A DNA stretch of 64,000 nucleotides from the IMG/VR virus record IMGVR_UViG_3300006802_000092, positions 1 through 64,000 of that record; one strand, 5' to 3'. This DNA comes from a virus. A program made the translations under genes and the position numbers. The notes under the pieces were generated by a model. That model was not told where the DNA came from, searched no databases, and saw only the letters and a program-made list of their open reading frames with translations. Below are positions 1-64,000 of the stretch, piece by piece (position 1 is the stretch's first letter; every line of letters starts with the position of its first letter).

Positions 1-1
1 T

Positions 2-3000
2 TACGTAGGCCCCTATTACATTGGGGCATGGCAAAAGGGAGAAGATGGGAAATATGACGCTGTTGGTAAAATAATGCCCATGGAAGAGCACCCAGATTGG
101 CTAACTAAGCCACCAGCAGAAGAGCCCGCAAGCAAGCCAGAAGCTACGGGTGAAGAAGCAGCAGCGCCAGAGTCTTTGAATACAAAGCAAAAAGTAGCGA
201 AAATGAAAGAGTTTATTAAAACTCTGACTGGTGGCAAGCTAGGTGTTGCACCGTCTAGGGGTAAAGAGGGTAAAAAGGGCAAAAAGGGTATAAGTTGGGT
301 TTCTCGCAAATCTAAGTCAGATTACATTGATCCAATCTATGCGGAGTTTGCAAAAGCAACAACAGAAAAAGAAAAGATACAGGCACTACGAACAGGTGAC
401 GATCCTTATCTCACGGACGCTGGGCTTGCACACATAGAAGGTCTCAAGCAGAGTCCCGAGGATGCCCTTAAAGATGCCCAAAGTGCGAAGGAGAGTGGCA
501 ATCAAGCAGAGGCTGCTGGAGCAGCTACAGCCGCAGCAGTTGGCGGGGCAGAGGGCGCGGTAGAAGCTGCCGAGGAAGCCGTGGAAGCCGCAACAGAAGA
601 CCCTGCTGTTGAGGAGCCAAGTCCAGAAACTCCTGACGAGGAGGTTATAGACCTAGATAAGCCGGAAACTATTACACAAAAGCCCGCACCTGAAGATGTT
701 GCTCCAATGGGAGTGGCTGACAGTACGGGGACAACTAGTGCAGAAAACATTACAGATAAGATAGTCAACGCTATCACAAATGCTGGTTCCAAGGGTGTAA
801 CTCTACGAGATATAGAGGATAGAACTGGTGTGGCACCAAATATTACCAGAACAGTTTTAAATAATGTAGAAGAGATTGAACAAATTGGCAGTAAGTATCG
901 ACTTAAGGGGGCCGAAGACGCTCCCGAAGAAGAAGTAGAGGCTAGTGAGGAAGCTCTCCCGGAAATTTCTGAGACATATAAGAAGGTCACGGACGGATCT
1001 TTAAGTATTGAAGAATTTAAGGATAAATTCTATAGCCTTACGGCCCAAAAGGGTAAGAGAAAAAAGCAATTTTCTTTTGATGAAGATAAGTTTGAAAAAG
1101 AGATGTTTAGTCTTGACCCACAAGAGTATGAATCTCCAGAAGTTTATGTTGAAACGCTATATGGATTTCAAAAGCTTTTAAATTCTTACGCATTATTGGA
1201 TCTTCCTACAAAGCCACGAAGAGAGAAGGCAAATGAGTCCGATAGGTTCAAGGATTCTATGTTATCTAAGATTGAGAAATTTTTAGAAGACACAGCTTCT
1301 TTACTCAACAAGGCCCTTAATAAAAAAGGAAGCCAAAAGAAGCCCTCAATTACTAATGTAACAGTCGATAAAGCTAAGAATACCATAAGACTTTTCTTAG
1401 ATAACAAAAAAACCATACTCCTATCCGACGTAGATTTATCTAGCGTTGACAAGCCATCATTTGAAACTGTAGGTGATTACACTGGTGGATTTTCTTCTAG
1501 AAGCTCGGTTGAAGGTATTGACAAGAAAGCATCTAAGCCGTTCTTTAAGGGCAAGACATTACCGACAGAAGTTCAAAAAGAAGTATTAGAGTTTATTTCT
1601 GGTTTACCGATTCCAGAGTCAGTCATGAGTGAGGTTGACGTAGATGGGGATAAACTAGAAACATTCATATTTGATTTTGTTGATTTAACAACCGCCTCAG
1701 TTCTTGAGCTTCAGAACGCTTTGGCCTCCATAAAGACTAACAATCCCAATTCTCCATATATCAAAGAGATTGAAGATGAATTAGAATCTAGAAAACAAAC
1801 TGCTGATGCTGAAGGGGAGGCAAGTGAAATTGAATTTGAGGCCCCGGAAGATCAGAGAGAGAGTGAAGAGTCTGATAAATTCTTTGAATTTAGAGGCAGA
1901 AGCCCTAATCTATCAAAGATAGACAGGGATGCTAGTGCTGTCCAACTACATGATATGGAATATGAAGAAGTTAAGGAAGAGCTTGATAGATTTGAAACTA
2001 ACTTAGCTAAAAAGCCTGGTGAGAAGGGTGCTGTCAAGCCTGACCAAGTAGAGAATGTCAAGAAGGGCATTGAAAATAGAAAGGAAAGAATTAAAGAACT
2101 TGAAGAAACCAGATCTGAAGCAGAAGCAACAGAGAAGAGAGCTACTCCTTTCAAGGATAGGTTGGATTCTATTGCAGATGACTTGGCAGCAGGAAAAATT
2201 GATCTTAAGACCGCTAAGAGAATGGCTGGTAAGGTTGACGCCGAATATCGTGGTGTTGCCAAGCCAACAGTGGCCAGAAAGCCTGTTGCGCCTCCCACGC
2301 CAGAGGAGATGGCTGCTGCTGATGCAGAGGACGAAATTGAAGAGCCAGAAGATGTATCACTTGATGATGAATTAGAAGATGAGGAAGCACCTGAAGAGAT
2401 GTCTGGTGAGCTTGGGTTTGGTGGAGAAAGAGCAGCGGAACCCGACGACGAAGACGTTGATGAGGGTGAGGCTCTAAGTGAAAAAGATATTGTTGCTTAT
2501 ATCAACAAAAGAGCAAATGAAGAAGGAGTTAGCGATGACTCAAGACAAGAGGCCATAGAAGAGCTAAAAGATATGACAACTTTATCTACCGAGAGCGAAA
2601 TAGAAGAAGAGTTGGTGGCCATATTTGGGCTTGAAGATAGCGGAGACGCCACAGAAGGTCCGGCTGAGGAGCCAGAAGTTGCTCCAGAGCCAGAGAATAT
2701 CCCTGATGCAGCCCCTACAAAGAAAAAAGCTAAAGCCAAGAAGCAACCAAAGCTGAGTAAGGAAGCTGTTCAGGAAGAAATAGATTCGTACTCCGCTGAT
2801 GTCCGTGAAAAATACAAAGATGATGCTAAGTACAAAGATTTTGCTTCTTCAGAATTTAGAAAAAACTTAACCAGAAACGGAATTACAGCAGAGGATGGAA
2901 GAATAAGGGGTAAAGGGCAAAGAAGTGCCTTTACCGCTAGAGAATTGGAATTCGAGCTAGAAAGATCTCTAAGAGAAATGGAAAAGATGATCGAATCGTC

Positions 3001-3832
3001 AAAGAGAGAAAAGAAGGTAGGCAATATCTATGACGGAACTATCTCGTCTATTGATCTAGTATCAAAGGACGGAGAAGTTTACTTACAAACAACTCCAAGT
3101 AGAACAGGAAAGTCTACTAAGTTCCCCTTAAGCCAAGACAGTGATATAGCTGCTGCCGTTAGAGACGCACAGTCTACTGGTAGGCCAAATGGCGAGAGCC
3201 TCCTACTGCGGGCGCTAAACACCTTCTCTAGCGAAAGAAATGGAGGCTTGAAAGATAGCGTCATCCAGGCTGTCTCTGACTTGTATGGGAAGCTACAAGA
3301 CGCTGGTCAATTGCCAGACGAACGCCATAAGAAGGTAGATCTTTCTAACTTTAGAGTGACAGATGTTAGCGGCGTATTTGATGAAAAAATTGATATTAGC
3401 GATGCCGAGAGAGAAGCATACAAAGAATTAAAGCTTGATTATCAAGAGTTCCGTTCACAGCCAAAAAGACAGCAGGGAATATTAAGAAAACTGCTAAGAA
3501 TGAGTGGCAAGTCAAACTATGAGGATGCTGTCGCGTTCTTAGATAAGAAATATTCTATGGCCGAACAGGGCGGGAACACTAAAAGAGTTCAAGATATGAT
3601 TAAATACTGGAAAGACGAAAAGAGGAAAACCGGAAGTGGGTGGTGGAATGGTGAGAAAGAGACATATAAAAAGATGATCCAAGGAGGACCACGCGTAAGG
3701 ACATTCCGAGACTGGTCTAACGAAGAGTTGCAAGCAGTTATCGATGGCCTTGAGGGCGAACTTAATGAAGTTCAAAGCCTAGAGGAAATATTTAATATTT
3801 CCGAAGATGAACTAAGGAGACTTCTATCATGA
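2..3832 (+). CDS. Giant acidic phage protein, 5' partial, with winged-helix-like segment
   Basis: The frame is open to the left edge: upstream of the first in-frame ATG (68 or 74) codons 2-67 read as plausible protein (YVGPYYIGAWQKGEDGKYD...), so the true start lies outside the window. More than 1270 residues are visible. The protein is low-complexity and rich in Glu, Lys and Ala, with Ala/Glu-rich linkers around residues 130-200 (counting from the ATG at 74) and long charged helical segments. Residues about 220-277 (GSKGVTLRDIEDRTGV...TVLNNVEEIEQIGSKYRLKG) look like a winged helix-turn-helix. No enzyme motif is seen. The stop overlaps the next start by ATGA. An internal (core or cargo) virion protein or scaffold is possible, but this is inference. 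Confidence 0.8.
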   Translation, partial: YVGPYYIGAWQKGEDGKYDAVGKIMPMEEHPDWLTKPPAEEPASKPEATGEEAAAPESLNTKQKVAKMKEFIKTLTGGKLGVAPSRGKEGKKGKKGISWVSRKSKSDYIDPIYAEFAKATTEKEKIQALRTGDDPYLTDAGLAHIEGLKQSPEDALKDAQSAKESGNQAEAAGAATAAAVGGAEGAVEAAEEAVEAATEDPAVEEPSPETPDEEVIDLDKPETITQKPAPEDVAPMGVADSTGTTSAENITDKIVNAITNAGSKGVTLRDIEDRTGVAPNITRTVLNNVEEIEQIGSKYRLKGAEDAPEEEVEASEEALPEISETYKKVTDGSLSIEEFKDKFYSLTAQKGKRKKQFSFDEDKFEKEMFSLDPQEYESPEVYVETLYGFQKLLNSYALLDLPTKPRREKANESDRFKDSMLSKIEKFLEDTASLLNKALNKKGSQKKPSITNVTVDKAKNTIRLFLDNKKTILLSDVDLSSVDKPSFETVGDYTGGFSSRSSVEGIDKKASKPFFKGKTLPTEVQKEVLEFISGLPIPESVMSEVDVDGDKLETFIFDFVDLTTASVLELQNALASIKTNNPNSPYIKEIEDELESRKQTADAEGEASEIEFEAPEDQRESEESDKFFEFRGRSPNLSKIDRDASAVQLHDMEYEEVKEELDRFETNLAKKPGEKGAVKPDQVENVKKGIENRKERIKELEETRSEAEATEKRATPFKDRLDSIADDLAAGKIDLKTAKRMAGKVDAEYRGVAKPTVARKPVAPPTPEEMAAADAEDEIEEPEDVSLDDELEDEEAPEEMSGELGFGGERAAEPDDEDVDEGEALSEKDIVAYINKRANEEGVSDDSRQEAIEELKDMTTLSTESEIEEELVAIFGLEDSGDATEGPAEEPEVAPEPENIPDAAPTKKKAKAKKQPKLSKEAVQEEIDSYSADVREKYKDDAKYKDFASSEFRKNLTRNGITAEDGRIRGKGQRSAFTARELEFELERSLREMEKMIESSKREKKVGNIYDGTISSIDLVSKDGEVYLQTTPSRTGKSTKFPLSQDSDIAAAVRDAQSTGRPNGESLLLRALNTFSSERNGGLKDSVIQAVSDLYGKLQDAGQLPDERHKKVDLSNFRVTDVSGVFDEKIDISDAEREAYKELKLDYQEFRSQPKRQQGILRKLLRMSGKSNYEDAVAFLDKKYSMAEQGGNTKRVQDMIKYWKDEKRKTGSGWWNGEKETYKKMIQGGPRVRTFRDWSNEELQAVIDGLEGELNEVQSLEEIFNISEDELRRLLS

Positions 3833-4194
3833 ACAAAGATCTAGACAAGTTAGTCGAAGACGTTCTAGAGGAGTATTTTGCCCTCACAGGCCCTTCGCTG
3901 CCCACTGCCGGGAGCGTGTCTCACCAAGATGTTGGGCCCTTCTCACAGTACGTAGGCTCGTCTATAGCTACGCTTGATCGAATCCTTGACATTGTTAATT
4001 CTGACGTTGCGGAGATAGATAAGATAGACGCTCAAGAGTTTCTATACAAGTCTGTTCCGAGACTTATGGCTAAGATTGACACTATCTGCGATGCAATTGA
4101 AAGAAAAACAGGATTTAAGAAGCTTTCAAAAGAAAGGGCTGCGCCGATTAAGCCACCTCACGAAAGAAAGACTAAAAAACTTAAGATAAAGTAA
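3829..4194 (+). CDS. Hypothetical protein, 121 aa
   Basis: The start ATG overlaps the upstream stop (ATGA) and follows an AAGGAG ribosome binding site at 3814-3819. The first 17 residues (MNKDLDKLVEDVLEEYF) form an amphipathic helix ending in Leu-x-Glu-like text, resembling the short N-terminal helices of several other proteins in this window. The middle is helical and the C-terminus is very basic (KKLKIK end). No family was recognised. Translational coupling to the giant acidic protein suggests a shared role, perhaps in the virion. Confidence 0.75.
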   Translation: MNKDLDKLVEDVLEEYFALTGPSLPTAGSVSHQDVGPFSQYVGSSIATLDRILDIVNSDVAEIDKIDAQEFLYKSVPRLMAKIDTICDAIERKTGFKKLSKERAAPIKPPHERKTKKLKIK

Positions 4195-4195
4195 C

Positions 4196-4426
4196 ATGGA
4201 AGCAACAGGTTCATTTGGTGGAGGAAAGCAAAACCAAATTGAGTGTGGTGATATCGTTCTGTGGAAGAAGCTAGGGGAAAAAAGAAATATTGGAATGGTA
4301 TATGACATCTACGTGGTCCAGATGGGTGGACGTAGCGTCAAGAAAGCTAGCGTAGCATCATTTCAAGACACTCTACACTATGAGCTACTGCTTCTTGAAC
4401 TCAAAATAGTTACAAAAGGAAATTAA
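4196..4426 (+). CDS. Hypothetical small protein, 76 aa
   Basis: The ATG lies one base after the upstream stop; the ribosome binding site is weak. The sequence begins with a Gly-rich stretch (GSFGGGKQN) and then has alternating short hydrophobic strands (IECGDIVLWKKLGE, IGMVYDIYVVQMGG), which suggests a small beta-barrel (SH3-like) fold. No family was recognised. It closes the short operon segment before the ACTATTTATAGT element at 4432. Confidence 0.65.
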   Translation: MEATGSFGGGKQNQIECGDIVLWKKLGEKRNIGMVYDIYVVQMGGRSVKKASVASFQDTLHYELLLLELKIVTKGN

Positions 4427-4431
4427 TATAG

Positions 4432-4443
4432 ACTATTTATAGT
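4432..4443 (+). promoter_or_regulatory. ACTATTTATAGT element upstream of the M23/LysM gene
   Basis: The 12-mer ACTATTTATAGT sits in the 33-nt gap before the gene at 4460, just 5' of its GAGG ribosome binding site. The identical 12-mer occurs at 7521 in the same position relative to a gene. Read on the minus strand it contains TATAAATA, the T4 late promoter core, but the genes here run on the plus strand. Its role is unknown. Confidence 0.35.
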
Positions 4444-4459
4444 ATCGAGGTGTTAAAAC

Positions 4460-5761
4460 ATGAAATTTAATGTTGTCAACCGCTGCAAGGAAGACCTCTC
4501 TTCAATGCATGGGCTGTTAAAAAGTTTTCTGCCCTTTGCTAGAAAGAGGATGGGTTTTAATAAGCCTCCAACAATTTATTTTCAGTCTGATGAGGGTAAT
4601 GCCAAAAAGTTATTGGGAAAGACAGCGCACTACGACCCAACTACAATGAATATCACTGTGTATGTTTCAGGAAGGCACCCTAAAGACGTTCTAAGGTCCC
4701 TCTCGCACGAGTTGGTGCATCATGGTCAAAACTGTAGGGGTGAGTTCTCAAAGCTCCCAGACACGGCTCCTGGCTACGCTCAGAACGACTCTCATTTAAG
4801 GGGTATGGAAGAGGAAGCCTATAAGGTTGGCAACCTCTGCTTTAGAGACTGGGAGGACGGCGTAAAGTCTGGTAAAATACGAATTGCTATACCACTTAAA
4901 GAAAGTTTAATTAGAGAGCAAGAGGAATACATAACAGTGGACGGGGATACCTTGTCCGGAATAGCTCAAAAACAATACGGCGACTCACATATGTGGCCGA
5001 TTATATATCTTGCCAACAGGGCGCAGATTGGTAAAGATCCTGATTTAATCTTTCCAGAAATGACTTTTGTTATACCAGATGCATCAGAATTTTCAAAATT
5101 ATCCCAAGATGAAATAAAGTCTATTTACGCATTAAGTTCCTTCTACACTAAGTCAGGAAGTGGAATGGCCCCAACAGGCGGGAGTAGACAAGGCCCAGCT
5201 CTTAGTATTGAAGAAACTGGAGCGCTGTTCCCTGTGAGGAAAGAGGACAGGCCAAGCAAAATTAGTCCTTATGGGATGAGAAGCCCAATAACTAAATTAG
5301 CTAAGAAATACGCACAGGATGGGCCAGAGCCTAATAAAAAACTATACAAAAGGTATTCTAAACCCTCGTTGCATGGCGGCATTGATCTTGCAATCCCAAT
5401 TGGTACAGATATACTCGCACCAGTGTCCGGCAAAATAAGCGCCACCAAACCCAACAGTAAGAGTGGTGGAAAAATAATGTATTTAAAAGGCGATGATAAC
5501 AGAAGATATGAATTTATGCATTTAGATTCTTTTGTCGCTTCAAGGGGGGACAAAGTCGAAAGAGGCCAAGTTATAGCTAAGAGCGGAAACACTGGGCCTT
5601 CTACAGGGCCGCATCTACATTTTCAAGTCAGAGAAAATGGTAAACTAATCGACCCTATGACCCTTTACAGCGGCGGGAGTATACAATCCATAGCAGAGTG
5701 GAAAAATGCTGAGATCAACAGGCTACTTTTAGAAAAATTTAACTTTGGAGATAAAAAATGA
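4460..5761 (+). CDS. Peptidoglycan-active protein: zincin-like, LysM and M23 endopeptidase domains
   Basis: 433 aa with three recognisable parts. Residues about 78-95 contain SHELVHHGQN, an HExxH zinc-binding motif. Residues about 154-207 match a LysM peptidoglycan-binding repeat (ITVDGDTLSGIAQKQYGD...). Residues about 300-400 match the M23 (lysostaphin-type) endopeptidase, with HGGIDLA and GPHLHF metal ligands, the family's H-x4-D and HxH signatures. No signal peptide is seen, so it would act from the virion tail or reach the wall through a holin. The C-terminus (EWKNAEINRLLLEKFNFG) strongly resembles the N-terminus of the next protein, with which it overlaps by ATGA. Function is either endolysin or virion-associated wall hydrolase; sequence alone does not decide. 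Confidence 0.9.
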   Translation: MKFNVVNRCKEDLSSMHGLLKSFLPFARKRMGFNKPPTIYFQSDEGNAKKLLGKTAHYDPTTMNITVYVSGRHPKDVLRSLSHELVHHGQNCRGEFSKLPDTAPGYAQNDSHLRGMEEEAYKVGNLCFRDWEDGVKSGKIRIAIPLKESLIREQEEYITVDGDTLSGIAQKQYGDSHMWPIIYLANRAQIGKDPDLIFPEMTFVIPDASEFSKLSQDEIKSIYALSSFYTKSGSGMAPTGGSRQGPALSIEETGALFPVRKEDRPSKISPYGMRSPITKLAKKYAQDGPEPNKKLYKRYSKPSLHGGIDLAIPIGTDILAPVSGKISATKPNSKSGGKIMYLKGDDNRRYEFMHLDSFVASRGDKVERGQVIAKSGNTGPSTGPHLHFQVRENGKLIDPMTLYSGGSIQSIAEWKNAEINRLLLEKFNFGDKK

Positions 5762-5982
5762 ACACGAAACAATGGAAAGATAAGACTTTAAACAGTCTTC
5801 TTATGGAAAGATTTGGTTATGGAAAGAAGATGGGTAAGTCATGTGAGGATGTACATCCAGGTGTGCCTCACGATCAGTACCTACTAGAAAACGAACTTGA
5901 AGAAGGAAGCTGCTCTCCTAAGAGAGACGAAGAGCAGCTTGAAGAGGGTGAAGATTCAGACTCAAAAGACGATTCTGAGTAG
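5758..5982 (+). CDS. Small acidic protein with N-terminal WKxxxxNxLLxExF motif
   Basis: 74 aa; its ATG overlaps the upstream stop (ATGA). The N-terminus QWKDKTLNSLLMERFGYGKK repeats the motif found at the C-terminus of the preceding M23 protein (same W, K, N, LL, E, F, G spacing). The rest is extremely acidic (EELEEG, DSDSKDDSE) with two Cys residues. No family was recognised. The helix plus Leu-x-Glu and an acidic tail would fit a packaged or scaffold-associated small protein (inference). Confidence 0.7.
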   Translation: MNTKQWKDKTLNSLLMERFGYGKKMGKSCEDVHPGVPHDQYLLENELEEGSCSPKRDEEQLEEGEDSDSKDDSE

Positions 5983-5994
5983 TAAGGATTTTAG

Positions 5995-7521
5995 ATGTCT
6001 CTAGATGATATAAAATTTAGTTCTTATGCTTGTGTTCACACAAGCACTGATTCTAATGCAACAGCTAACACAGAGTACAACCCTTTTAAGTCAGATCAGT
6101 ATAATACTTATACGGCTACTACAGTTGCATCTAGAGATGTTTCTTATTCCTCCACAACTGGTAAATTTACTTTTGAAGTTCCTGGGACCTACTTTGTTCT
6201 TTTTGATATCCCAGGTATAGTTAGCTCCGGAACAGGTGTGGAAGGTAGGATTTTTGTAAATACAACAGAAGTTTATACAAGCACTGCACTATTTGCAAAC
6301 AATTCCATCGATCCTAGAAGTTATACTTTTTTTAGCTTAGTTGAGGTTAATGCTGGAGATACTTTAAACGTCACTGTAAAAACGATACATGAAGGGAAAA
6401 CTTTGTCATGTCAAGCTGGTTCACAGATAACTTTATTTAGAGTCAGGGGTGATTATGGCAGCATAGCCTATACAGCTGACAGCACTAGCACTACGGGCAC
6501 AAGATTCCTGGGCGATTCTGACTTTGGCGGAACGATTGAAGCTAAATTAAAAAATGTTACTTACACTGCCTCTACGGGAAAGCTTACACCAGATAATACT
6601 TCAACCTTTTTAATGATGCAGAACCTTTCTGCCCTTACAGATGCCAACACCGATGTTGCTGTGGATCACTTTGCGAATGGTAGTAAAGTAGCAGGCTCTA
6701 CTTTTGGGGTTTACGCTAGCTCTGACCCCAAAGAGACAACTTATGCAATACTTAAATCACTAACTGGAGGGCAAACGGCTGGGGGCAGGATGACACCATC
6801 TGTCGGTACAGCTAATATTACAATAGAGCAAGGCTCATCTTTTACAATTATTGATGTTTCAAGGGATGGCTCTAACCCATCTGCTATGCAGAGCGTTACG
6901 TGTGGTAGCGACTCAAACGCATTATCATCAGGGTCCGATACTACCTGTTTTAGCTCTGCGGCTTGGTCTAGCTACAATCCCACGTCACATGTAACAGCAA
7001 CTGGTATAACTTACACACAATCAAATGGAAGGTTTACCTTCGCAAATGCAGGTAAGTATCTTATTTATTGCAACCTCGTGCTTAATGTATCTACTGGTAC
7101 CACTTTTGCCACAAAGGTTAAGAAAAATGGCTCTTCTACTGTATACACTGGAAACATTTATATTCATAATAGTTTTGATCCACAAGAGAAGACGATATGC
7201 CTCATAATAGAGGCCGATGCTAGTGATTATATTGAGATCACTGCAAACCCTTCTGCTGGAAGCTCTACTTTTGATAAAGATTGTGCTATATCAATATTGA
7301 AAATTGATGAGTTTGACGAAGTGTACGGCGAAATCGCTTCTGCAGATCAGATAGGAGATGACTATATTATCAATTCTTTAAATAGCGATGTCATAGGTAG
7401 ACAGAAGCATAACACAATTGATAGGTCCTTGCCTTCATCGACTGTAATCCCAGGGCCCAGAAACCTAAGGGGGAGAACTACATCTTACGCCCCTTCTTTA
7501 GGTGGTAAGGTTAAAAAGTAA
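5995..7521 (+). CDS. Virion protein with three tandem C1q/TNF-like jelly-roll domains
   Basis: 508 aa with threefold internal repetition. Each unit has a 'S-x-GKFTF-x-GTY' strand pair (residues about 50-65, 195-210, 340-355), then a 'NxSxDPxxxTxxxxxxVxAGD' segment and an 'ITxxxVxxxG' closing strand. This is the order of strands in C1q-like trimerising beta-sandwiches. The C-terminal 60 residues are a tail rich in Arg and Ser (TVIPGPRNLRGRTTS...). Such domains in phages are used as head decorations or receptor-binding tips. ATG at 5995 follows AAGGAT. It lies between the wall hydrolase and the acidic Leu-x-Glu proteins. The exact position in the virion is unknown. Confidence 0.7.
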   Translation: MSLDDIKFSSYACVHTSTDSNATANTEYNPFKSDQYNTYTATTVASRDVSYSSTTGKFTFEVPGTYFVLFDIPGIVSSGTGVEGRIFVNTTEVYTSTALFANNSIDPRSYTFFSLVEVNAGDTLNVTVKTIHEGKTLSCQAGSQITLFRVRGDYGSIAYTADSTSTTGTRFLGDSDFGGTIEAKLKNVTYTASTGKLTPDNTSTFLMMQNLSALTDANTDVAVDHFANGSKVAGSTFGVYASSDPKETTYAILKSLTGGQTAGGRMTPSVGTANITIEQGSSFTIIDVSRDGSNPSAMQSVTCGSDSNALSSGSDTTCFSSAAWSSYNPTSHVTATGITYTQSNGRFTFANAGKYLIYCNLVLNVSTGTTFATKVKKNGSSTVYTGNIYIHNSFDPQEKTICLIIEADASDYIEITANPSAGSSTFDKDCAISILKIDEFDEVYGEIASADQIGDDYIINSLNSDVIGRQKHNTIDRSLPSSTVIPGPRNLRGRTTSYAPSLGGKVKK

Positions 7522-7532
7522 CTATTTATAGT
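7521..7532 (+). promoter_or_regulatory. ACTATTTATAGT element (second identical copy)
   Basis: Identical to the 12-mer at 4432. It follows directly the stop codon of the C1q-like gene and is followed by GAGG and the ATG at 7546. If it were a T4-type late -10 box, the start site would fall in or after the ribosome binding site, so a simple promoter reading does not fit well. Confidence 0.35.
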
Positions 7533-7545
7533 GAGGTTTCCAAAT

Positions 7546-7893
7546 ATGACTGACTTAAATAATATGACTAGAAAGTTTCTTCTTGGGGAGGGCGTTGTAA
7601 ACTCTGTAAACCCATCTGCTCTCCTGCAAGCAATTAACGAGGCCCTTAGCTCTCTCAGACCATCGTCTAGAAGAGATGAAAATAGGATAGCAGTTGCAAA
7701 AAAACAATTGAGAGAAGTTAAATTATCGTTTAGAAGGCTACAAGAGCAAGTAAACATCCTAGAGGAAAAGTTACAAGTTCTTGAAGAAGTATCTACTATG
7801 GCTGGCGGGCCTGTTGAGGGTGGTGTTTCTGGTGCTTTTGGTGACATGAGTTCTGAAAATGAAAAGGAAAAGAAGAGGTCTAAAATAAAATGA
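7546..7893 (+). CDS. Coiled-coil hypothetical protein, 115 aa
   Basis: An in-frame GTG occurs at 7531, but the ATG at 7546 has GAGG 9 nt upstream and is preferred. The N-terminus (MTDLNNMTRKFLLGEG) carries a Leu-x-Glu-like site. Residues about 45-85 form a heptad-rich coiled coil (VKLSFRRLQEQVNILEEKLQVLEE). The C-terminus is Gly-rich, then basic (EKEKKRSKIK). Its stop overlaps the next gene by ATGA. No family was recognised; oligomeric assembly or core protein is plausible. Confidence 0.7.
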   Translation: MTDLNNMTRKFLLGEGVVNSVNPSALLQAINEALSSLRPSSRRDENRIAVAKKQLREVKLSFRRLQEQVNILEEKLQVLEEVSTMAGGPVEGGVSGAFGDMSSENEKEKKRSKIK

Positions 7894-8783
7894 GCAATAT
7901 TCAATCGTTAAGAAAAGTTATTAACTTTTTACTGAAAGAAAGTAAGGAACAAAGAAAGTTTCTTCTCAAAGAGGATGCAAATCCTTTGACTTCTTTTATA
8001 AGGCATTGTATCCATGAAGTCAAGCTAGAAAATCAGAACAGGTTTATTAAAGAGGAACTAATCAGAAAATCTATTCGGTCCTTAATTAAGGAAGCAGAAG
8101 CTACCGGGGGTGCCCCAGAAGCTCCATCTGATATCACATCAATCAACTTCTTGAAGAATCTTCTAAAGAATATCGTACCGAATCTTGAGGAAGATTACAA
8201 GGAACTGACTTCTTCCAAGAAGCAGAGAATGTCTTTTAGAAAGCATATCCTAAACGCTACTGAAAACCTACTGAACAGCCTAGATGCTGACCCGGAAGCA
8301 GTTGATGCTGGTCTAGAAGAAGAAGTAACTGTAAAGATCGAAGACGACGATAAGCCTGAAGGCTTTATAGATATTTACGGCGATGAAGAGGGCAAGGTAG
8401 AAGACGAGGCAGACGATCTCTCGCCAGAGGATGAGTTCTCTCGTGGACTAGAAGATAAAGACCTCGATAAGACTGGAAGAAATGCAGCTTTTGAATCTTT
8501 CAAAAAGGTACAAAACCAAGTTGAGAACGAGTACTCAAAGCTTGACCCTGAGGCGAAGATTGATGGCAGAGAAGAGACTGAAAGAGAGATATTTAGAGAC
8601 TATCTCTTACTTAACCTGAAGCTTTACTTTGACAAGTTTGAAGAAGACCTTACTCCAGACCTTGAGGAACCCTCAACACCTTCTGAGGACGAATATGTAA
8701 AGGTCGGCCAGAACAGAGCAGAAGAAGAGCCTTCAGATGAGCTTATTCCGCCTGAGGAGGGCGGTGAGGAGCCGGCCCTTTAA
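7890..8783 (+). CDS. Acidic Leu-x-Glu-rich protein, candidate prohead core/cargo protein
   Basis: 297 aa. The first 75 residues contain four Leu/Ile-x-Lys-Glu or similar sites (FLLKES, FLLKED, FIKEEL, SLIKEA) embedded in amphipathic helices; the rest is strongly acidic (AGLEEEVTVKIEDDDKPEG, EEPSDELIPPEEGGEE). In T4, prohead core proteins are acidic, helical and cut by the gp21 protease at Leu/Ile-x-Glu; this is the basis for the guess. No protease or major capsid gene is in the window to support it further. The stop and next start overlap (TAATG). Confidence 0.7.
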   Translation: MSNIQSLRKVINFLLKESKEQRKFLLKEDANPLTSFIRHCIHEVKLENQNRFIKEELIRKSIRSLIKEAEATGGAPEAPSDITSINFLKNLLKNIVPNLEEDYKELTSSKKQRMSFRKHILNATENLLNSLDADPEAVDAGLEEEVTVKIEDDDKPEGFIDIYGDEEGKVEDEADDLSPEDEFSRGLEDKDLDKTGRNAAFESFKKVQNQVENEYSKLDPEAKIDGREETEREIFRDYLLLNLKLYFDKFEEDLTPDLEEPSTPSEDEYVKVGQNRAEEEPSDELIPPEEGGEEPAL

Positions 8784-9148
8784 TGTCTTGGAAAAGAAGA
8801 GTTGACAAAAAGACTAAAACAAGATACTATAGTATTATAAATAAACTAAGAAAAGAAAAGAAGATAAATAAAGAATTTGAATTAATAGTATCTAATTTAG
8901 CTTTAGAAGATCTAATAGCTTTAAAATTAGAGCTATCTACTAGACCAGTAAGTAATAGACTATATGGTTTACCACTATGGGAAAACTTACTGAGGATAAC
9001 TCAAGAAGCTGTTTTAAAATATGCTATATCTGCTACAAGATCACAAGGTGAAGCCATGAGATTTTTAGGTTTAGCAAAGTTAAACTATATGCCTTTAATC
9101 AAAAAATATGAAATAGATTCATTCTTTAAAGAAGAGGAAACTGAGTAA
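8783..9148 (+). CDS. Fis-type HTH-like small protein in AT-rich patch
   Basis: 121 aa. The C-terminal region (EAMRFLGLAKLNYMPLIKKYEID) resembles the HTH_8/Fis recognition helix-turn-helix (A-x-x-LGI...L-x-x-KLKKYGI), preceded by ALKYAISATRSQG in the position of its first helix. The N-terminus is very basic (SWKRRVDKKTKTRYY). The coding sequence is clearly more AT-rich than its neighbours (TTA, ATA, AGA and AAA codons dominate), suggesting separate acquisition. A regulatory DNA-binding role is inferred. ATG overlaps the upstream stop. Confidence 0.6.
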   Translation: MSWKRRVDKKTKTRYYSIINKLRKEKKINKEFELIVSNLALEDLIALKLELSTRPVSNRLYGLPLWENLLRITQEAVLKYAISATRSQGEAMRFLGLAKLNYMPLIKKYEIDSFFKEEETE

Positions 9149-9150
9149 GT

Positions 9151-9372
9151 ATGACAAATAGAGAAGCTTTAGTAAAATCATTGTTCTGGAGATTTGTTAT
9201 TGCCATACCAGTTGCTCTGTTGTTAACATACCTTATAATAGGTCAGCTCTATAGCTCACTGATTTTAGTAGGAATTACTAATTTTGTAGGTACAATACTT
9301 TATTATTTATTTGATATTTTATGGTTTAAATACTTAGGGGATGCTTTTGGTTTCGACAAGGTAGTGAAATAG
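9151..9372 (+). CDS. Small membrane protein, DUF2061-like
   Basis: 73 aa. It begins NREALVKSLFWRF, followed by two hydrophobic segments (residues about 15-36 and 39-56) and an aromatic YYLFDILWFKY stretch. This is the arrangement of the DUF2061 membrane family (K-x-xx-WR, two TM, YYxxExxW). Function is unknown. The last 12 codons lie inside the tmRNA 5' end, so the reading frame ends within a structural RNA. The same AT-rich composition continues from the HTH gene. Confidence 0.6.
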   Translation: MTNREALVKSLFWRFVIAIPVALLLTYLIIGQLYSSLILVGITNFVGTILYYLFDILWFKYLGDAFGFDKVVK

Positions 9373-9687
9373 GATAGTGCAAGCAGTCATGATGACTTAA
9401 AAAATCAAACAAACTTAGTTGCCAACAATAACAACTACGAACTCGCCTTAGCTGCTTGATCGGGAGGCTGACCAGAGCCTTCTATCCAATCTGGTCAAAA
9501 ACAACAGACAAGTTGAAAAAATCAAAATGGTTACCCTACTTGTAGTAGGTGGAGCTTTTCGGCGCTGGAAGCTGGTTGATGTGTTAACGCCTATACTTGC
9601 TTGTGAGTGAAAACAACACAAGCCAAGCTTGTGGATGACTTGACTACGTATTTGCTTTGGACTCGGGTTCGACTCCCGACATCTCCA
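9337..9687 (+). ncRNA. ssrA: tmRNA (one-piece), tag ANNNNYELALAA
   Basis: Rescues stalled ribosomes by trans-translation and tags the nascent chain. The 5' end GGGGATG (9337-9343) pairs with CATCTCC (9680-9686) as a 7-bp acceptor stem with one G-U. TTTTGGTTTCGAC is the conserved D-loop-like 5' block. The T arm is TCGGG-TTCGACT-CCCGA (9664-9680). Helix 2 forms between CAAGG..GTAGT (9357-9365) and ACTAC..CTTTG near 9642-9658. GACCAGA/TCTGGTC and CCTAC/GTAGG hairpins fill the interior. The tag frame starts at GCC 9421 after TAGTT and stops at TGA 9457-9459. CCA is not encoded (ATCC follows). One-piece form, unlike the split tmRNA of alphaproteobacteria. Confidence 0.96.
9421..9459 (+). other. 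tmRNA tag-peptide reading frame
   Basis: GCC AAC AAT AAC AAC TAC GAA CTC GCC TTA GCT GCT TGA encodes ANNNNYELALAA and a stop. Alanine as first codon and the ALAA end are as in most bacterial degradation tags (E. coli ANDENYALAA). The upstream TAGTT matches the conserved UAGU before the resume codon. Confidence 0.93.
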
Positions 9688-9729
9688 TCCTTAAAATTAC
9701 TCTAAGAAACTAGAAAATAGGTCATGAGT

Positions 9730-9771
9730 ACCTCCGTAGCTTACTATTTACCAATAGAGCACGGAGGTTTT
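9730..9771 (+). terminator. Probable rho-independent terminator after the tmRNA
   Basis: ACCTCCGT (9730-9737) pairs perfectly with ACGGAGGT (9761-9768), followed by TTTT. An inner CTATT-TACC-AATAG hairpin (9744-9757) extends the structure across an internal loop. The position, about 43 nt downstream of the tmRNA 3' end, fits transcription termination of the tmRNA. The inner loop contains the ACTATTTA string also seen before other genes. Confidence 0.7.
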
Positions 9772-9826
9772 GATCTTGACGGACAGTGTCAAAACAGATA
9801 AGTCTACCTTAAGGGGGACTTATGTA

Positions 9827-10123
9827 ATGGAAAGGCGCGCCGAAAGAAGAGAGAATATTAAAAGAAAAATGATGGAGTTCTATAAAGAGCATCCATGTGT
9901 TGATTGTGGGGAAACGGACCCTAGAGTTCTGGACTTCGATCACATCAACAACAAAAAGCACAATATAAGTACGCTTTTGAGAAAAGAATACTCTTGGGAT
10001 TCAATTCTAAAAGAAGCTGCAAAGTGTGAAGTTAGATGTGCTAACTGTCACAGAAAGAAGACTGCTGTGGATCAAAACCATTATACCAATAGGCTCTTAA
10101 ATGAATTTTTTACAAATCAGTAA
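9827..10123 (+). CDS. HNH endonuclease
   Basis: 98 aa from the ATG at 9827 (a longer frame opens at TTG 9770 but the AAGGGGG at 9811-9817 serves the ATG). Zinc-binding pairs CVDC (residues 24-27) and CANC near the C-terminus bracket the DFDHI catalytic segment and the final CHRKK, the classic HNH arrangement. Basic N-terminus (ERRAERRENIKRK). It is a free-standing, probably homing-type nuclease next to the tmRNA. Just before the start lies ATG TAA (9822-9827), a start-stop pair overlapping the real ATG. Confidence 0.9.
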   Translation: MERRAERRENIKRKMMEFYKEHPCVDCGETDPRVLDFDHINNKKHNISTLLRKEYSWDSILKEAAKCEVRCANCHRKKTAVDQNHYTNRLLNEFFTNQ

Positions 10124-10137
10124 AGGAGCACCTAAAA

Positions 10138-10311
10138 ATGAAAAAGTTTATGAACTTTCAGTTTGGATTACTGGTAGGAACTTTAATTGGTTCGGTTATA
10201 TCGTCGGCAGTATGTGCCTTCGCATTTCAAGCTTTTGGTATGCAAGTGCAAGATCTTGACTTTTTACAAGATTGTCTACAAACTAAGTTAGAGGAAAAAT
10301 TAGATGTATGA
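10138..10311 (+). CDS. Small membrane protein, 57 aa
   Basis: ATG preceded by AAAGGAG 8 nt upstream. One hydrophobic segment at residues about 9-34 (GLLVGTLIGSVISSAV...) has small-residue GxxxG-like packing, then a short acidic amphipathic tail (DLDFLQDCLQTKLEEKLDV). Stop overlaps the next start by 8 nt. No family was recognised; the good ribosome binding site and tight overlap argue that it is real. Confidence 0.7.
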   Translation: MKKFMNFQFGLLVGTLIGSVISSAVCAFAFQAFGMQVQDLDFLQDCLQTKLEEKLDV

Positions 10312-10564
10312 TAAAAGAACAATGATGGTCAAAGAAGGAACAGTCGCGTATGGCAGTTCACTTGGGTACTACAACTTTTTCTACCCTGATCAAGATAAGG
10401 AGTGTCAATTTGTTTCAGACTGTGTGGTGCACAGAAATTCTTGGATGGAGCATAATGATTTTGTGCCCGTTAAAGCTCCAAAGGGCTTTGTGAAAGGGGA
10501 CGCTGTAGAGTACGAAGATTGTGTTGTAGTATGGGTATCTAGAGAAGATATAGAGAAGTATTAA
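10304..10564 (+). CDS. Hypothetical protein, 86 aa
   Basis: Overlaps the upstream membrane protein gene by 8 nt. It is aromatic-rich (GYYNFFYPDQD) with three Cys residues, and its C-terminal half reads like a small beta-domain (VKGDAVEYEDCVVVWVSREDIEKY). No family was recognised. Confidence 0.65.
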   Translation: MYDKRTMMVKEGTVAYGSSLGYYNFFYPDQDKECQFVSDCVVHRNSWMEHNDFVPVKAPKGFVKGDAVEYEDCVVVWVSREDIEKY

Positions 10565-10598
10565 CTACTTACTTGTAGCTATAAAGGAAACTAATTTA

Positions 10599-11954
10599 AT
10601 GGCGAAAAGAACCTACGTGCTTGACACGAGTGTGTGCTTGACCGATGCTGATTGCATCTTCAATTATGGAAACAATGATATTGTTTTACCTTTAAAAGTT
10701 CTAGAAGAAATTGATAAGCATAAGAAAAGGCAAGATAGCGTAGGGATAAATGCTAGAATGATTATCCGCTCTCTTGATGAGCTAAGGGCAAAGGGATCCC
10801 TACAAAAGGGGCTCAGAATCGCTAAGGGCAAGGGCATACTAAAGGTCTCTGGTGGCGATCCAAAGTGCCTGCCAAAGGACTTAGACTTTAGAGTCCCGGA
10901 CCATGAAATAATCTCTACAGCCCTAAATGAAGATACTCTCAACGGCTCAAGGAAGACTGTACTTGTAAGTCGTGATATAAACATGAGAGTCATCTGTGAC
11001 TCTTTAGGTATTATCAGTGAAGACTATACTGAAAATGAAATCATAAAGAGAGAATCAGAACTTTACAATGGATTTTCTACTATTCTTGTAGATGATCAAA
11101 CAATCGATCAGTTCTACGCTGGAGATAAGATAAAGATCTCGGAAGAAGAGAATCCACGTCTGTGCCCAAATGAATTTTTAATGTTGGTGTCAAGCTCTAG
11201 CGAAAAGAAAACGGCCCTCTGCCGTTTCACGGATTACATGTTCCCACTACTACCAGTTGTTCAGTTCAAGAATGGCTTGTGGGGCGTCAGTCCAAGGAAC
11301 AAGGAGCAGATGTTCGCCATAGACCTCCTTATGGATCCAGAGGTGCAGGTTGTGTCCCTAGTAGGCAAGGCTGGCTCTGGTAAGACCCTTATAGCTATTG
11401 CTGCTGGCTTAGAGCAGGTAATGGCCTCTGCTGATGTGAAGTATGGCCTCAAGGAGGCGAGTTCCAGTGATGTTACCTACAAGAGGCTTGTCGTCTCTAG
11501 GCCCGTTATGCCCATGGGTAAGGACATAGGTTTTCTCCCTGGCACGATGGAAGAGAAGATGGCCCCTTGGCTAGCCCCAGTACAGGATAACTTGAAGTTT
11601 CTCACAGGGGATGACCAAACAACTCTTGATGAGTACATGCAGCGCGGCATCATCGAAATGGAAGCACTAACTTACATTCGTGGTCGCTCTATTGCCAATG
11701 CCTTCATTGTCATTGACGAAGCACAGAACCTTACGGCCCACGAAGTTAAGACAATCCTGACAAGAGTCGGAGAAGGTACAAAGATTGTTTTGACTGGCGA
11801 CATTGAGCAGATCGATAATATCTATATCAACGAAATGTCTTCTGGCCTCACTCACGCCGTAGAGAAAATGAAATTCCACAGTATAACAGGACACATTACC
11901 CTCAGAAAGGGTGAGAGATCTGAGGTTGCTACATTAGCGGCTAAGGTGCTTTAG
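10599..11954 (+). CDS. phoH: PIN-PhoH fusion ATPase (PhoH2-type)
   Basis: 451 aa. Residues 1-140 form a PIN-type nuclease domain (YVLDTSVCL start with the first acidic residue; VLEEIDKHK; later VSRDINMRV). Residues about 235-451 are the PhoH P-loop ATPase with GKAGSGKT (about 256-263), RPVMPMGKDIGFLPG, and Walker B FIVIDEAQN (about 369-377), then LTGDIEQID. PIN-PhoH proteins in bacteria are linked to RNA unwinding and cleavage in toxin-antitoxin-like loci; PhoH homologues are frequent in marine phages. Ribosome binding site AAGGAAA. It stands alone before the 11958 promoter. Confidence 0.93.
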   Translation: MAKRTYVLDTSVCLTDADCIFNYGNNDIVLPLKVLEEIDKHKKRQDSVGINARMIIRSLDELRAKGSLQKGLRIAKGKGILKVSGGDPKCLPKDLDFRVPDHEIISTALNEDTLNGSRKTVLVSRDINMRVICDSLGIISEDYTENEIIKRESELYNGFSTILVDDQTIDQFYAGDKIKISEEENPRLCPNEFLMLVSSSSEKKTALCRFTDYMFPLLPVVQFKNGLWGVSPRNKEQMFAIDLLMDPEVQVVSLVGKAGSGKTLIAIAAGLEQVMASADVKYGLKEASSSDVTYKRLVVSRPVMPMGKDIGFLPGTMEEKMAPWLAPVQDNLKFLTGDDQTTLDEYMQRGIIEMEALTYIRGRSIANAFIVIDEAQNLTAHEVKTILTRVGEGTKIVLTGDIEQIDNIYINEMSSGLTHAVEKMKFHSITGHITLRKGERSEVATLAAKVL

Positions 11955-11957
11955 CAA

Positions 11958-11985
11958 TTGACATTATTGAGTCTTGTGTTATATT
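11958..11985 (+). promoter_or_regulatory. Strong sigma70-type promoter
   Basis: TTGACA (11958-11963), 16-nt spacer, TATATT (11980-11985). Predicted start near 11992, only about 11 nt before the ATG at 12003, leaving a short leader with GGAG. It lies in the 48-nt gap after phoH and would drive the zincin, nuclease and glycosyltransferase genes with host polymerase. Confidence 0.75.
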
Positions 11986-12002
11986 GTGCTTGGAGATGAG
12001 AA

Positions 12003-12203
12003 ATGAGTGACTTAAAAAACTATATCGTTGAGTATGTCGGCAGTAGGCTTGCGCCTGAAAGCGAAGAAGTAACGGCTGAGATGGTTGTCGAGGTATTAGC
12101 TAAAGAGTTTCCTGAGATTGTTCTTTTAATGGCCGAAGAGAATTGGATAAGAGGATATGAGCAGGGCCTTGAAGATCTAAAGTTTTTTGATGGTGAAGAG
12201 TAA
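12003..12203 (+). CDS. Hypothetical small acidic protein, 66 aa
   Basis: First gene after the sigma70-type promoter; GGAG lies 7 nt before the ATG. Predicted all-helical and acidic (APESEEVTAEMVVEVLAKEFPEI; YEQGLEDLKFFDGEE). Its stop shares one base with the next start (TAATG). No family was recognised; the position as the leading gene of an early-type unit suggests a small effector or regulator (inference). Confidence 0.7.
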   Translation: MSDLKNYIVEYVGSRLAPESEEVTAEMVVEVLAKEFPEIVLLMAEENWIRGYEQGLEDLKFFDGEE

Positions 12204-12895
12204 TGTCTGATAAGATGGCTAACTTTGTTAAGGATTCTTCCTTGAACTCAAGAAGAAATTCAAATCACCATATCTTGTTTGGTACAGTTGATATGTACAT
12301 AATCAATCCTTTACCAAAAAACGTTGATGTCCTAACTGTCATTGAGAAGGTAGAGAAAATTATTCCACCTCACATAGCTCAAAAAACAGAAGGAATATAC
12401 GTTGGTAACTTCAAGGAGTTTGAAGAAAAGCAAGTTAATGCGATGTACAAGGACGGCACTATCTATATTTCTAGTGATCAAGACGACAATGATGATATGA
12501 TAGATGACATTATCCACGAGTTTGCTCACGCTGCTGAAGACATATACGCAAGAGAAATCTACGGAGACAACAAGATTCAGTCTGAATTCTTAGGTAAGAG
12601 AAAGAGACTAAGAGATACTTTAGACCAGTATGAATACCTTAGTGGGACAGATGTTTCCTTTCAAGAACTAGAGTTTACTAAAGAGCTAGATGATTTCTTG
12701 TACAATGATATTGGGTATGATAAGTTAGAAAACTTTTGTATGGGCCTATTCACAAGACCTTATGCTGTGACTAGTATCCGTGAATATTTTGCAACAGCAT
12801 TTGAAGAATGCTTGCTTGGTGATGGAGAATATGTTAAGAAGTTAAGCCCCATAGCCTATGATAAGGTTATGTTGGTTTGTTCTGACGAGGTGTAA
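12203..12895 (+). CDS. Zincin-type metallopeptidase-like protein
   Basis: 230 aa. IIHEFAHAAED (residues about 107-117) is an HExxH metal-binding helix preceded by beta-strand text (AMYKDGTIYISS) as in zincins. A conserved-looking C-terminal helix REYFATAFEECLLGD may provide the third ligand (glutamate). No signal peptide or membrane segment, so it is cytoplasmic or virion-borne. Phages carry similar proteases for which no substrate is known. It sits between a small acidic protein and a Fe-S nuclease in an early-type unit. Confidence 0.75.
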   Translation: MSDKMANFVKDSSLNSRRNSNHHILFGTVDMYIINPLPKNVDVLTVIEKVEKIIPPHIAQKTEGIYVGNFKEFEEKQVNAMYKDGTIYISSDQDDNDDMIDDIIHEFAHAAEDIYAREIYGDNKIQSEFLGKRKRLRDTLDQYEYLSGTDVSFQELEFTKELDDFLYNDIGYDKLENFCMGLFTRPYAVTSIREYFATAFEECLLGDGEYVKKLSPIAYDKVMLVCSDEV

Positions 12896-12896
12896 T

Positions 12897-13670
12897 TTGG
12901 CGCATATTTCGTATTCTGAGTTAAGAAATTGGACAGAGTGTTCTTGGCGACACAAGCTGATGTACCTCGATAAGATTGAAACATTTCAGGGGACAGAGCA
13001 TACGTGTTTTGGTACTGCTGTCCACGAAACAATTGAAAACATGCTCCTGGGTAAGATACAGGAGCCTTATAAACATTTTCATGAGACATTTACAAAAGAG
13101 CTGTCTGAAATCGGAATGGAAGAAGATTCAGAACTGGCATCTCAAATGAGAGATCAAGTGAATGGTATTTTTGAAGCTGTTGTCCCTTCTCTGGATGACT
13201 ACTTTAGTGACAAAGGCGGTTGGTCACTTGTGTCCACCGAAGAGCCTCTGATGGAAGCTATCACAGAAACTAAGATAAAGGACTTTAATTTTAAGGGCTT
13301 TATTGATCTTGTTCTGAAAGATGGCAAAGGTCACTACCACGTTATTGATTGGAAAACCTGCTCATGGGGGTGGAATGCACGAAAAAAGAGTGACTCTCTT
13401 GTCGTCAGGCAGTTAGTCCTTTACAAGCATTATTACTCAAAGAAGCTAGGCTTAAATCCGAGAGCAGTGTCAACACACTTTGGACTTCTTAAGAGAACTG
13501 CTAAGAAAAATAGAGTTGAGTTGTTTAGAGTCACAAGTGGAGAAAGAAAAACGAAAAATTCACTTGACTTTCTAGACATGGCGTTATATAACATAACTAA
13601 TCAAAGATATCTTAAGAACAGATTATCTTGTAAATATTGTCCGTTTCATGAAACGGAGCATTGTTCCTGA
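12897..13670 (+). CDS. Cas4/RecB-like PD-(D/E)XK nuclease with predicted Fe-S cluster
   Basis: Starts at TTG 12897, 6 nt after GAGG; upstream in-frame text overlaps the previous gene and is not protein-like. 257 aa. Motifs in order: Cys in WTECSWRHKL, FGTAVHETIE (His motif), GFIDLVL...YHVIDWKTC (catalytic D and DxK), RQLVLYKHYY (QxxxY), and C-terminal CKYCPFHETEHC. The one plus three Cys pattern is that of Cas4 and AddB-type Fe-S nucleases. Expected role is exonuclease or end processing in phage recombination or host DNA turnover. No Cas1 or CRISPR repeats are near. Confidence 0.88.
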   Translation: MAHISYSELRNWTECSWRHKLMYLDKIETFQGTEHTCFGTAVHETIENMLLGKIQEPYKHFHETFTKELSEIGMEEDSELASQMRDQVNGIFEAVVPSLDDYFSDKGGWSLVSTEEPLMEAITETKIKDFNFKGFIDLVLKDGKGHYHVIDWKTCSWGWNARKKSDSLVVRQLVLYKHYYSKKLGLNPRAVSTHFGLLKRTAKKNRVELFRVTSGERKTKNSLDFLDMALYNITNQRYLKNRLSCKYCPFHETEHCS

Positions 13671-13677
13671 GGTTTAG

Positions 13678-14934
13678 ATGACAAAGAAAATTAAGATCCT
13701 AACTTTATCGGATCATCCTATGTCACCTTCCGGAGTTGGCACTCAAACAAAATATTTTATTGAGGCACTTCTGAAGACTGGCAAGTTTCAGTTTATATGT
13801 CTTGGAGGAGCGGTAAAGCATAAAGACTACACTCCACAGAAGATAGCGCCATATGAAGAAGATTGGACGGTCATACCGATTGACGGCTATGGTGATGCCC
13901 AAAAGATCAGGTCAATCATCAGGAATGAGAAACCAGATATCCTATGGTTTATGACTGACCCACGATTTTACGAGTGGCTATGGTTTATTGAGAATGAGGT
14001 GCGCCCCATCATGCCTATGGTTTATTACCATGTGTGGGACAATCATCCAGCACCCTTTTTCAATAGGCCATTTTATTTATCAAACGACTTAATTGTCTCC
14101 ATTTCAAAGGTTACACATGAAATTGTATCGGAAGCTGCGCCAGAAGTGGCGAACATTTACCACCCCCATGCGGTTGATCCTGCTATATTTAAGCCAGTTT
14201 CTCAGGAGGAGATAGACTCCATGAGGGAAAAGAACCTACAGGGCAATAAAGATAAGGTAGTGTTTTTCTGGAACAATAGGAACGCAAGAAGAAAGCAGAG
14301 TGGTTCTCTTGTTTTCTGGTTCAACGAGTGGGCCGAGAAGGTTGGTAGAGACAAGGTGTGCCTCATCATGCATACAGACCCGCATGATGTCCATGGACAA
14401 CCCCTAGAGCACCTTATAGAGCGTCTTGGCAACGACGGTACAATCCTATTGTCAAATAAGAAAGTCCCACCAGAAATCTTAGCTAGTATGTATAACATGG
14501 TTGACTGTACTATAAATATTTCAGACGCTGAGGGGTTTGGACTAGCAACACTTGAGTCTCTTTCTTGCGGGACTCCAATCATTGTCAACATGACAGGAGG
14601 GCTGCAGGAGCAGGTGACAGATGGGGAGGACTGGTTCGGCGTAGGCATACAGCCTGCCTCTAAGGCAGTCATCGGCTCCCAGCAAGTTCCATACATCTAC
14701 GAAGACAGGATTAGTAAGGAGGACTTCCATGCTGCCCTAGACCGTATCTACGAGATGTCAAGCTCTGAAAGAAAGCAGCTTGGGCTCAAGGGAAGGGAGC
14801 ACGTAGAGAAAAACTACAGTTTTGAGAAGTATTGTCAGGGCTGGGTTGATATTATGCTAGAGGCATATGAGCAGCATGGCTCTTGGGAAGAGCGCGAAGG
14901 GTATAAATCTTGGGACTTTAGGGAGATAGTATGA
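13678..14934 (+). CDS. GT-B glycosyltransferase, family 4-like
   Basis: 418 aa. N-terminal SPSGVGTQTKYFIEALLKTG is the usual acceptor-side glycine loop; the C-terminal domain carries DAEGFGLATLESLSCGTPIIV (E-x7-E motif of GT4) and a TGGLQEQV end. It transfers a sugar from a nucleotide donor to an unknown acceptor. First of three such enzymes; 4-nt overlap with the next. Likely transcribed from the 11958 promoter together with the nuclease. Confidence 0.92.
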   Translation: MTKKIKILTLSDHPMSPSGVGTQTKYFIEALLKTGKFQFICLGGAVKHKDYTPQKIAPYEEDWTVIPIDGYGDAQKIRSIIRNEKPDILWFMTDPRFYEWLWFIENEVRPIMPMVYYHVWDNHPAPFFNRPFYLSNDLIVSISKVTHEIVSEAAPEVANIYHPHAVDPAIFKPVSQEEIDSMREKNLQGNKDKVVFFWNNRNARRKQSGSLVFWFNEWAEKVGRDKVCLIMHTDPHDVHGQPLEHLIERLGNDGTILLSNKKVPPEILASMYNMVDCTINISDAEGFGLATLESLSCGTPIIVNMTGGLQEQVTDGEDWFGVGIQPASKAVIGSQQVPYIYEDRISKEDFHAALDRIYEMSSSERKQLGLKGREHVEKNYSFEKYCQGWVDIMLEAYEQHGSWEEREGYKSWDFREIV

Positions 14935-16166
14935 TTAAGAAAGTTTTAGTTAGAGGACCAGCACTAACGCAGTCAGGCTACGGCGAGCACACAAGATTTT
15001 TGCTTAGAGCCCTAAGGGGACAGCCAGAACAGTTTGACGTATATCTCATAGCTCTGAATTGGGGCCAAACGGGATGGCTTTCAGAGAACACTGAGGAGCG
15101 CCGATGGATGGATTCTCTTGTCATGAAAACTCATCAGTACGTGCAATCCGGTGGTCAGTTTGACATGTCAATACAAGTCTCCATCCCTAATGAATGGGAG
15201 AGACTAGCACCTTATAATGTTGGTGTAACTGCTGGCATTGAAACAACCAAGGTTGCCCCTATTTGGCTTGAGAAAGCAAATCAAATGGACAAGGTCATTA
15301 CTATATCTGAGCACGCTAAGAGCGTCTTTGAAAATACGTCCTATCAGGGCATCAATAAAATGACTCAACAACCAATGACACTAAAGTGCGAGACTCCAAT
15401 TGAGATTGTCCACTACCCTGTTAAGACTGTTGAGCATGCAGACCTAGGTATCGAGTTAGATTATGACTTCAACTATCTTCTTGTCTCTCAATGGGGGCCC
15501 AGAAAGAATATTGAGAACGCAATCAAGTGGTGGGTAGAAGAGAACTGGGATCAAGAAGTTGGGCTGATTATAAAAACATCCCAAAAGAACAACTCTATTA
15601 TGGATAGAGAGCACGTTAGCAATAACCTGTCTAAGCTATTAAACGCATGCAGGCCAGAAGGGGCAAAGTGTAAAGTTTACCTTATTCACGGAGACCTTTC
15701 CGAGGACCAGATGCAGTCTCTCTACGTCCATAAGCAAATCAAGGCTCTGATTAACCTTAGTCATGGTGAGGGCTTTGGCCTGCCTATGTTCGACGCAGCA
15801 CGACACGGACTTCCCGTTATTGCCCCTTCTTGGTCTGGGCAGTGCGACTTCTTGTACATTACATATCCCAATGGCAAGAGAAAGGCCATGTTTGCTGATG
15901 TAAACTACGACATAGCGCCTGTTCACGAAGCAGCCGTATGGGACGGGGTAGTCCAGAGAGACAGTATGTGGTGTTACCCACATGAGGGACATTACAAGAT
16001 GCGCTTACGACAGACTAGAAAGAGTTGGGCCAAATGGAAGAAGAAAGCGAAGGAGCTACAGAGGTGGATTCTACAGCAGTTTGATTCTGACAAGCAGCAT
16101 AAGCTTTTTGCGGATTCTGTTGCAATGCCTGAATTTGTGCCCCCACAAGTTGTTGTCAATGAGTAA
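14931..16166 (+). CDS. GT-B glycosyltransferase
   Basis: 411 aa; ATG overlaps the previous stop (ATGA). N-terminal GPALTQSGYGEHTRFLLRAL and C-terminal SHGEGFGLPMFDAARHGLPVI mark a GT4-like enzyme; middle text YLLVSQWGPRKNIENAI is the typical donor-domain entry. The tail beyond residue 350 is basic (KMRLRQTRKSWAKWKKKAK), perhaps for binding a polyanion or membrane. The acceptor is unknown. Confidence 0.9.
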   Translation: MIKKVLVRGPALTQSGYGEHTRFLLRALRGQPEQFDVYLIALNWGQTGWLSENTEERRWMDSLVMKTHQYVQSGGQFDMSIQVSIPNEWERLAPYNVGVTAGIETTKVAPIWLEKANQMDKVITISEHAKSVFENTSYQGINKMTQQPMTLKCETPIEIVHYPVKTVEHADLGIELDYDFNYLLVSQWGPRKNIENAIKWWVEENWDQEVGLIIKTSQKNNSIMDREHVSNNLSKLLNACRPEGAKCKVYLIHGDLSEDQMQSLYVHKQIKALINLSHGEGFGLPMFDAARHGLPVIAPSWSGQCDFLYITYPNGKRKAMFADVNYDIAPVHEAAVWDGVVQRDSMWCYPHEGHYKMRLRQTRKSWAKWKKKAKELQRWILQQFDSDKQHKLFADSVAMPEFVPPQVVVNE

Positions 16167-16998
16167 TATACTATTCATAGCGGACTTCTTTGCAGACCAG
16201 GTGCCTGGAGGGGGAGAGTTAAATAACAAAGTTTTGATAGAGAAGCTTTATAAGCGTGGCCACACTGTTCGTAGATTTAATAGCCACCTCGTTACACACA
16301 TGGATTTGCTATACAATGAGAACATTATTGTTTCAAATTTTGTTAATCTCTCTGAAGAAAACAAAAAAGATCTACAAAATAGAAACTATATCATTTATGA
16401 GCACGATCACAAGTATCTCCCTGGTAGGAACCCAGGCATTTACCCAGAGTACCATGCCCCTAAAGAACATATTATCAATAGACAATTTTATGCAAATGCG
16501 AAGGCCGTTCTGTGCCAGAGCCAGTTTCATGCAAGCATAGCAAGAAAAAATCTTGAACTAGATAATATTGTAAGTTTAGGCGGTAATCTGTGGTCCGATG
16601 ACCATTTGTCTATCTTAGAGGAAATCTGCAGAAATCCGCAAAGACAAAACAGACATGCAGTAATAATGTCGAATACTAAGCACAAGAATACTGCGAGAGC
16701 TATTGACTATTGTAGAACTCTTGGTTTGGAATATGATGTGATACCACCTTTAGAGCCCTCTACGTTCCTTAGGGAGCTTGGCGCTCGCTCTACACTAGTC
16801 TTCTTTCCTGGGACCCCTGAGACGCTGTCTAGGGTCGTCGTAGAGGCTAGGATGATGGGGATGGGTACAAAGACCACAAATAATATAGGAGCTATCCATG
16901 AAGAGTGGTTTTCGAAAAAAGGTCTTGACTTAATTGACTATATGCGTTATAAGCAAGAAGAAATAGTAAAAAATACTTTATCTTATTTAGATAACTAG
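16159..16998 (+). CDS. Glycosyltransferase-like protein
   Basis: 279 aa from ATG 16159; the frame is open further upstream but that part is antiparallel to no family and overlaps the preceding gene, so the ATG with 8-nt overlap is preferred. N-terminus ILFIADFFADQVPGGGELNNKVLIEKLYKRGH resembles GT-B acceptor domains, and FFPGTPETLSRVVVEARMMGMG resembles the donor-binding loop. Shorter than its neighbours and lacking a full E-x7-E motif, so its activity is less certain. Confidence 0.78.
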   Translation: MSNILFIADFFADQVPGGGELNNKVLIEKLYKRGHTVRRFNSHLVTHMDLLYNENIIVSNFVNLSEENKKDLQNRNYIIYEHDHKYLPGRNPGIYPEYHAPKEHIINRQFYANAKAVLCQSQFHASIARKNLELDNIVSLGGNLWSDDHLSILEEICRNPQRQNRHAVIMSNTKHKNTARAIDYCRTLGLEYDVIPPLEPSTFLRELGARSTLVFFPGTPETLSRVVVEARMMGMGTKTTNNIGAIHEEWFSKKGLDLIDYMRYKQEEIVKNTLSYLDN

Positions 16999-17006
16999 GA
17001 GATTTT

Positions 17007-18251
17007 ATGAATATTGGATTTATGGGCCTTGGTAAGCTTGGCCTGCCATGTGCTCTGGCTGCTGAAAGAGCAGGGCATACAATTTATGGATTTGACATAA
17101 GTGAAGAGGTAAAAAACATACTTGATACCAAAGCTCTTCCCTATAGAGAAGAGGGAGCGCAAGAGCTACTGGACAACCACAATATACAATGGTCCGATGT
17201 CCCAGAGTTGGTAAGAAACTCGGAAATCATATTTGTTCCAATCCAGACGCCGCACAACCCAAAGTATGAGGGTGTAACCAGACTCCCAGAGGAGCGGGTG
17301 GACTTTGATTATGAATGGCTAAAGTCTGGTATCAGAACTCTGTCTGAAGAGATAGAACGCCAAGGGCAGGACAAGATTGTAGTTATTATCTCTACTGTTC
17401 TTCCTGGTACGATAAGAAGAGAGATAAAACCACTTCTAAGCAAGCATGTCAAGCTTTGTTATAATCCATTCTTTATCGCAATGGGAACAACAATCAAGGA
17501 TTTTACCAGTCCAGAGTTCGTCCTTTTCGGCATGGATGACGAAAAGGCATACGAGACAGCTTCAAAGTTTTATTCTACAATTCATGACAGGCCAGTGTAT
17601 AAGTGTACAATAGAAGAAGCTGAGATGATAAAGGTTTCTTACAACACGTACATTACTATGAAGATTTGTCTTGCCAATACCATTATGGAAGTATCGCATA
17701 AGATGGACAACATCAACTGTGATAACGTCATGAGAGGTCTTTTCATGGCAAACGAGAGGCTGATTAGCACAAAGTACCTCCTAGGCGGGATGGGTGATGG
17801 CGGTGGCTGCCACCCAAGAGACAACATTGCTCTTAGTTGGCTAGCTAGGGAGATTGATCTTTCTTACGATTGGTATGAGAACTTGATGATTTGTCGCGAA
17901 AGACAAACAGATTGGTTGGCTGAGCTTGTAATCGATGCTCACGGCAGAACTGATCTTCCAATAGTAATTCTAGGGAAGTGCTTCAAGAAAGAGACAAACC
18001 TAACTGTAGGTAGCCCCTCAATTCTGCTCAAGAACATCTTAACAGAAGGCCGCTTCCCTGTAGAGATGTATGATCCCTGGGTTGACTCTGGAAACCCGCC
18101 ACTACAGAGCCCAGCCGTATTCTTTATAGGCACGAATCATGATGTTTTTAAGGACTACGTATTCCCTCCGAATTCAGTGGTGATTGATCCTTGGGGTATG
18201 GACATTCCTAGCGCTCCAGATGTTACGTATATCGCAGTAGGAAGGGGCTAG
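17007..18251 (+). CDS. UDP-glucose/GDP-mannose dehydrogenase family protein
   Basis: 414 aa. GFMGLGKLGLP (residues 4-14) is the NAD-binding loop; EAEMIKVSYNTYITMKICLANTIMEV is the central helix with the catalytic Lys/Asn; GDGGGCHPRDN (about 262-272) holds the catalytic Cys of the four-electron oxidation to uronate. It likely makes a UDP- or GDP-uronic acid donor for the neighbouring transferases. AGGAG precedes the ATG. Length is near the family norm (about 390-450 aa). Confidence 0.92.
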   Translation: MNIGFMGLGKLGLPCALAAERAGHTIYGFDISEEVKNILDTKALPYREEGAQELLDNHNIQWSDVPELVRNSEIIFVPIQTPHNPKYEGVTRLPEERVDFDYEWLKSGIRTLSEEIERQGQDKIVVIISTVLPGTIRREIKPLLSKHVKLCYNPFFIAMGTTIKDFTSPEFVLFGMDDEKAYETASKFYSTIHDRPVYKCTIEEAEMIKVSYNTYITMKICLANTIMEVSHKMDNINCDNVMRGLFMANERLISTKYLLGGMGDGGGCHPRDNIALSWLAREIDLSYDWYENLMICRERQTDWLAELVIDAHGRTDLPIVILGKCFKKETNLTVGSPSILLKNILTEGRFPVEMYDPWVDSGNPPLQSPAVFFIGTNHDVFKDYVFPPNSVVIDPWGMDIPSAPDVTYIAVGRG

Positions 18252-18253
18252 TT

Positions 18254-18967
18254 ATGAAGATTTCTGTGCTATGTCCAACAAGAAAAAGACCACAAAATAT
18301 GCACAAGCTTTGTAGCTCACTGTATGATACTGCTGATAACCCCCAACAGATTGAACTAATTTTTTACATAGATAGTGATGATGAGCAATCAGTATCTATG
18401 TTCGATCTGCTGGATAGCAAGTATGAAAACATAAGCTACGTTTCCGGAGAAAGAATCGTACTAAGTCAGATGTGGAATGAGTGTTGGAAGGTTGCCAAGG
18501 GAGAAATTTATTTTCACTGCGGGGACGATATCATAATGAGAACTCAGGGGTGGGACACGCAAGTTGTGAATAAGTTTAACCAATACGAAGACCATATTAT
18601 GTTTGTTCATGGTAACGACCTCTATCACCCCTTCCCAGGATTTGGTACGCATGGTTTTATTCACAAGAACTGGACTGATACAGTTGGCTACTTTGTGCCT
18701 CCTTATTTTTCAAGTGATTATAACGATACATGGCTAAACGAGGTGTCTGACATGATTATGAGGCATTTCTATGTTCCTATTATAACAGAACATATGCACT
18801 TTGTTGTTAATAAGAGCGAGATTGATGAAACACATAGAGACAGATTGATACGTCATAGAAACGATAACGTAGATGAGCTTTACCGCTCTTTGCGTTCTGA
18901 GAGAGTAAGGGATGCTGAAAAGCTCCAAGAATTTATTGATAATTTTGATGATGAAGGAGAAGAATAA
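18254..18967 (+). CDS. GT-A (family 2-like) glycosyltransferase
   Basis: 237 aa. ISVLCPTRKRPQNMHKL is the family 2 opening strand and loop; FYIDSDDEQ and HCGDDIIMRTQGWD give acidic metal-binding motifs. Short for the family and with an acidic C-terminal helix (EFIDNFDDEGEE). It closes the sugar island; the acceptor could be host surface glycan, phage DNA or virion protein. Stop overlaps the next start. Confidence 0.85.
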   Translation: MKISVLCPTRKRPQNMHKLCSSLYDTADNPQQIELIFYIDSDDEQSVSMFDLLDSKYENISYVSGERIVLSQMWNECWKVAKGEIYFHCGDDIIMRTQGWDTQVVNKFNQYEDHIMFVHGNDLYHPFPGFGTHGFIHKNWTDTVGYFVPPYFSSDYNDTWLNEVSDMIMRHFYVPIITEHMHFVVNKSEIDETHRDRLIRHRNDNVDELYRSLRSERVRDAEKLQEFIDNFDDEGEE

Positions 18968-19167
18968 TGAGTGAAGATAAGAACATGCACCTTAGCGACC
19001 AGGCTATGGGTGCCTTAATGATGGCTCTACAGAAGTCCCTTCTAGAGCAATCTGATATAGTACCCGTCCTAAAGGGTTTCAAGTTCCGGCTTAGTGAGAC
19101 TGGCTTGATGGTTATGAATCCACCAACAGTCAAATTAAATCAGGACTTTGGTGATGCCGAAGTATAA
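18967..19167 (+). CDS. Hypothetical small protein, 66 aa
   Basis: TAATG coupling with the preceding glycosyltransferase. N-terminal helix rich in Met and Leu (SDQAMGALMMALQKSLLEQ), then a short strand region (LKGFKFRLSETGLMVMNPPTV). No family was recognised. Overlaps the following zinc-ribbon gene by 14 nt. Confidence 0.65.
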   Translation: MSEDKNMHLSDQAMGALMMALQKSLLEQSDIVPVLKGFKFRLSETGLMVMNPPTVKLNQDFGDAEV

Positions 19168-19396
19168 TTATAGTTGTTCTGAATGCGGGAATGATTTTGA
19201 AGTATATCACTCTATGTTTGAAACCATAGAGCGATGTACTGTATGTGGAGCATCTGAAATAACTAGAAAGCCTAGTTCTTTCTTTGCTTCTGCAAACCCT
19301 AACAAGGCAGGGGCACTTGTCAAAGAGCACATTGAAGAGACAAAGAGAGAAGTAAGAGAAGAAAAAAGAAGATTAACCGAGGAGTACCATGATTGA
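19154..19396 (+). CDS. FmdB-like zinc-ribbon protein
   Basis: 80 aa from ATG 19154 (GTG 19151 and TTG 19148 are also in frame). Residues 1-40 match the FmdB-type zinc ribbon: PKYNYSCSECG...FEVYHSM...CTVCG with Cys 8, 11, 28, 31. The rest is a charged helix (EETKREVREEKRRLTEE). The family is described as putative regulatory; the role in phages is unknown. Confidence 0.8.
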   Translation: MPKYNYSCSECGNDFEVYHSMFETIERCTVCGASEITRKPSSFFASANPNKAGALVKEHIEETKREVREEKRRLTEEYHD

Positions 19397-19703
19397 AGCA
19401 ATATTGGCGTTATCTCTGATAATAAATATACTATTATTTTGGTACACTAGGAATACTTTAAGCAATCTTCTATACCTATCTGAAAATCTTGGCTCTCTGT
19501 ATGAGCTTGTGGACGATTTTGCAAACCACCTACAGGCTGTGTATGAGCTAGAGAGGTTCTATGGTGATCAGACACTTGGGAACCTTCTAGAGCATGCTAA
19601 CGCTCTTAAACAGGTACTAGAGCAGTACGAAGAGATCTTCCTCCTGACAGAACCTATAGAAGAAGAAACACAGGAGGAGTCAGATGGCGAGGAAGAGGCG
19701 TAA
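19389..19703 (+). CDS. Small membrane-anchored acidic protein
   Basis: 104 aa. N-terminal hydrophobic helix (residues 2-19, IEAILALSLIINILLFWY) anchors a cytoplasmic or periplasmic helical region and a very acidic end (EPIEEETQEESDGEEEA). GAGGAG precedes the ATG, which overlaps the zinc-ribbon gene by 8 nt. The gene end contains the AGGAGG ribosome binding site of the sigma factor gene. No family was recognised. Confidence 0.65.
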   Translation: MIEAILALSLIINILLFWYTRNTLSNLLYLSENLGSLYELVDDFANHLQAVYELERFYGDQTLGNLLEHANALKQVLEQYEEIFLLTEPIEEETQEESDGEEEA

Positions 19704-20379
19704 GCGTACAAAAAATTTATATTTTACAAAAGAGCATGAAAATGCAATCATAGCTTATAACAATACAACAGACTCTAGAGAAAGAGCCCTATTGTACCGT
19801 ACTTTTATACAGCCAGCTTTTAACGAGATGGTTGATAAAATTGTATTCACATACAAGTTTACGTCTCTTCCAAATATAGACGATCTCAGAGACGAGTGTA
19901 AAATATATCTTACTACCATATTAGGCAAGTATGATCCTGCAAAGGGGTCTAAAGCTTTTTCTTATTTTAGCGTCATTACCAAGAACTGGTTTATCCATAA
20001 AGTCAAGAAGACCAATAAAGAATCTAAGAGACAAATTGACCTTGAAGACCTCACAGCAGAAAACCAATTGCAGTTTGCATCAACTACTATCAAGTACGAT
20101 GAGGAAAGGCAAAAAGAAGAATTTTGGAACCTACTATGGGAAGAAATAAGAGTCTGGGAGGACACCAGACTCAAGGACAGCGAAAGAAAGGTCCTTCAAG
20201 CAATTAAGATTTTACTGGAAGATAAAGATAATCCTAATCTAATTTTCAACAAAAAGGCTATTTATTTATATATTAGAGAACTCACGGGCCTAAACACTAA
20301 GCAAGTTGTTAACAACCTTAACAAATTAAGAACAAAGTATAAAGTCTTTAGGCACAGGTGGGACGAGGGGCAAATTTGA
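19684..20379 (+). CDS. T4 gp55-like late sigma factor
   Basis: 231 aa. The central part (FTSLPNIDDLRDECKIYLTTILGKYDPAKGSKAFSYFSVITKNWFIHKVKKT, about residues 58-112, split here only for reading) matches the sigma region 2 core that gp55 of T4-type phages keeps: a D-x-x-D-E-C helix and a KYDPxKGSKAFSYFS...N segment. A basic N-terminus (ARKRRKRTK) and a helical C-terminus follow. In T4, gp55 with the clamp and gp33 directs late transcription at TATAAATA. AGGAGG lies 8 nt before the ATG. Confidence 0.85.
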   Translation: MARKRRKRTKNLYFTKEHENAIIAYNNTTDSRERALLYRTFIQPAFNEMVDKIVFTYKFTSLPNIDDLRDECKIYLTTILGKYDPAKGSKAFSYFSVITKNWFIHKVKKTNKESKRQIDLEDLTAENQLQFASTTIKYDEERQKEEFWNLLWEEIRVWEDTRLKDSERKVLQAIKILLEDKDNPNLIFNKKAIYLYIRELTGLNTKQVVNNLNKLRTKYKVFRHRWDEGQI

Positions 20380-20660
20380 AAAAGCTAGATCACTACTTAG
20401 AAAAAGCTATATCAAATATCGAAGACGACAGAAAGATAACAAGAGACTTGCTCGATGATGTTGTACGTTATTTGAGCAAGGACGAGTCTAGACACAGAGA
20501 AGTGGGTTTAACCGCATCGAAGTATGTTGAGACGCTACAGAGATCAAATGAACAGCTTGTAAAGATAGCTGGCCTAATCCAGAAAAACCAATCTAAAGAT
20601 GTTGGGCTATCTGACGAGGACAAGGAAGATATATTTAGCATGATCCAGGGTGATAAGTAA
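20376..20660 (+). CDS. Small helical protein, possible packaging or late-transcription partner
   Basis: Starts probably at TTG 20376, 5 nt after GAGGGG and overlapping the sigma stop (TTGA); GTG 20358 is the alternative. 94 aa, all-helical, with HREVGLTASKYVETLQRSNEQLVKIAGLIQK. The 'yxxxLxxSNEQLxKLxxxI' text is found in small phage proteins of packaging type, but I cannot assign it. Adjacent to gp55-like sigma, so a gp33-like coactivator role is another option. Confidence 0.6.
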   Translation: MKKLDHYLEKAISNIEDDRKITRDLLDDVVRYLSKDESRHREVGLTASKYVETLQRSNEQLVKIAGLIQKNQSKDVGLSDEDKEDIFSMIQGDK

Positions 20661-21253
20661 TGACTCTAGAAGAAATCCTACAGAAAGCTCAGATCAATGC
20701 ACTCAACGACAATACGAACTCAAGATTCGTATTGAAGAAGAACCGTTACACAGAGGGAACTTTTGAATCTGTTGCTGAGGCAATTGGAAAGATTTATTCT
20801 GATGCCCTGACCGATGATGGTCAAACTGATTACGAAGCAATATGCTTGGCCGCAATTGCAGATCCGACTGGTGAAATCCCTGGTGTCGAGGAAACAGATG
20901 AAAATAAATTTTTAGTAAAGGTACACGCAAGGGTACCAAAATTACATGCTAGTCTGCCAAAGCCAGATAGAGAATTTTGTGAGTCTAACAGGAATCTTGC
21001 TATCGCTATGCATCCAATATTTTATAGCTTGCAGAACAATAATACCATCCCCCAGCCCGGTAACCGCGTAAAAGTAAAGTTCTTTACTAATGGGCAAGGA
21101 CAATACGGTGAATATCTTGGTATATTAGATCCAAAACAGATAGCAGCGTTAAAAGCACAAACATCTGCTAGAGAAGCAATGGAGTCTCCTGAATCCCCTG
21201 TTGTAACAAATGCGGAAGTTAGTAACCCCGCAGGAGGTGGTTCTAATGGCTAA
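20660..21253 (+). CDS. Baseplate hub-type protein with OB-fold-like segment
   Basis: 197 aa; TAATG coupling. The segment VKVHARVPKLHASLP...HPIFYS and IPQPGNRVKVKFFTNGQGQYGEYLGI (residues about 90-165) reads like the OB-fold of gp5/VgrG-type hub proteins (G-D-x-V-x-V-x-F ... GxYLG). The C-terminus is low-complexity (Glu, Ser, Gly). The next gene is a spike-like protein, which supports a hub assignment; it is still an inference. Confidence 0.6.
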   Translation: MTLEEILQKAQINALNDNTNSRFVLKKNRYTEGTFESVAEAIGKIYSDALTDDGQTDYEAICLAAIADPTGEIPGVEETDENKFLVKVHARVPKLHASLPKPDREFCESNRNLAIAMHPIFYSLQNNNTIPQPGNRVKVKFFTNGQGQYGEYLGILDPKQIAALKAQTSAREAMESPESPVVTNAEVSNPAGGGSNG

Positions 21254-22301
21254 AAATAAGGCAAGAAGTTTTAAAGGCTTTCCTGCCTCTAAAAAGAAAC
21301 AACTAGAACAGCTAGACGAAGAAATACTAGCAAGAATGGCTTCTGGTGAAAAAGTTTTATTACCTGGTCAGGGAGGCACTGAACTAGAGGAGCCTCTTGT
21401 TGCATATGAACCTACAGAGGTTGAAGTGGTACTACCAAGGAAAGCAACTCACTGGGGAAGACATAGAATCGTATTTGGCAGAGATAGACACACGAGAGAG
21501 GGCCTTAGTGGCTATGGGGGCCGTGGAGCAACCGCAGCAGGGTCTATAGATATAGTTGTTGGCAGTGGTGGCCCAGAGCCTAAACACGGACAGATTGTTG
21601 GTCCCAACTTCTTTACTGATGCAGCAAGAATTTATCTTACGCAGCGTGGAGATATAGATAGATACTTTAATCTCCCGGAAGATATTCCGAATGCAATACT
21701 GCCCTCAGAAAACAGATCTGCCATAGGCATTAAGGCAGACGCGGTCAGAATTGTTGGTAGAGAGGGAGTAAGGATTTATACAAATGCTAGGACTTCTAAT
21801 TCTGGCAAGCAATCTGAGACAAACTCGCAGGGAGGGGATATCCAATCAAAAAGTGGTATTCACCTTATTGCGAATATGGATGTAGGCACTGTCGATCCCT
21901 CAGGCTTTTCAGGGGCAGCAACACCCGCACAGATAGGCTCTGGCTACAACAAAGTACAGCCACTTGTTAAGGGAGATTTTCTTGTGGGATTTTTAGAAGA
22001 CCTACTTGAGGAAATACAGAATTTGCAGAACGCCGTCGTGTCATTCGCCAATTATCAGATGCAATTTAATGCAAGTGTGGCAACACATACACACGAGGTT
22101 GCCACTGCCGCGCCCGCAGTTGCCTTGCCAGACTTCAAATCGTTAACTCCACAAGCAATAAAAAATATTATAGGTACAACTCAAGACACAACGGTTAAGA
22201 CTGTTTTAGGTGAAATACAAACTAAAATACAAACTAACTATAACTGGTTAAAGCCTACTAGCCCCATTTACATCCTATCAAGGTATAATAAAACAAACTA
22301 G
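21246..22301 (+). CDS. Baseplate central spike-like protein
   Basis: 351 aa from ATG 21246. After a basic N-terminus, residues about 75-125 (THWGRHRIVFGRDRHTREGLSGYG) lead to a repetitive beta-region SAIGIKADAVRIVGREGVRIYTN and GIHLIANMDVG, the pattern of spike beta-helix/prism modules. THTHEV near residue 285 could bind metal as in spike tips. C-terminal helices precede a conserved-looking YNWLKP end. Overlaps the OB-type gene by 8 nt and precedes the large baseplate gene. Confidence 0.65.
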   Translation: MAKNKARSFKGFPASKKKQLEQLDEEILARMASGEKVLLPGQGGTELEEPLVAYEPTEVEVVLPRKATHWGRHRIVFGRDRHTREGLSGYGGRGATAAGSIDIVVGSGGPEPKHGQIVGPNFFTDAARIYLTQRGDIDRYFNLPEDIPNAILPSENRSAIGIKADAVRIVGREGVRIYTNARTSNSGKQSETNSQGGDIQSKSGIHLIANMDVGTVDPSGFSGAATPAQIGSGYNKVQPLVKGDFLVGFLEDLLEEIQNLQNAVVSFANYQMQFNASVATHTHEVATAAPAVALPDFKSLTPQAIKNIIGTTQDTTVKTVLGEIQTKIQTNYNWLKPTSPIYILSRYNKTN

Positions 22302-22310
22302 GAACAGAAT

Positions 22311-25300
22311 ATGCCAACATGTCCAGAAATTGCAATATTTGAAGGTGATCCATTTATCTTTTATGCTAGAAACTTAATCCATTCTTTTAAGTCAAAGTAT
22401 GGAACAGAGAATCTCTCTAGACCTAGCGGAGATAAAAATCCTTTTGAAGATGGGACACAAGGTGGCGGAAATAGCAGTACGGGAAGTAGAAGCTGGAACT
22501 CTGTGGATGACGGTCAAAACAGAGCAGTAAGCAACGTAGACCCGAAAATAGGAATATGGAAAGGTGGAGATGCATGGAATAATCTTAACGTCGATCACGC
22601 CAGGAATATAACAAATTGGGATACGGCTCTCCCTTTTTATATAAAAGGGCCAAAATGGGATGCCTTTGACGATTATCAAACTGGACATTGGAAGAATACT
22701 ACGGGGGCTAACGATGGTTGGCTTGACATAGCAGGTGGGCTAATAGTTCATCCGATGCTTCAACTAAGAGAAACTAGGTACACTGAGCAGGATAGAGGAG
22801 ACATCCCTAGAAGGGATAACCCATGGACTAACTGGACATCGGGAAAACTAGAACTTAAAGATACTGCCTTGTTGTTAGAAGGATATTTGCAATTTGGCTT
22901 TATACTAGAAGTTTTAGCTGGGTTCTTGCATATTCATGATGAAAAGGGAGGAGAGTTTCTCAAGCCAGACATGGATCCATTTACGTGGAACCAAATGTTC
23001 TGGTACGGGTATGAGGTAAACGATCTATTAGGGTCGGAGGGTCATGGCGAAAGAACACAACTTGGCTTAGGATCTAGCAATTCTCTGTCAGGGGCAGGCT
23101 CAGATACGGGAGATAACTCCGTTTGGAACGGGGCCCTTAATCCCCCCTCATCCCCAGCCAGAGTGAGGTACATGCCAGTTGGTGGTGTAGGCCATACAGT
23201 TAGTTCTATTGATGATGAGGTAGATTTTATACAACCTAGAGGAAAAAACCTTGATGGCGATGGCCAATCTGGTGGCGCTATAAGTTCAACAGCGTTCCAG
23301 ATACTGCACTATGCTCCGTCTGGCCATTCTGTTAAAATAGAGAATGCCGATTACAACGCCTTTTTATTCTGGCTGAAAAAGGCTCTTGAAATCTTAGATT
23401 CTGCAGGTTTAGGGCCGGTTGACGGAAGTGAATTTATATCTGAAGTTTTTTCCGGCGCAGGCCGCTCCCCTACATCCGTGGACGCTTGTAGCGGAAGCCC
23501 CCCTTACGGCGGATCTTTCACGGACGCTGAACTTACAACAAACGAATGTAATATAAAAATATTTAGAGCCATGGCAGACAGGCTTTATTTTGACGAAAAC
23601 CCTCTTGTGGATACTCTGGATTATACGGTAACCAACTACTGGAATTCTTTTCTTGAGGCTCATAGCACTTCTATCTCCCTCTCTACCGAGGCGCTTAACG
23701 AAGCGATACTGCTTAGGGGGGCTGACGGCTATGGCTGCGAGGCAGTGGAGTTAGATTCTGAGCTGCCTACTCTTGGGCCTGGTAACGCTAACCCCGGACA
23801 GTGCAGAGACTTAGGTGACGGAGAGGAAGTATTTGTCGAGACGTACCAGAGCTGTATACCAAATCCAGATGCTGTAGTCCCAAACTGGCTAAACCAATCA
23901 GAAGATGAGCCATTTTTAAACCAGAAGACTTGTGAATATTCTATAGTTATGCTGGCGGATCCTCCAAGCTGCAGTGAAGAATACTTCAATACTTTTATCC
24001 CAGACGCTTTGAATAAGCTACTTGACTACTACAACAAGGAAGTTAATTCTGAATTTACAAATATTACAACTGGATTCCAAAGAACGTTATCATCTAGAGA
24101 CGCCCTAACGAATGGCAGTGAAGGTCTGTACCTTGACGGACTCGCTTTTGTTGGAACCGCAAAGGTGAAGACATTCTATATCCCCCCTAGGCCAAAGGCA
24201 AAAACAAAAGTTTTGATTACGGTGTCTGCTGAAGAATTCAACAGGATACCAGAGAGGCAGCCAAAGGTTGAAGAGGGTACTCCTACCCCTGCTTATTCCT
24301 CCGGGGAACGCTCTTTTGTAGTCTTTAAGGCACAAGAGATGGAAGATATATTTGATAAAGTTAGTTATGCATTTGGGCTTTACGATAGGTTTTATGCCCA
24401 ATGGCATCTCGACACAGGAAAGACTATAAAGGGCTTAAACTTTTCAACAGAATCCAAGAGGATTGAGAGCTTCTTTAAGGAGACTGACCTTCTGCTGAGA
24501 GAGTCGGGTTACGATATTAGAGACCTAGAGTGGATTGAGATTGGCTTTAGCCCAGAGTTTGCAGTCGAATACATAAAAGTGCAAAAAGAAAACTCTTCTC
24601 CAATCCAGATAGAAAAGGGCTTTAATTCATTTATAAATCGTTCTCCCATGAACGACAAGACAACTGCTGCTTATGTATCACAGCTACCTAACATGAAAAA
24701 CGACTTGATGATTAGGGAAGCTGTATCTTGGTATGATATCCTAAACAAGTACAGATTTCCAGAGATTGAAGAGACTTACGGTCTAGACAACTCTTCACCA
24801 GTAGCAGATGGCAACGAGTCAATAAAGCAATTGGAGCAGGAGATCTGCGCTTCTGGGCTATCGAGCGGAGTGTTTGAGCCAAATCTATTTGGAAGCTCAA
24901 TTCAAAGACAGAAGTGGGCGGAGAGCCAAATTAACGACATTAAGGGAGCACTACTATCTCAGTTTAGCTCAAACCCATGTGCCCTTGTTGATGGAAAGAT
25001 TTTAGAGCATCAGGGTAGGACGGATTTCGCTCTTCAAATCACAGATATGACCCTAAAGGAATATCTAACAAGCGACAGATTTATCAATGACTTACCAGAG
25101 CTTTTGGTAAGAGGGCGATATAAAGAGTTAAGTGATTTATACGGAGGGATGCTAAACAATCTAGGAATGTGTGGCTTGATTGATCTTATCAAGGCTGCAG
25201 TTGATTGTATCTTAAACGCTCTTGGATATGACGACGCAATTACAATAATTGTTGGTGCAGCCGTAAAGGGTATGGATGATGAATTTATAGGAAAGTTTAT

Positions 25301-28300
25301 TAATAATTTATCACCCGAGGCGCAGGAAGTAATTATAGCTTCCATAAATGAAGTCGCGCCGCAGCTGCTTCCTTTCTTGGCCGGCTTTGTCACTGTCACG
25401 GTCCTAGATGATGGCGGGGCCGTCATAGAGCCAGTATACGACAGGCAGAGCAGCTACACTAGTAAAGACGTTCCACTAGGCTCTTTGGGAGACCAGGCTG
25501 TTGTTGGTGTAACAAGAACGCCAGGGTCTGTAACGACTGAGTTATCTTTAAGTGATCCACCTGCCCAAGTTGGATCATTGGGTAGAGAACAAAGAGCAGC
25601 AACTCCGCAAGACTATGGACAACTAAAAGATGTAATCTACGATCTTGTTGTCAACGACTTGTTAAATCTAGATGAAATATTAAATGTCTTGAACAACCTT
25701 CCTGGTGCTGGAATTGCAATCAACATCTTGCAGAAGATAGATAAGTTCTGTATTGCGCCTCCGCTCTTTTACCCACCGCTAAAAGAATTCATTAAATTAC
25801 CTGGGGTTAATATAGATTTCTGCGAACTTCAGGCTTCCATTACAATCCCTGTCTTGCCTAAGATAAGGTTCAATAGTATTTCTAAAACACTAATTGATAA
25901 TGCGTTAAGGGTTCTAGAGGAGCTTCTTATTCGCCTGCTCATCCTTATCCTAAAGAAAATATTGGAAATTATAGCAGAAGAGCTTTGTAAGACTAGGAGA
26001 GGACCAGATCCGCTCAACCTACGAGACGCCCTAAAGGCTAATCTATGTGGCAATGCTGATATCGACCCTGAGCTTGTAGACGGCGCTCTGACAGATCTTC
26101 TAGCCAATAGGGGGTGCTACACCGATGCGGTCGCTATGGGCCGCTTAGTGGACAATGTAGCGGCTGTGGTAACACAGTGTGAGCTTGTTGATCTTATAAA
26201 CGGAGAGGGATCTGACAACCTTTACGACCTTATAGTGGAAATTGTTAGAACTGATCCCGTTACAGCAACACTAACAGAATGCCTATTTGACAGAGATTCG
26301 GTACATGAATTCTTCAAAGCGATAGGTGTCTTTGTCGATCTTGAGCAGCTTTGTATCCAGAACCCAACAAACCTACCTGTTTCTAGAGAAGTTTGTGATA
26401 ATCTGGGCCTCCTTAACGTATTCCGTGCTACGAGAGCAGAAGCGTTACGCGCTAAGGGAGTTGATGAGGGATGCATCGAGGATCAGCTATGCGTGCTAAG
26501 AGATCAGACTGTAGCCGACCTAGAAGACCTCATGAGCTTGCTACAAGCTGGCATCTTCAACAGTGTGCTTCCGGATATCATGAAGGACCCAACTAGTGAC
26601 AAGCCAGGTCTTCTACCCTCCGAAATGCCGATGGACACAATCGCACTAGAGAATATATACAATAACGTTTTTGATACAATGTCCCTGTCTTTTACCGAGG
26701 ATATTATTGGTAAAAGAGGGTTTTTAAACATGGTTCTGGCTGACTCTAGAGGCAGAGGATATAGACAGCACCTAGGATTCCAGAATTCTATCCTGGGGCC
26801 ATCCGTTCTAAATATATATGGCTCTCGTGGCACCAGAGCTTATCCACCGAGAGATGAGTGGGGAGACGGCGCAGGATCCCCCAAGGACCACAATAGTTGG
26901 GTAACAGGGCCAAGAGAATTTACAGAAGGTAATTTGTGGAAGCTACCATTCTTATTTAACCCTCTATCCTCAACAGGCGACGGCGAAACAGAAGAAAATA
27001 CCGGAAACAATTCTGATGGAGACGAAATTTCTGGTAGGGCACCAGCATTAGGCGGCCTACCAGATAAGGTTGCAGGGCATTTACAAGATAGCCTGATAAC
27101 GCTAAGCGCCCCTTACAGCGTGGACTCAGGATATACTACTAACTTATTCTGGTTTGATTATGACAACCCAGATACCATGCAATTTACATTTAGTTTTGAT
27201 TATTGGACGACCCCACCTGAGGGACAACTACATTCTTGGGACGGGCATAGATTAAGAATAAATATGAAGAACGAAAACTGGAAAGACGAAGGTGGCGACC
27301 CATACGAGGAAGTAATAGCATTTTTCAACGTTGTGTCCTCCGTAGACGATACAGTCTCAGACTTTAAGAGCAACATATTGAGTGAGTATTACATTGATGG
27401 TTCATCTAGTCCAGATTCTACTTTCCAAGCTCTTGTCCAGAATAGTGTTTATACTACCTTGGGGCAGCCAGATACACCTAGGGGTGACGCGGCTGGAACA
27501 CCTGAATTTGAAACAAGATACGGCTCTGTTGAGGCTCCTATGGTTACCGGGTTTGAAAAGACAAGCCAGAGAATTCTAGAGGGCTTGGCCGAACTGGTTG
27601 CTGCGGAGGACAGTGATGACTCTCCGTTTGTCTATGGCTTTGACGCCACTAAACCACCGATTATAAAATACTTCCACGAAGAGGAGTTTGGCGGTGATAT
27701 TGGGGCTGCCGTTGAAAGATACGGTGGCTCTGAAGGAAATCCTCCTTTCTATCTTAAGCAGCCGATGAACAAGGGCTATCTAAGAATAGCACAGAAAATT
27801 ATTCCTGAGTTTAACCCCTGCGAGGACAGCAACGATGTCGTCACATTCCCAGACTTCTCGTCACTAAAATCTGTATGTTCTGAATTTAGTTCTCAAATTC
27901 CCATGGATGAAAGGGCTGGCCTTAAGGTCAAGGGTGTAAGCGAAGGCAGAGAACTACCTTTTGATAGGCACCTTTCGAAGGCTTCTCTAGGTATAATTGA
28001 AGGCACAATATACGCTACAATAAGAACTTATGTTGTCGAAGTTTTAATGAAGAGTCTCCCAGTTTTGCAATACCTGGCGCTATCAGAATTTAACTATGGC
28101 GATATGTTATCTGAATTTGTGATAGACAAGATGGAGCAGGGTATGAAAGACGTGGGTCGTGGCAAACGCTTTGTTCCAAAATACGAAGATTATTGGTGGC
28201 TGTTCTTAGAGCAAGTTGTTCAAAACTTTGGTATAAAAGTTAATCAAGGTATTATAACAGATGTTACACCTGAGGAGCAAGAAGCCCTAGATTTTATTAA

Positions 28301-29546
28301 CCAGTTTGTAGAGGATAACTGGGTTTACATTCCTCCTGGGTTGGTTACTGGTTTAAGCTCTGCAAGAAGGCTTGCTAAGCGTAGGAAAGAAAACTGGGAT
28401 AGTATTTTTGAAAGCACAACCGGGATTAATCCGACTACTGGTTTACCAGAAGCTATCGAGTCGCCTGTTATATCGCGCTGCAAGACTATACTTAGACGCT
28501 ACATTCGTGACGAGTATGCAAGGACAACAGAAATATTCTCAGAAAGCATCAATCCTGAATTCAGTGATATTAACGATGTTATTTTGAAGAGCCCAACCAT
28601 TGTTCGTGGTTCTATTGGAACGACAGAAGAAGGCCCGTATGACGTGCCAAATGCTGCTTATTATGAGTCTCTTGCCGCTGATGTGTCTGCTGCTATCCAT
28701 CCATATGATTTACCAAGCATTTTAATTGGCAATTCCAATGCCCCATTCGTTCTTGAGAGGTACCTAGTTTCCAAGGGCTCCACAGACACGGCTAATACTT
28801 TCAAGCTTTTCGGGTTTGTCTCCAATATCTTCGACGCCCAGACAGCTTACACAGGCGAAGTTCTAGCAGAAGACGAGGTATACTTTGGATTAAGAATCAG
28901 CTTTGTTCCAAGTGCAGCTAGGGTTTCAAGCCTTACAGACAAGATGTCGGATGCTCTGTCAGATGTACCAAATGAAACTGGCTACACCCACAAGGCATTT
29001 AGCGATATATATAAGAATGTAATTCCATTGGCATCGGCAGAGATACAGTTAACAGCCGATGCTTACGAGGCGGGCCTTTATAATGATTATTTACAAGATT
29101 TGGTATGCTTGTTAGTTGAAACGCCAGAATACAGAACCTTGTTTGAGCATTGTTATCCCATGCCGAAATACATGGACTTACTCGCTCTTTACTGCGCGAA
29201 CACATTTGTGCCCTCCCTTGCCAGAGTCGAAGATGGGTGGGCTGCGACGGCAAACGACAACCAAAGAGGTGGTGGTCGCTGGATCGGCCTAGGGAAGAAT
29301 GGAGGTATGAACACTTGGCGTGGTAACGAGGGGATGAGAAACTCCTTCAAAAATACAAAATTAGTGGCCAGACAGACATTAGAAGCTGCTTGTTATACTA
29401 GTTACGATTACAGGGATAAGGACTACATGAATCCATCTGAGGTTTACATTGACAACTTAGGCTCTAATTCAGACCTGAACCCAGGGCTTAAGTGGTGGCA
29501 ATGGAGTTCCTTGAGACCTGCACCTTGTAAGAATGGAGATGACTAG
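22311..29546 (+). CDS. Very large baseplate/tail structural protein, 2411 aa
   Basis: No family was recognised. N-terminal 450 residues are rich in Trp, Gly and Asn (WNSVDDGQN, WDAFDDYQTGHW), the middle is helical and unusually rich in Cys (CALVDGKILE, LCGNADIDPE, CLFDRDSVHE), and residues about 1197-1226 form a long hydrophobic amphipathic helix (RVLEELLIRLLILILKKIL) that could insert in a membrane or a protein core. Near the end are WRGNEGMRNSFKNTK and YDYRDKDYM segments. Its place between spike-like and gp25-like genes and its size point to baseplate hub or tail tip. Ends 2 nt before gp25. Confidence 0.72.
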   Translation: MPTCPEIAIFEGDPFIFYARNLIHSFKSKYGTENLSRPSGDKNPFEDGTQGGGNSSTGSRSWNSVDDGQNRAVSNVDPKIGIWKGGDAWNNLNVDHARNITNWDTALPFYIKGPKWDAFDDYQTGHWKNTTGANDGWLDIAGGLIVHPMLQLRETRYTEQDRGDIPRRDNPWTNWTSGKLELKDTALLLEGYLQFGFILEVLAGFLHIHDEKGGEFLKPDMDPFTWNQMFWYGYEVNDLLGSEGHGERTQLGLGSSNSLSGAGSDTGDNSVWNGALNPPSSPARVRYMPVGGVGHTVSSIDDEVDFIQPRGKNLDGDGQSGGAISSTAFQILHYAPSGHSVKIENADYNAFLFWLKKALEILDSAGLGPVDGSEFISEVFSGAGRSPTSVDACSGSPPYGGSFTDAELTTNECNIKIFRAMADRLYFDENPLVDTLDYTVTNYWNSFLEAHSTSISLSTEALNEAILLRGADGYGCEAVELDSELPTLGPGNANPGQCRDLGDGEEVFVETYQSCIPNPDAVVPNWLNQSEDEPFLNQKTCEYSIVMLADPPSCSEEYFNTFIPDALNKLLDYYNKEVNSEFTNITTGFQRTLSSRDALTNGSEGLYLDGLAFVGTAKVKTFYIPPRPKAKTKVLITVSAEEFNRIPERQPKVEEGTPTPAYSSGERSFVVFKAQEMEDIFDKVSYAFGLYDRFYAQWHLDTGKTIKGLNFSTESKRIESFFKETDLLLRESGYDIRDLEWIEIGFSPEFAVEYIKVQKENSSPIQIEKGFNSFINRSPMNDKTTAAYVSQLPNMKNDLMIREAVSWYDILNKYRFPEIEETYGLDNSSPVADGNESIKQLEQEICASGLSSGVFEPNLFGSSIQRQKWAESQINDIKGALLSQFSSNPCALVDGKILEHQGRTDFALQITDMTLKEYLTSDRFINDLPELLVRGRYKELSDLYGGMLNNLGMCGLIDLIKAAVDCILNALGYDDAITIIVGAAVKGMDDEFIGKFINNLSPEAQEVIIASINEVAPQLLPFLAGFVTVTVLDDGGAVIEPVYDRQSSYTSKDVPLGSLGDQAVVGVTRTPGSVTTELSLSDPPAQVGSLGREQRAATPQDYGQLKDVIYDLVVNDLLNLDEILNVLNNLPGAGIAINILQKIDKFCIAPPLFYPPLKEFIKLPGVNIDFCELQASITIPVLPKIRFNSISKTLIDNALRVLEELLIRLLILILKKILEIIAEELCKTRRGPDPLNLRDALKANLCGNADIDPELVDGALTDLLANRGCYTDAVAMGRLVDNVAAVVTQCELVDLINGEGSDNLYDLIVEIVRTDPVTATLTECLFDRDSVHEFFKAIGVFVDLEQLCIQNPTNLPVSREVCDNLGLLNVFRATRAEALRAKGVDEGCIEDQLCVLRDQTVADLEDLMSLLQAGIFNSVLPDIMKDPTSDKPGLLPSEMPMDTIALENIYNNVFDTMSLSFTEDIIGKRGFLNMVLADSRGRGYRQHLGFQNSILGPSVLNIYGSRGTRAYPPRDEWGDGAGSPKDHNSWVTGPREFTEGNLWKLPFLFNPLSSTGDGETEENTGNNSDGDEISGRAPALGGLPDKVAGHLQDSLITLSAPYSVDSGYTTNLFWFDYDNPDTMQFTFSFDYWTTPPEGQLHSWDGHRLRINMKNENWKDEGGDPYEEVIAFFNVVSSVDDTVSDFKSNILSEYYIDGSSSPDSTFQALVQNSVYTTLGQPDTPRGDAAGTPEFETRYGSVEAPMVTGFEKTSQRILEGLAELVAAEDSDDSPFVYGFDATKPPIIKYFHEEEFGGDIGAAVERYGGSEGNPPFYLKQPMNKGYLRIAQKIIPEFNPCEDSNDVVTFPDFSSLKSVCSEFSSQIPMDERAGLKVKGVSEGRELPFDRHLSKASLGIIEGTIYATIRTYVVEVLMKSLPVLQYLALSEFNYGDMLSEFVIDKMEQGMKDVGRGKRFVPKYEDYWWLFLEQVVQNFGIKVNQGIITDVTPEEQEALDFINQFVEDNWVYIPPGLVTGLSSARRLAKRRKENWDSIFESTTGINPTTGLPEAIESPVISRCKTILRRYIRDEYARTTEIFSESINPEFSDINDVILKSPTIVRGSIGTTEEGPYDVPNAAYYESLAADVSAAIHPYDLPSILIGNSNAPFVLERYLVSKGSTDTANTFKLFGFVSNIFDAQTAYTGEVLAEDEVYFGLRISFVPSAARVSSLTDKMSDALSDVPNETGYTHKAFSDIYKNVIPLASAEIQLTADAYEAGLYNDYLQDLVCLLVETPEYRTLFEHCYPMPKYMDLLALYCANTFVPSLARVEDGWAATANDNQRGGGRWIGLGKNGGMNTWRGNEGMRNSFKNTKLVARQTLEAACYTSYDYRDKDYMNPSEVYIDNLGSNSDLNPGLKWWQWSSLRPAPCKNGDD

Positions 29547-29548
29547 CA

Positions 29549-29932
29549 ATGTCAGGGTTTTCGCCAAAGCTGCCACTGAGTCTAGATCCGGATGACGGGT
29601 ATGCTTTAACAAAAAGCTTGAAAGAAGTTGCAAAACAAAACTTCAAGCATCTAATTCTGACTAGTCCTGGGGAAAGGATTATGGACCCAGAGTTTGGAGT
29701 TGGTATCCGCTCTTACCTTTTTGAAAACAACGGTCCATCCACATACGGACAGATAGAGGCTAGAATTAGGGAGCAAACCCAAAAGTATCTACCGTACATT
29801 CAGATAGATCAAATTAGCTTTGGGAATACCGAAACTAACCCAAATATATCTGAGAACTTTCTTAGCGTAAGGATCTCTTATATAATAAGGAGATTGGCAG
29901 TTGCCGATTCTCTAGAAATCCCATTAAATTAA
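29549..29932 (+). CDS. Baseplate wedge protein, gp25-like
   Basis: 127 aa (T4 gp25 is 132 aa). Contains the family signature GERIMDPEFGVGIRSYLFENN, preceded by helix SLKEVAKQNFKHLILTSP and followed by the RIREQTQKYLPYIQIDQISF strand. It is the conserved core of contractile-tail baseplate wedges in phages and related injection machines, where it helps start sheath assembly. Followed by the gp6/J-like gene in the usual order. Confidence 0.93.
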   Translation: MSGFSPKLPLSLDPDDGYALTKSLKEVAKQNFKHLILTSPGERIMDPEFGVGIRSYLFENNGPSTYGQIEARIREQTQKYLPYIQIDQISFGNTETNPNISENFLSVRISYIIRRLAVADSLEIPLN

Positions 29933-29940
29933 ATAACAAT

Positions 29941-29952
29941 ACTATTTAATAG
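29941..29952 (+). promoter_or_regulatory. ACTATTTAATAG element before the gp6-like gene
   Basis: ACTATTTAATAG lies in the 37-nt gap between the gp25-like and gp6-like genes, 5' of AGGAG. CTATT and AATAG are self-complementary. It is a variant of the 12-mers at 4432 and 7521. Function unknown. Confidence 0.3.
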
Positions 29953-29969
29953 AGATCAGGAGTAGTTTA

Positions 29970-31763
29970 ATGCCAGCACGTAAGACTCCAATTAAGTATA
30001 CGAGTAGAGAGTTCGATAGTATAAAGAATGATCTGATAGAGCACGCAAAGAGGTACTATCCGGATACATTTAAAGATTTCAACGAAGCTTCTTTTGGAGC
30101 TTTAATGTTGGACACAGTTGCATACATAGGCGACATACTATCGTTTTACCTGGACTACCAAGTTAATGAGTCTTACTTGGATTCTGCAATTGAGTACAAC
30201 AATGTCATTAGGCTCTCTAGGCAGATGGGGTACAAGTATCAAGCCAACCCGTCTTCCTACGGTTCAGTCGCAATTTACGTTATCGTACCAGCCTCTACAT
30301 CTGGTCTTGGACCAGATACTTCCTATCTACCGCTGTTGAGAAAGGGGACACAACTTTCTTCTACTTCTGGAAATACTTTCATGTTGGACGAAGAAGTGCG
30401 CTTTGACGACCCCTCAAATGAGATTGTTGCTGCAAGAACCGATAGTTCTACCGGCCTGCCAACTCATTACGCGATCAGGTCTTACGGAAGGATTGTGTCA
30501 GGCGTGTTTAACGTAGAAACAATTAGTGTAGGATCGTTTGAGAGATTCAAGAGGATAAAACTGGATTCAAACAATGTCTCAGAGATTGTGTCGGTAGTCG
30601 ATTCCGAGGGAAATGAGTACTTAGAAGTTGAACACCTATCACAGAACACAGTCTATAAAGAAGTTGTCAACAAGGGCGATAACAAAAATACCGTTCCATC
30701 TCTCTTAAGGCCACTTATAGTGCCACGAAGATTTGTCATTGAGCGTGAGCAGAATTCTGTTTTCTTGCAGTTTGGGTACGGAGGCCCAGCAGAAATTAGG
30801 ACACCATCTGTTGCGGAACCTAAGAACGTAGTACTTCAACTCAATGGTCGCGACTATGTAACAGATAAATCTTTTGATCCTTATAAATTATTAAATACCG
30901 ATAAGTTCGGTATTGCGCCTGCAAATACCACTTTAACAATTACTTATAGAACGAATACAGCAGCGAATGTCAACGCAGCTGCTGGATCTGTCACGAAGGT
31001 TGTTAATCCAATTGTCCAGTTTTCTGATAGAGCATCGTTATCTGATTCTAAGGTCGCTGATATTCTTTCTTCTTTTGAATCTTACAATGACGAAGCTATT
31101 ACTGGTGATACACGCTTGCCGACCTCTGAAGAAATACGAAGAAGAACAATTGATCATTTTGCGACACAAAACCGTGCGGTTACTCAATTAGATTATGAGG
31201 CCCTAGTCTACTCGATGCCAGAAAGGTTTGGATCTATCAAGAGATGTAGAGTGATTAGAGACCCAGATTCACTTCGTAGAAATCTGAACTTGTATGTGAT
31301 ATCTGAAGATTCTAGGGGAAAGCTCACACAAACCAACACAACTATCAAAGAAAATGTAAAGGTGTGGCTAAACAGAAATAAAATGATTAGTGACACGATT
31401 GACATTCTAGACGCCAAGATTGTAAATATCGGCATTGATTTTGAAGTAATTGTAGATGAGGAATCCAACAAGTTCCAAATCCTTGCAGATTGTAACACCG
31501 CAGTAAAAGAACTCTTTACTGTAACTCCTTACATAGGGGAACCCGTATACATGACAGATATCTTCAGCGCTCTTAATAAAGTTAAGGGTGTTGTCGATGC
31601 AAAGCGCGTCAACGTCGTTAGGAAACTGGGAACGAACTACTCCTCAGTCAGGTTCAGTATTGACGAAGCTACCTCTGCGGACGGAAGGTATATCTCAGTT
31701 CCGCAGAATGTAATTGTAGAGATAAAATTCCCAGACACAGACATCAAGGGAGCGATTTCGTAA
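29970..31763 (+). CDS. Baseplate wedge protein, gp6/J-like
   Basis: 597 aa (T4 gp6 is 660 aa). N-terminal YTSREFDSIKNDLIEHAKRYYP and FGALMLDTVAYIGDILSFYLDYQVNESYLDSA are the family's opening, and RRRTIDHFATQNRAVTQLDYEALVYSMPERFGSIKR (about residues 390-425, given in part) is its conserved middle. The C-terminal domain has YMTDIFSALNKVKGVVDAKRV, the usual closing fold. Forms the ring of wedge dimers around the hub. TAATG joins it to the next gene. Confidence 0.92.
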   Translation: MPARKTPIKYTSREFDSIKNDLIEHAKRYYPDTFKDFNEASFGALMLDTVAYIGDILSFYLDYQVNESYLDSAIEYNNVIRLSRQMGYKYQANPSSYGSVAIYVIVPASTSGLGPDTSYLPLLRKGTQLSSTSGNTFMLDEEVRFDDPSNEIVAARTDSSTGLPTHYAIRSYGRIVSGVFNVETISVGSFERFKRIKLDSNNVSEIVSVVDSEGNEYLEVEHLSQNTVYKEVVNKGDNKNTVPSLLRPLIVPRRFVIEREQNSVFLQFGYGGPAEIRTPSVAEPKNVVLQLNGRDYVTDKSFDPYKLLNTDKFGIAPANTTLTITYRTNTAANVNAAAGSVTKVVNPIVQFSDRASLSDSKVADILSSFESYNDEAITGDTRLPTSEEIRRRTIDHFATQNRAVTQLDYEALVYSMPERFGSIKRCRVIRDPDSLRRNLNLYVISEDSRGKLTQTNTTIKENVKVWLNRNKMISDTIDILDAKIVNIGIDFEVIVDEESNKFQILADCNTAVKELFTVTPYIGEPVYMTDIFSALNKVKGVVDAKRVNVVRKLGTNYSSVRFSIDEATSADGRYISVPQNVIVEIKFPDTDIKGAIS

Positions 31764-33322
31764 TGGCAATTAAAAGATATTTTGCTTCAAAAGATAACAC
31801 TATCACAAATGCCTTTAAGTCAAACCTGACGACAAGAGGTACTAGTGCGAACATGGGCCTGTCGGACATACTAGAGGTGTTTTCTATTTATGGACAAGCT
31901 TCCTCCTCTTCTGGCTTATCCTCAGAACTTTCTAGAGTTTTGATAGAGTTCGACACAACAGACATAGCCGCTGACAGGGCGGCTGGTGATGTTCCTGCAA
32001 GTGGAAGTGTCAGCTTTTTCCTCAAGATGTATAACGCCAAACACGGACAGACGCTACCCAAGAATTATTACATGGAGGTTAAGGCTGTCACTGGCTCTAC
32101 CGCCTGGGAAGAAGGTTTTGGCCTAGACATGGAAGGCTACACGGACTCGACAGCTGGGAGCACAGGCTCCAATTGGCTTAGCGCCTCAGCGGCAGACGCA
32201 GATGGTTGGTCTACGGCTGGTGGTGATTATTCAAACCCAGATACAGACACTTCTTCTTCATTCACCCAATACTTTGACACTGGGGTGGAAGATTTAGAAA
32301 TAGACGTAACAACACTGGTTGAGCAGTGGCTAGATAGTAGTGGCAATGTTTTGGGTTCTAAAAACAACTATGGCGTTGGTGTCATGCTTTCCTCTAGTCA
32401 CGAATCAGAGTCTAGATCTTTTTATACTAAAAAGTTCTTTGCTCGCGGCTCAGAGTTCTTTTTTAAGCGCCCTGTCCTTGAGGCACGCTGGGACTCTAGA
32501 GACTTAGACAATAGAGGTAACTTCATTTACTCAAGCTCGCTTGCGACGGCAGACGAAAACCTAAATAAGATTTACCTCTACAATTATTTCAGAGGGCAGT
32601 TAAGAAACATTCCTGGCATCGGTACAGGAAACATTTATGTAAGCTTTTTCTCTGGCTCATCGGATGACTCGGCACCGTCAGGCAGTGCGCTTGAACTTGT
32701 AGTGGACGGCACACACGTTACCGACAACAGCCGTAATAAGGTCGTGACGGGCTCTCACTATTCTACGGGCATCTACACCGCCAGCGTGGCCTTGACCGCT
32801 GCTGCGACCCCCCTAGAGACTGTGTATGATGTATGGTTCCAAGGTGGGGACTCAATAGCCGATGCCTCGCAGGCCACAGTCCAGTTCCACACCGGAACAA
32901 TAAAGCCTGAGACGCTTGACTCATACGAGATCGCGCCGTCTGATGAATATGTGACAAATATTACAAACCTTAAACAAGAATACTCCAGAAAAGAAACAGC
33001 CAGGTTTAGAGTTTATACAAGACAAAAGAATTGGTCTCCTACTATTTATAACGTGGCTTCTACAGAGATAGAGAGCTACCCAATTGAAAGTGGGTCTTAT
33101 AAGGTGTATCGCGTAATCGATGATTTAGACGTAATTCCTTATGGAACAGGAAGCGACTTACATACCGCGATGAGTTACGACCTTTCTGGTAACTACTTTG
33201 ATTTGGACATGTCCATGCTAGAAGCTGGGTACATGTATGGTATTAAGTTTACCTATTTCAACAACTCAAATAATGATTGGGTTGAGCAGCCGGAAGTATT
33301 TAAGTTTAGGGTTGAAGAATGA
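31763..33322 (+). CDS. Tail/baseplate protein with DNRLRE-like domain
   Basis: 519 aa. Residues 1-245 match a DNRLRE-type beta-sandwich: start 'DNTITNAF', LIEFDTTDIAADRA, IDVTTLVEQWLDS, NNYGVGVMLSSS, SFYTKKFFARGS and FFKRPVLEARWD. The rest is beta-rich with repeated Ser-Gly loops, ending GYMYGIKFTYFNNSNNDW. Such domains occur in adhesion and fibre proteins. The segment 32690-32960 is visibly richer in GC at third positions than the flanks. Stop overlaps the next start (ATGA). Confidence 0.72.
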   Translation: MAIKRYFASKDNTITNAFKSNLTTRGTSANMGLSDILEVFSIYGQASSSSGLSSELSRVLIEFDTTDIAADRAAGDVPASGSVSFFLKMYNAKHGQTLPKNYYMEVKAVTGSTAWEEGFGLDMEGYTDSTAGSTGSNWLSASAADADGWSTAGGDYSNPDTDTSSSFTQYFDTGVEDLEIDVTTLVEQWLDSSGNVLGSKNNYGVGVMLSSSHESESRSFYTKKFFARGSEFFFKRPVLEARWDSRDLDNRGNFIYSSSLATADENLNKIYLYNYFRGQLRNIPGIGTGNIYVSFFSGSSDDSAPSGSALELVVDGTHVTDNSRNKVVTGSHYSTGIYTASVALTAAATPLETVYDVWFQGGDSIADASQATVQFHTGTIKPETLDSYEIAPSDEYVTNITNLKQEYSRKETARFRVYTRQKNWSPTIYNVASTEIESYPIESGSYKVYRVIDDLDVIPYGTGSDLHTAMSYDLSGNYFDLDMSMLEAGYMYGIKFTYFNNSNNDWVEQPEVFKFRVEE

Positions 33323-36300
33323 GTACAAAGAATCTTTTCGACAAAGGAAAGTCCTATAAAACACTTTCTTCTGTAGATCCTGCCACTCTTGGGCTGGATG
33401 CAGAGTCGTATAGAAATATACAAGCACAGAATGTCGATAAAGACCGCTTTATACCAAATGTTGACTTTTCGTCTGCTTCCAACTTTGTGGTGTATGGCTC
33501 AGCCAAGAAATACTATGAGAGTGCGTTTGACAGAATTAGAGATGAGTTCCCTTACGACGGGTCAAGCGCAGAGAAGCAGGAATTCTTTAATAGCTCATCA
33601 TACCTAGATTTATACATCTACGATCAGGAATATCCAAAAAGCACTGGATACGCTATCTTTTCTGCTGATGGATGGGGTACTCAATCAAGTGAAACAGTTG
33701 GGTGGGGCGTATCTGGCGATCTAGAGTACATTGAATTCTACGGTGGCCCCCACACAGCTTCGAACGGTATGGTAAATAAAACAATCCATTCCGAGTTCTC
33801 AGCTTCAAACATTTATGACACAGATATCTACGACACTGAAGGTGTCCTTTCACTGGGCCAGGAAGGTACCAGGGAGTCAAACTTAAAGTTTAGTTGGCCT
33901 AAGGGACAGACTATTGAGTTTTGGCTCAAGAAGGACGAGTTTATAGACACCTTGACAGAAAAAGAAGTTATCTTCGATCTTTGGAATGGTGAGGCTTCTG
34001 GCAGTGACTCCTATGGTAGATTAACAATCTACTTGACTGCTTCGTCTACGCCCATGAGAATGAACGTAATGTCTGGTACAACTGGGCTTGCAGATGTAAA
34101 TCTAGATACGGGGCTAACCGATTCTACCTTGGCTAACGGAGATTGGCGTCACTATGCCTTGGCCTTTAAGAGCGGCTCTTCCCAGGCAGAGATTAAAGTT
34201 TATGTAGACGGCAGCCCAGTCAGCACCTTGAACTCTGCTTTAAATTTTCAAGAAGTCACTGGTGCATTGAGAGCAAGGATTGGTGCCCTCACTTCCACGC
34301 CGTCAGGTAATGCGTATCATGGAATTGACCTTGCAGGTGCGGGTAAGCTAAGTGCGTCTGTGGACGAATTCCGCTACTGGAAGGTTCAGAGGAGCCACGA
34401 AGAGGTAAGCAAGAACTATTTTAGGCATGTTGATGGCGGCACAAACACCGACATTTCCAACACAGAGCTTGGTGTTTACTTCAAGTTCAATGAAGGTATC
34501 ACCACAAACTCAACTACTGATTCGACCGTGCTTGACTACTCTGGACGTATAACAAACGGAACTTGGGTTGGGTACCCAAGTAGTAACGCTAGGAACACCG
34601 GTTCTGCCATAGTTTCTGCGAGTGCCTCTGATAGAGAGGTTGAAGACCCAATTATCCACTCGAACCACCCAGACGTAACATCAAAAAGAAGTGCCCTGTC
34701 TCTTAGCGGATCTTCATATGATTACCAAAATAACTCATCAATATATTACACTTTACCATCTTGGATAATTGAGCAAGAAGAAGAGGAAGGTGGCGAGTTA
34801 CTAAATTTAACGCAGATCATCGGCAGTTATTTTGATACGCTACACTCACAGATTTCTGAGGTTCCAAAGCTAAAGAACATTAGTTACGCAAGCTCTAGTC
34901 ACAAACCATATCCGTTTTCTGGGCGTCTTCTAGAATCTAACGGACTCTTCGCACCAGAGATTTTTGTAGATGCATCTGTACTAGAGCAGTTCAAGGACCA
35001 GAGCGAAACAGAGCTTTATGAAAAAGACATCGCAGAAATAAAAAATCTTATTTATCAAAACATATACAACAATCTAGTTTACATATACAAATCAAAGGGC
35101 ACAGAGAAGTCCTTTAGAAACATCATCCGTTGTTATGGAGTTGATGATGAGTTAATTAAGATTAACCTTTACGGTAACAATGTCACACATAAGCTGCGTG
35201 ACAATTTTAGAAGCTCTATCACAAAAAGAAGATTTGCTGACTTCAACCATCCAGACCGCTTTGAGGCCACAGTCACCCACCAGACTTCAAGTACAAATGC
35301 AAATACTCTAGATGTAACTTACATTTCGTGCTCTTCGAACCCCTCGACAGCTGAAGTAGAGGTCATATTCCCTAAGAAGTTTGAGCCAAGCGATGCAAAA
35401 TACTTCTCAACAAACTTTTTAAGCTCCTCTATATTTGGGTACCACAGGGTAAAGACTTCCAACAGTTTGCAAGACTTTTCTGGTTACGCAGCCTCGACAG
35501 ACCGCAGCTTGCAGGTGTACGCAGTCAGGACATACTCTGGTTCTAATGATGCTTACTTTGTTCTGGAGAATCCTGCACAGTCAATATTCGTCACAAGTAG
35601 TGTGTATGAAAACATTTATGACGATACAAAGTGGAATCTTGCTGTAAGAACTTACCTCGACAAGAAGGAATCAGCCGAGAAGGTGTCAGGCTCTTCCGGC
35701 ACGTCGGGTGAGTCAGACATAATTGTTGAACTTTACGGCGTGAATGTCGAGCTTGGAGTCGTCAAGAATCAGTTTAGTATTACCGCATCAGTAGCACAAA
35801 ACAGTACAAACAACGGCTATTTAAGTAATCCAAGAAGGTACTACTTTGGAGCACACAGAACGAACTTTACTGGTTCCTTAATTAACGAGTCAGATCTGAA
35901 GATAACTTCCCTTAGACACTGGAACACATTTCTAGATAATAACGAAATCATATCGCACGCCAAGAACACAAATGCTCATGGTGTCTTAAGGCCATACGAA
36001 AGTGCATATGTCTACGACACTGATCTAGAGGGCAGTAGAATACCAAGAATTGAGACCCTTGCACTCCATTGGAACTTGGACGACGTAAGCCAATCTGACT
36101 CCAACGGAGAGTTTTTAGTCAACGACTTTTCTTCTGGGTCAATTGGAAAGAGGAGCAGGTATCCGGGTGACTTCGGGCATTCTGTTGGTAACCAGTACAC
36201 TGGGCGTGGCTTCTTTTTCCCTGCAAGCGCAACAAGCTCAATTGCCGTTGAATATGTCCAGACAGCTGTGCAAAACCCTCCTGAGGTCATTACAAGCTAC

Positions 36301-39300
36301 GACATGACCAACATCCTTGAATTTGACGATGAGACATTTACAAGAGATAGTAGGACTGTAAACCACTTCTTTGCCATAGAAAAGAGCATGTACCAGACAA
36401 TTTCTGAAGAGATGCTAAACATGTTCTCTACAATTGTTGGGTTTAATAACCTAATTGGAGAGCCTGTCAATAAATACCGCCAAGAATACAAGGACTTACG
36501 CAAGCTAAGAAGTTTGTTTTTCGAAAATGTAGAAAACACTCCTGATCTTGATAAGTACGTTGACTTTTATCGATGGATCGACTCATCATTATCAATCATT
36601 TTACGACAGTTCATTCCTGCTTCTGCTAACACATCTGAAGATGTTCGGACTATGATTGAGAGCCACGTACTGGAAAGACCTAAGTATCATGCAAAGTTCC
36701 CAACTATAGACCTTAAGGCAAGGACCCCAATGACGGCCCTTGAGGTTTCTGGTAAGGCTGGGGGAGTTTTTGAACTCTTGCCTGAAGATATTGAAAATTG
36801 GAGACACGCTCATGCTCCTGTGTCTAATTTAGAGTCTGACAACACTGTTTACTGGAAATATGCTGAAGCAACTCACCCTGTCCTATCTTCAAGTGATGAT
36901 GGAGTCAACCAGACAAGGGCTGCAATTATACAAAGTAAAGTGTCTGATAGGGCGAGGAGAAGAGGAACGCCCGTAAAGATATCTTTTGAGGCAGACTCCG
37001 AGGACAAGACATCAAGATTTGGAACTGGTAGGAAGGTTATTCACGGTGGCACCAATCTTCCCCAAACAACAAGACCTGGTGCTTTTATCGACAAGTACAC
37101 AGAAAATTACGGTACCGTCGTAACTACCGCCACGAGAGAAAGCGATTCAATTAGAGACATAGATGATGTAATTCATCCTATGCATAAAAAATACTTTACC
37201 TATTCAGCGGATAATGCATTTGATGGTATAAAAGCGCAAAACTATCTTCCATTCAGGTATCTAAGTGGCAGCTTAGACACCGGCTACAACACCACCTTTA
37301 CTGATTTCCAGGCTGTCAATATACACTCATTTGAATCTTACCACTTGGGTGGAGAAATCCCAATGCAAACTCCGTTTACTGAAAAGTTTGTAGGAGGATT
37401 TTTGTCAAGGCATCAAGGCATATCGGATGGTACTGACGATGCTTCAAATAGAGCAGAAAGCTTTTATGTTGGCCAAACTGCGACAGCCCTTAGATTCCGA
37501 GGTTTAGATGAGGCAGGCCAATGGCCTCGCGCAACAAGACCATACTCTGTCTTTACAAGAAATGTAAAAGTCAAAAGACCAGTTAACATCGAAAACCTAC
37601 AGATAACCACTGGTAGTGAGACTCTAGGAAACTACACGAACATTAGAGAGGTAGTACAAGTATCGGGAAGAGCAAGTGGAGATTCGCAGTTCGTAAGAAA
37701 CGAAGGTGTAGTTGTAAGCAACATTACGTCTAGCTTAATAACGGGGATTGTCGATACCGAGGTGCAATTCTTGTCTAGTTCTGCTCACATGATGACTACA
37801 AGATTTTCATCACCCGGAGGCCCAGATACTGCACACGGGGCTTTAGATACGGCAACAACACAGTTTAGTGTTTACAATGCCCTTCCATACAGAAATCTAT
37901 TAGTAAGAAACCCTCTTAGGGTCTTACTGTCGGCCTCTTCAGCACAGTTTGGCTTCAAAGACGGTGTATCACCAGCCGTAGATGATTATTCTGGGGTTGC
38001 AAACTACTTTAAGGTCAACAGAAATACACTTAACAGGATAGAATACAGTAACGAATTTGTTGGGGATCTAGGGACGGTAGCCACCGCATCTGTACGAGAC
38101 AACGCCTTTGTCACTAAGCCGATACCACAGAGCGACTTGCAGTATACTTGGCTCACCTCATCCTACGAGTCAACTCCTGTCGGAGGCACTCGTGCTAGCG
38201 GTAGAACCATGCTTGGCTATGCTCCAAGAGATTTTGAGGTCTCCACTTCTGCCGGCTATGAAAACGCAATTACATTTAATGCACAAAGTGAGTATTCAGC
38301 AAGCGCTACAGCAGGATTGGTTGATTCACCTTCAAGACTAAGTATTATAATACGAGACCCGGTCTCTGCATCGGCACAAGTTTTAGGCTTCCCTCTAGGG
38401 ACGGCTGTTGGACAAATAGACAGCCCGTATGTTAAGGTAGATGTTGATGCAGACCAATCCATAGGATTCTTGCCTGATGCTGGCGGTGATGGTGTCCTAG
38501 GCGGCGTCTCACCAGCTATTTTCTACAACCGTGGCTATGTCTACGGTTACAGCACATGGAAGCAAATAAGAGGGTATGAGCACCCTGTTGCGCAAACGCT
38601 CAGGGAAAGCCATATTATTTCTTCCCTAAGCTCTGACAAACAAAGCTATACGACTGATGGTCGAGTCTTGCCAGCCCAGAGGTATGGCTCCTTCAAACAA
38701 TTCAGGGAATCACCAATTATTTCAAAGTATAAGCCACTAGTACAGATGCTTGACGAATACGATATCGTCTCAACATATGGAAACAATTTAAGCTTTTTCT
38801 CAAGCTATGAGCTTAATGAGAGACAGGAACTATCAAGAGAAGTTTCTGACGTTTATAGCAGTACAAAGAGGCTGTATGGAGAATATGGTTTTGCTGGACT
38901 GACTTATGAAGAAACTGTATACCCATCCGAGAGAAATGTTTACGATAACAGAATTCGTCAACGCGAGGGTTATACAATTGATTTTTGGCACTCTGATAGA
39001 GCAACAAGAACTTCAAACAGGACTGATAAGGTTAGCCTTGGCGGCTTTGACAAATACAGTATTTGGGCGATGGATGGCATTTACAATAGCACTACTGGTG
39101 TTGAGTTGGAGAACGCTGAGTCAAGTGTGAAAGCTGAAAACCACGAAGAAGGCGATGCTTCCACCACAGGAGAGCTTCAAAACTATTCTACCCAAGGCCA
39201 CTTTGGTACAAAAACAGCTATTACGGCTTCTGCCCTTTACGCACATAAACACTTTGTCGCAACAAGTGCTTCAGTCGTTGCTCCATCGGGACTTGTCGCT

Positions 39301-41787
39301 ATAAATGCTGCAAATGCCGCTGGATTAACGTTTGGGAACATTGGCATTGGCGGAGGTAACGCAAAATGGCAAACTGGTGAAATGGCTGGTAGAATTGTGA
39401 ACGGTGTGTTTGTCACTGGCTCTAGCGAAAGATCAAACCCTGCTTACGATACTTACGCGGACTACGCGGAGGAAATAAGGGTTCACGGCAAAGACTACTC
39501 GGTTGTACCAGAGTTTAGAATAAGCGATCACATAGCCTACTACATGTCATCAGGAGATTTTCTTACAGAAAACACTGGAGCGTTTGACATCTTCGGAGCC
39601 ACAGAGTCAACTGACTTCCCTACGAACAGTAAGTTTGAAGAATTCTACAATGTCTATTCTAATTCAGATTTCTTAAAATACTTTGATCTAGTTGAAGAAG
39701 AACACGCAGAGTTAACAGATGGTAGAAAGATAACACTTACCTGTAATGCTCTTATGAAGTTCTTGCCGTATAACGGTTTCTACCCAGCGGAAAGAACATT
39801 ACAGATGGCTACTCAGTTCTCTTCTTCCTACGCCGATTTCGTTACCTACACGGGCACTGACTCGTCGCTTGAGAATGCAAAGATTAGGCCATTCTTAGAG
39901 ACAATGTTTGCCCCTGGGATCGTATACAACTCCATCAAATCAGGGATTGGAGTTCCGTACCCTGTTCTGACAAGCAGCTACGAGGTACAGACTCTTGACG
40001 GCACTTATTATGCTATAAGCGCGAGTGATGCAAGCAACCCATTCCAGCACATAGCGTTTGAAGCGGCAGTGGAGCCAGAAAAGTACCTGGCCAACATACC
40101 AATAGTAGATGCTCAGCCTCACCCATCGGCATCGCTGAACATAACTGCTTCTTGGGGTGGCAGGGGCGATCCTCTATACAGAATGATGGCTAGTAACTTC
40201 TTTGGAGAATGCCCAGAGTTCTTCTTACCAAACGGTAACATGACAACAATCACTTCTTTGCCTGAGAGTGACCCAAGGTTTGGCAATGCTGTGTCGGGCA
40301 ATGTTTACTGCGCCAGAATCAAAATGTACCGCAGCATGAACATTAATAGGACTTCGCCCACTGACTATGAAATACCTCAGGATAATCCTACACAAACAGA
40401 CCTTCATGAAACATTCACGATGTACAGTAGACCATCGGCCTTTTACCATTCAGTAAGTGGCAGGAATGCTTTGACAGCTAATACTGACCACGACGGTACG
40501 TATGCTCAGAGGATGATGGACAGCTACAATGGGTATAACTGGGTCGCCACTCCACCCTACTATCACGGAGAAGCTTGGGTAGACATTCAGTTTACTGCAA
40601 CGGAAACAAAGAAATATAAGCTAGAAGAGATATTGGGCAACATAGATGGAACTTTTGATATAAGATTCGATAGAAATGAAAGTTTTGGAAACAATGGCGG
40701 CTACTATCAAAACGCTGCTAATGGAATACGCACAAATATCTTGAATCTCACCGACGTTCTGATTACAGATGGCAGGGCCAGAGTGAAATCAGTAACCTAT
40801 GACCCGGTAACCGGGGAGGCTGTAGAGGTAAGCGACGACCCAACGGCTAGCCACGTAAGCATGGTCATCCAACCAAAATGGGAAACGCCTATGTTCAACT
40901 TTGCCTCTTCGTCAGTTGACCTGGTTTCTAACCTTTCTGTTCCTACGTATGCTTCAGAGTCTGTGCCAAGGGGAATGTGGCACCAATTTGGGTTGCCACC
41001 AGAGACACCAGAAAAGGGTATCTTCTTGCAGATGACAGATATTCCCCAAGAGTGGTTAAAGTACCACCCCCAGGTGGGTGCTGATTTCTATGGGAATGGA
41101 GATGCCAAGTCTCTTGTTGATCTTTTGGGAATAGACCAGACACCAAGAAGGCTTGGTGAGCTTGCAAAAGCAAAAGAAGTTAGTGAAGCCGTTGTTGCAG
41201 TGCCGTTTGTACAGAATGGGTCTACTAAGGAATTCTTTGAAATTTCTGCGGACCTGTTTAAGAGGGCATTGAACAGAGAGTTGGGCTCAGACAACTCTGT
41301 CCAAGCGATGGTCGAAAAGATGTCTAACTATGTGTTCCCTCCAAAGATGGATTTTATTACAAATCCATCTGTTGCACCGATAGCAATGTACATATTTGAA
41401 TTTACGCATAAGTTCGATTCTGACGACCTTACTCATATATGGCAGAACTTGCCTCCAAAATCAATTGAAAGAGTGGAAAGAAAGTCTGTTGAGGTTTCAC
41501 ACGAGTTGCTGGAAGACCAGCTTCTTGGGTCTGGCCCCCTTTCGGACAAACTGCAGTGGATGGTTTTCAAGGTTAAGAAAAAGGCAGTCAAGAACTACTT
41601 CTCAAAGGTTGCTTCGAAAACAGGTGACAGCTTAGATGATGATAGGTTCAAGTTTAGTTTCGAAGTTGCAGGTAAAAAGACACAGCAGGTAGATTACAGC
41701 TACAACTGGCCTTATGATTTCTTCTCGTTGGTAGAACTAGTTAAGATAGACGCCAAAGTCGACCTTACAGGTAAGGAGGAAGAATGA
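33319..41787 (+). CDS. Giant tail protein: LamG/concanavalin-like domain plus tail-protein-I-like segment
   Basis: 2822 aa. Residues about 185-370 form a LamG-like lectin fold (WPKGQTIEFWLKKDE, DWRHYALAFKSGSSQAEIKVYVDG, ASVDEFRYWKVQRS). Residues about 475-620 (LPSWIIEQEEE, LYEKDIAEIKNLIYQNIYNN, YIYKSKGTEKSFRNIIRCYGVD) resemble the P2 gpI-type baseplate segment that carries tail fibres. The remaining 2200 residues are beta-rich without recognised family (RFSSPGGPDTAHGALD, YNALPYRNLLVRNPL). Likely a peripheral baseplate protein that joins receptor-binding parts. ATGA coupling on both sides. Confidence 0.78.
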   Translation: MSTKNLFDKGKSYKTLSSVDPATLGLDAESYRNIQAQNVDKDRFIPNVDFSSASNFVVYGSAKKYYESAFDRIRDEFPYDGSSAEKQEFFNSSSYLDLYIYDQEYPKSTGYAIFSADGWGTQSSETVGWGVSGDLEYIEFYGGPHTASNGMVNKTIHSEFSASNIYDTDIYDTEGVLSLGQEGTRESNLKFSWPKGQTIEFWLKKDEFIDTLTEKEVIFDLWNGEASGSDSYGRLTIYLTASSTPMRMNVMSGTTGLADVNLDTGLTDSTLANGDWRHYALAFKSGSSQAEIKVYVDGSPVSTLNSALNFQEVTGALRARIGALTSTPSGNAYHGIDLAGAGKLSASVDEFRYWKVQRSHEEVSKNYFRHVDGGTNTDISNTELGVYFKFNEGITTNSTTDSTVLDYSGRITNGTWVGYPSSNARNTGSAIVSASASDREVEDPIIHSNHPDVTSKRSALSLSGSSYDYQNNSSIYYTLPSWIIEQEEEEGGELLNLTQIIGSYFDTLHSQISEVPKLKNISYASSSHKPYPFSGRLLESNGLFAPEIFVDASVLEQFKDQSETELYEKDIAEIKNLIYQNIYNNLVYIYKSKGTEKSFRNIIRCYGVDDELIKINLYGNNVTHKLRDNFRSSITKRRFADFNHPDRFEATVTHQTSSTNANTLDVTYISCSSNPSTAEVEVIFPKKFEPSDAKYFSTNFLSSSIFGYHRVKTSNSLQDFSGYAASTDRSLQVYAVRTYSGSNDAYFVLENPAQSIFVTSSVYENIYDDTKWNLAVRTYLDKKESAEKVSGSSGTSGESDIIVELYGVNVELGVVKNQFSITASVAQNSTNNGYLSNPRRYYFGAHRTNFTGSLINESDLKITSLRHWNTFLDNNEIISHAKNTNAHGVLRPYESAYVYDTDLEGSRIPRIETLALHWNLDDVSQSDSNGEFLVNDFSSGSIGKRSRYPGDFGHSVGNQYTGRGFFFPASATSSIAVEYVQTAVQNPPEVITSYDMTNILEFDDETFTRDSRTVNHFFAIEKSMYQTISEEMLNMFSTIVGFNNLIGEPVNKYRQEYKDLRKLRSLFFENVENTPDLDKYVDFYRWIDSSLSIILRQFIPASANTSEDVRTMIESHVLERPKYHAKFPTIDLKARTPMTALEVSGKAGGVFELLPEDIENWRHAHAPVSNLESDNTVYWKYAEATHPVLSSSDDGVNQTRAAIIQSKVSDRARRRGTPVKISFEADSEDKTSRFGTGRKVIHGGTNLPQTTRPGAFIDKYTENYGTVVTTATRESDSIRDIDDVIHPMHKKYFTYSADNAFDGIKAQNYLPFRYLSGSLDTGYNTTFTDFQAVNIHSFESYHLGGEIPMQTPFTEKFVGGFLSRHQGISDGTDDASNRAESFYVGQTATALRFRGLDEAGQWPRATRPYSVFTRNVKVKRPVNIENLQITTGSETLGNYTNIREVVQVSGRASGDSQFVRNEGVVVSNITSSLITGIVDTEVQFLSSSAHMMTTRFSSPGGPDTAHGALDTATTQFSVYNALPYRNLLVRNPLRVLLSASSAQFGFKDGVSPAVDDYSGVANYFKVNRNTLNRIEYSNEFVGDLGTVATASVRDNAFVTKPIPQSDLQYTWLTSSYESTPVGGTRASGRTMLGYAPRDFEVSTSAGYENAITFNAQSEYSASATAGLVDSPSRLSIIIRDPVSASAQVLGFPLGTAVGQIDSPYVKVDVDADQSIGFLPDAGGDGVLGGVSPAIFYNRGYVYGYSTWKQIRGYEHPVAQTLRESHIISSLSSDKQSYTTDGRVLPAQRYGSFKQFRESPIISKYKPLVQMLDEYDIVSTYGNNLSFFSSYELNERQELSREVSDVYSSTKRLYGEYGFAGLTYEETVYPSERNVYDNRIRQREGYTIDFWHSDRATRTSNRTDKVSLGGFDKYSIWAMDGIYNSTTGVELENAESSVKAENHEEGDASTTGELQNYSTQGHFGTKTAITASALYAHKHFVATSASVVAPSGLVAINAANAAGLTFGNIGIGGGNAKWQTGEMAGRIVNGVFVTGSSERSNPAYDTYADYAEEIRVHGKDYSVVPEFRISDHIAYYMSSGDFLTENTGAFDIFGATESTDFPTNSKFEEFYNVYSNSDFLKYFDLVEEEHAELTDGRKITLTCNALMKFLPYNGFYPAERTLQMATQFSSSYADFVTYTGTDSSLENAKIRPFLETMFAPGIVYNSIKSGIGVPYPVLTSSYEVQTLDGTYYAISASDASNPFQHIAFEAAVEPEKYLANIPIVDAQPHPSASLNITASWGGRGDPLYRMMASNFFGECPEFFLPNGNMTTITSLPESDPRFGNAVSGNVYCARIKMYRSMNINRTSPTDYEIPQDNPTQTDLHETFTMYSRPSAFYHSVSGRNALTANTDHDGTYAQRMMDSYNGYNWVATPPYYHGEAWVDIQFTATETKKYKLEEILGNIDGTFDIRFDRNESFGNNGGYYQNAANGIRTNILNLTDVLITDGRARVKSVTYDPVTGEAVEVSDDPTASHVSMVIQPKWETPMFNFASSSVDLVSNLSVPTYASESVPRGMWHQFGLPPETPEKGIFLQMTDIPQEWLKYHPQVGADFYGNGDAKSLVDLLGIDQTPRRLGELAKAKEVSEAVVAVPFVQNGSTKEFFEISADLFKRALNRELGSDNSVQAMVEKMSNYVFPPKMDFITNPSVAPIAMYIFEFTHKFDSDDLTHIWQNLPPKSIERVERKSVEVSHELLEDQLLGSGPLSDKLQWMVFKVKKKAVKNYFSKVASKTGDSLDDDRFKFSFEVAGKKTQQVDYSYNWPYDFFSLVELVKIDAKVDLTGKEEE

Positions 41788-42938
41788 AGTTTCTAGATAA
41801 AAAAGAAGAAGTCTTAGATACGGTTTTGACTCCATATGGCGAATACCTGCTTTCTATAGGTCGATTAAAGCCAGAATATTATGCTTTTTTTGATGACAAC
41901 GTCCTGTATGAAAGCCAATACGGTAGGCCAAACGAATCTCCTGAAAGAGAGCAGAATTCTATAGAGCCTAGAATACAAGAGGAAACTCCGCAGCTTGCAA
42001 CACAGGTAGTCTTTTCTGACAGAAACGTTTTTCACAATACAGGCTTGCTAACGCCCATGCTGGGAACCACTGGCCCTCTGACTCCTACAACAGGGGCAGA
42101 TGCTACAAAGGCAGTTTCCGCTGGGGCTGGGCCTGTAGTTCCGGAAGAGCTAGCGTTACCCGCAGAGTTACAACAATCAATAGAGAAGCTTAAATCACTA
42201 TCCAACACCAGTGCGTTTGACAGGGATTACTACGGCCCTCAATACGCACTTGGCACAACTGACAAACTTACTACAAAAGCACCAGCATGGTCTGTTACTC
42301 TTCTGCGTGGAGAAATTGCTTCTTCTACTGATACTTTTACAAGCTCCACAAGGCCGACATTGGATATACCACAAATCAATGTGGATTTGGTTTACAAGAT
42401 AGACACTATAGCAAACAGAGATTTTATATCAGATACCGAACTAGCTATGGAGTTTGAAAACGGAGAATTCCTAGACATCGACCCAGAGATACTACTATGT
42501 CAAATTAAAGAGTTAAACTCTGAATTTACAAAAGATAACTTTGAGATTGAAGTATTTGAAGTTACCACTGAGGGCGTTGCTGGTTTAGAATCATCTGTTG
42601 TGGAGAGATTGAGGCCACTAAAGTTTAGACGTAGACCATCCAATATCCAAAATGGAATTCTTTTAGATGATGACGAGATTGTAAGCACAAACGAGCCGAT
42701 AACGCCTGAAAACGTTGAGTATTACTTTAATATATATGTTGATAGTCAAATCAACAGCCAACTTATTTGCTCTTCGATTGAGGAAAACAAGAAAGATGGT
42801 AGGTACATCAATGTTGATTTTGAGTGCGAAGATGTGAAAAATATTGCACTCGTAGATATTTACAGTACAGACGCAGCATCTGAGCCTTGCCCAGACTTGG
42901 ATGACCCTTGTAGCGACAAGCCTGGAACTATTTATTAA
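41784..42938 (+). CDS. Conserved-looking tail protein, 384 aa
   Basis: N-terminus MKFLDKKEEVLDTVLTPYGEYLL then KPEYYAFFDDNVLYESQYG and RIQEETPQLATQ has the look of a domain shared by marine phage virion proteins, where 'LT.yG...LS.G...P.yYafFDd' precedes many fibre proteins; I cannot name it. Asp/Glu-rich C-terminus with four Cys (CPDLDDPCSDKPGTIY). Lies inside the tail block with overlapping starts. Confidence 0.68.
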   Translation: MKFLDKKEEVLDTVLTPYGEYLLSIGRLKPEYYAFFDDNVLYESQYGRPNESPEREQNSIEPRIQEETPQLATQVVFSDRNVFHNTGLLTPMLGTTGPLTPTTGADATKAVSAGAGPVVPEELALPAELQQSIEKLKSLSNTSAFDRDYYGPQYALGTTDKLTTKAPAWSVTLLRGEIASSTDTFTSSTRPTLDIPQINVDLVYKIDTIANRDFISDTELAMEFENGEFLDIDPEILLCQIKELNSEFTKDNFEIEVFEVTTEGVAGLESSVVERLRPLKFRRRPSNIQNGILLDDDEIVSTNEPITPENVEYYFNIYVDSQINSQLICSSIEENKKDGRYINVDFECEDVKNIALVDIYSTDAASEPCPDLDDPCSDKPGTIY

Positions 42939-42940
42939 TG
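42927..42940 (+). promoter_or_regulatory. ACTATTTATTAATG element at a gene start
   Basis: ACTATTTATT overlaps the last codons of the upstream gene and runs into the ATG at 42938. The string ACTATTTAT is shared with 4432, 7521 and 56928. Because it encodes Thr-Ile-Tyr here, a coding explanation is possible. Confidence 0.2.
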
Positions 42941-45900
42941 CTTTCAAGAAACGAAGTTTTAAGAAAATTAGTTGGTGAAAGACTTCCTTATGTTTTCATC
43001 GATTCCATTGTACTGAGTGATCCTACTTCTTTGCGAAGTGAAGACACGCTTACAAATGATGTAGACAGGCCCGAGTTTATAAGAAACAGATATGGAAATA
43101 ATAATTTAGCTCCCGGCTCTAGGAACCTGGATACGGAAGATAAGCAAGCTGTTACAGCTACAATCACTGTCTCAATGAATGATTTATTACATAAACCTCA
43201 TTGGTACAATCCGTCCATTCTTGGTTCCCTGACTATCAAAGTGTTGTGCGCTACTTCAAGTGCAGCCTTCAATTATATAAAGAGTCCGCAGGCTACATCG
43301 CTTGCGGGAGTGCCAAAGAGGCTGAAAAAACACATAAAAGAAAGAACACTTACATTCCCGACCAACAAAACTCTTAAAGATTATGCCGTAAGACAACTAT
43401 CTGAGCACAATGATACTCTGTGTACCATAAAACTGAAAAGGCAATTCCGACTAGAGTCAGACTTTATTGGGTTTGCCGTCTTTCCCGCTTTTGAGCCTCT
43501 TGGGCTACAAGGAAGAAGAACTTCGCAAAAGGCACTCTCTAACGGAAAAACCAATTTTACTTCTTACACATTTTATTCAAAAGATGGCAGCGTATGGAAA
43601 GGGCCTGTGCATAGGCACCCTACGATTGGGTTTATGGAGGGCGCTAGACACACAGAACGACCACACGGAGAACTCACAGTTGTAGAACACGAAAATGTAG
43701 TAAGAGATCATAGAATATTTGGACAGATGAGGCAGCTGCAGCAGCAAGTATCTCTGTCTTCGCCAGAGGAGCCAAAAAGGGTATACTCAAATGTGTTCCT
43801 TAGCGGAGATTCTAGCGGTATTGTTAGGGGGATGTTTGCTTTCGACTTAGAAGGCTTTTTACGACAGAACTCTGAATTCAATCGGCTTATAAATGTAAGA
43901 AATAGAAAAAAGATCATGTCTCTTGCAAGAATTAGCGATTTAAGAGTCTACAGGGATAAGATCTATGATTTTGAAGGAGGATATTCAAGAGAGTCTGGTG
44001 CGATGAAAGCACGAGCCCCAGAAAGAACAGTAATAGTGTCAAGTTCTGACTCTGGACTTCCCGCTGGGAGTGTTGCAAGAGCGCAAAACAAAATTGATGA
44101 AGACGGTGACGAAATAAAAGAAAAAACAGTTGGATACCTTGAGCAGTTGAATATTGCTGGGCTGGGGACTAAAAAGGCATTCTCTTTTGTGGATTCCGAG
44201 GCTTCCGAATTGGCAGGTGGAACTTATAGGTATGGAGTCGAAATAGAGATTACAGACCCTACAAAAAAGTTCCTCAACATGCGCCTCAACACTTTGCGCA
44301 GAGCAAGAAACATCATCATGTCATACTATGAAGAAGCAAAGAGTCCTTCCAACTTCAACTCAGCTACTGGTCAATTTACCTATGAATATCTTTCATACCT
44401 AAAGAAAATTTATAATTTAGATGTTAAGATCAAGGGAAACGCCAATAAGCCTACAAGTTTGCCGTGGAGAACTTCTCCTATGCTGTACTTTAACGCACTA
44501 GAGGAGCTACTTGGGCGAAAAATATCAAGAAGGCAAAAGAAGAGCTTGCAAAAGAGTCTATATCCATCAACTGGTGGTCTGGAAGGGGTGGAAAACTATA
44601 TTGATCTCCTCGACTCTCTAATAGCATCATTGAGCGGCCTTGAGGTCTCGCAGAGCGAGAACACTTCTAGGTCCTCTGGGGGCAGGAACAAGCCTCAGAG
44701 AGACGACAAGCTTAGAAGTAGCAGAGAGTTCTCTGAGAGGCCCTGGAAGGCTTCTAAGCACACCAACAGCAAGGTCTACCTCAACTACATGAGGGGAGCC
44801 CTAGCAAAGAGCCCTGGAAGGCTGCCAAGAGTCAACAGGAACAGTCTACTCAATCGTTTTAGTGTGGAAGCTAACAAGTTCTTTCCAGAAGTTGTAGGCA
44901 AAAACGAAAGAGAAGTAACAAATGAAGACCTAAAGGGATTTAGAAAAGTATATAACTCTTCACTAACCCCAACTGTCGTTGAAACTAAAGAAGAAGAAAT
45001 AGTATTGTCTAGAACTCTAGAGGGATCTTTTGAAAGGGCTCACGGCGCTCTTAAGGCAGACGAGAAATCAGCCGAGTACAGTGAGGGTACAGTTGATGAT
45101 ACTTTAGCTGGGATGGGCGTCAGAATTGAAAACCGTAGATTAAAGAGAAAGAAAAACAGAAAGTTCAGCAACTCTACAGAGTATTTTGGAGAAAATAGAA
45201 ATTTCCAAACTAAGACTGGTGACGACAAAAGAGAGGAAGCCTACGCGACTGAGGATCCTAAACAAAGTGAACTAAAAGATAAATTGCTCACAAAAGAGAA
45301 GCAGCAAGAAGAAGAAACCCCTGTTAGCAGAAAAGATTCTTTGCCAAGAAGATATTTAAAAATTCGTAGACGCATGAGACAGGCCAAACAGCAGCAGGGC
45401 GAAACGATTGATACAAAGGCTGAAGAATCAGAGGTAAAAGAAGAAGAAGTACTAGAAAAAACAATTGCCTCTGTCAAGTATATAACTGGTTTCGATAGCG
45501 CTATGGAGCCAATCTATAGTAAAACTGTGCCTGTGTCCGCAGAGCAAGTTGTCTTTGTTATAGAGAAAGAAGAAACAACAGACGGCTCAAGTCCCGACAA
45601 TCAGCAGATAAGCGACTCCTTGGGCATCATCGAAACCAGCGGTGAGACAATTCCACAAGAAAAGCTCAAAGAAGATGACCCATGTGACGACACAATAATT
45701 GAACAAGAAACAATTCCAGACAAGCCAGTGGAGCAGGAAGATCCTTGCGGTGACGGGCAAAAATATAATCCTGTAACCGGTGAATGTGAAGACATCGAAA
45801 TTACAGTCCCTAATCCTCAGGATGAAAGAGACCCGCCAGTCCAAGATGTAGAACCAGAGCCACAAACTGTTGTAACAGAAGAGGTTATTCCTCCAAAACC

Positions 45901-46084
45901 AACAGAAGCGCCCCTAGCTCCTCAACCAACAGTATCGGTTGACGCTACTCCTGTTGCAGTTTCTGAGCAGCAGCAAGGCTACTTTGTTCGTAGGAGGATA
46001 TTGCCAGAGTCCAACTCCACTGAAACTGTGCAAAACGATTCGCAAGCAACTACTTTAACTAGAGGAGGCTCAAGTGGCTACTAA
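42938..46084 (+). CDS. Large tail structural protein, 1048 aa
   Basis: No family was recognised. N-terminal 350 residues are beta-rich and mention hydrophobic-charged repeats; residues about 560-640 (SGLEVSQSENTSRSSGGRNKPQRDD...) are Ser/Arg-rich and their DNA (about 44630-44840) is clearly richer in G and C than the surrounding gene. The last 300 residues are a low-complexity acidic, Pro-rich tail with short Cys-containing repeats (DDPCDDTIIEQETIPDKP, QEDPCGDGQKYNPVTGECED). Overlaps the following gene by 11 nt. Confidence 0.68.
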   Translation: MLSRNEVLRKLVGERLPYVFIDSIVLSDPTSLRSEDTLTNDVDRPEFIRNRYGNNNLAPGSRNLDTEDKQAVTATITVSMNDLLHKPHWYNPSILGSLTIKVLCATSSAAFNYIKSPQATSLAGVPKRLKKHIKERTLTFPTNKTLKDYAVRQLSEHNDTLCTIKLKRQFRLESDFIGFAVFPAFEPLGLQGRRTSQKALSNGKTNFTSYTFYSKDGSVWKGPVHRHPTIGFMEGARHTERPHGELTVVEHENVVRDHRIFGQMRQLQQQVSLSSPEEPKRVYSNVFLSGDSSGIVRGMFAFDLEGFLRQNSEFNRLINVRNRKKIMSLARISDLRVYRDKIYDFEGGYSRESGAMKARAPERTVIVSSSDSGLPAGSVARAQNKIDEDGDEIKEKTVGYLEQLNIAGLGTKKAFSFVDSEASELAGGTYRYGVEIEITDPTKKFLNMRLNTLRRARNIIMSYYEEAKSPSNFNSATGQFTYEYLSYLKKIYNLDVKIKGNANKPTSLPWRTSPMLYFNALEELLGRKISRRQKKSLQKSLYPSTGGLEGVENYIDLLDSLIASLSGLEVSQSENTSRSSGGRNKPQRDDKLRSSREFSERPWKASKHTNSKVYLNYMRGALAKSPGRLPRVNRNSLLNRFSVEANKFFPEVVGKNEREVTNEDLKGFRKVYNSSLTPTVVETKEEEIVLSRTLEGSFERAHGALKADEKSAEYSEGTVDDTLAGMGVRIENRRLKRKKNRKFSNSTEYFGENRNFQTKTGDDKREEAYATEDPKQSELKDKLLTKEKQQEEETPVSRKDSLPRRYLKIRRRMRQAKQQQGETIDTKAEESEVKEEEVLEKTIASVKYITGFDSAMEPIYSKTVPVSAEQVVFVIEKEETTDGSSPDNQQISDSLGIIETSGETIPQEKLKEDDPCDDTIIEQETIPDKPVEQEDPCGDGQKYNPVTGECEDIEITVPNPQDERDPPVQDVEPEPQTVVTEEVIPPKPTEAPLAPQPTVSVDATPVAVSEQQQGYFVRRRILPESNSTETVQNDSQATTLTRGGSSGY

Positions 46085-49000
46085 GAAGTACATCAGCCCA
46101 GACGTTTACCCAACTACGATTAGGGACAACTTTAGGTTGCTGATGGGACAACACTATATTGTTGATGAATTTGGTAATGTAAGTTGGAACCCTGATGCGA
46201 AGGCACTGACCTTCGATCCCTCTACGCTTTCTATAGACCCTACATTGCTGGTACTAGAGCCAAGAAGCCCAGGGGAGTCGCCAAGGACAGTTATTATTAG
46301 AAGGAAAGAAACCACAGAAGTTTTTCCCAAGAATCCAGACTTATTCCTAGGGCTGTCCAGGGACGCATCTAACGGAGTTGCTAAGCTAAAGTTAAAGATT
46401 ACTGGCGATAACCTCAACTACTCCTCAATTAACGAGTTTAAGTCAGATCTTGAGTATATGTTTCAAAATCCCACAACCGACGACGGACGTTTTTACGACA
46501 GAACCTTTGAGTACAGTACACCGGATCTTAGCCCAGAAAATGAATCTGCATCGGAGTATAATTACTTAGTTGAGGAATACGAGGGCTCTATAGCAAATGT
46601 TAGGGAGGAAATACTACCAAATTATTACAACATATCCCTTATAGAAAGGCTTGGAGATGAGGCCACGTTCTATGACGTTTCTGGCTTTCCATTATATACA
46701 ACTCCAACCTATCTTCCTAGCATTGCCAGCGTAGCTAGTGGGTTTGGTGCCTATGAAGTATATCAGGGTATGAAAGACCACACTTTACTATACGGAGGCA
46801 TTGATGAAGATGTTATTGTGAAGCAGGGACTATTTTCCGATTCGTACTTGGAAGAAGACTTTGCTTCTTCTGGACTAAGCTTAGAAGAGTTTTTGCTTTC
46901 TGATTTAGACAAAACATTAGATATTAAGTACACAAATTATTATAAGCAATGGCCTGGGACATACGTAGACCTAGAGTCGGAAGACCAAAGCTCTCTTGAG
47001 GTTAAGGCTAAAAACATTATTTTTTCTTCTGCGACCCTTCCCCTGCTGACCACCCCAGAACTCATAAATACTGTGCCAACTGAAAAGAAGATCCCCTTCT
47101 ATACAGCAGTATATTTTCAGCCAGAATCTTACTCAGAATTCTATACAATAGACGCGCGCCTTATAAGACCAATAGCAAGCGAATTGACAACTAACTCATT
47201 GTATGCTTCATTTGGTTCTCACATAGCAGGTGTATACGATGAAGACTATGTGGACCCTGCTACGGCGACGTTTGGAAGTCCTAGATATTCTTTTGTAGAA
47301 AAGACATTTATCGACTCTACTACCGCCGCGCAAGAAAGGCTATCTGTTTCTCCGCCTCTTCACAACTATGCTCTTTCGTCCATTAGCCTCAAGAATGACA
47401 GCTTTAGATCATTTAACGCTGCCATAACTTATCATAGGGATGTAGCTGCAGGGGATAGCCCTCTACACAGCCCCCAGGATTCATTTGACGATACAAAAAA
47501 ACTTTTTGTGGACATTAAGTCAGCTGGCTTCGATATAGGGAAAACAAACTTAGCGCTAGCTCTCAAAGAAGACCCATCTGTAGATGGCCCTGACCTTCTT
47601 GAGACAGTACTTATAGACAATTCGATACTGCAAACGACACAGCTTTCCTATGAGTCCGGTATACTCCCGGTCAGCGAATATGGTATAGGAGGTCCGGAGG
47701 GACTTTCTAGCCAGGCCAGCCTTTCATTTGACACCACTGAGGGCGGAAATTACTTTGGCAGATTGTACAAAGAGTCTTTTGAAGAAGGAAAGTCATCACA
47801 CAACGAAACAGTCATGTACAGGGTTGCAAAGTATGTTGGAACAAACACGGATGTAGCCCCAGTGCAGAACATCTGGATCCCAGCGCAAGGTGCTGGAACT
47901 TCTCCTGCTTCGCAAATTAAGTATATTGATTCCCAAGTTAAATATGGCCAAGAGTACACTTACGAAATAAGTGCTTTTAAGTACGTCTTTGGCCTAAAAT
48001 ATAAATATGAGCAATCTGAAGGTGGAGAACCAAAGATATCGGTTGTTGAGACTGTTTTAGATGCGGACGGAATTATTATTGGCTACATCGTTAAGTGGGC
48101 AGGGTTTGTTAACTTATTTGAAGATTGGGAAAAGGTTGTAGCAGAAGCGCCATTAAGTAGCGATCCTCCCTGGGCTATATACGCAAACTTGTACGACCCA
48201 TCATACAATTACAACGTAGGAGATTTTTCTGATGCTGCTCCCGGCTTTAACTCCGAGAATGCATACTTTTTAACAATTGAAAGACTAAATGAAATATTGG
48301 AAACATCATGGGATTTGCAACCGAGAACCAACAGCTCCAGATTCTCACTTCTTCTCGGAGACCACGATCCGGTAGTACCCCGATGGAGAGTTCTTTTTGG
48401 GTCTGTGTGGTCAGACGATTACAAAGTTACTCCTGATACTCCTGTGAATGAGACAAACGCTACTCTATTATTTGCACGTCTTAATGGTAACCCCGATTTA
48501 CTACCGGATCTAGATCCATCAACTTTTTCCGTCTCTGATTGGTTAAAGTTGTGGTTCGGCTCATCTAAAAACAGGGTTTTTAGATTTAGAAATCCACTTA
48601 TAGATGATGATCCAAGTATCCAGGGCGCTATTCAGGGTTTCCCTCCATCTCATCATATACTAGAACTCCTGAATAGCGGGCCTGTTTTATCGCCTACTTG
48701 GGGCGGCGTGCGCGCGGGCGGCCCCTCCCTTGGCACTACTATAGTCACCGGCTTTGAGTCATTGGACTCTAGATCAACAGACAACATTGCTAGGGATTTT
48801 AGTGCCCCTACGGTACAATATTACGAAAGTACAATTAGTCAGGTTGAACCTGGAGCAGGTGCTAGCACAATAGAGCTAAGTGGATATGAGGCAGAGTATG
48901 AAATTGTAATGACACCAGTAGTTGAGATTGTAGAGGTACCGTACTTTACAACAACAACCTCGGTTCTCTCAAAGCCCCCACCTCCACCAGAAGTTACGAT

Positions 49001-49736
49001 CACACCATACAGGGCAGTTAACGATACTCTACTTTTCAGCTTCACATCTGCGAATATAGCTACCAATCAGATAGCAATTCCAATTGAAGAGGGGGAGGCA
49101 CAACTATTTGAAAGACATAGGGAAGCGCAAGGAAAACTAGTTGGAGAGGCAATTGAGTTTTCGCAAGATGATACAACTTCTTTCTTTCAAATTTTTAGAA
49201 CGGATACTCCCCCCACTAGGTACTCGGATTTTGCTGGTAAGCTTCGCAACACTGTCTCGACAAGAATTCCAGCTAATAACAGAATTGTTAGAGCGACATC
49301 TATAGCTCACCAAGAGAAGTTGCAACCAAACGTCAAATATTATTACACCTTCAGATCTGTTGATTATCATGGAAACTTCTCCAATCCAACAATCGTTTAT
49401 GAAGTTGAGCTAGTGGATGATGGTGGTGCTGTCTATCTCTTGGTCAAGCCTCATGAATTTCCTTACATTAATAACGAAGTATCTTCGATTGACTTAAAGA
49501 AATTTATGGAGATCATACCTACTTTAGACCAAGTTACTGCAGATGTCCCATTTAACAACAGTTTTACTGACCCAAGTGATATCCCTGATATTCAGCTGGG
49601 AGCAGACTATATAGAAGAAGAAGACAGGATATGGGATAAGACTTTTAAGGTACGCCTGACTTCGAAAAAGACAGGTAAGAAGATAGACTTTAATCTTACA
49701 TTTAACAAAGAAGATTTAAGAAAACGAACTATTTAA
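46074..49736 (+). CDS. Large tail structural protein with fibronectin III-like parts, 1220 aa
   Basis: GTG start at 46074, 5-6 nt after AGAGGAGG, overlapping the previous gene. Segments at residues about 575-640 (MYRVAKYVGTNTD...YGQEYTYEISAFKYVFG) and 1065-1120 (NVKYYYTFRSVDYHGNFSNPTIVYEVELVDDGG) have the 'Y-x-Y-x-V-x-A/S' strands of fibronectin III-like sandwiches. The end (KTFKVRLTSKKTGKKIDFNLTF) is basic. A short GC-rich island lies at 48690-48760. Function within the tail or fibre is unknown. Confidence 0.68.
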   Translation: MATKKYISPDVYPTTIRDNFRLLMGQHYIVDEFGNVSWNPDAKALTFDPSTLSIDPTLLVLEPRSPGESPRTVIIRRKETTEVFPKNPDLFLGLSRDASNGVAKLKLKITGDNLNYSSINEFKSDLEYMFQNPTTDDGRFYDRTFEYSTPDLSPENESASEYNYLVEEYEGSIANVREEILPNYYNISLIERLGDEATFYDVSGFPLYTTPTYLPSIASVASGFGAYEVYQGMKDHTLLYGGIDEDVIVKQGLFSDSYLEEDFASSGLSLEEFLLSDLDKTLDIKYTNYYKQWPGTYVDLESEDQSSLEVKAKNIIFSSATLPLLTTPELINTVPTEKKIPFYTAVYFQPESYSEFYTIDARLIRPIASELTTNSLYASFGSHIAGVYDEDYVDPATATFGSPRYSFVEKTFIDSTTAAQERLSVSPPLHNYALSSISLKNDSFRSFNAAITYHRDVAAGDSPLHSPQDSFDDTKKLFVDIKSAGFDIGKTNLALALKEDPSVDGPDLLETVLIDNSILQTTQLSYESGILPVSEYGIGGPEGLSSQASLSFDTTEGGNYFGRLYKESFEEGKSSHNETVMYRVAKYVGTNTDVAPVQNIWIPAQGAGTSPASQIKYIDSQVKYGQEYTYEISAFKYVFGLKYKYEQSEGGEPKISVVETVLDADGIIIGYIVKWAGFVNLFEDWEKVVAEAPLSSDPPWAIYANLYDPSYNYNVGDFSDAAPGFNSENAYFLTIERLNEILETSWDLQPRTNSSRFSLLLGDHDPVVPRWRVLFGSVWSDDYKVTPDTPVNETNATLLFARLNGNPDLLPDLDPSTFSVSDWLKLWFGSSKNRVFRFRNPLIDDDPSIQGAIQGFPPSHHILELLNSGPVLSPTWGGVRAGGPSLGTTIVTGFESLDSRSTDNIARDFSAPTVQYYESTISQVEPGAGASTIELSGYEAEYEIVMTPVVEIVEVPYFTTTTSVLSKPPPPPEVTITPYRAVNDTLLFSFTSANIATNQIAIPIEEGEAQLFERHREAQGKLVGEAIEFSQDDTTSFFQIFRTDTPPTRYSDFAGKLRNTVSTRIPANNRIVRATSIAHQEKLQPNVKYYYTFRSVDYHGNFSNPTIVYEVELVDDGGAVYLLVKPHEFPYINNEVSSIDLKKFMEIIPTLDQVTADVPFNNSFTDPSDIPDIQLGADYIEEEDRIWDKTFKVRLTSKKTGKKIDFNLTFNKEDLRKRTI

Positions 49737-49755
49737 TTTTTAGAGAGGAACAAAA

Positions 49756-50646
49756 ATGGCTTTTTTGGATAACAGCGGAGACATCATCCTAGATGCTGTC
49801 CTCACCGATGCAGGAAGACGCAGACTAGCTAGGGGAGACGGAACTTTCAATATTTCAAAGTTTGCCCTTGGCGACGATGAGATTAACTACAGACTGTATG
49901 ACCCGACTCATGCAAGCGGCTCTGCTTACTACGATCTTGAGATTCTGCAGACGCCAGTTCTTGAAGCTTTTACGAGCCCAGGCTCGCAGCTACATCACCG
50001 ACTAGTCACTCTGAGTAGGAATGATTTCCTCTACTTACCTATCCTAGAGCTTTTTGAAACAACAGGAACAACAAGGGATTCAACAACAAATGCGTTCCTA
50101 ATCGCGGTTAACCAATCAACCGAGACCAGTTCTGACATCTCAACAAGGGCAGGAGTAATCTACGGTGAGAATAGCAATTCAACAAACTCTACAACAGTCC
50201 GTATAGACCAGGGAGTAGACGCCAATGGTAACCTTGCAGTTGCAGCGCTCACAGGTGATCTACTAGAGACTCAATATGAGATCAAGATGGACAACAGATT
50301 CGGCACGCTTGTTAGTCGTTCCGGCACATCGATCCCAGCTAGCTTTGTTGACGAAGATAATGTAGCTACATACTTTGTCTCTCAGGGTGGGTCCGCCTCA
50401 GTCGTATCGCTAATTAACGATCTGACAGCAGATGGGTCGTCCATCAATGGTCGTAGAGGCACTAGAGTCGAATTTAGAATTAGCGCCACTCTTGACGTTA
50501 ACGGTAGTGACACCCTATTTACTAGACTTGGCGGCACTTCTACGGTTGGGTCAACAAGCGTTAAGCACATTGATTCAACAGTGAAAGTGACTGGAGTCTC
50601 AACAGGCTACAGCATCGATATTCCAGTAAGATACATCAAGGTTTGA
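49756..50646 (+). CDS. Tail/fibre protein, 296 aa
   Basis: ATG after AGAGAGGA. N-terminus FLDNSGDIILDAVLTDAGRRRLARGDGTFNISKFALGDDEINY is the kind of phage domain (LTd.GR..LA.Gdg.f.I..FalGDDeInY) that begins many tail proteins of environmental phages. The rest is beta-rich with Thr/Ser-rich loops and an RYIKV end. Role in the virion is unknown. Followed by two related proteins. Confidence 0.7.
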   Translation: MAFLDNSGDIILDAVLTDAGRRRLARGDGTFNISKFALGDDEINYRLYDPTHASGSAYYDLEILQTPVLEAFTSPGSQLHHRLVTLSRNDFLYLPILELFETTGTTRDSTTNAFLIAVNQSTETSSDISTRAGVIYGENSNSTNSTTVRIDQGVDANGNLAVAALTGDLLETQYEIKMDNRFGTLVSRSGTSIPASFVDEDNVATYFVSQGGSASVVSLINDLTADGSSINGRRGTRVEFRISATLDVNGSDTLFTRLGGTSTVGSTSVKHIDSTVKVTGVSTGYSIDIPVRYIKV

Positions 50647-50661
50647 TAAAGGAAAGTAATT

Positions 50662-51822
50662 ATGGCATCAACTTATAAGTCTCTAGTCTCGGGCGATTCA
50701 ACTTCTACAAGGACTCTCCTTCACGAGTCTATCCCTGTTACGGGAAGCATTGTGTCTGGTACTTACGGCGGCTCCTCAGTGGCCCTAGGTTCCGAGCCAC
50801 ACATCAAGACTTACTCCCATGGCATGTTTGAGAGCGTCTATGATTATCCTTATCTAAGTTCCTCCGCAAACCACATCTTCGATATTACGGCGGGTATAGC
50901 AGATTCAAGTGCCCTTAGTTCCTCAACAACCTCTCAGACTTCAAAGAAGATTAACATCTATAACCAGATGGCCCAAGTGCTTATGGGATATGATGAAACT
51001 GGTTCTGTTCGTCTATTTGACGAAGACGGAGATATTATTGCTGGTGGCACTAAGCTCAAGGAGTGCTATTTTGTTAACTTTTCAAGAATCCTTACAAAGG
51101 ATGAAATTAAGAAGGGTACCTTTGAGCTTGAACTCGGTGTGTCAGGGTCTAGATCCCAGGATGGAACGGCGTTTGACAAGAGAATTAAGCTAACAGACAC
51201 ATCAGGCTCAGATGGTTACTTTGTCAACTCTCCTGCTGGTGAGTATGGTGTTCTTTTCGCGTCCTCCTCAGCTATTGATTCAGCTGCCAACATACAGGGC
51301 GAAACCTTGGGTAATGCAACTACAAACCCAGCGTGTGGACTAGTGTTTTACCAGGCAGGTATCGCTGTTGTTTCCGGCTCAGTATTTAATGATGCCGCTG
51401 ACGGTGGTATCTTGTCTAACACGGCTCCAGGGACTCTTCAGGTATTATCTACGGGAGGTACAACAGGGTTTAACACAGTTACTGCCTCTACGATTCAGGT
51501 GATGGCTGACGAGCTTAGAAATAGAATTTACAATATTCAGTTCAATAACACTACTGAGCTTAACTCAACAATTTATTTCTGCCGCGTTAACAACACAGAA
51601 TTCAATTACAGTGCTAACCCAACATACTTGTCAACTTCATCTGGCGGGCCAAGCGAGATTGTTGTTAAGGATGGTTCTGTTGCTTCGGACCCTCACTCTT
51701 ACATTACAACAGTTGGGCTTTATTCTGCGGACAATGAGCTAATGGCTGTCGCTAAGCTATCTGAGCCTATCAAGAAGGACCCATCAAACGAGTTAACGCT
51801 AAGAGTCCGCTTAGATTACTAG
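50662..51822 (+). CDS. Tail protein, 386 aa, paralogue of the next gene
   Basis: Ribosome binding site AAGGAAAG. The last about 70 residues (NNTEFNYSANPTYLSTSSG...YITTVGLYSADNELMAVAKLSEPIKKD...LTLRVRLDY) are shared, with the same order of motifs, with the protein at 51832. The N-terminal part contains beta-rich Ser/Gly loops (SSTTSQTSKKIN) and no recognised family. The common C-terminal domain probably attaches both proteins to the same partner. Confidence 0.72.
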   Translation: MASTYKSLVSGDSTSTRTLLHESIPVTGSIVSGTYGGSSVALGSEPHIKTYSHGMFESVYDYPYLSSSANHIFDITAGIADSSALSSSTTSQTSKKINIYNQMAQVLMGYDETGSVRLFDEDGDIIAGGTKLKECYFVNFSRILTKDEIKKGTFELELGVSGSRSQDGTAFDKRIKLTDTSGSDGYFVNSPAGEYGVLFASSSAIDSAANIQGETLGNATTNPACGLVFYQAGIAVVSGSVFNDAADGGILSNTAPGTLQVLSTGGTTGFNTVTASTIQVMADELRNRIYNIQFNNTTELNSTIYFCRVNNTEFNYSANPTYLSTSSGGPSEIVVKDGSVASDPHSYITTVGLYSADNELMAVAKLSEPIKKDPSNELTLRVRLDY

Positions 51823-51831
51823 GGGGGACTT

Positions 51832-53247
51832 ATGTCTTATTACAAATTTACAAATAATGATTTATTTGTAAACTTTATTGAAACAAACCCCTCCTGCAAG
51901 TTTGATATCTATAACTCTCACATATTCTACAATAATAAAGGAGAGTTAGCAGGAGAGTTTGCTTCCAGTGTCCCTGGTGTTCCCACCGGGCATGTTAGCT
52001 TGTACGAAATGAACGTAGATAGGACAGAGAGCGATACAGGTCTTATCTACGCTTTTATTACGAAAGACAGCTCACTTACTACTTTTAAGACTGTTTCAAC
52101 ATCTGATTTCTATTCTTTTGAGTACGGAGATACAATTAGCGGCTCATCCTACCCCCTCTCTGCTTCGATAGTTAGAGAATTTTTTGATGACAACCACTTC
52201 TCCACAATGAGGGCAAATAATGAAACTGTCCTTAACGATGAGAGGACAGAGAATCTAGGTATACCACTTAAGCTTGAGGACGGCGACACTACTGATAGCG
52301 GTCTCCCTGCTTTTGACACGCACAACGTTGTTACTAGTCTGTCAACAGTCGCTAGGAACAGCGTAGATAGATATGAGAGACTTAAGACTCTGTTGTCCGC
52401 CTCCCACATTAACAGTCTTAAGAACACTATTAATGCGAATTCTTTTATGAGTCCACACTTTAGGTACTCTGCTTCTTTCTCTGACGGGTATGCTAGAGAT
52501 TTAGATGTAGTGCCTGTCAACCTCATAAGCGTTCCAAGCATATTCTATGGAGCAGGGATTGAGAGAGGAACATTAGATATAAAATACTACTTGACTGGTA
52601 CTCTTATAGGACACCTAAAGGACGAGAACAGGAACGGAGAGCTTATCCAAGTTGGCCCTGAGGGCAGCACAGGATCTGGTAGTGTGGCCGGTGTAGCCCT
52701 ATACAAGCAGGGCTTTGTTATCTTAACTGGAAGCTGGAACCTTCAAACTACTGGCCCATCATCCGACGCAGAACTAAACTACAAAAACACTGGAACAGCT
52801 GTAACTTCTTCATGGCTGTACTTTGGTGTTGGCGCAAATGACGGTATCCCAAATGATGGCGATAGTGCAGACACTAGGGCATCTGCTAGTTTCTCTATGA
52901 TGTTCTCAGGATCTAGCCAGGTTCCTGTCATGACTATGCTTACTCACGCTCCAAAGGGCGAGCTAAACTACTCAAACAACCCAACTTATTTGAGTCGTAG
53001 TACGACGACCGGCTACTACTCAAGTGTAACAAGCTCAGTTCTTTATTCGGAACCAGAACTGGATACAGTAAATATTGTAAGTTCTTCCTATGATACGCCA
53101 ACTGGTAGCTTTGCTAAAGAAACATATATATCGAAGATTGGCTTATATGACAAAGATAAAAACTTAATTGGCGTGACAACTGTTGCAAAACCTGTTAAGA
53201 AGACAGAGGACAGGGAATTTACTTTTAAAGTTAAGTTGGACATATGA
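51832..53247 (+). CDS. Tail protein, 471 aa, paralogue of the previous gene
   Basis: AGGGGGG lies 6-7 nt before the ATG. The C-terminus (LNYSNNPTYLSRS...YISKIGLYDKDKNLIGVTTVAKPVKKTEDREFTFKVKLDI) has the same sequence order as the end of the preceding protein. The N-terminal half is unlike it (YYKFTNNDLFVNFIETNPSCKFDIYNS). Overlaps the RuvC-like gene by 4 nt, marking the end of the tail block. Confidence 0.72.
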   Translation: MSYYKFTNNDLFVNFIETNPSCKFDIYNSHIFYNNKGELAGEFASSVPGVPTGHVSLYEMNVDRTESDTGLIYAFITKDSSLTTFKTVSTSDFYSFEYGDTISGSSYPLSASIVREFFDDNHFSTMRANNETVLNDERTENLGIPLKLEDGDTTDSGLPAFDTHNVVTSLSTVARNSVDRYERLKTLLSASHINSLKNTINANSFMSPHFRYSASFSDGYARDLDVVPVNLISVPSIFYGAGIERGTLDIKYYLTGTLIGHLKDENRNGELIQVGPEGSTGSGSVAGVALYKQGFVILTGSWNLQTTGPSSDAELNYKNTGTAVTSSWLYFGVGANDGIPNDGDSADTRASASFSMMFSGSSQVPVMTMLTHAPKGELNYSNNPTYLSRSTTTGYYSSVTSSVLYSEPELDTVNIVSSSYDTPTGSFAKETYISKIGLYDKDKNLIGVTTVAKPVKKTEDREFTFKVKLDI

Positions 53248-53777
53248 TACTAGGGCTAGATATAAGCACCTCAATTATAGGCTATACGATATTAGATGAG
53301 GATGCAAAATTAATACAATGCGAAGCATGGGACTTAAGAAACAAACGCTTATTTCCAGATCTCTATAATAAAGCATCGTTTATTAAGGAAAGGCTTAAGG
53401 AAATAAACCTTTACTATGAGATAAAGCATGTCTATATAGAGGAGCCGTTTGTGTTCTTCCGAGCAGGAGGCTCAACAGCCAAGACAATGGCTAAGCTACA
53501 AGCATTCAACGGAATTGTATCTTGGCTGTGTCATGACACTTTTGGATTTAGTCCAGTTCATATATCTCCAGCACAAGCAAGAAAGCTAAACGGTATCAAA
53601 GTATCCAGAGGTCAAAAGGCAAAAGAAGTTGTTTTAGACTATTTATTGAAGAATGAAGATTCTTTTACTATTGAATACACTAGCAAAGGAAACCCAAAGC
53701 CAGCTTCATACGATAGAGCAGATAGCTTGATCATAGCAAGAGCCTGTTATCATATAATTGGAGAACCAACAGAATGA
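53244..53777 (+). CDS. RuvC-like Holliday junction resolvase
   Basis: 177 aa, near the RuvC norm. GLDISTSIIGYTILDED holds the first catalytic Asp (residue 5); VYIEEPF (about 64-70) holds the Glu pair; ISPAQARKLNGIKVSRGQKAKE and SYDRADSLIIARAC (about 154-167) give the C-terminal Asp pair. The RNase H fold resolves branched DNA before packaging. Placed between tail and replication genes, with ATGA overlaps on both sides. Confidence 0.9.
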   Translation: MILGLDISTSIIGYTILDEDAKLIQCEAWDLRNKRLFPDLYNKASFIKERLKEINLYYEIKHVYIEEPFVFFRAGGSTAKTMAKLQAFNGIVSWLCHDTFGFSPVHISPAQARKLNGIKVSRGQKAKEVVLDYLLKNEDSFTIEYTSKGNPKPASYDRADSLIIARACYHIIGEPTE

Positions 53778-55987
53778 CACATAAGTTGACCGAATTTGAA
53801 ATAAATCAAATCATTATTGAAGAAACTAAGTCTTTTATGGAAGAGAGGCGGCAGTTAAATGAAATTGCGCCGCTTTATGTAGCAGGTGTAGGGTTGACAG
53901 GTCTTGGTAAAGCAGCCATGGCCGCGATGGCAGGGCTTGGTTTGTGGTCTGGCTATGAGCACGTCAAGAATCTAACAGCTGATCCTGATGTCGAGGGCAT
54001 ACTGAGGATGATTCCAGAAGAGGAGTCAAAGGTTGCAAAACAAAAGATGAAGGAGTATTTTGAAGCGTATACAAACCTTGTAAAGCAGACTACAAATTAT
54101 ATATTTATTCCAACATCAACGCTAGCTCGTGCTGCTGAATATGTGCCAGATCTGGGACTTAGCAATTTATATGCATGGGCCACGGGAGGCGAGGACAAGA
54201 CAGAGGGGTTTACAGTAAATTTTGAACCTGGCAAGCCCTCCAAGGATGCACAAGCTAGGCAGGTTGCATTTTTACAAGAATTAAATAAAATTGTAGAAGA
54301 AAACCCTCCCATCGTAACAACAGAATTACGTCCTGGCCTTATAAGCACTAGGGTAAAAGCATTAGTTAAAAGCACAATAGAGAGGGAATTTGAGATTGCC
54401 AGGCAACCCACTCTAGTTGGAAGCTATATGAACCTGATGCCGGCAAAATCCTCTACACAGGCGATTGCTCAATTAAACAAACTAGTTGACGCTTTAGAGG
54501 CGGCTGCAATCGCCGCCAACCAAGCCACAGAGGATGGAAAGGCAAGAGCTTTAGCGAAAGCTAAAGAGGAGACACCAGAAACCCCAACCAAACCCGGTGA
54601 AGAAGGAACGCAGGGTGGAGTTGAGCAAGTTAGGGCTGCGCTTACTCCCAAATACACATATACAGCGGCTACACAGGAAAGCGTCCTCGCAGGTCGTGAT
54701 GTGGTCAAGCCATTTGATAAGACATCTAGAACTGGAGTTGTTGGTGTTATACAGGGGCTGCTGCAACAAGCTGGCTTTCCAATTGGCAAAGATGGATTCT
54801 TTGGTCCAAAAACAAAAGAAGCTGTTGAAAAGTTCCAGCAGAGTACAGGCTCCGCTTTGCAAGAGCAAGATGCGGCAGAGGGCGTTGTAGATTCGGAATT
54901 GTTAAATAGGCTAATAGATGTTGCAAGTCAAGAAGAAGTGGAAGCAATTACAAATGGCGATTTGTTGCCGGCAACACCAACAACCGTTAGGCAGGATGAA
55001 GCTTCGGCTGATAACATCCCAGCCCCTGCGCTTAAGAAAAAAATTGAAAAACTTGAAGCTAGAATAAAGCAAGGCAAAGTTAACAAAAAGGCTAAAGCTC
55101 AAGCCCGTCTTAACAGGATGAAGCTTAGACTAGACTATAAGATGGGCAAAACTGCCCTTAGACAACAAAGGAAACCAAAGAAAATGAATGTCACAGAGAA
55201 ACAGTTGCAAGAAATGATTATTGAAGAAATAAAAATAGTCTTAGCAGAGGAAGTGACGACGGGGCCAGTCGATCTCTCTAGCGCAGACGGCGTTTTACAA
55301 TACCTGCAAAGCAGTGGCTCATGGGATAGCTGGGGCAGGACAGATCGGGAGAGGTTAGATGTAGCAAGTCTAATTTATAAAACTATGTTTAAGCTTTTTG
55401 ATACTCCACCAAGATCGCATAAGGAGTTGCAGCGTAATGACAAGATTCTCAGTTTACTAGCAGATCCTTTAATGTTTGAACCACCGGCTGAAGGTGGTTT
55501 TAAAGGTGCCGTGGCTCAGATGTACCCCAAGTTAAGACAGAAAATGCCAACGCAAGTTGTTGAGCCAACGCAAGAGCCAGAGTCCACCACGGATACTCCA
55601 CCCGCAAAAAAAGCTATAGCAGCATCCTGGGAAGCATACGTAGGCACTGATCAGACCAAGAAAAAGATCCGTGATCTTTGGGTTGCTTTGACAGATGAGA
55701 CGCTTAATGAAGGACTAGCCGAAGAAGGATATAATTCATCCTTTAAGAGTTGGGTGAAATGGTATAAGAGTACGGTTGAGGCCGACCCAAGTATTAAATT
55801 CCTCAGTCCAGAGCAGGTAGTTAATAAACTAGAAGACATGTTCGAAAAGGGGACAGAAGCCATTAGAAATAAAATCCAGAAAGGAGCAGGTCCATGGGAT
55901 AATAAAGACCCCTCTTCCCCAAAGACGATCGTAAGTAAAATAGAGGAATCAGTATATAGCCGCTGGCAAAAGCTAATCAAGGGCTAA
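53774..55987 (+). CDS. Peptidoglycan-binding-domain protein with two capsid-tag-like helices
   Basis: 737 aa. N-terminus FEINQIIIEETKSFMEE is a short amphipathic helix ending in Ile-x-Glu-like text; a hydrophobic stretch follows at residues 33-56. Residues about 317-375 (VVGVIQGLLQQAGFPIGKDGFFGPKTKEAVEKFQ) match a PG_binding_1 domain. A basic Lys-rich linker (residues about 415-470) leads to Met471, after which EKQLQEMIIEEIKIVLAEE repeats the N-terminal helix type. The final 240 residues are helical with no recognised family. It may be a cargo or ejected virion protein that attacks the wall (inference). Confidence 0.8.
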   Translation: MTHKLTEFEINQIIIEETKSFMEERRQLNEIAPLYVAGVGLTGLGKAAMAAMAGLGLWSGYEHVKNLTADPDVEGILRMIPEEESKVAKQKMKEYFEAYTNLVKQTTNYIFIPTSTLARAAEYVPDLGLSNLYAWATGGEDKTEGFTVNFEPGKPSKDAQARQVAFLQELNKIVEENPPIVTTELRPGLISTRVKALVKSTIEREFEIARQPTLVGSYMNLMPAKSSTQAIAQLNKLVDALEAAAIAANQATEDGKARALAKAKEETPETPTKPGEEGTQGGVEQVRAALTPKYTYTAATQESVLAGRDVVKPFDKTSRTGVVGVIQGLLQQAGFPIGKDGFFGPKTKEAVEKFQQSTGSALQEQDAAEGVVDSELLNRLIDVASQEEVEAITNGDLLPATPTTVRQDEASADNIPAPALKKKIEKLEARIKQGKVNKKAKAQARLNRMKLRLDYKMGKTALRQQRKPKKMNVTEKQLQEMIIEEIKIVLAEEVTTGPVDLSSADGVLQYLQSSGSWDSWGRTDRERLDVASLIYKTMFKLFDTPPRSHKELQRNDKILSLLADPLMFEPPAEGGFKGAVAQMYPKLRQKMPTQVVEPTQEPESTTDTPPAKKAIAASWEAYVGTDQTKKKIRDLWVALTDETLNEGLAEEGYNSSFKSWVKWYKSTVEADPSIKFLSPEQVVNKLEDMFEKGTEAIRNKIQKGAGPWDNKDPSSPKTIVSKIEESVYSRWQKLIKG
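55184..55987 (+). other. Possible internal translation start inside the peptidoglycan-binding gene
   Basis: ATG 55184 is in frame at codon 471, with AAAGGAAA about 10 nt upstream. It begins a second copy of the helix seen at the protein's own N-terminus, so a separate 267-aa product is plausible. No stop codon separates the two parts. Confidence 0.4.
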
Positions 55988-55991
55988 ATGT

Positions 55992-56020
55992 TTGACTAGA
56001 TTATCTCTCTATGCTATACT
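55992..56020 (+). promoter_or_regulatory. Strong sigma70-type promoter before primase
   Basis: TTGACT (55992-55997), 17-nt spacer, TATACT (56015-56020). The expected start site, 6-7 nt downstream, is at or beside the primase ATG (56027), which predicts a leaderless transcript. It separates the late-type genes from the replication block. Confidence 0.75.
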
Positions 56021-56026
56021 CATGGC

Positions 56027-56959
56027 ATGAGAGAAAAACTGCAAATCCTAAAAGATGTTCTTGGTCAGTACCGTGTATCTAACCAGGAGCATCTTTTTTT
56101 ATGTCCATACTGTAACCATCACAAGAGAAAATTCTCTGTTAACATAGACAAGAATGTATACAAGTGTTGGGTTTGTGACACAAGAGGCACAGACCTTTAT
56201 CAAGTCATCCGTAAGTATGGTTCCTTTTCCCACGTTCAGGAATGGAGGATCCTTACAAATAAGGTGGAACTAGATGGGTTCGAAAATATCTTTGAAGAAA
56301 AAGAAGAAAAGACAGAAGAGATAATTGATCTACCAAAAGAATTTAGGTCTTTAGCAAACACTAATACAATCTCTGCCCAGAATGCTCTCAATTATCTTAA
56401 GAGCCGTGGTGTAACTCAGAAGGATATACTACGCTGGAAGATTGGCTTCTGTGATGAAGGTGAGTATAGAGGCAGAATTATTATCCCGTCCTTTGGAATG
56501 GCTGGTAAAGCTAATTTCTTTGTTGCTCGCTCATACGATGGAGATTGGATGAGGTATAAGAATCCTAAGGTAAACAGGAATATTATCTTTAATGAACTCT
56601 ATGTTGATTGGGATAAAGATCTTATTCTTGTAGAAGGAGCCTTTGACGCCATACGAGCATATGACATTGGCACTCCAATACCTCTTATGGGTTCTACGTT
56701 GCGGATAGAGTCAAAACTGTTCCAAGCCATTATACGTCATGATCCACATATCTATGTTGCGCTCGATCATGACGCACAGGATAAGGCTTCCAAGATAGCC
56801 AATTATCTTATGAGATATGGGGCAAAAGTCTCTATTATTGATACATCTGGCTATGAAGACGTGGCAGAAATGCCAGAAAACGTTCTCGAAATTAGAAAAC
56901 AACAAGCAACAGTAATGAGCGCAGATAACTATTTATTCCAGAGAATAAGGAGTCTATAG
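56027..56959 (+). CDS. DNA primase, DnaG/gp61-like
   Basis: 310 aa (T4 gp61 is 342). A zinc ribbon CPYCNHHKRKFSV...YKCWVC has Cys 26, 29, 47, 50; TOPRIM core DLILVEGAFDA (Glu near 201) and YVALDHDAQDKA follow. The enzyme makes RNA primers for lagging-strand synthesis; the helicase partner is not in the window. There is no ribosome binding site before the ATG, in keeping with the leaderless promoter arrangement. It leads into the next gene within 2 nt. Confidence 0.92.
   Translation: MREKLQILKDVLGQYRVSNQEHLFLCPYCNHHKRKFSVNIDKNVYKCWVCDTRGTDLYQVIRKYGSFSHVQEWRILTNKVELDGFENIFEEKEEKTEEIIDLPKEFRSLANTNTISAQNALNYLKSRGVTQKDILRWKIGFCDEGEYRGRIIIPSFGMAGKANFFVARSYDGDWMRYKNPKVNRNIIFNELYVDWDKDLILVEGAFDAIRAYDIGTPIPLMGSTLRIESKLFQAIIRHDPHIYVALDHDAQDKASKIANYLMRYGAKVSIIDTSGYEDVAEMPENVLEIRKQQATVMSADNYLFQRIRSL
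56928..56939 (+). promoter_or_regulatory. ACTATTTATTCC element
   Basis: Shares ACTATTTAT with 4432, 7521 and 42927; it lies in the end of the primase gene, 22 nt before the next ATG and its AAGGAG. Function unknown. Confidence 0.2.
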
Positions 56960-56960
56960 T

Positions 56961-58181
56961 ATGATCAAGATATCAGATGAAGACATCATGTCTTTTGTCA
57001 AGGAATCGCTGGAAAAGGAAGTAAAGCAGAGAGGTTTAATAAAAGAAGTCGAAGAGGAAGGTGCAAAACAAGATTCTCAATGTGAAGATTTAAGAAACTA
57101 CCCATCCTTCAACATAACAAAGGTATGGGGCAATCTATCAAGAAGCAACGTACCTGCTGCAAAAGTTAAAGAGGCAGAGTTAGTCCGAAGCATTTTTGAT
57201 CAAGCCTTTGCTGGTACCCAAAGATATCCAGCTGGCTCTAAACAAGGCAAACTTAGCATTGGTGGAAGATTCCGAGGCAAAAGCTTTAAAGATAAGATCG
57301 CAGCGATTAACGACTTAAGTACAGTACCTATAGAAAATATAAACCCTGCTAATGGTCTGGCCTATATTGTTGCTATGGATAATCTTCTGGCACTTAAGAG
57401 TTCTCTATTTCAAACACAATCACAAGGCTATCTTAATGAAGCCTTTATGGCTGCGCTACTGTCAGGTTTTGTAGAAACCAACAAACTAGAAGACATTAGG
57501 ATTAGCGGGCCAGATGAAGATACTAGTACTCCTTTTAGCCTAAAGCTTGTAAACAGAACAAGCGCCAGGAGACTTTCTAACAGTTTTAGTTATTTTAAAA
57601 AGTTTTTTGATAGTGGGCAAAATCAAATAACGTATATTGTTGCGGTTAAGCCGGATGATCGTTCTTTGCCCGAAATACGGTTCTATTCTATTGTTATTGA
57701 TAAGCCGAATGGTTGGGATGATGCAGAAACTGATATAGACAAAGTAAAAACCTTTATGGCCGATACAAAATATAATTTTTTGAAGTTTGAATGGAAGGAT
57801 GAGAAGAAGGAAAAAGTTCAATCAATAAAGCAAGACACAGAGCCTTCACAGCTAGCAGGGCTAGCGACAGAAAACACCGAGCAAGTACAGATCCCAGAAG
57901 GGAAAATCCCAAGCAGAATTTTTTTTAGTGCTTTTGACGAGACAGCAGCAGAAAATTTTGCTACTATAAAGCTCCCGGACGAAAAGGGGATGCGAGAAAA
58001 AGCACAAGCTGTTTTGGCTAAATACAATAAATATTTAAGTGATATATATGGTGACTTAGAGCACATTCGGTGTTATACAAACAACTACCTTGCAGGAAAC
58101 AAAGGCTTCGCCGGCGAAGCTCTAAAACGAAGCGCAAGATTGTCAGACAATATTAAACAAGTTTTTGGGGAGGATAAGTGA
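56961..58181 (+). CDS. Unknown protein, 406 aa, with nuclease-like LNEAF...SLKLV motif
   Basis: N-terminus ISDEDIMSFVKESLEKEVKQRGLIKE is a tag-like helix with Leu/Val-x-Glu sites. The middle has YLNEAFMAALLSGFVETNK, then DIRISGPDEDTSTPFSLKLVNRTSARRLS: an E ... D ... xLK order that recalls PD-(D/E)XK nucleases, although proof would need structure-based search. C-terminal 90 residues are helical with a possible DNA-binding basic end. A GAGGATAA ribosome binding site for the next gene is in its end. ACTATTTATTCC lies 33 nt upstream. Confidence 0.6.
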   Translation: MIKISDEDIMSFVKESLEKEVKQRGLIKEVEEEGAKQDSQCEDLRNYPSFNITKVWGNLSRSNVPAAKVKEAELVRSIFDQAFAGTQRYPAGSKQGKLSIGGRFRGKSFKDKIAAINDLSTVPIENINPANGLAYIVAMDNLLALKSSLFQTQSQGYLNEAFMAALLSGFVETNKLEDIRISGPDEDTSTPFSLKLVNRTSARRLSNSFSYFKKFFDSGQNQITYIVAVKPDDRSLPEIRFYSIVIDKPNGWDDAETDIDKVKTFMADTKYNFLKFEWKDEKKEKVQSIKQDTEPSQLAGLATENTEQVQIPEGKIPSRIFFSAFDETAAENFATIKLPDEKGMREKAQAVLAKYNKYLSDIYGDLEHIRCYTNNYLAGNKGFAGEALKRSARLSDNIKQVFGEDK

Positions 58182-61100
58182 AATTTGCTCACATAGCTGA
58201 CACACACATTAGGAATTTAAAGTATCATAAAGAATATAATGAAGTATTTGATCAACTTTATGCAGCGATTGCAGAAGAAGATGTAGATTACATTATACAT
58301 TGTGGAGATATCGCACACACAAAGACACAGATATCTCCAGAGTTTGTGGATATGTGTTCCGCTTTTCTAAGTAAACTAGCTGACATTGCTCCAACATATG
58401 TGATCCTTGGTAATCACGATGGCAACCTCAAGAATACAGGTCGTCTCGACGCCTTAACGCCGATTGTGGAAGCGCTTGAGCACCCCAAGCTACACTTGCT
58501 TAAGGATTCGCAAGAGGTCTATCTAAGGGATGGTTTTTCACTCTCTGTTCTATCTGTATTCGACGAGGGCAACTGGCAAGATCCATCTAACTATGACAAC
58601 GTTAATATTGCTCTGTATCACGGCTCTATTTCCAACTGCCAGACAGACAGCGGCTGGGTCATGGAAAAGGGCGAGCACGATATAAGCATATTCGAAGAGT
58701 TCGATTATGGCTTCCTAGGAGACATCCACAAGCCGCAGGCGATGGACAAGAAGGGTAAGATCCGCTACGCGGGCTCAACGGTTCAGCAGGGCTTTGGAGA
58801 GTCTGAGGACAAGGGTATCCTGATATGGGATATCCAAGACAGAGACAACTTCACTGTTAAGCGTGTTACGTTCAAGAACCCAAAGCCTTTTGTTACTCTG
58901 GAACTAAAGGGCGGAAAGGTTCCAAATATGCCAGTAGACAGGGGTGCTCGTATTCGCCTTGTTTCTAACGAAAGCATCTCGCTAGAAGAAATGAAGAAGG
59001 CTGTTGACGTAGCAAACCACCAGTATAAGCCAGAGAGTATTACATTCTTAAACAGAAACATTAGTCAGAATAGCCTTGATGTGGGTACTGTTGATGACAT
59101 TAGGCATGACGATCTGCGTGACATTGTTGTGCAGAGAAGACTAATCAAGGAGTTCTTGTCGGACTATGGGCTAAGCGATACTGTGATGAATAAGATTCTG
59201 CAGCTAAACGACAAGTACAACCTTATGGCAGAGGAAAAGGAAGAGGTTTTAAGGAACGTTAACTGGGCTATTCGCAGTCTCAAGTTTGATAACTTGTTTA
59301 ATTATGGCGAAGACAACAGTATTGACTTTGCTAAGCTTAATGGCATCATCGGTATTTTTGGAAAGAACTTCTCTGGCAAGTCAAGCATCATCGACAGCCT
59401 GTTGTTTACCATGTTTAATACTACCTCAAAGAACGAGAGGAAAAACCTAAATGTAATTAATTTTGATAAAGATTATGCTCGTGGAGAACTTGAGATCCTT
59501 ACAGAAGACGGGACAGTGTGGAACATCACGCGCCAAGCTGATAAGTATACAAAGAAGTCAAAGGGCGCTCAAGTTACAGAGGCTAAGACAGACCTTAACT
59601 TCACCTGTACTTCGATTGATGGTGTGAAGTCTGAACGTAATGGCCTTACAAGAAACGATACAGATAAAGAGATTAGGAAAGTGTTTGGTACGGTTGATGA
59701 TTTCTTGCTTACCTCGATGTCATCACAGCTAGATTCGTTATCTTTCATTAGAGAAGGCTCCACAAAGCGTAAAGAAATATTTGCCAAGTTTCTGGATCTT
59801 GAATTGTTTGACAGAAAGTATAAGTTTGCCAAGGTAGAAGCGTCAGACCTACGGGGGGCGCTCAAGAGACTTGAAGGAAAGGACTATGCGTCGGATCTTG
59901 ACCAAGCGTTCTACGACCTAGAAGAATGCATTCAGAGCCACAAGGACAAGCAAGAGCAAATCAAAGATATCTCCGAAAAGATCGAGAGCTATAGGAAAGA
60001 TATAGCCACAACACAAGTGAAGATTGATGGCACACCTACAGAGCTTATTGACATTGTCTTGCTAAAGAGACAGCTACAGGACAAAAATAATCAACTTGTG
60101 TCAGTAACTGACCAGCAGTCCGAACTAGAGCAAAAGATTAATAAGTATACCGAGGTCATTAGTACCTTTGCAGATCACATTGAGTCTTTTGATATAGATT
60201 CGTACAGGACTAGGGTGGAAAGAAGCTCTAAGATTGATGAATTTATGAAAGAGCTACGGCAAAAGACTAATGAGGTAACCAGAGAAAAAAGACAAAACGA
60301 AAGACAAGCCACGGCCCTAGAGGGGATCCCCTGTGGTACTTCTTACCCTAAGTGCAAGTTTATTAAGGATGCTTACGTAGCAAAGGCCAATCTCCCAGTG
60401 AATGAGCAGGAGCTAACAAAGTTAGACTCACATAGGGAAAAGCTGCAAGAAAAGCTTGATGCTCTAGACCCGGAAGAGGCACAAGAAAAAGTCGACCAGT
60501 TTGAAGCAATCCTTGCCAGGAAGTCTGAATATGAGACTGCTCTTGAGAAGGCTGTCCTAACGATTGAAAAGAACAAGGCTATAATTTCTAACCTCAATAC
60601 CGAAATAGAAACTTTACAAAAAAGAGAAGATCAGTATAACATCAACAAAGAGGCTATCGATGGGCTCAGCACCCTAATGGCGGAGAAAAAGACTCTTGAG
60701 TCTGCACTTAGCTCCGCTCAGGTCAAGAAAAGAGATTTAGATAACGAGGCAAAATTCTTGTACAAGAAGCTTGGTTCGCTTGAGCAGAAGATAGAAAATC
60801 TCAGAGATCAGCAGGCGGAGCTTGTCAGACTCCAAGAGGAGTATTCTGCATATGACCTTTACCTTAAGTGCATGCACAGCAATGGGATTGCATATGACAT
60901 CATTAAAAGCAAGCTACCGGTCATTAACGAAGAGATTTCTAAGTTCTTGATGAACATAGTTGATTTTGATGTATATTTTGAGGATGATGGGAAAAGGCTG
61001 AATATCCATATCCAGCACCCAAACCAAGACTCAAGGCCACTAGAAATGGGCTCGGGTGCTGAAAAGACCATTGCTGCAATGGCAATTAGACTAGCTATGC

Positions 61101-61321
61101 TCTCGGTCTCTAATTTACCCAAAGGCGATGTGTTCATTCTTGACGAGCCAGGGACAGCACTTGACGAAGAAAATATGGAAGGCTTCACAAGAATGCTTGA
61201 CATGATTAAGTCTCACTTTAAGACTGTATTGCTTATCTCGCATCTTGAGGCTTTGAAAGATTGCGTTGATACCCAGCTTATGATAGAGAATAAAGAAGGA
61301 TATGCTTTTGTAGAGTGCTAA
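58178..61321 (+). CDS. Fused Mre11-Rad50 (SbcD-SbcC, gp47-gp46) repair nuclease
   Basis: 1047 aa, one frame. Residues 1-330 are the Mre11 phosphodiesterase: ADTHIR, HCGDIAH, LGNHDG, ALYHGS, LGDIHKPQ. Residues about 370-1047 are Rad50: Walker A GIFGKNFSGKSS (about 393-404), Q-loop TSMSSQLDSLSF, long coiled coils, a hook CGTSYPKC (Cys 719 and 726), signature LEMGSGAEKTIAAMAIRL, Walker B VFILDEPG, and LLISHLE. It trims DNA ends for recombination-dependent replication. In T4 the two parts are separate genes. GTG start overlapping the upstream TGA, after GAGGATAA. Confidence 0.95.
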   Translation: MKFAHIADTHIRNLKYHKEYNEVFDQLYAAIAEEDVDYIIHCGDIAHTKTQISPEFVDMCSAFLSKLADIAPTYVILGNHDGNLKNTGRLDALTPIVEALEHPKLHLLKDSQEVYLRDGFSLSVLSVFDEGNWQDPSNYDNVNIALYHGSISNCQTDSGWVMEKGEHDISIFEEFDYGFLGDIHKPQAMDKKGKIRYAGSTVQQGFGESEDKGILIWDIQDRDNFTVKRVTFKNPKPFVTLELKGGKVPNMPVDRGARIRLVSNESISLEEMKKAVDVANHQYKPESITFLNRNISQNSLDVGTVDDIRHDDLRDIVVQRRLIKEFLSDYGLSDTVMNKILQLNDKYNLMAEEKEEVLRNVNWAIRSLKFDNLFNYGEDNSIDFAKLNGIIGIFGKNFSGKSSIIDSLLFTMFNTTSKNERKNLNVINFDKDYARGELEILTEDGTVWNITRQADKYTKKSKGAQVTEAKTDLNFTCTSIDGVKSERNGLTRNDTDKEIRKVFGTVDDFLLTSMSSQLDSLSFIREGSTKRKEIFAKFLDLELFDRKYKFAKVEASDLRGALKRLEGKDYASDLDQAFYDLEECIQSHKDKQEQIKDISEKIESYRKDIATTQVKIDGTPTELIDIVLLKRQLQDKNNQLVSVTDQQSELEQKINKYTEVISTFADHIESFDIDSYRTRVERSSKIDEFMKELRQKTNEVTREKRQNERQATALEGIPCGTSYPKCKFIKDAYVAKANLPVNEQELTKLDSHREKLQEKLDALDPEEAQEKVDQFEAILARKSEYETALEKAVLTIEKNKAIISNLNTEIETLQKREDQYNINKEAIDGLSTLMAEKKTLESALSSAQVKKRDLDNEAKFLYKKLGSLEQKIENLRDQQAELVRLQEEYSAYDLYLKCMHSNGIAYDIIKSKLPVINEEISKFLMNIVDFDVYFEDDGKRLNIHIQHPNQDSRPLEMGSGAEKTIAAMAIRLAMLSVSNLPKGDVFILDEPGTALDEENMEGFTRMLDMIKSHFKTVLLISHLEALKDCVDTQLMIENKEGYAFVEC

Positions 61322-61351
61322 ACTAATTATTATAGTTAATTTGGAGGAATA

Positions 61352-61543
61352 ATGACTATGGCAAAAGCATTTGTAGACAAGGGTTTAGAGAAGGTTCTTT
61401 CACGCAAGCTACTTGTGTGGGCAACGGCTACTGGTCTAGCCGCAGCTGGATTCTTGACGAGTGGAGACTGGGTCATCATCTCAGGACTTTATCTTGGAGG
61501 TCAGAGTGTTATTGACGCAATCGTTAAGCTCAAGGGGGTATAG
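61352..61543 (+). CDS. Holin-like small membrane protein
   Basis: 63 aa, two hydrophobic segments (residues about 20-36 and 42-58; LLVWATATGLAAAGFL and WVIISGLYLGGQSVIDAIV) flanked by basic residues. Size and place before two coiled-coil membrane proteins fit a holin in a lysis cassette, but this fold is too general to prove. GGAGG lies 4 nt before the ATG; a second ATG is 6 nt further on. Confidence 0.6.
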   Translation: MTMAKAFVDKGLEKVLSRKLLVWATATGLAAAGFLTSGDWVIISGLYLGGQSVIDAIVKLKGV

Positions 61544-61920
61544 TGTCTCCCTTTATAAGTTTTTTAACAAAACACTGGAAAGAATTATTAATTGGATTGT
61601 TGCTTTTAATCGTATCTGTCTCTTGGTACTATGACAGATCTTCTTTGGTCAAGAGCTTTGATAGCGCAACAGAAAGGTACGAGAAAGAGCTTTCAGTAAT
61701 CAAAGATAGTCACGCTCGTGAAGCGAGGCTACAGAAAGAAATTATTGAGAAGTACCAAGCCAGAGTTAAAGAACTTGAGACTGTCTTTAGGGAAACACAG
61801 AGGGATCTAGAGGCTGCGAAAGATACTAGAGCGGAGGAAGTAGTCACCCTAAGAAGGGACAACCCTGAGCTACTGGCTAAGCAGCTAGAAAAAGCATTTG
61901 GGTTTGAATATGTTGAGTAA
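61543..61920 (+). CDS. Spanin/Rz-like inner-membrane coiled-coil protein
   Basis: GTG start at 61543, after AAGGGGG, sharing its first base with the last base of the upstream stop. 125 aa: one N-terminal membrane helix (residues about 12-28, ELLIGLLLLIVSVSWYY), then a long charged coiled coil (RYEKELSVIKDSHAREARLQKEI...TVFRETQRDLEAAKDT). This is the layout of inner-membrane spanins that act in the last step of lysis of Gram-negative hosts. The end is DNPELLAKQLEKAFG. Overlaps the next gene. Confidence 0.68.
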   Translation: MSPFISFLTKHWKELLIGLLLLIVSVSWYYDRSSLVKSFDSATERYEKELSVIKDSHAREARLQKEIIEKYQARVKELETVFRETQRDLEAAKDTRAEEVVTLRRDNPELLAKQLEKAFGFEYVE

Positions 61921-62353
61921 GGTTGCACAAATATTAAGTGTCACTTTAGTTCTGTGCAGCACGGCGGTTGCAGGGGATGGAAGCTTTGCTCTAGTTCCTA
62001 ATGGCGGTCGTGTACCATTTCAAGCTACATGCTTCGATGACATTGCTACTGCAGAGCTTCTAACTTGGAGGGAGTTCCAAGAAAAAGAATTTGAAAACAG
62101 GCTGAAGTTTGAATTAGCTCTACAGGATGAGAAGTATACTCTGGAGTTGGACTCCTTGAAGATTAAGCTAAATGAGGCCGTCTTTAGATATGAGCAGCAA
62201 ATCCTACTAAGAGACGAAGAAATAGAGTCCTTAAGGGGTATAATAAAGAAAGATAGAAAAGTAAATTTACCTTTAGTTATAGCTGGTAGTATCGCTGCTG
62301 GCATAGCTATAGGAGTGGGGACGGCATATGCGATTGATAAAGCTATTCAGTGA
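61910..62353 (+). CDS. Secreted or membrane-anchored coiled-coil protein, possible lysis accessory
   Basis: 147 aa from ATG 61910. Residues 1-22 look like a signal peptide (LSKVAQILSVTLVLCSTAVAG; the Cys is not in a good lipobox). A central coiled coil (about 45-115) is followed by a C-terminal membrane helix (LPLVIAGSIAAGIAIGVGTAYAI). A mature Cys follows at about residue 37 (FQATCFDD). It would span or link the periplasm. It is not a classical outer-membrane lipoprotein spanin. Overlaps neighbours by 11 and 26 nt. Confidence 0.62.
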   Translation: MLSKVAQILSVTLVLCSTAVAGDGSFALVPNGGRVPFQATCFDDIATAELLTWREFQEKEFENRLKFELALQDEKYTLELDSLKIKLNEAVFRYEQQILLRDEEIESLRGIIKKDRKVNLPLVIAGSIAAGIAIGVGTAYAIDKAIQ

Positions 62354-62531
62354 GCACCCAAGAAACGTAGGGATGTCATACCTTAGCCACTTTGTGCGTG
62401 CTCTGGTGTTTTCGTTCCTACTTACTTATGCTGCAGTCATCTGTTTGATACATGCAGTATTTCCATTTTTATTTGAGCATGATGCATCAAGCATAGTTTC
62501 TATGCTTAACAACGAAATGAGGGCACTATGA
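62328..62531 (+). CDS. Small membrane protein, DUF6356-like
   Basis: 67 aa. SEHPRNVGMSYLSHFVRALVFSFLLTYAAVICLIHAVFPFLFEHDAS resembles the DUF6356 family (HP-x-SVG-x-SYxxH...LIHALxPFLF), small membrane proteins often found near capsule or surface genes in bacteria. One long hydrophobic region, residues about 25-50. Overlaps both neighbours (26 and 4 nt). Function unknown. Confidence 0.62.
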   Translation: MRLIKLFSEHPRNVGMSYLSHFVRALVFSFLLTYAAVICLIHAVFPFLFEHDASSIVSMLNNEMRAL

Positions 62532-62914
62532 AGGATCCAAATAGGATTGCAAGGATAGAAAAGGCCATCGCGCAAAAGTATGGACAAGAGGCAATTGAAA
62601 ATCCAAGAAAGTATTGGAACGACGAAAAAGAGGAATCCTACAAAGAGCAGCTTAAAAAGCTTGCAGAAAAGGAGCGATTCTTCGAAGAAAGCGAAGAGAA
62701 ACATGAAGTCAATGGGATTTTAGTTTCTAAAAAACTAATTAATAGAGAATTCGTAAGGAGAGACTGTCCTGTTTGTGAAACTTTTTCTTTTAGTGTGAAG
62801 GATGATGCTTACATGAGTAAATACGATTGTTGCTACAATTGTTATATTCAGTGGGTTGATGGCAGAGAAGAAAGGTGGCTAACAGGCTGGCGTCCAACAA
62901 AGGGAGACAAATAA
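62528..62914 (+). CDS. Zinc-ribbon protein, 128 aa
   Basis: ATG overlaps the upstream stop. N-terminal half is a charged helix (IARIEKAIAQKYG, ESYKEQLKKLAEKERFFEESEE). The C-terminal half has DCPVCETFSFSVKDDAYMSKY and CCYNCYIQWVDGREERW, a two-pair Cys ribbon, ending in Trp-rich text (WLTGWRPTKGDK). Such a protein lies before terminase in related-looking environmental phages, but I cannot name it. Confidence 0.68.
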   Translation: MKDPNRIARIEKAIAQKYGQEAIENPRKYWNDEKEESYKEQLKKLAEKERFFEESEEKHEVNGILVSKKLINREFVRRDCPVCETFSFSVKDDAYMSKYDCCYNCYIQWVDGREERWLTGWRPTKGDK

Positions 62915-63462
62915 TGGCAACCACTTTAGAAATCATCAGAGGGATCTCACAGGCAGCAGCTAATGCATATGACGGCGCTCACATGGAAAGCTACTCGTCT
63001 GATGGCAAGGCAAGAAAGGTTGGCCTTAAGCGCGAAGAGGGAAATCCGATTACAGATAAGCGGGTTATGGATGGTTTTGGTGTCTCTTTCCACGGACCAA
63101 AGCTAAAGATCTCCTACCATTCAGAGGTTATGCTCAAGGAGATTTATTCTACTCCTTTTGAGTCTAACGTAGAATCTATGATAAATGATATTGCCACATT
63201 TCTTAAGAAAGAGTACAAGGCAATCACAGGCGACTCCCTTACCCTAACGGCAGAGGGTGATGTTAACGTAATCGTTCAAAATACTTCAAGAGTTCGTACT
63301 TGGTGCCAGGCCCACAGGATGTACAATATTGGTACCATAAACGAGGTTGAAGAGGTAAAAGCTCCATCTGAAGACCGCATGGACGTTAAGTTCAGAACTT
63401 TCCTAGACAACGGTGGGTTTGCAGGCAAGAGACCAGAGAACGATTCTAGAAAGAAAGAGTAG
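62914..63462 (+). CDS. Hypothetical virion-type protein, 182 aa
   Basis: ATG 62914 in TAATG with the preceding stop; an upstream in-frame start at 62875 is less likely. Helical N-terminus (TTLEIIRGISQAAANAYDGAH), a middle with GPKLKISYHSEVMLKEIY and FLKKEYKAITGDSLTLTAEGDVNV, then NTSRVRTWCQAHRMYNIGTI. Its place before the large terminase is that of a small terminase, but length and sequence give no such signature. Likely a structural or packaging helper (inference). Confidence 0.68.
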   Translation: MATTLEIIRGISQAAANAYDGAHMESYSSDGKARKVGLKREEGNPITDKRVMDGFGVSFHGPKLKISYHSEVMLKEIYSTPFESNVESMINDIATFLKKEYKAITGDSLTLTAEGDVNVIVQNTSRVRTWCQAHRMYNIGTINEVEEVKAPSEDRMDVKFRTFLDNGGFAGKRPENDSRKKE

Positions 63463-63468
63463 GCCAAC

Positions 63469-64000
63469 ATGGCTTACCAGCTAACAAAGAAGGAAGTCTT
63501 AAGAGAGATTGTTAAGTCTGGTAAAGACCCGGCTTACTTTATCAATAACTATTGTAGGATCTCTCACCCTCTTGAGGGCTTAATTCCTTTTAAGACTTTC
63601 CCATATCAAGATGATATGTTGGTTAATTTCAACGATCATCGCTTCAACATCATACTAAAAGCCAGACAGCTGGGCCTATCGACAATCGTTGCGGCCTATG
63701 TTGTTTGGCTGCTGCTATTTCATCGGGACAAGAATGTTTTAGTTATGGCAACTAAGTTTGCAACAGCAACAAACTTGGTTAAGAAAGTAAAGAATATTAT
63801 GAAGAACTTACCGGACTGGATACGGATTGCTGAAATTAAAATCGATAACCGTTCTTCTTTTGAGCTAAGTAACGGCTCACAAATCAAAGCAGCGTCCACG
63901 TCTGGTGATGCTGGACGTTCAGAGGCACTCTCTCTTTTGGTTCTGGACGAGGCCGCCCACATTGATGGGTTAGGCGACTTGTGGACGGGCTTGTATCCCA
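63469..64000 (+). CDS. Large terminase subunit, 5' part (runs off the right edge)
   Basis: ATG 63469 begins 177 visible codons; the frame stays open to the window end. LRQLGLS-like Walker A (KARQLGLSTIV, about residues 63-73), strand NVLVMATKFATATNLVKKVKN, and Walker B with catalytic Glu LLVLDEAAHID (about 155-165) mark the packaging ATPase of gp17 type. The nuclease domain is outside the window. It translocates DNA into the prohead. Confidence 0.95.
   Translation, partial: MAYQLTKKEVLREIVKSGKDPAYFINNYCRISHPLEGLIPFKTFPYQDDMLVNFNDHRFNIILKARQLGLSTIVAAYVVWLLLFHRDKNVLVMATKFATATNLVKKVKNIMKNLPDWIRIAEIKIDNRSSFELSNGSQIKAASTSGDAGRSEALSLLVLDEAAHIDGLGDLWTGLYP

Follow-up and report, generated by a model that had tools for sequence, protein, structure and literature searches.

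The 64,000-base window analysed here, part of a linear IMG/VR contig of 70,814 bases, probably carries a working tmRNA gene of the one-piece type, belonging to a T4-like phage. Its anatomy is complete, and related phages show family-wide conservation, covarying pairs and selection on the tag. The sole RNA gene detected in the window by ARAGORN was a plus-strand tmRNA (9337-9687) with the tag ANNNNYELALAA*, and this was the single tmRNA across the whole record. Rfam also gave one RNA family match in the window, RF00023 (tmRNA), at 9337-9690; the match covered the full-length model (positions 1-374) with a score of 110 bits (gathering score 47; E = 4.2e-42). An earlier note on this DNA, made from the letters alone, had proposed a complete tmRNA and advised a search with Infernal or ARAGORN. 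Both searches place the tmRNA, the coordinates given in the note are exact, and all the parts that it named were found (Table 1).

Table 1. Features of the tmRNA gene and its neighbours (window coordinates)
Feature	Position	Strand	Details and evidence
One-piece tmRNA (ssrA) gene	9337..9687	+	351 nt mature before CCA addition; ARAGORN, Rfam
Acceptor stem, 5′ strand GGGGATG	9337..9343	+	7/7 pairs with 9680-9686; third pair G-U (alanine identity)
Acceptor stem, 3′ strand CATCTCC, and discriminator A9687	9680..9687	+	Sequence
Base of helix 2, 5′ strand GCAAGC	9379..9384	+	Pairs with GCTTGT 9627-9632; sequence, Rfam alignment
PK1	9385..9407	+	AGTC 9385-9388/GACT 9394-9397; TGAT 9390-9393/ATCA 9404-9407
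Conserved A at -4 of resume codon	9417	+	A in 30/30 and 41/41 relatives
Tag frame ANNNNYELALAA and stop TGA	9421..9459	+	Resume codon GCC; TGA 9457-9459; ARAGORN
T arm TCGGG-TTCGACT-CCCGA	9663..9679	+	5/5 stem pairs; TTCGANT-type loop
o8783, small all-helical protein, Fis-like helix-turn-helix	8783..9148	+	Conserved upstream neighbour of the family's tmRNA
DUF2061 membrane-protein ORF, 73 codons	9151..9372	+	PF09834, E 2.5e-7, 31.5 bits (cut-off 23.1 bits), residues 7-58
HNH endonuclease gene, just 3′ of the tmRNA	9827..10123	+	phrog_2255, E 1.2e-24
phoH (PIN and PhoH ATPase), downstream anchor of the tmRNA site	10599..11954	+	phrog_2765, E 8e-109; PF02562, E 2.9e-50

The gene order (5′ half, tag, 3′ half) forms one unit in both ARAGORN and Rfam, and is not that of a permuted two-piece tmRNA. 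The 5′ block reads GGTTTCGAC. PK1 is minimal, with 4+4 pairs, and lies upstream of the resume codon GCC (9421), which is immediately preceded by TTAGTT. The tag frame has an alanine resume codon, a hydrophobic end (-LAA) and a stop codon. The bases after discriminator A9687 are TCC; CCA is therefore not encoded, as the earlier note had claimed. The minimum free energy of the tmRNA strand alone was not distinctive (z = -1.3) and is uninformative; such a value is expected for a pseudoknotted RNA. The RNA resembles the bacterial one-piece tmRNA (SsrA, RF00023) in its G3-U70 acceptor stem, T arm, 5′ block, helix 2, PK1, A(-4), alanine resume codon, tag ending in LALAA, and discriminator A. It differs from bacterial SsrA in being phage-borne, in lacking an encoded CCA, in its very short PK1, in having a tag absent from 84,980 species under the scanned patterns, and in the overlap of its 5′ end with a protein gene.

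The contig is a fragment of a T4-like myovirus. It encodes T4-type proteins, including baseplate wedge subunits, with terminase and portal at its end; a late-sigma-factor match was weak. The tmRNA is phage-borne, as the earlier note had claimed. For the upstream neighbour o8783, Pfam HTH_8 (Fis) was matched in 6 of 28 family members (best 4.8e-5). The structure model (pLDDT 82) gave Fis as the top PDB matches in a fold search, at a non-significant E of 1.4; since the fold matches have E >1, the Fis-like label rests mainly on the Pfam matches in family members. Elsewhere in the window, 5995-7521 encodes C1q/TNF/BclA-C-like jelly-roll domains (PF00386, E 3e-8), and its product is probably a trimer that forms part of the virion or binds the receptor. 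A phage sugar-modification island at 13678-18967 comprises glycosyltransferase genes and a UDP-glucose dehydrogenase gene.

A phoH search yielded 80 related loci, in which tmRNAs were called by ARAGORN and Rfam. Of the 51 IMG/VR loci holding both o8783 and phoH, at least 35 had a tmRNA between these two genes, and a tmRNA lay within 4 kb of o8783 in at least 64 of the 80 loci of an o8783-seeded set; both counts include contigs of near-identical phages. Phage tmRNAs have been described before, in 402 of 18,146 genomes by ARAGORN (PMC9004378). The view of the earlier note that they are rare in described phages thus holds overall (2.3%), but in this T4-like group a tmRNA at a fixed position is the rule. 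Three tmRNAs of 434-465 nt (L011:8587-9051, L048:5198-5631 and L071:2885-3322) were missed by ARAGORN and detected by Rfam, indicating that ARAGORN surveys undercount phage tmRNAs. The tmRNAs of the group are mosaic. The window tmRNA and that of locus L017 are 94-95% identical at nt 124-290 and 72-75% identical in the 5′ part and tag; with L005 the pattern is reversed, identity being 87-92% over the 5′ part plus tag and 33% over nt 206-290. These opposite patterns indicate that the tag and the pseudoknot region exchange separately. Locus L007, from another sample and 99.9% identical to the window, begins at window position 9653, inside the 3′ half of the tmRNA; this break is perhaps an assembly effect of tmRNA variants in the population.

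The G-U third acceptor pair (G3-U70), the discriminator A and the A at -4 of the resume codon were each present in all 71 distinct phage tmRNAs (30 in the first set and 41 further). In the first 30, the T stem had 5/5 pairs throughout, and acceptor pairs were formed in 210 of 210 cases, compared with a mean of 190.8 and a maximum of 200 for shuffled partners. Like the acceptor pairs, those of PK1 covary in relatives, with many different sets (GAGTA/TGCTC, GAATA/TATTC, GGGTA/TACCC, GTAAC/GTTAC). The pN/pS of the tag was 0.23 for 13-residue tags (n = 13) and 0.22 for 14-residue tags (n = 9); shifted frames at the tag gave 1.2-3.9. Loci L003-L006 had been found through the tag itself and were left out of this count; their use as proof of tag conservation was rejected as circular. 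Judged from these sequence comparisons, the phage tmRNAs are clearly under selection for function. In this widespread T4-like group, the tmRNA is thus a conserved, selected gene with a fixed place and not a stray host gene, so that 71 distinct tmRNAs with dozens of tags form a large natural collection in which to ask why phages carry a ribosome-rescue RNA.

The earlier note had also suggested that the tag might point to the host lineage, which our scans did not support. When 84,980 species of bacteria and archaea were scanned with two degenerate tag patterns, ANNNNYELALAA was not found: the strict scan gave 0 matches and the loose scan 45, none of which put this tag or a close variant in a convincing host. 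The matches were only unrelated 12-residue tags in scattered phyla, and host assignment from the tag was rejected. The tag ANNNNYELALAA is shared with four other phages, and tags vary across the phage group (ANNNNYELALAA, ANNNAHFDSVRLAA, ANDNVEFDYALAA, ANNNNFVLAQAA and others). No DNA-level relative was found in INPHARED. The nearest named terminase was that of Flavobacterium phage immuto (47.7% amino acid identity). Phage immuto has no tmRNA; the terminase match is therefore just a weak hint that the host may belong to Bacteroidota.

Ribosome rescue and tagging of proteins for degradation are reasonable predicted roles of this RNA. SmpB (PF01668) was not found in 14 phage records, all of them fragments, with positive controls; host SmpB is therefore presumably used, and most likely host SmpB, AlaRS and ClpXP would all serve the phage tmRNA. 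We infer the following course for its expression, processing and use. The tmRNA would be transcribed along with its plus-strand neighbours. Host RNase P would cut its 5′ end, host enzymes would add CCA, and host AlaRS would charge it with alanine; in tmRNAs, alanine identity is determined by the G-U pair and the 5′ end is made by RNase P (PMC3985003). Together with host SmpB and EF-Tu, the charged RNA would enter ribosomes stalled on broken mRNAs, and translation would restart at GCC 9421, append ANNNNYELALAA and stop at TGA 9457. The ribosome would be recycled and the tagged protein passed to host proteases. The likely benefit is that ribosomes would stay available, and the phage would determine the tag, at a time when infection yields many truncated mRNAs.

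A scan of the window for sigma-70 promoters and terminators gave no excess over shuffles and no promoter better than chance, so that tmRNA expression would depend on read-through. One copy of the T4 late-promoter motif TATAAATA occurs 501 bases upstream; it is not conserved in relatives and was discarded as evidence. In one sub-group (L053, L047), a consensus-like promoter (TTGACA, then TATACT) lies 60 bases upstream of the tmRNA, and a promoter of this kind is not evident in the window.

An RNA of this anatomy might instead act as a dominant interfering copy, binding host SmpB, AlaRS and ribosomes so that it replaces or blocks host trans-translation but itself does little tagging. There is a precedent of a kind: a passage of PMC11915505 cites a tmRNA-like RNA of phage DS6A that has no coding sequence and inhibits host tmRNA in E. 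coli. The tag is also unlike all tags found in the scanned genomes. However, a pure blocker would need neither an intact tag frame, with purifying selection on the tags of relatives, nor the A(-4) kept in 71 of 71 tmRNAs, and we regard interference as improbable. Still less credible is a passenger acquired by chance from a host ssrA as a mobile-element integration site: ssrA is a common integration site for phages and islands (PMC9004378, PMC10107115), the phage tmRNAs show mosaicism and this one adjoins an HNH endonuclease gene, but no integrase gene was seen beside it, its position is fixed in a large T4-like family, and these two observations, with covariation and tag selection over deep divergence, exclude a recent passenger.

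The tmRNA is itself of a known type; the new part is its overlap with the upstream gene, which is absent from the earlier note. The DUF2061 stop codon (9370-9372) corresponds to tmRNA nt 34-36. Codon 62 ends at 9336, and the first base of the tmRNA is the first base of codon 63 (frame 0). Among 70 distinct tmRNAs of the group, about 22 overlap the upstream gene, which is one of three unrelated genes: DUF2061 in 4 cases, the Fis-like o8783 in 10 and a gene for a third small protein in 8. In 18 of the 22, the tmRNA starts at a codon boundary of the upstream gene. Our search of the open-access literature gave no report of a tmRNA that overlaps a protein gene.

Because the DUF2061 stop lies inside the tmRNA, RNase P maturation should leave a nonstop upstream mRNA in cis. 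The same 5′ processing that matures the tmRNA would thus truncate the DUF2061 mRNA, at an exact codon boundary. Conceivably, though we hold it doubtful, this serves as a switch in cis: the RNase P cut would free the tmRNA and remove the upstream stop, and the upstream protein (DUF2061 here; the Fis-like HTH protein or the third small protein in relatives) would be tagged by that very tmRNA, its level being tied to tmRNA output and ribosome-rescue capacity. The overlap offers a directly testable idea: the maturation of an RNA whose task is to free ribosomes from nonstop mRNAs would create a nonstop mRNA.

Use of such a switch by the phage has one rival, genome compaction, which is more likely and is compatible with a functional tmRNA. 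Compaction alone, in which drift removed the stop and the 11 added residues do no harm, probably explains the overlap. Abutting genes are frequent in phages, the codon boundary is off in 4 of the 22 overlaps, and frame 0 may descend from an ancestor with a stop directly before the tmRNA, as in L008 and L017. On the other hand, tRNA genes of the same loci rarely overlap an upstream gene (2 of 44, versus 11 of 32 tmRNAs in the first set; Fisher p = 0.001), and the overlap recurs with three unrelated upstream genes. The overlap cases are related by descent and therefore represent few independent events: the first set comprises about five arrangements, of which four have frame 0 (p = 0.045).

The nearest parallel to the proposed switch is E. 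coli arfA, whose stop codon is removed by RNase III so that the mRNA becomes a tmRNA substrate and trans-translation controls the gene (PMC10107115). In both, an RNA-processing cut would remove the stop and trans-translation would control the product; unlike in arfA, the cut in the window would be the tmRNA's own RNase P maturation, in cis. As a complete phage tmRNA gene, the window tmRNA is like those of the OM43 phage Melnitz and its kin, cluster BE2 Streptomyces phages and the flavobacterial phage Calle. Many Melnitz-like phages, though not all (17 of 47 contigs), carry a permuted tmRNA (PMC9004378). Unlike the two-piece Melnitz RNA with its glutamine riboswitch, the window tmRNA is in one piece, is flanked by an HTH gene and phoH, and overlaps the upstream gene. 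Huge phages with both tmRNA and SmpB are also known (PMC7162821).

Related loci contained tmRNAs of unusual size that bear on how little of a tmRNA is needed. Minimal tmRNAs of ~235-245 nt (L275:1595-1829, L276:783-1019, L279, L282 and L291), with the tags ANDVALPMAA, ANDNVALPMAA and ANDNVALSLAA, seem to lack most pseudoknots. A second group of ~470 nt, with the tag ANDNVALTLAA (L289:1500-1973, L295, L297, L305:5051-5521, L311, L292:2322-2797 and L303:2865-3339), scored 79-109 bits in Rfam where scanned. Here, a complete protein gene nested after the tag and ahead of the 3′ tRNA half takes the place of PK2-PK4. This gene has its own ribosome-binding site (AGGAGG...ATG), encodes 63-65 residues (MSEN..GYEIRQGLLQQAQRIVEQNAHM...) and has a pN/pS of 0.13; L063 has a free-standing homologue flanked by tRNAs. 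At the 3′ end of the L292 and L303 tmRNAs, the T loop TTCGATT is changed to AGTCGGTG, and the T-stem pairs are preserved through compensating changes (GCGGG/CCCGC, GAGGG/CCCTC).
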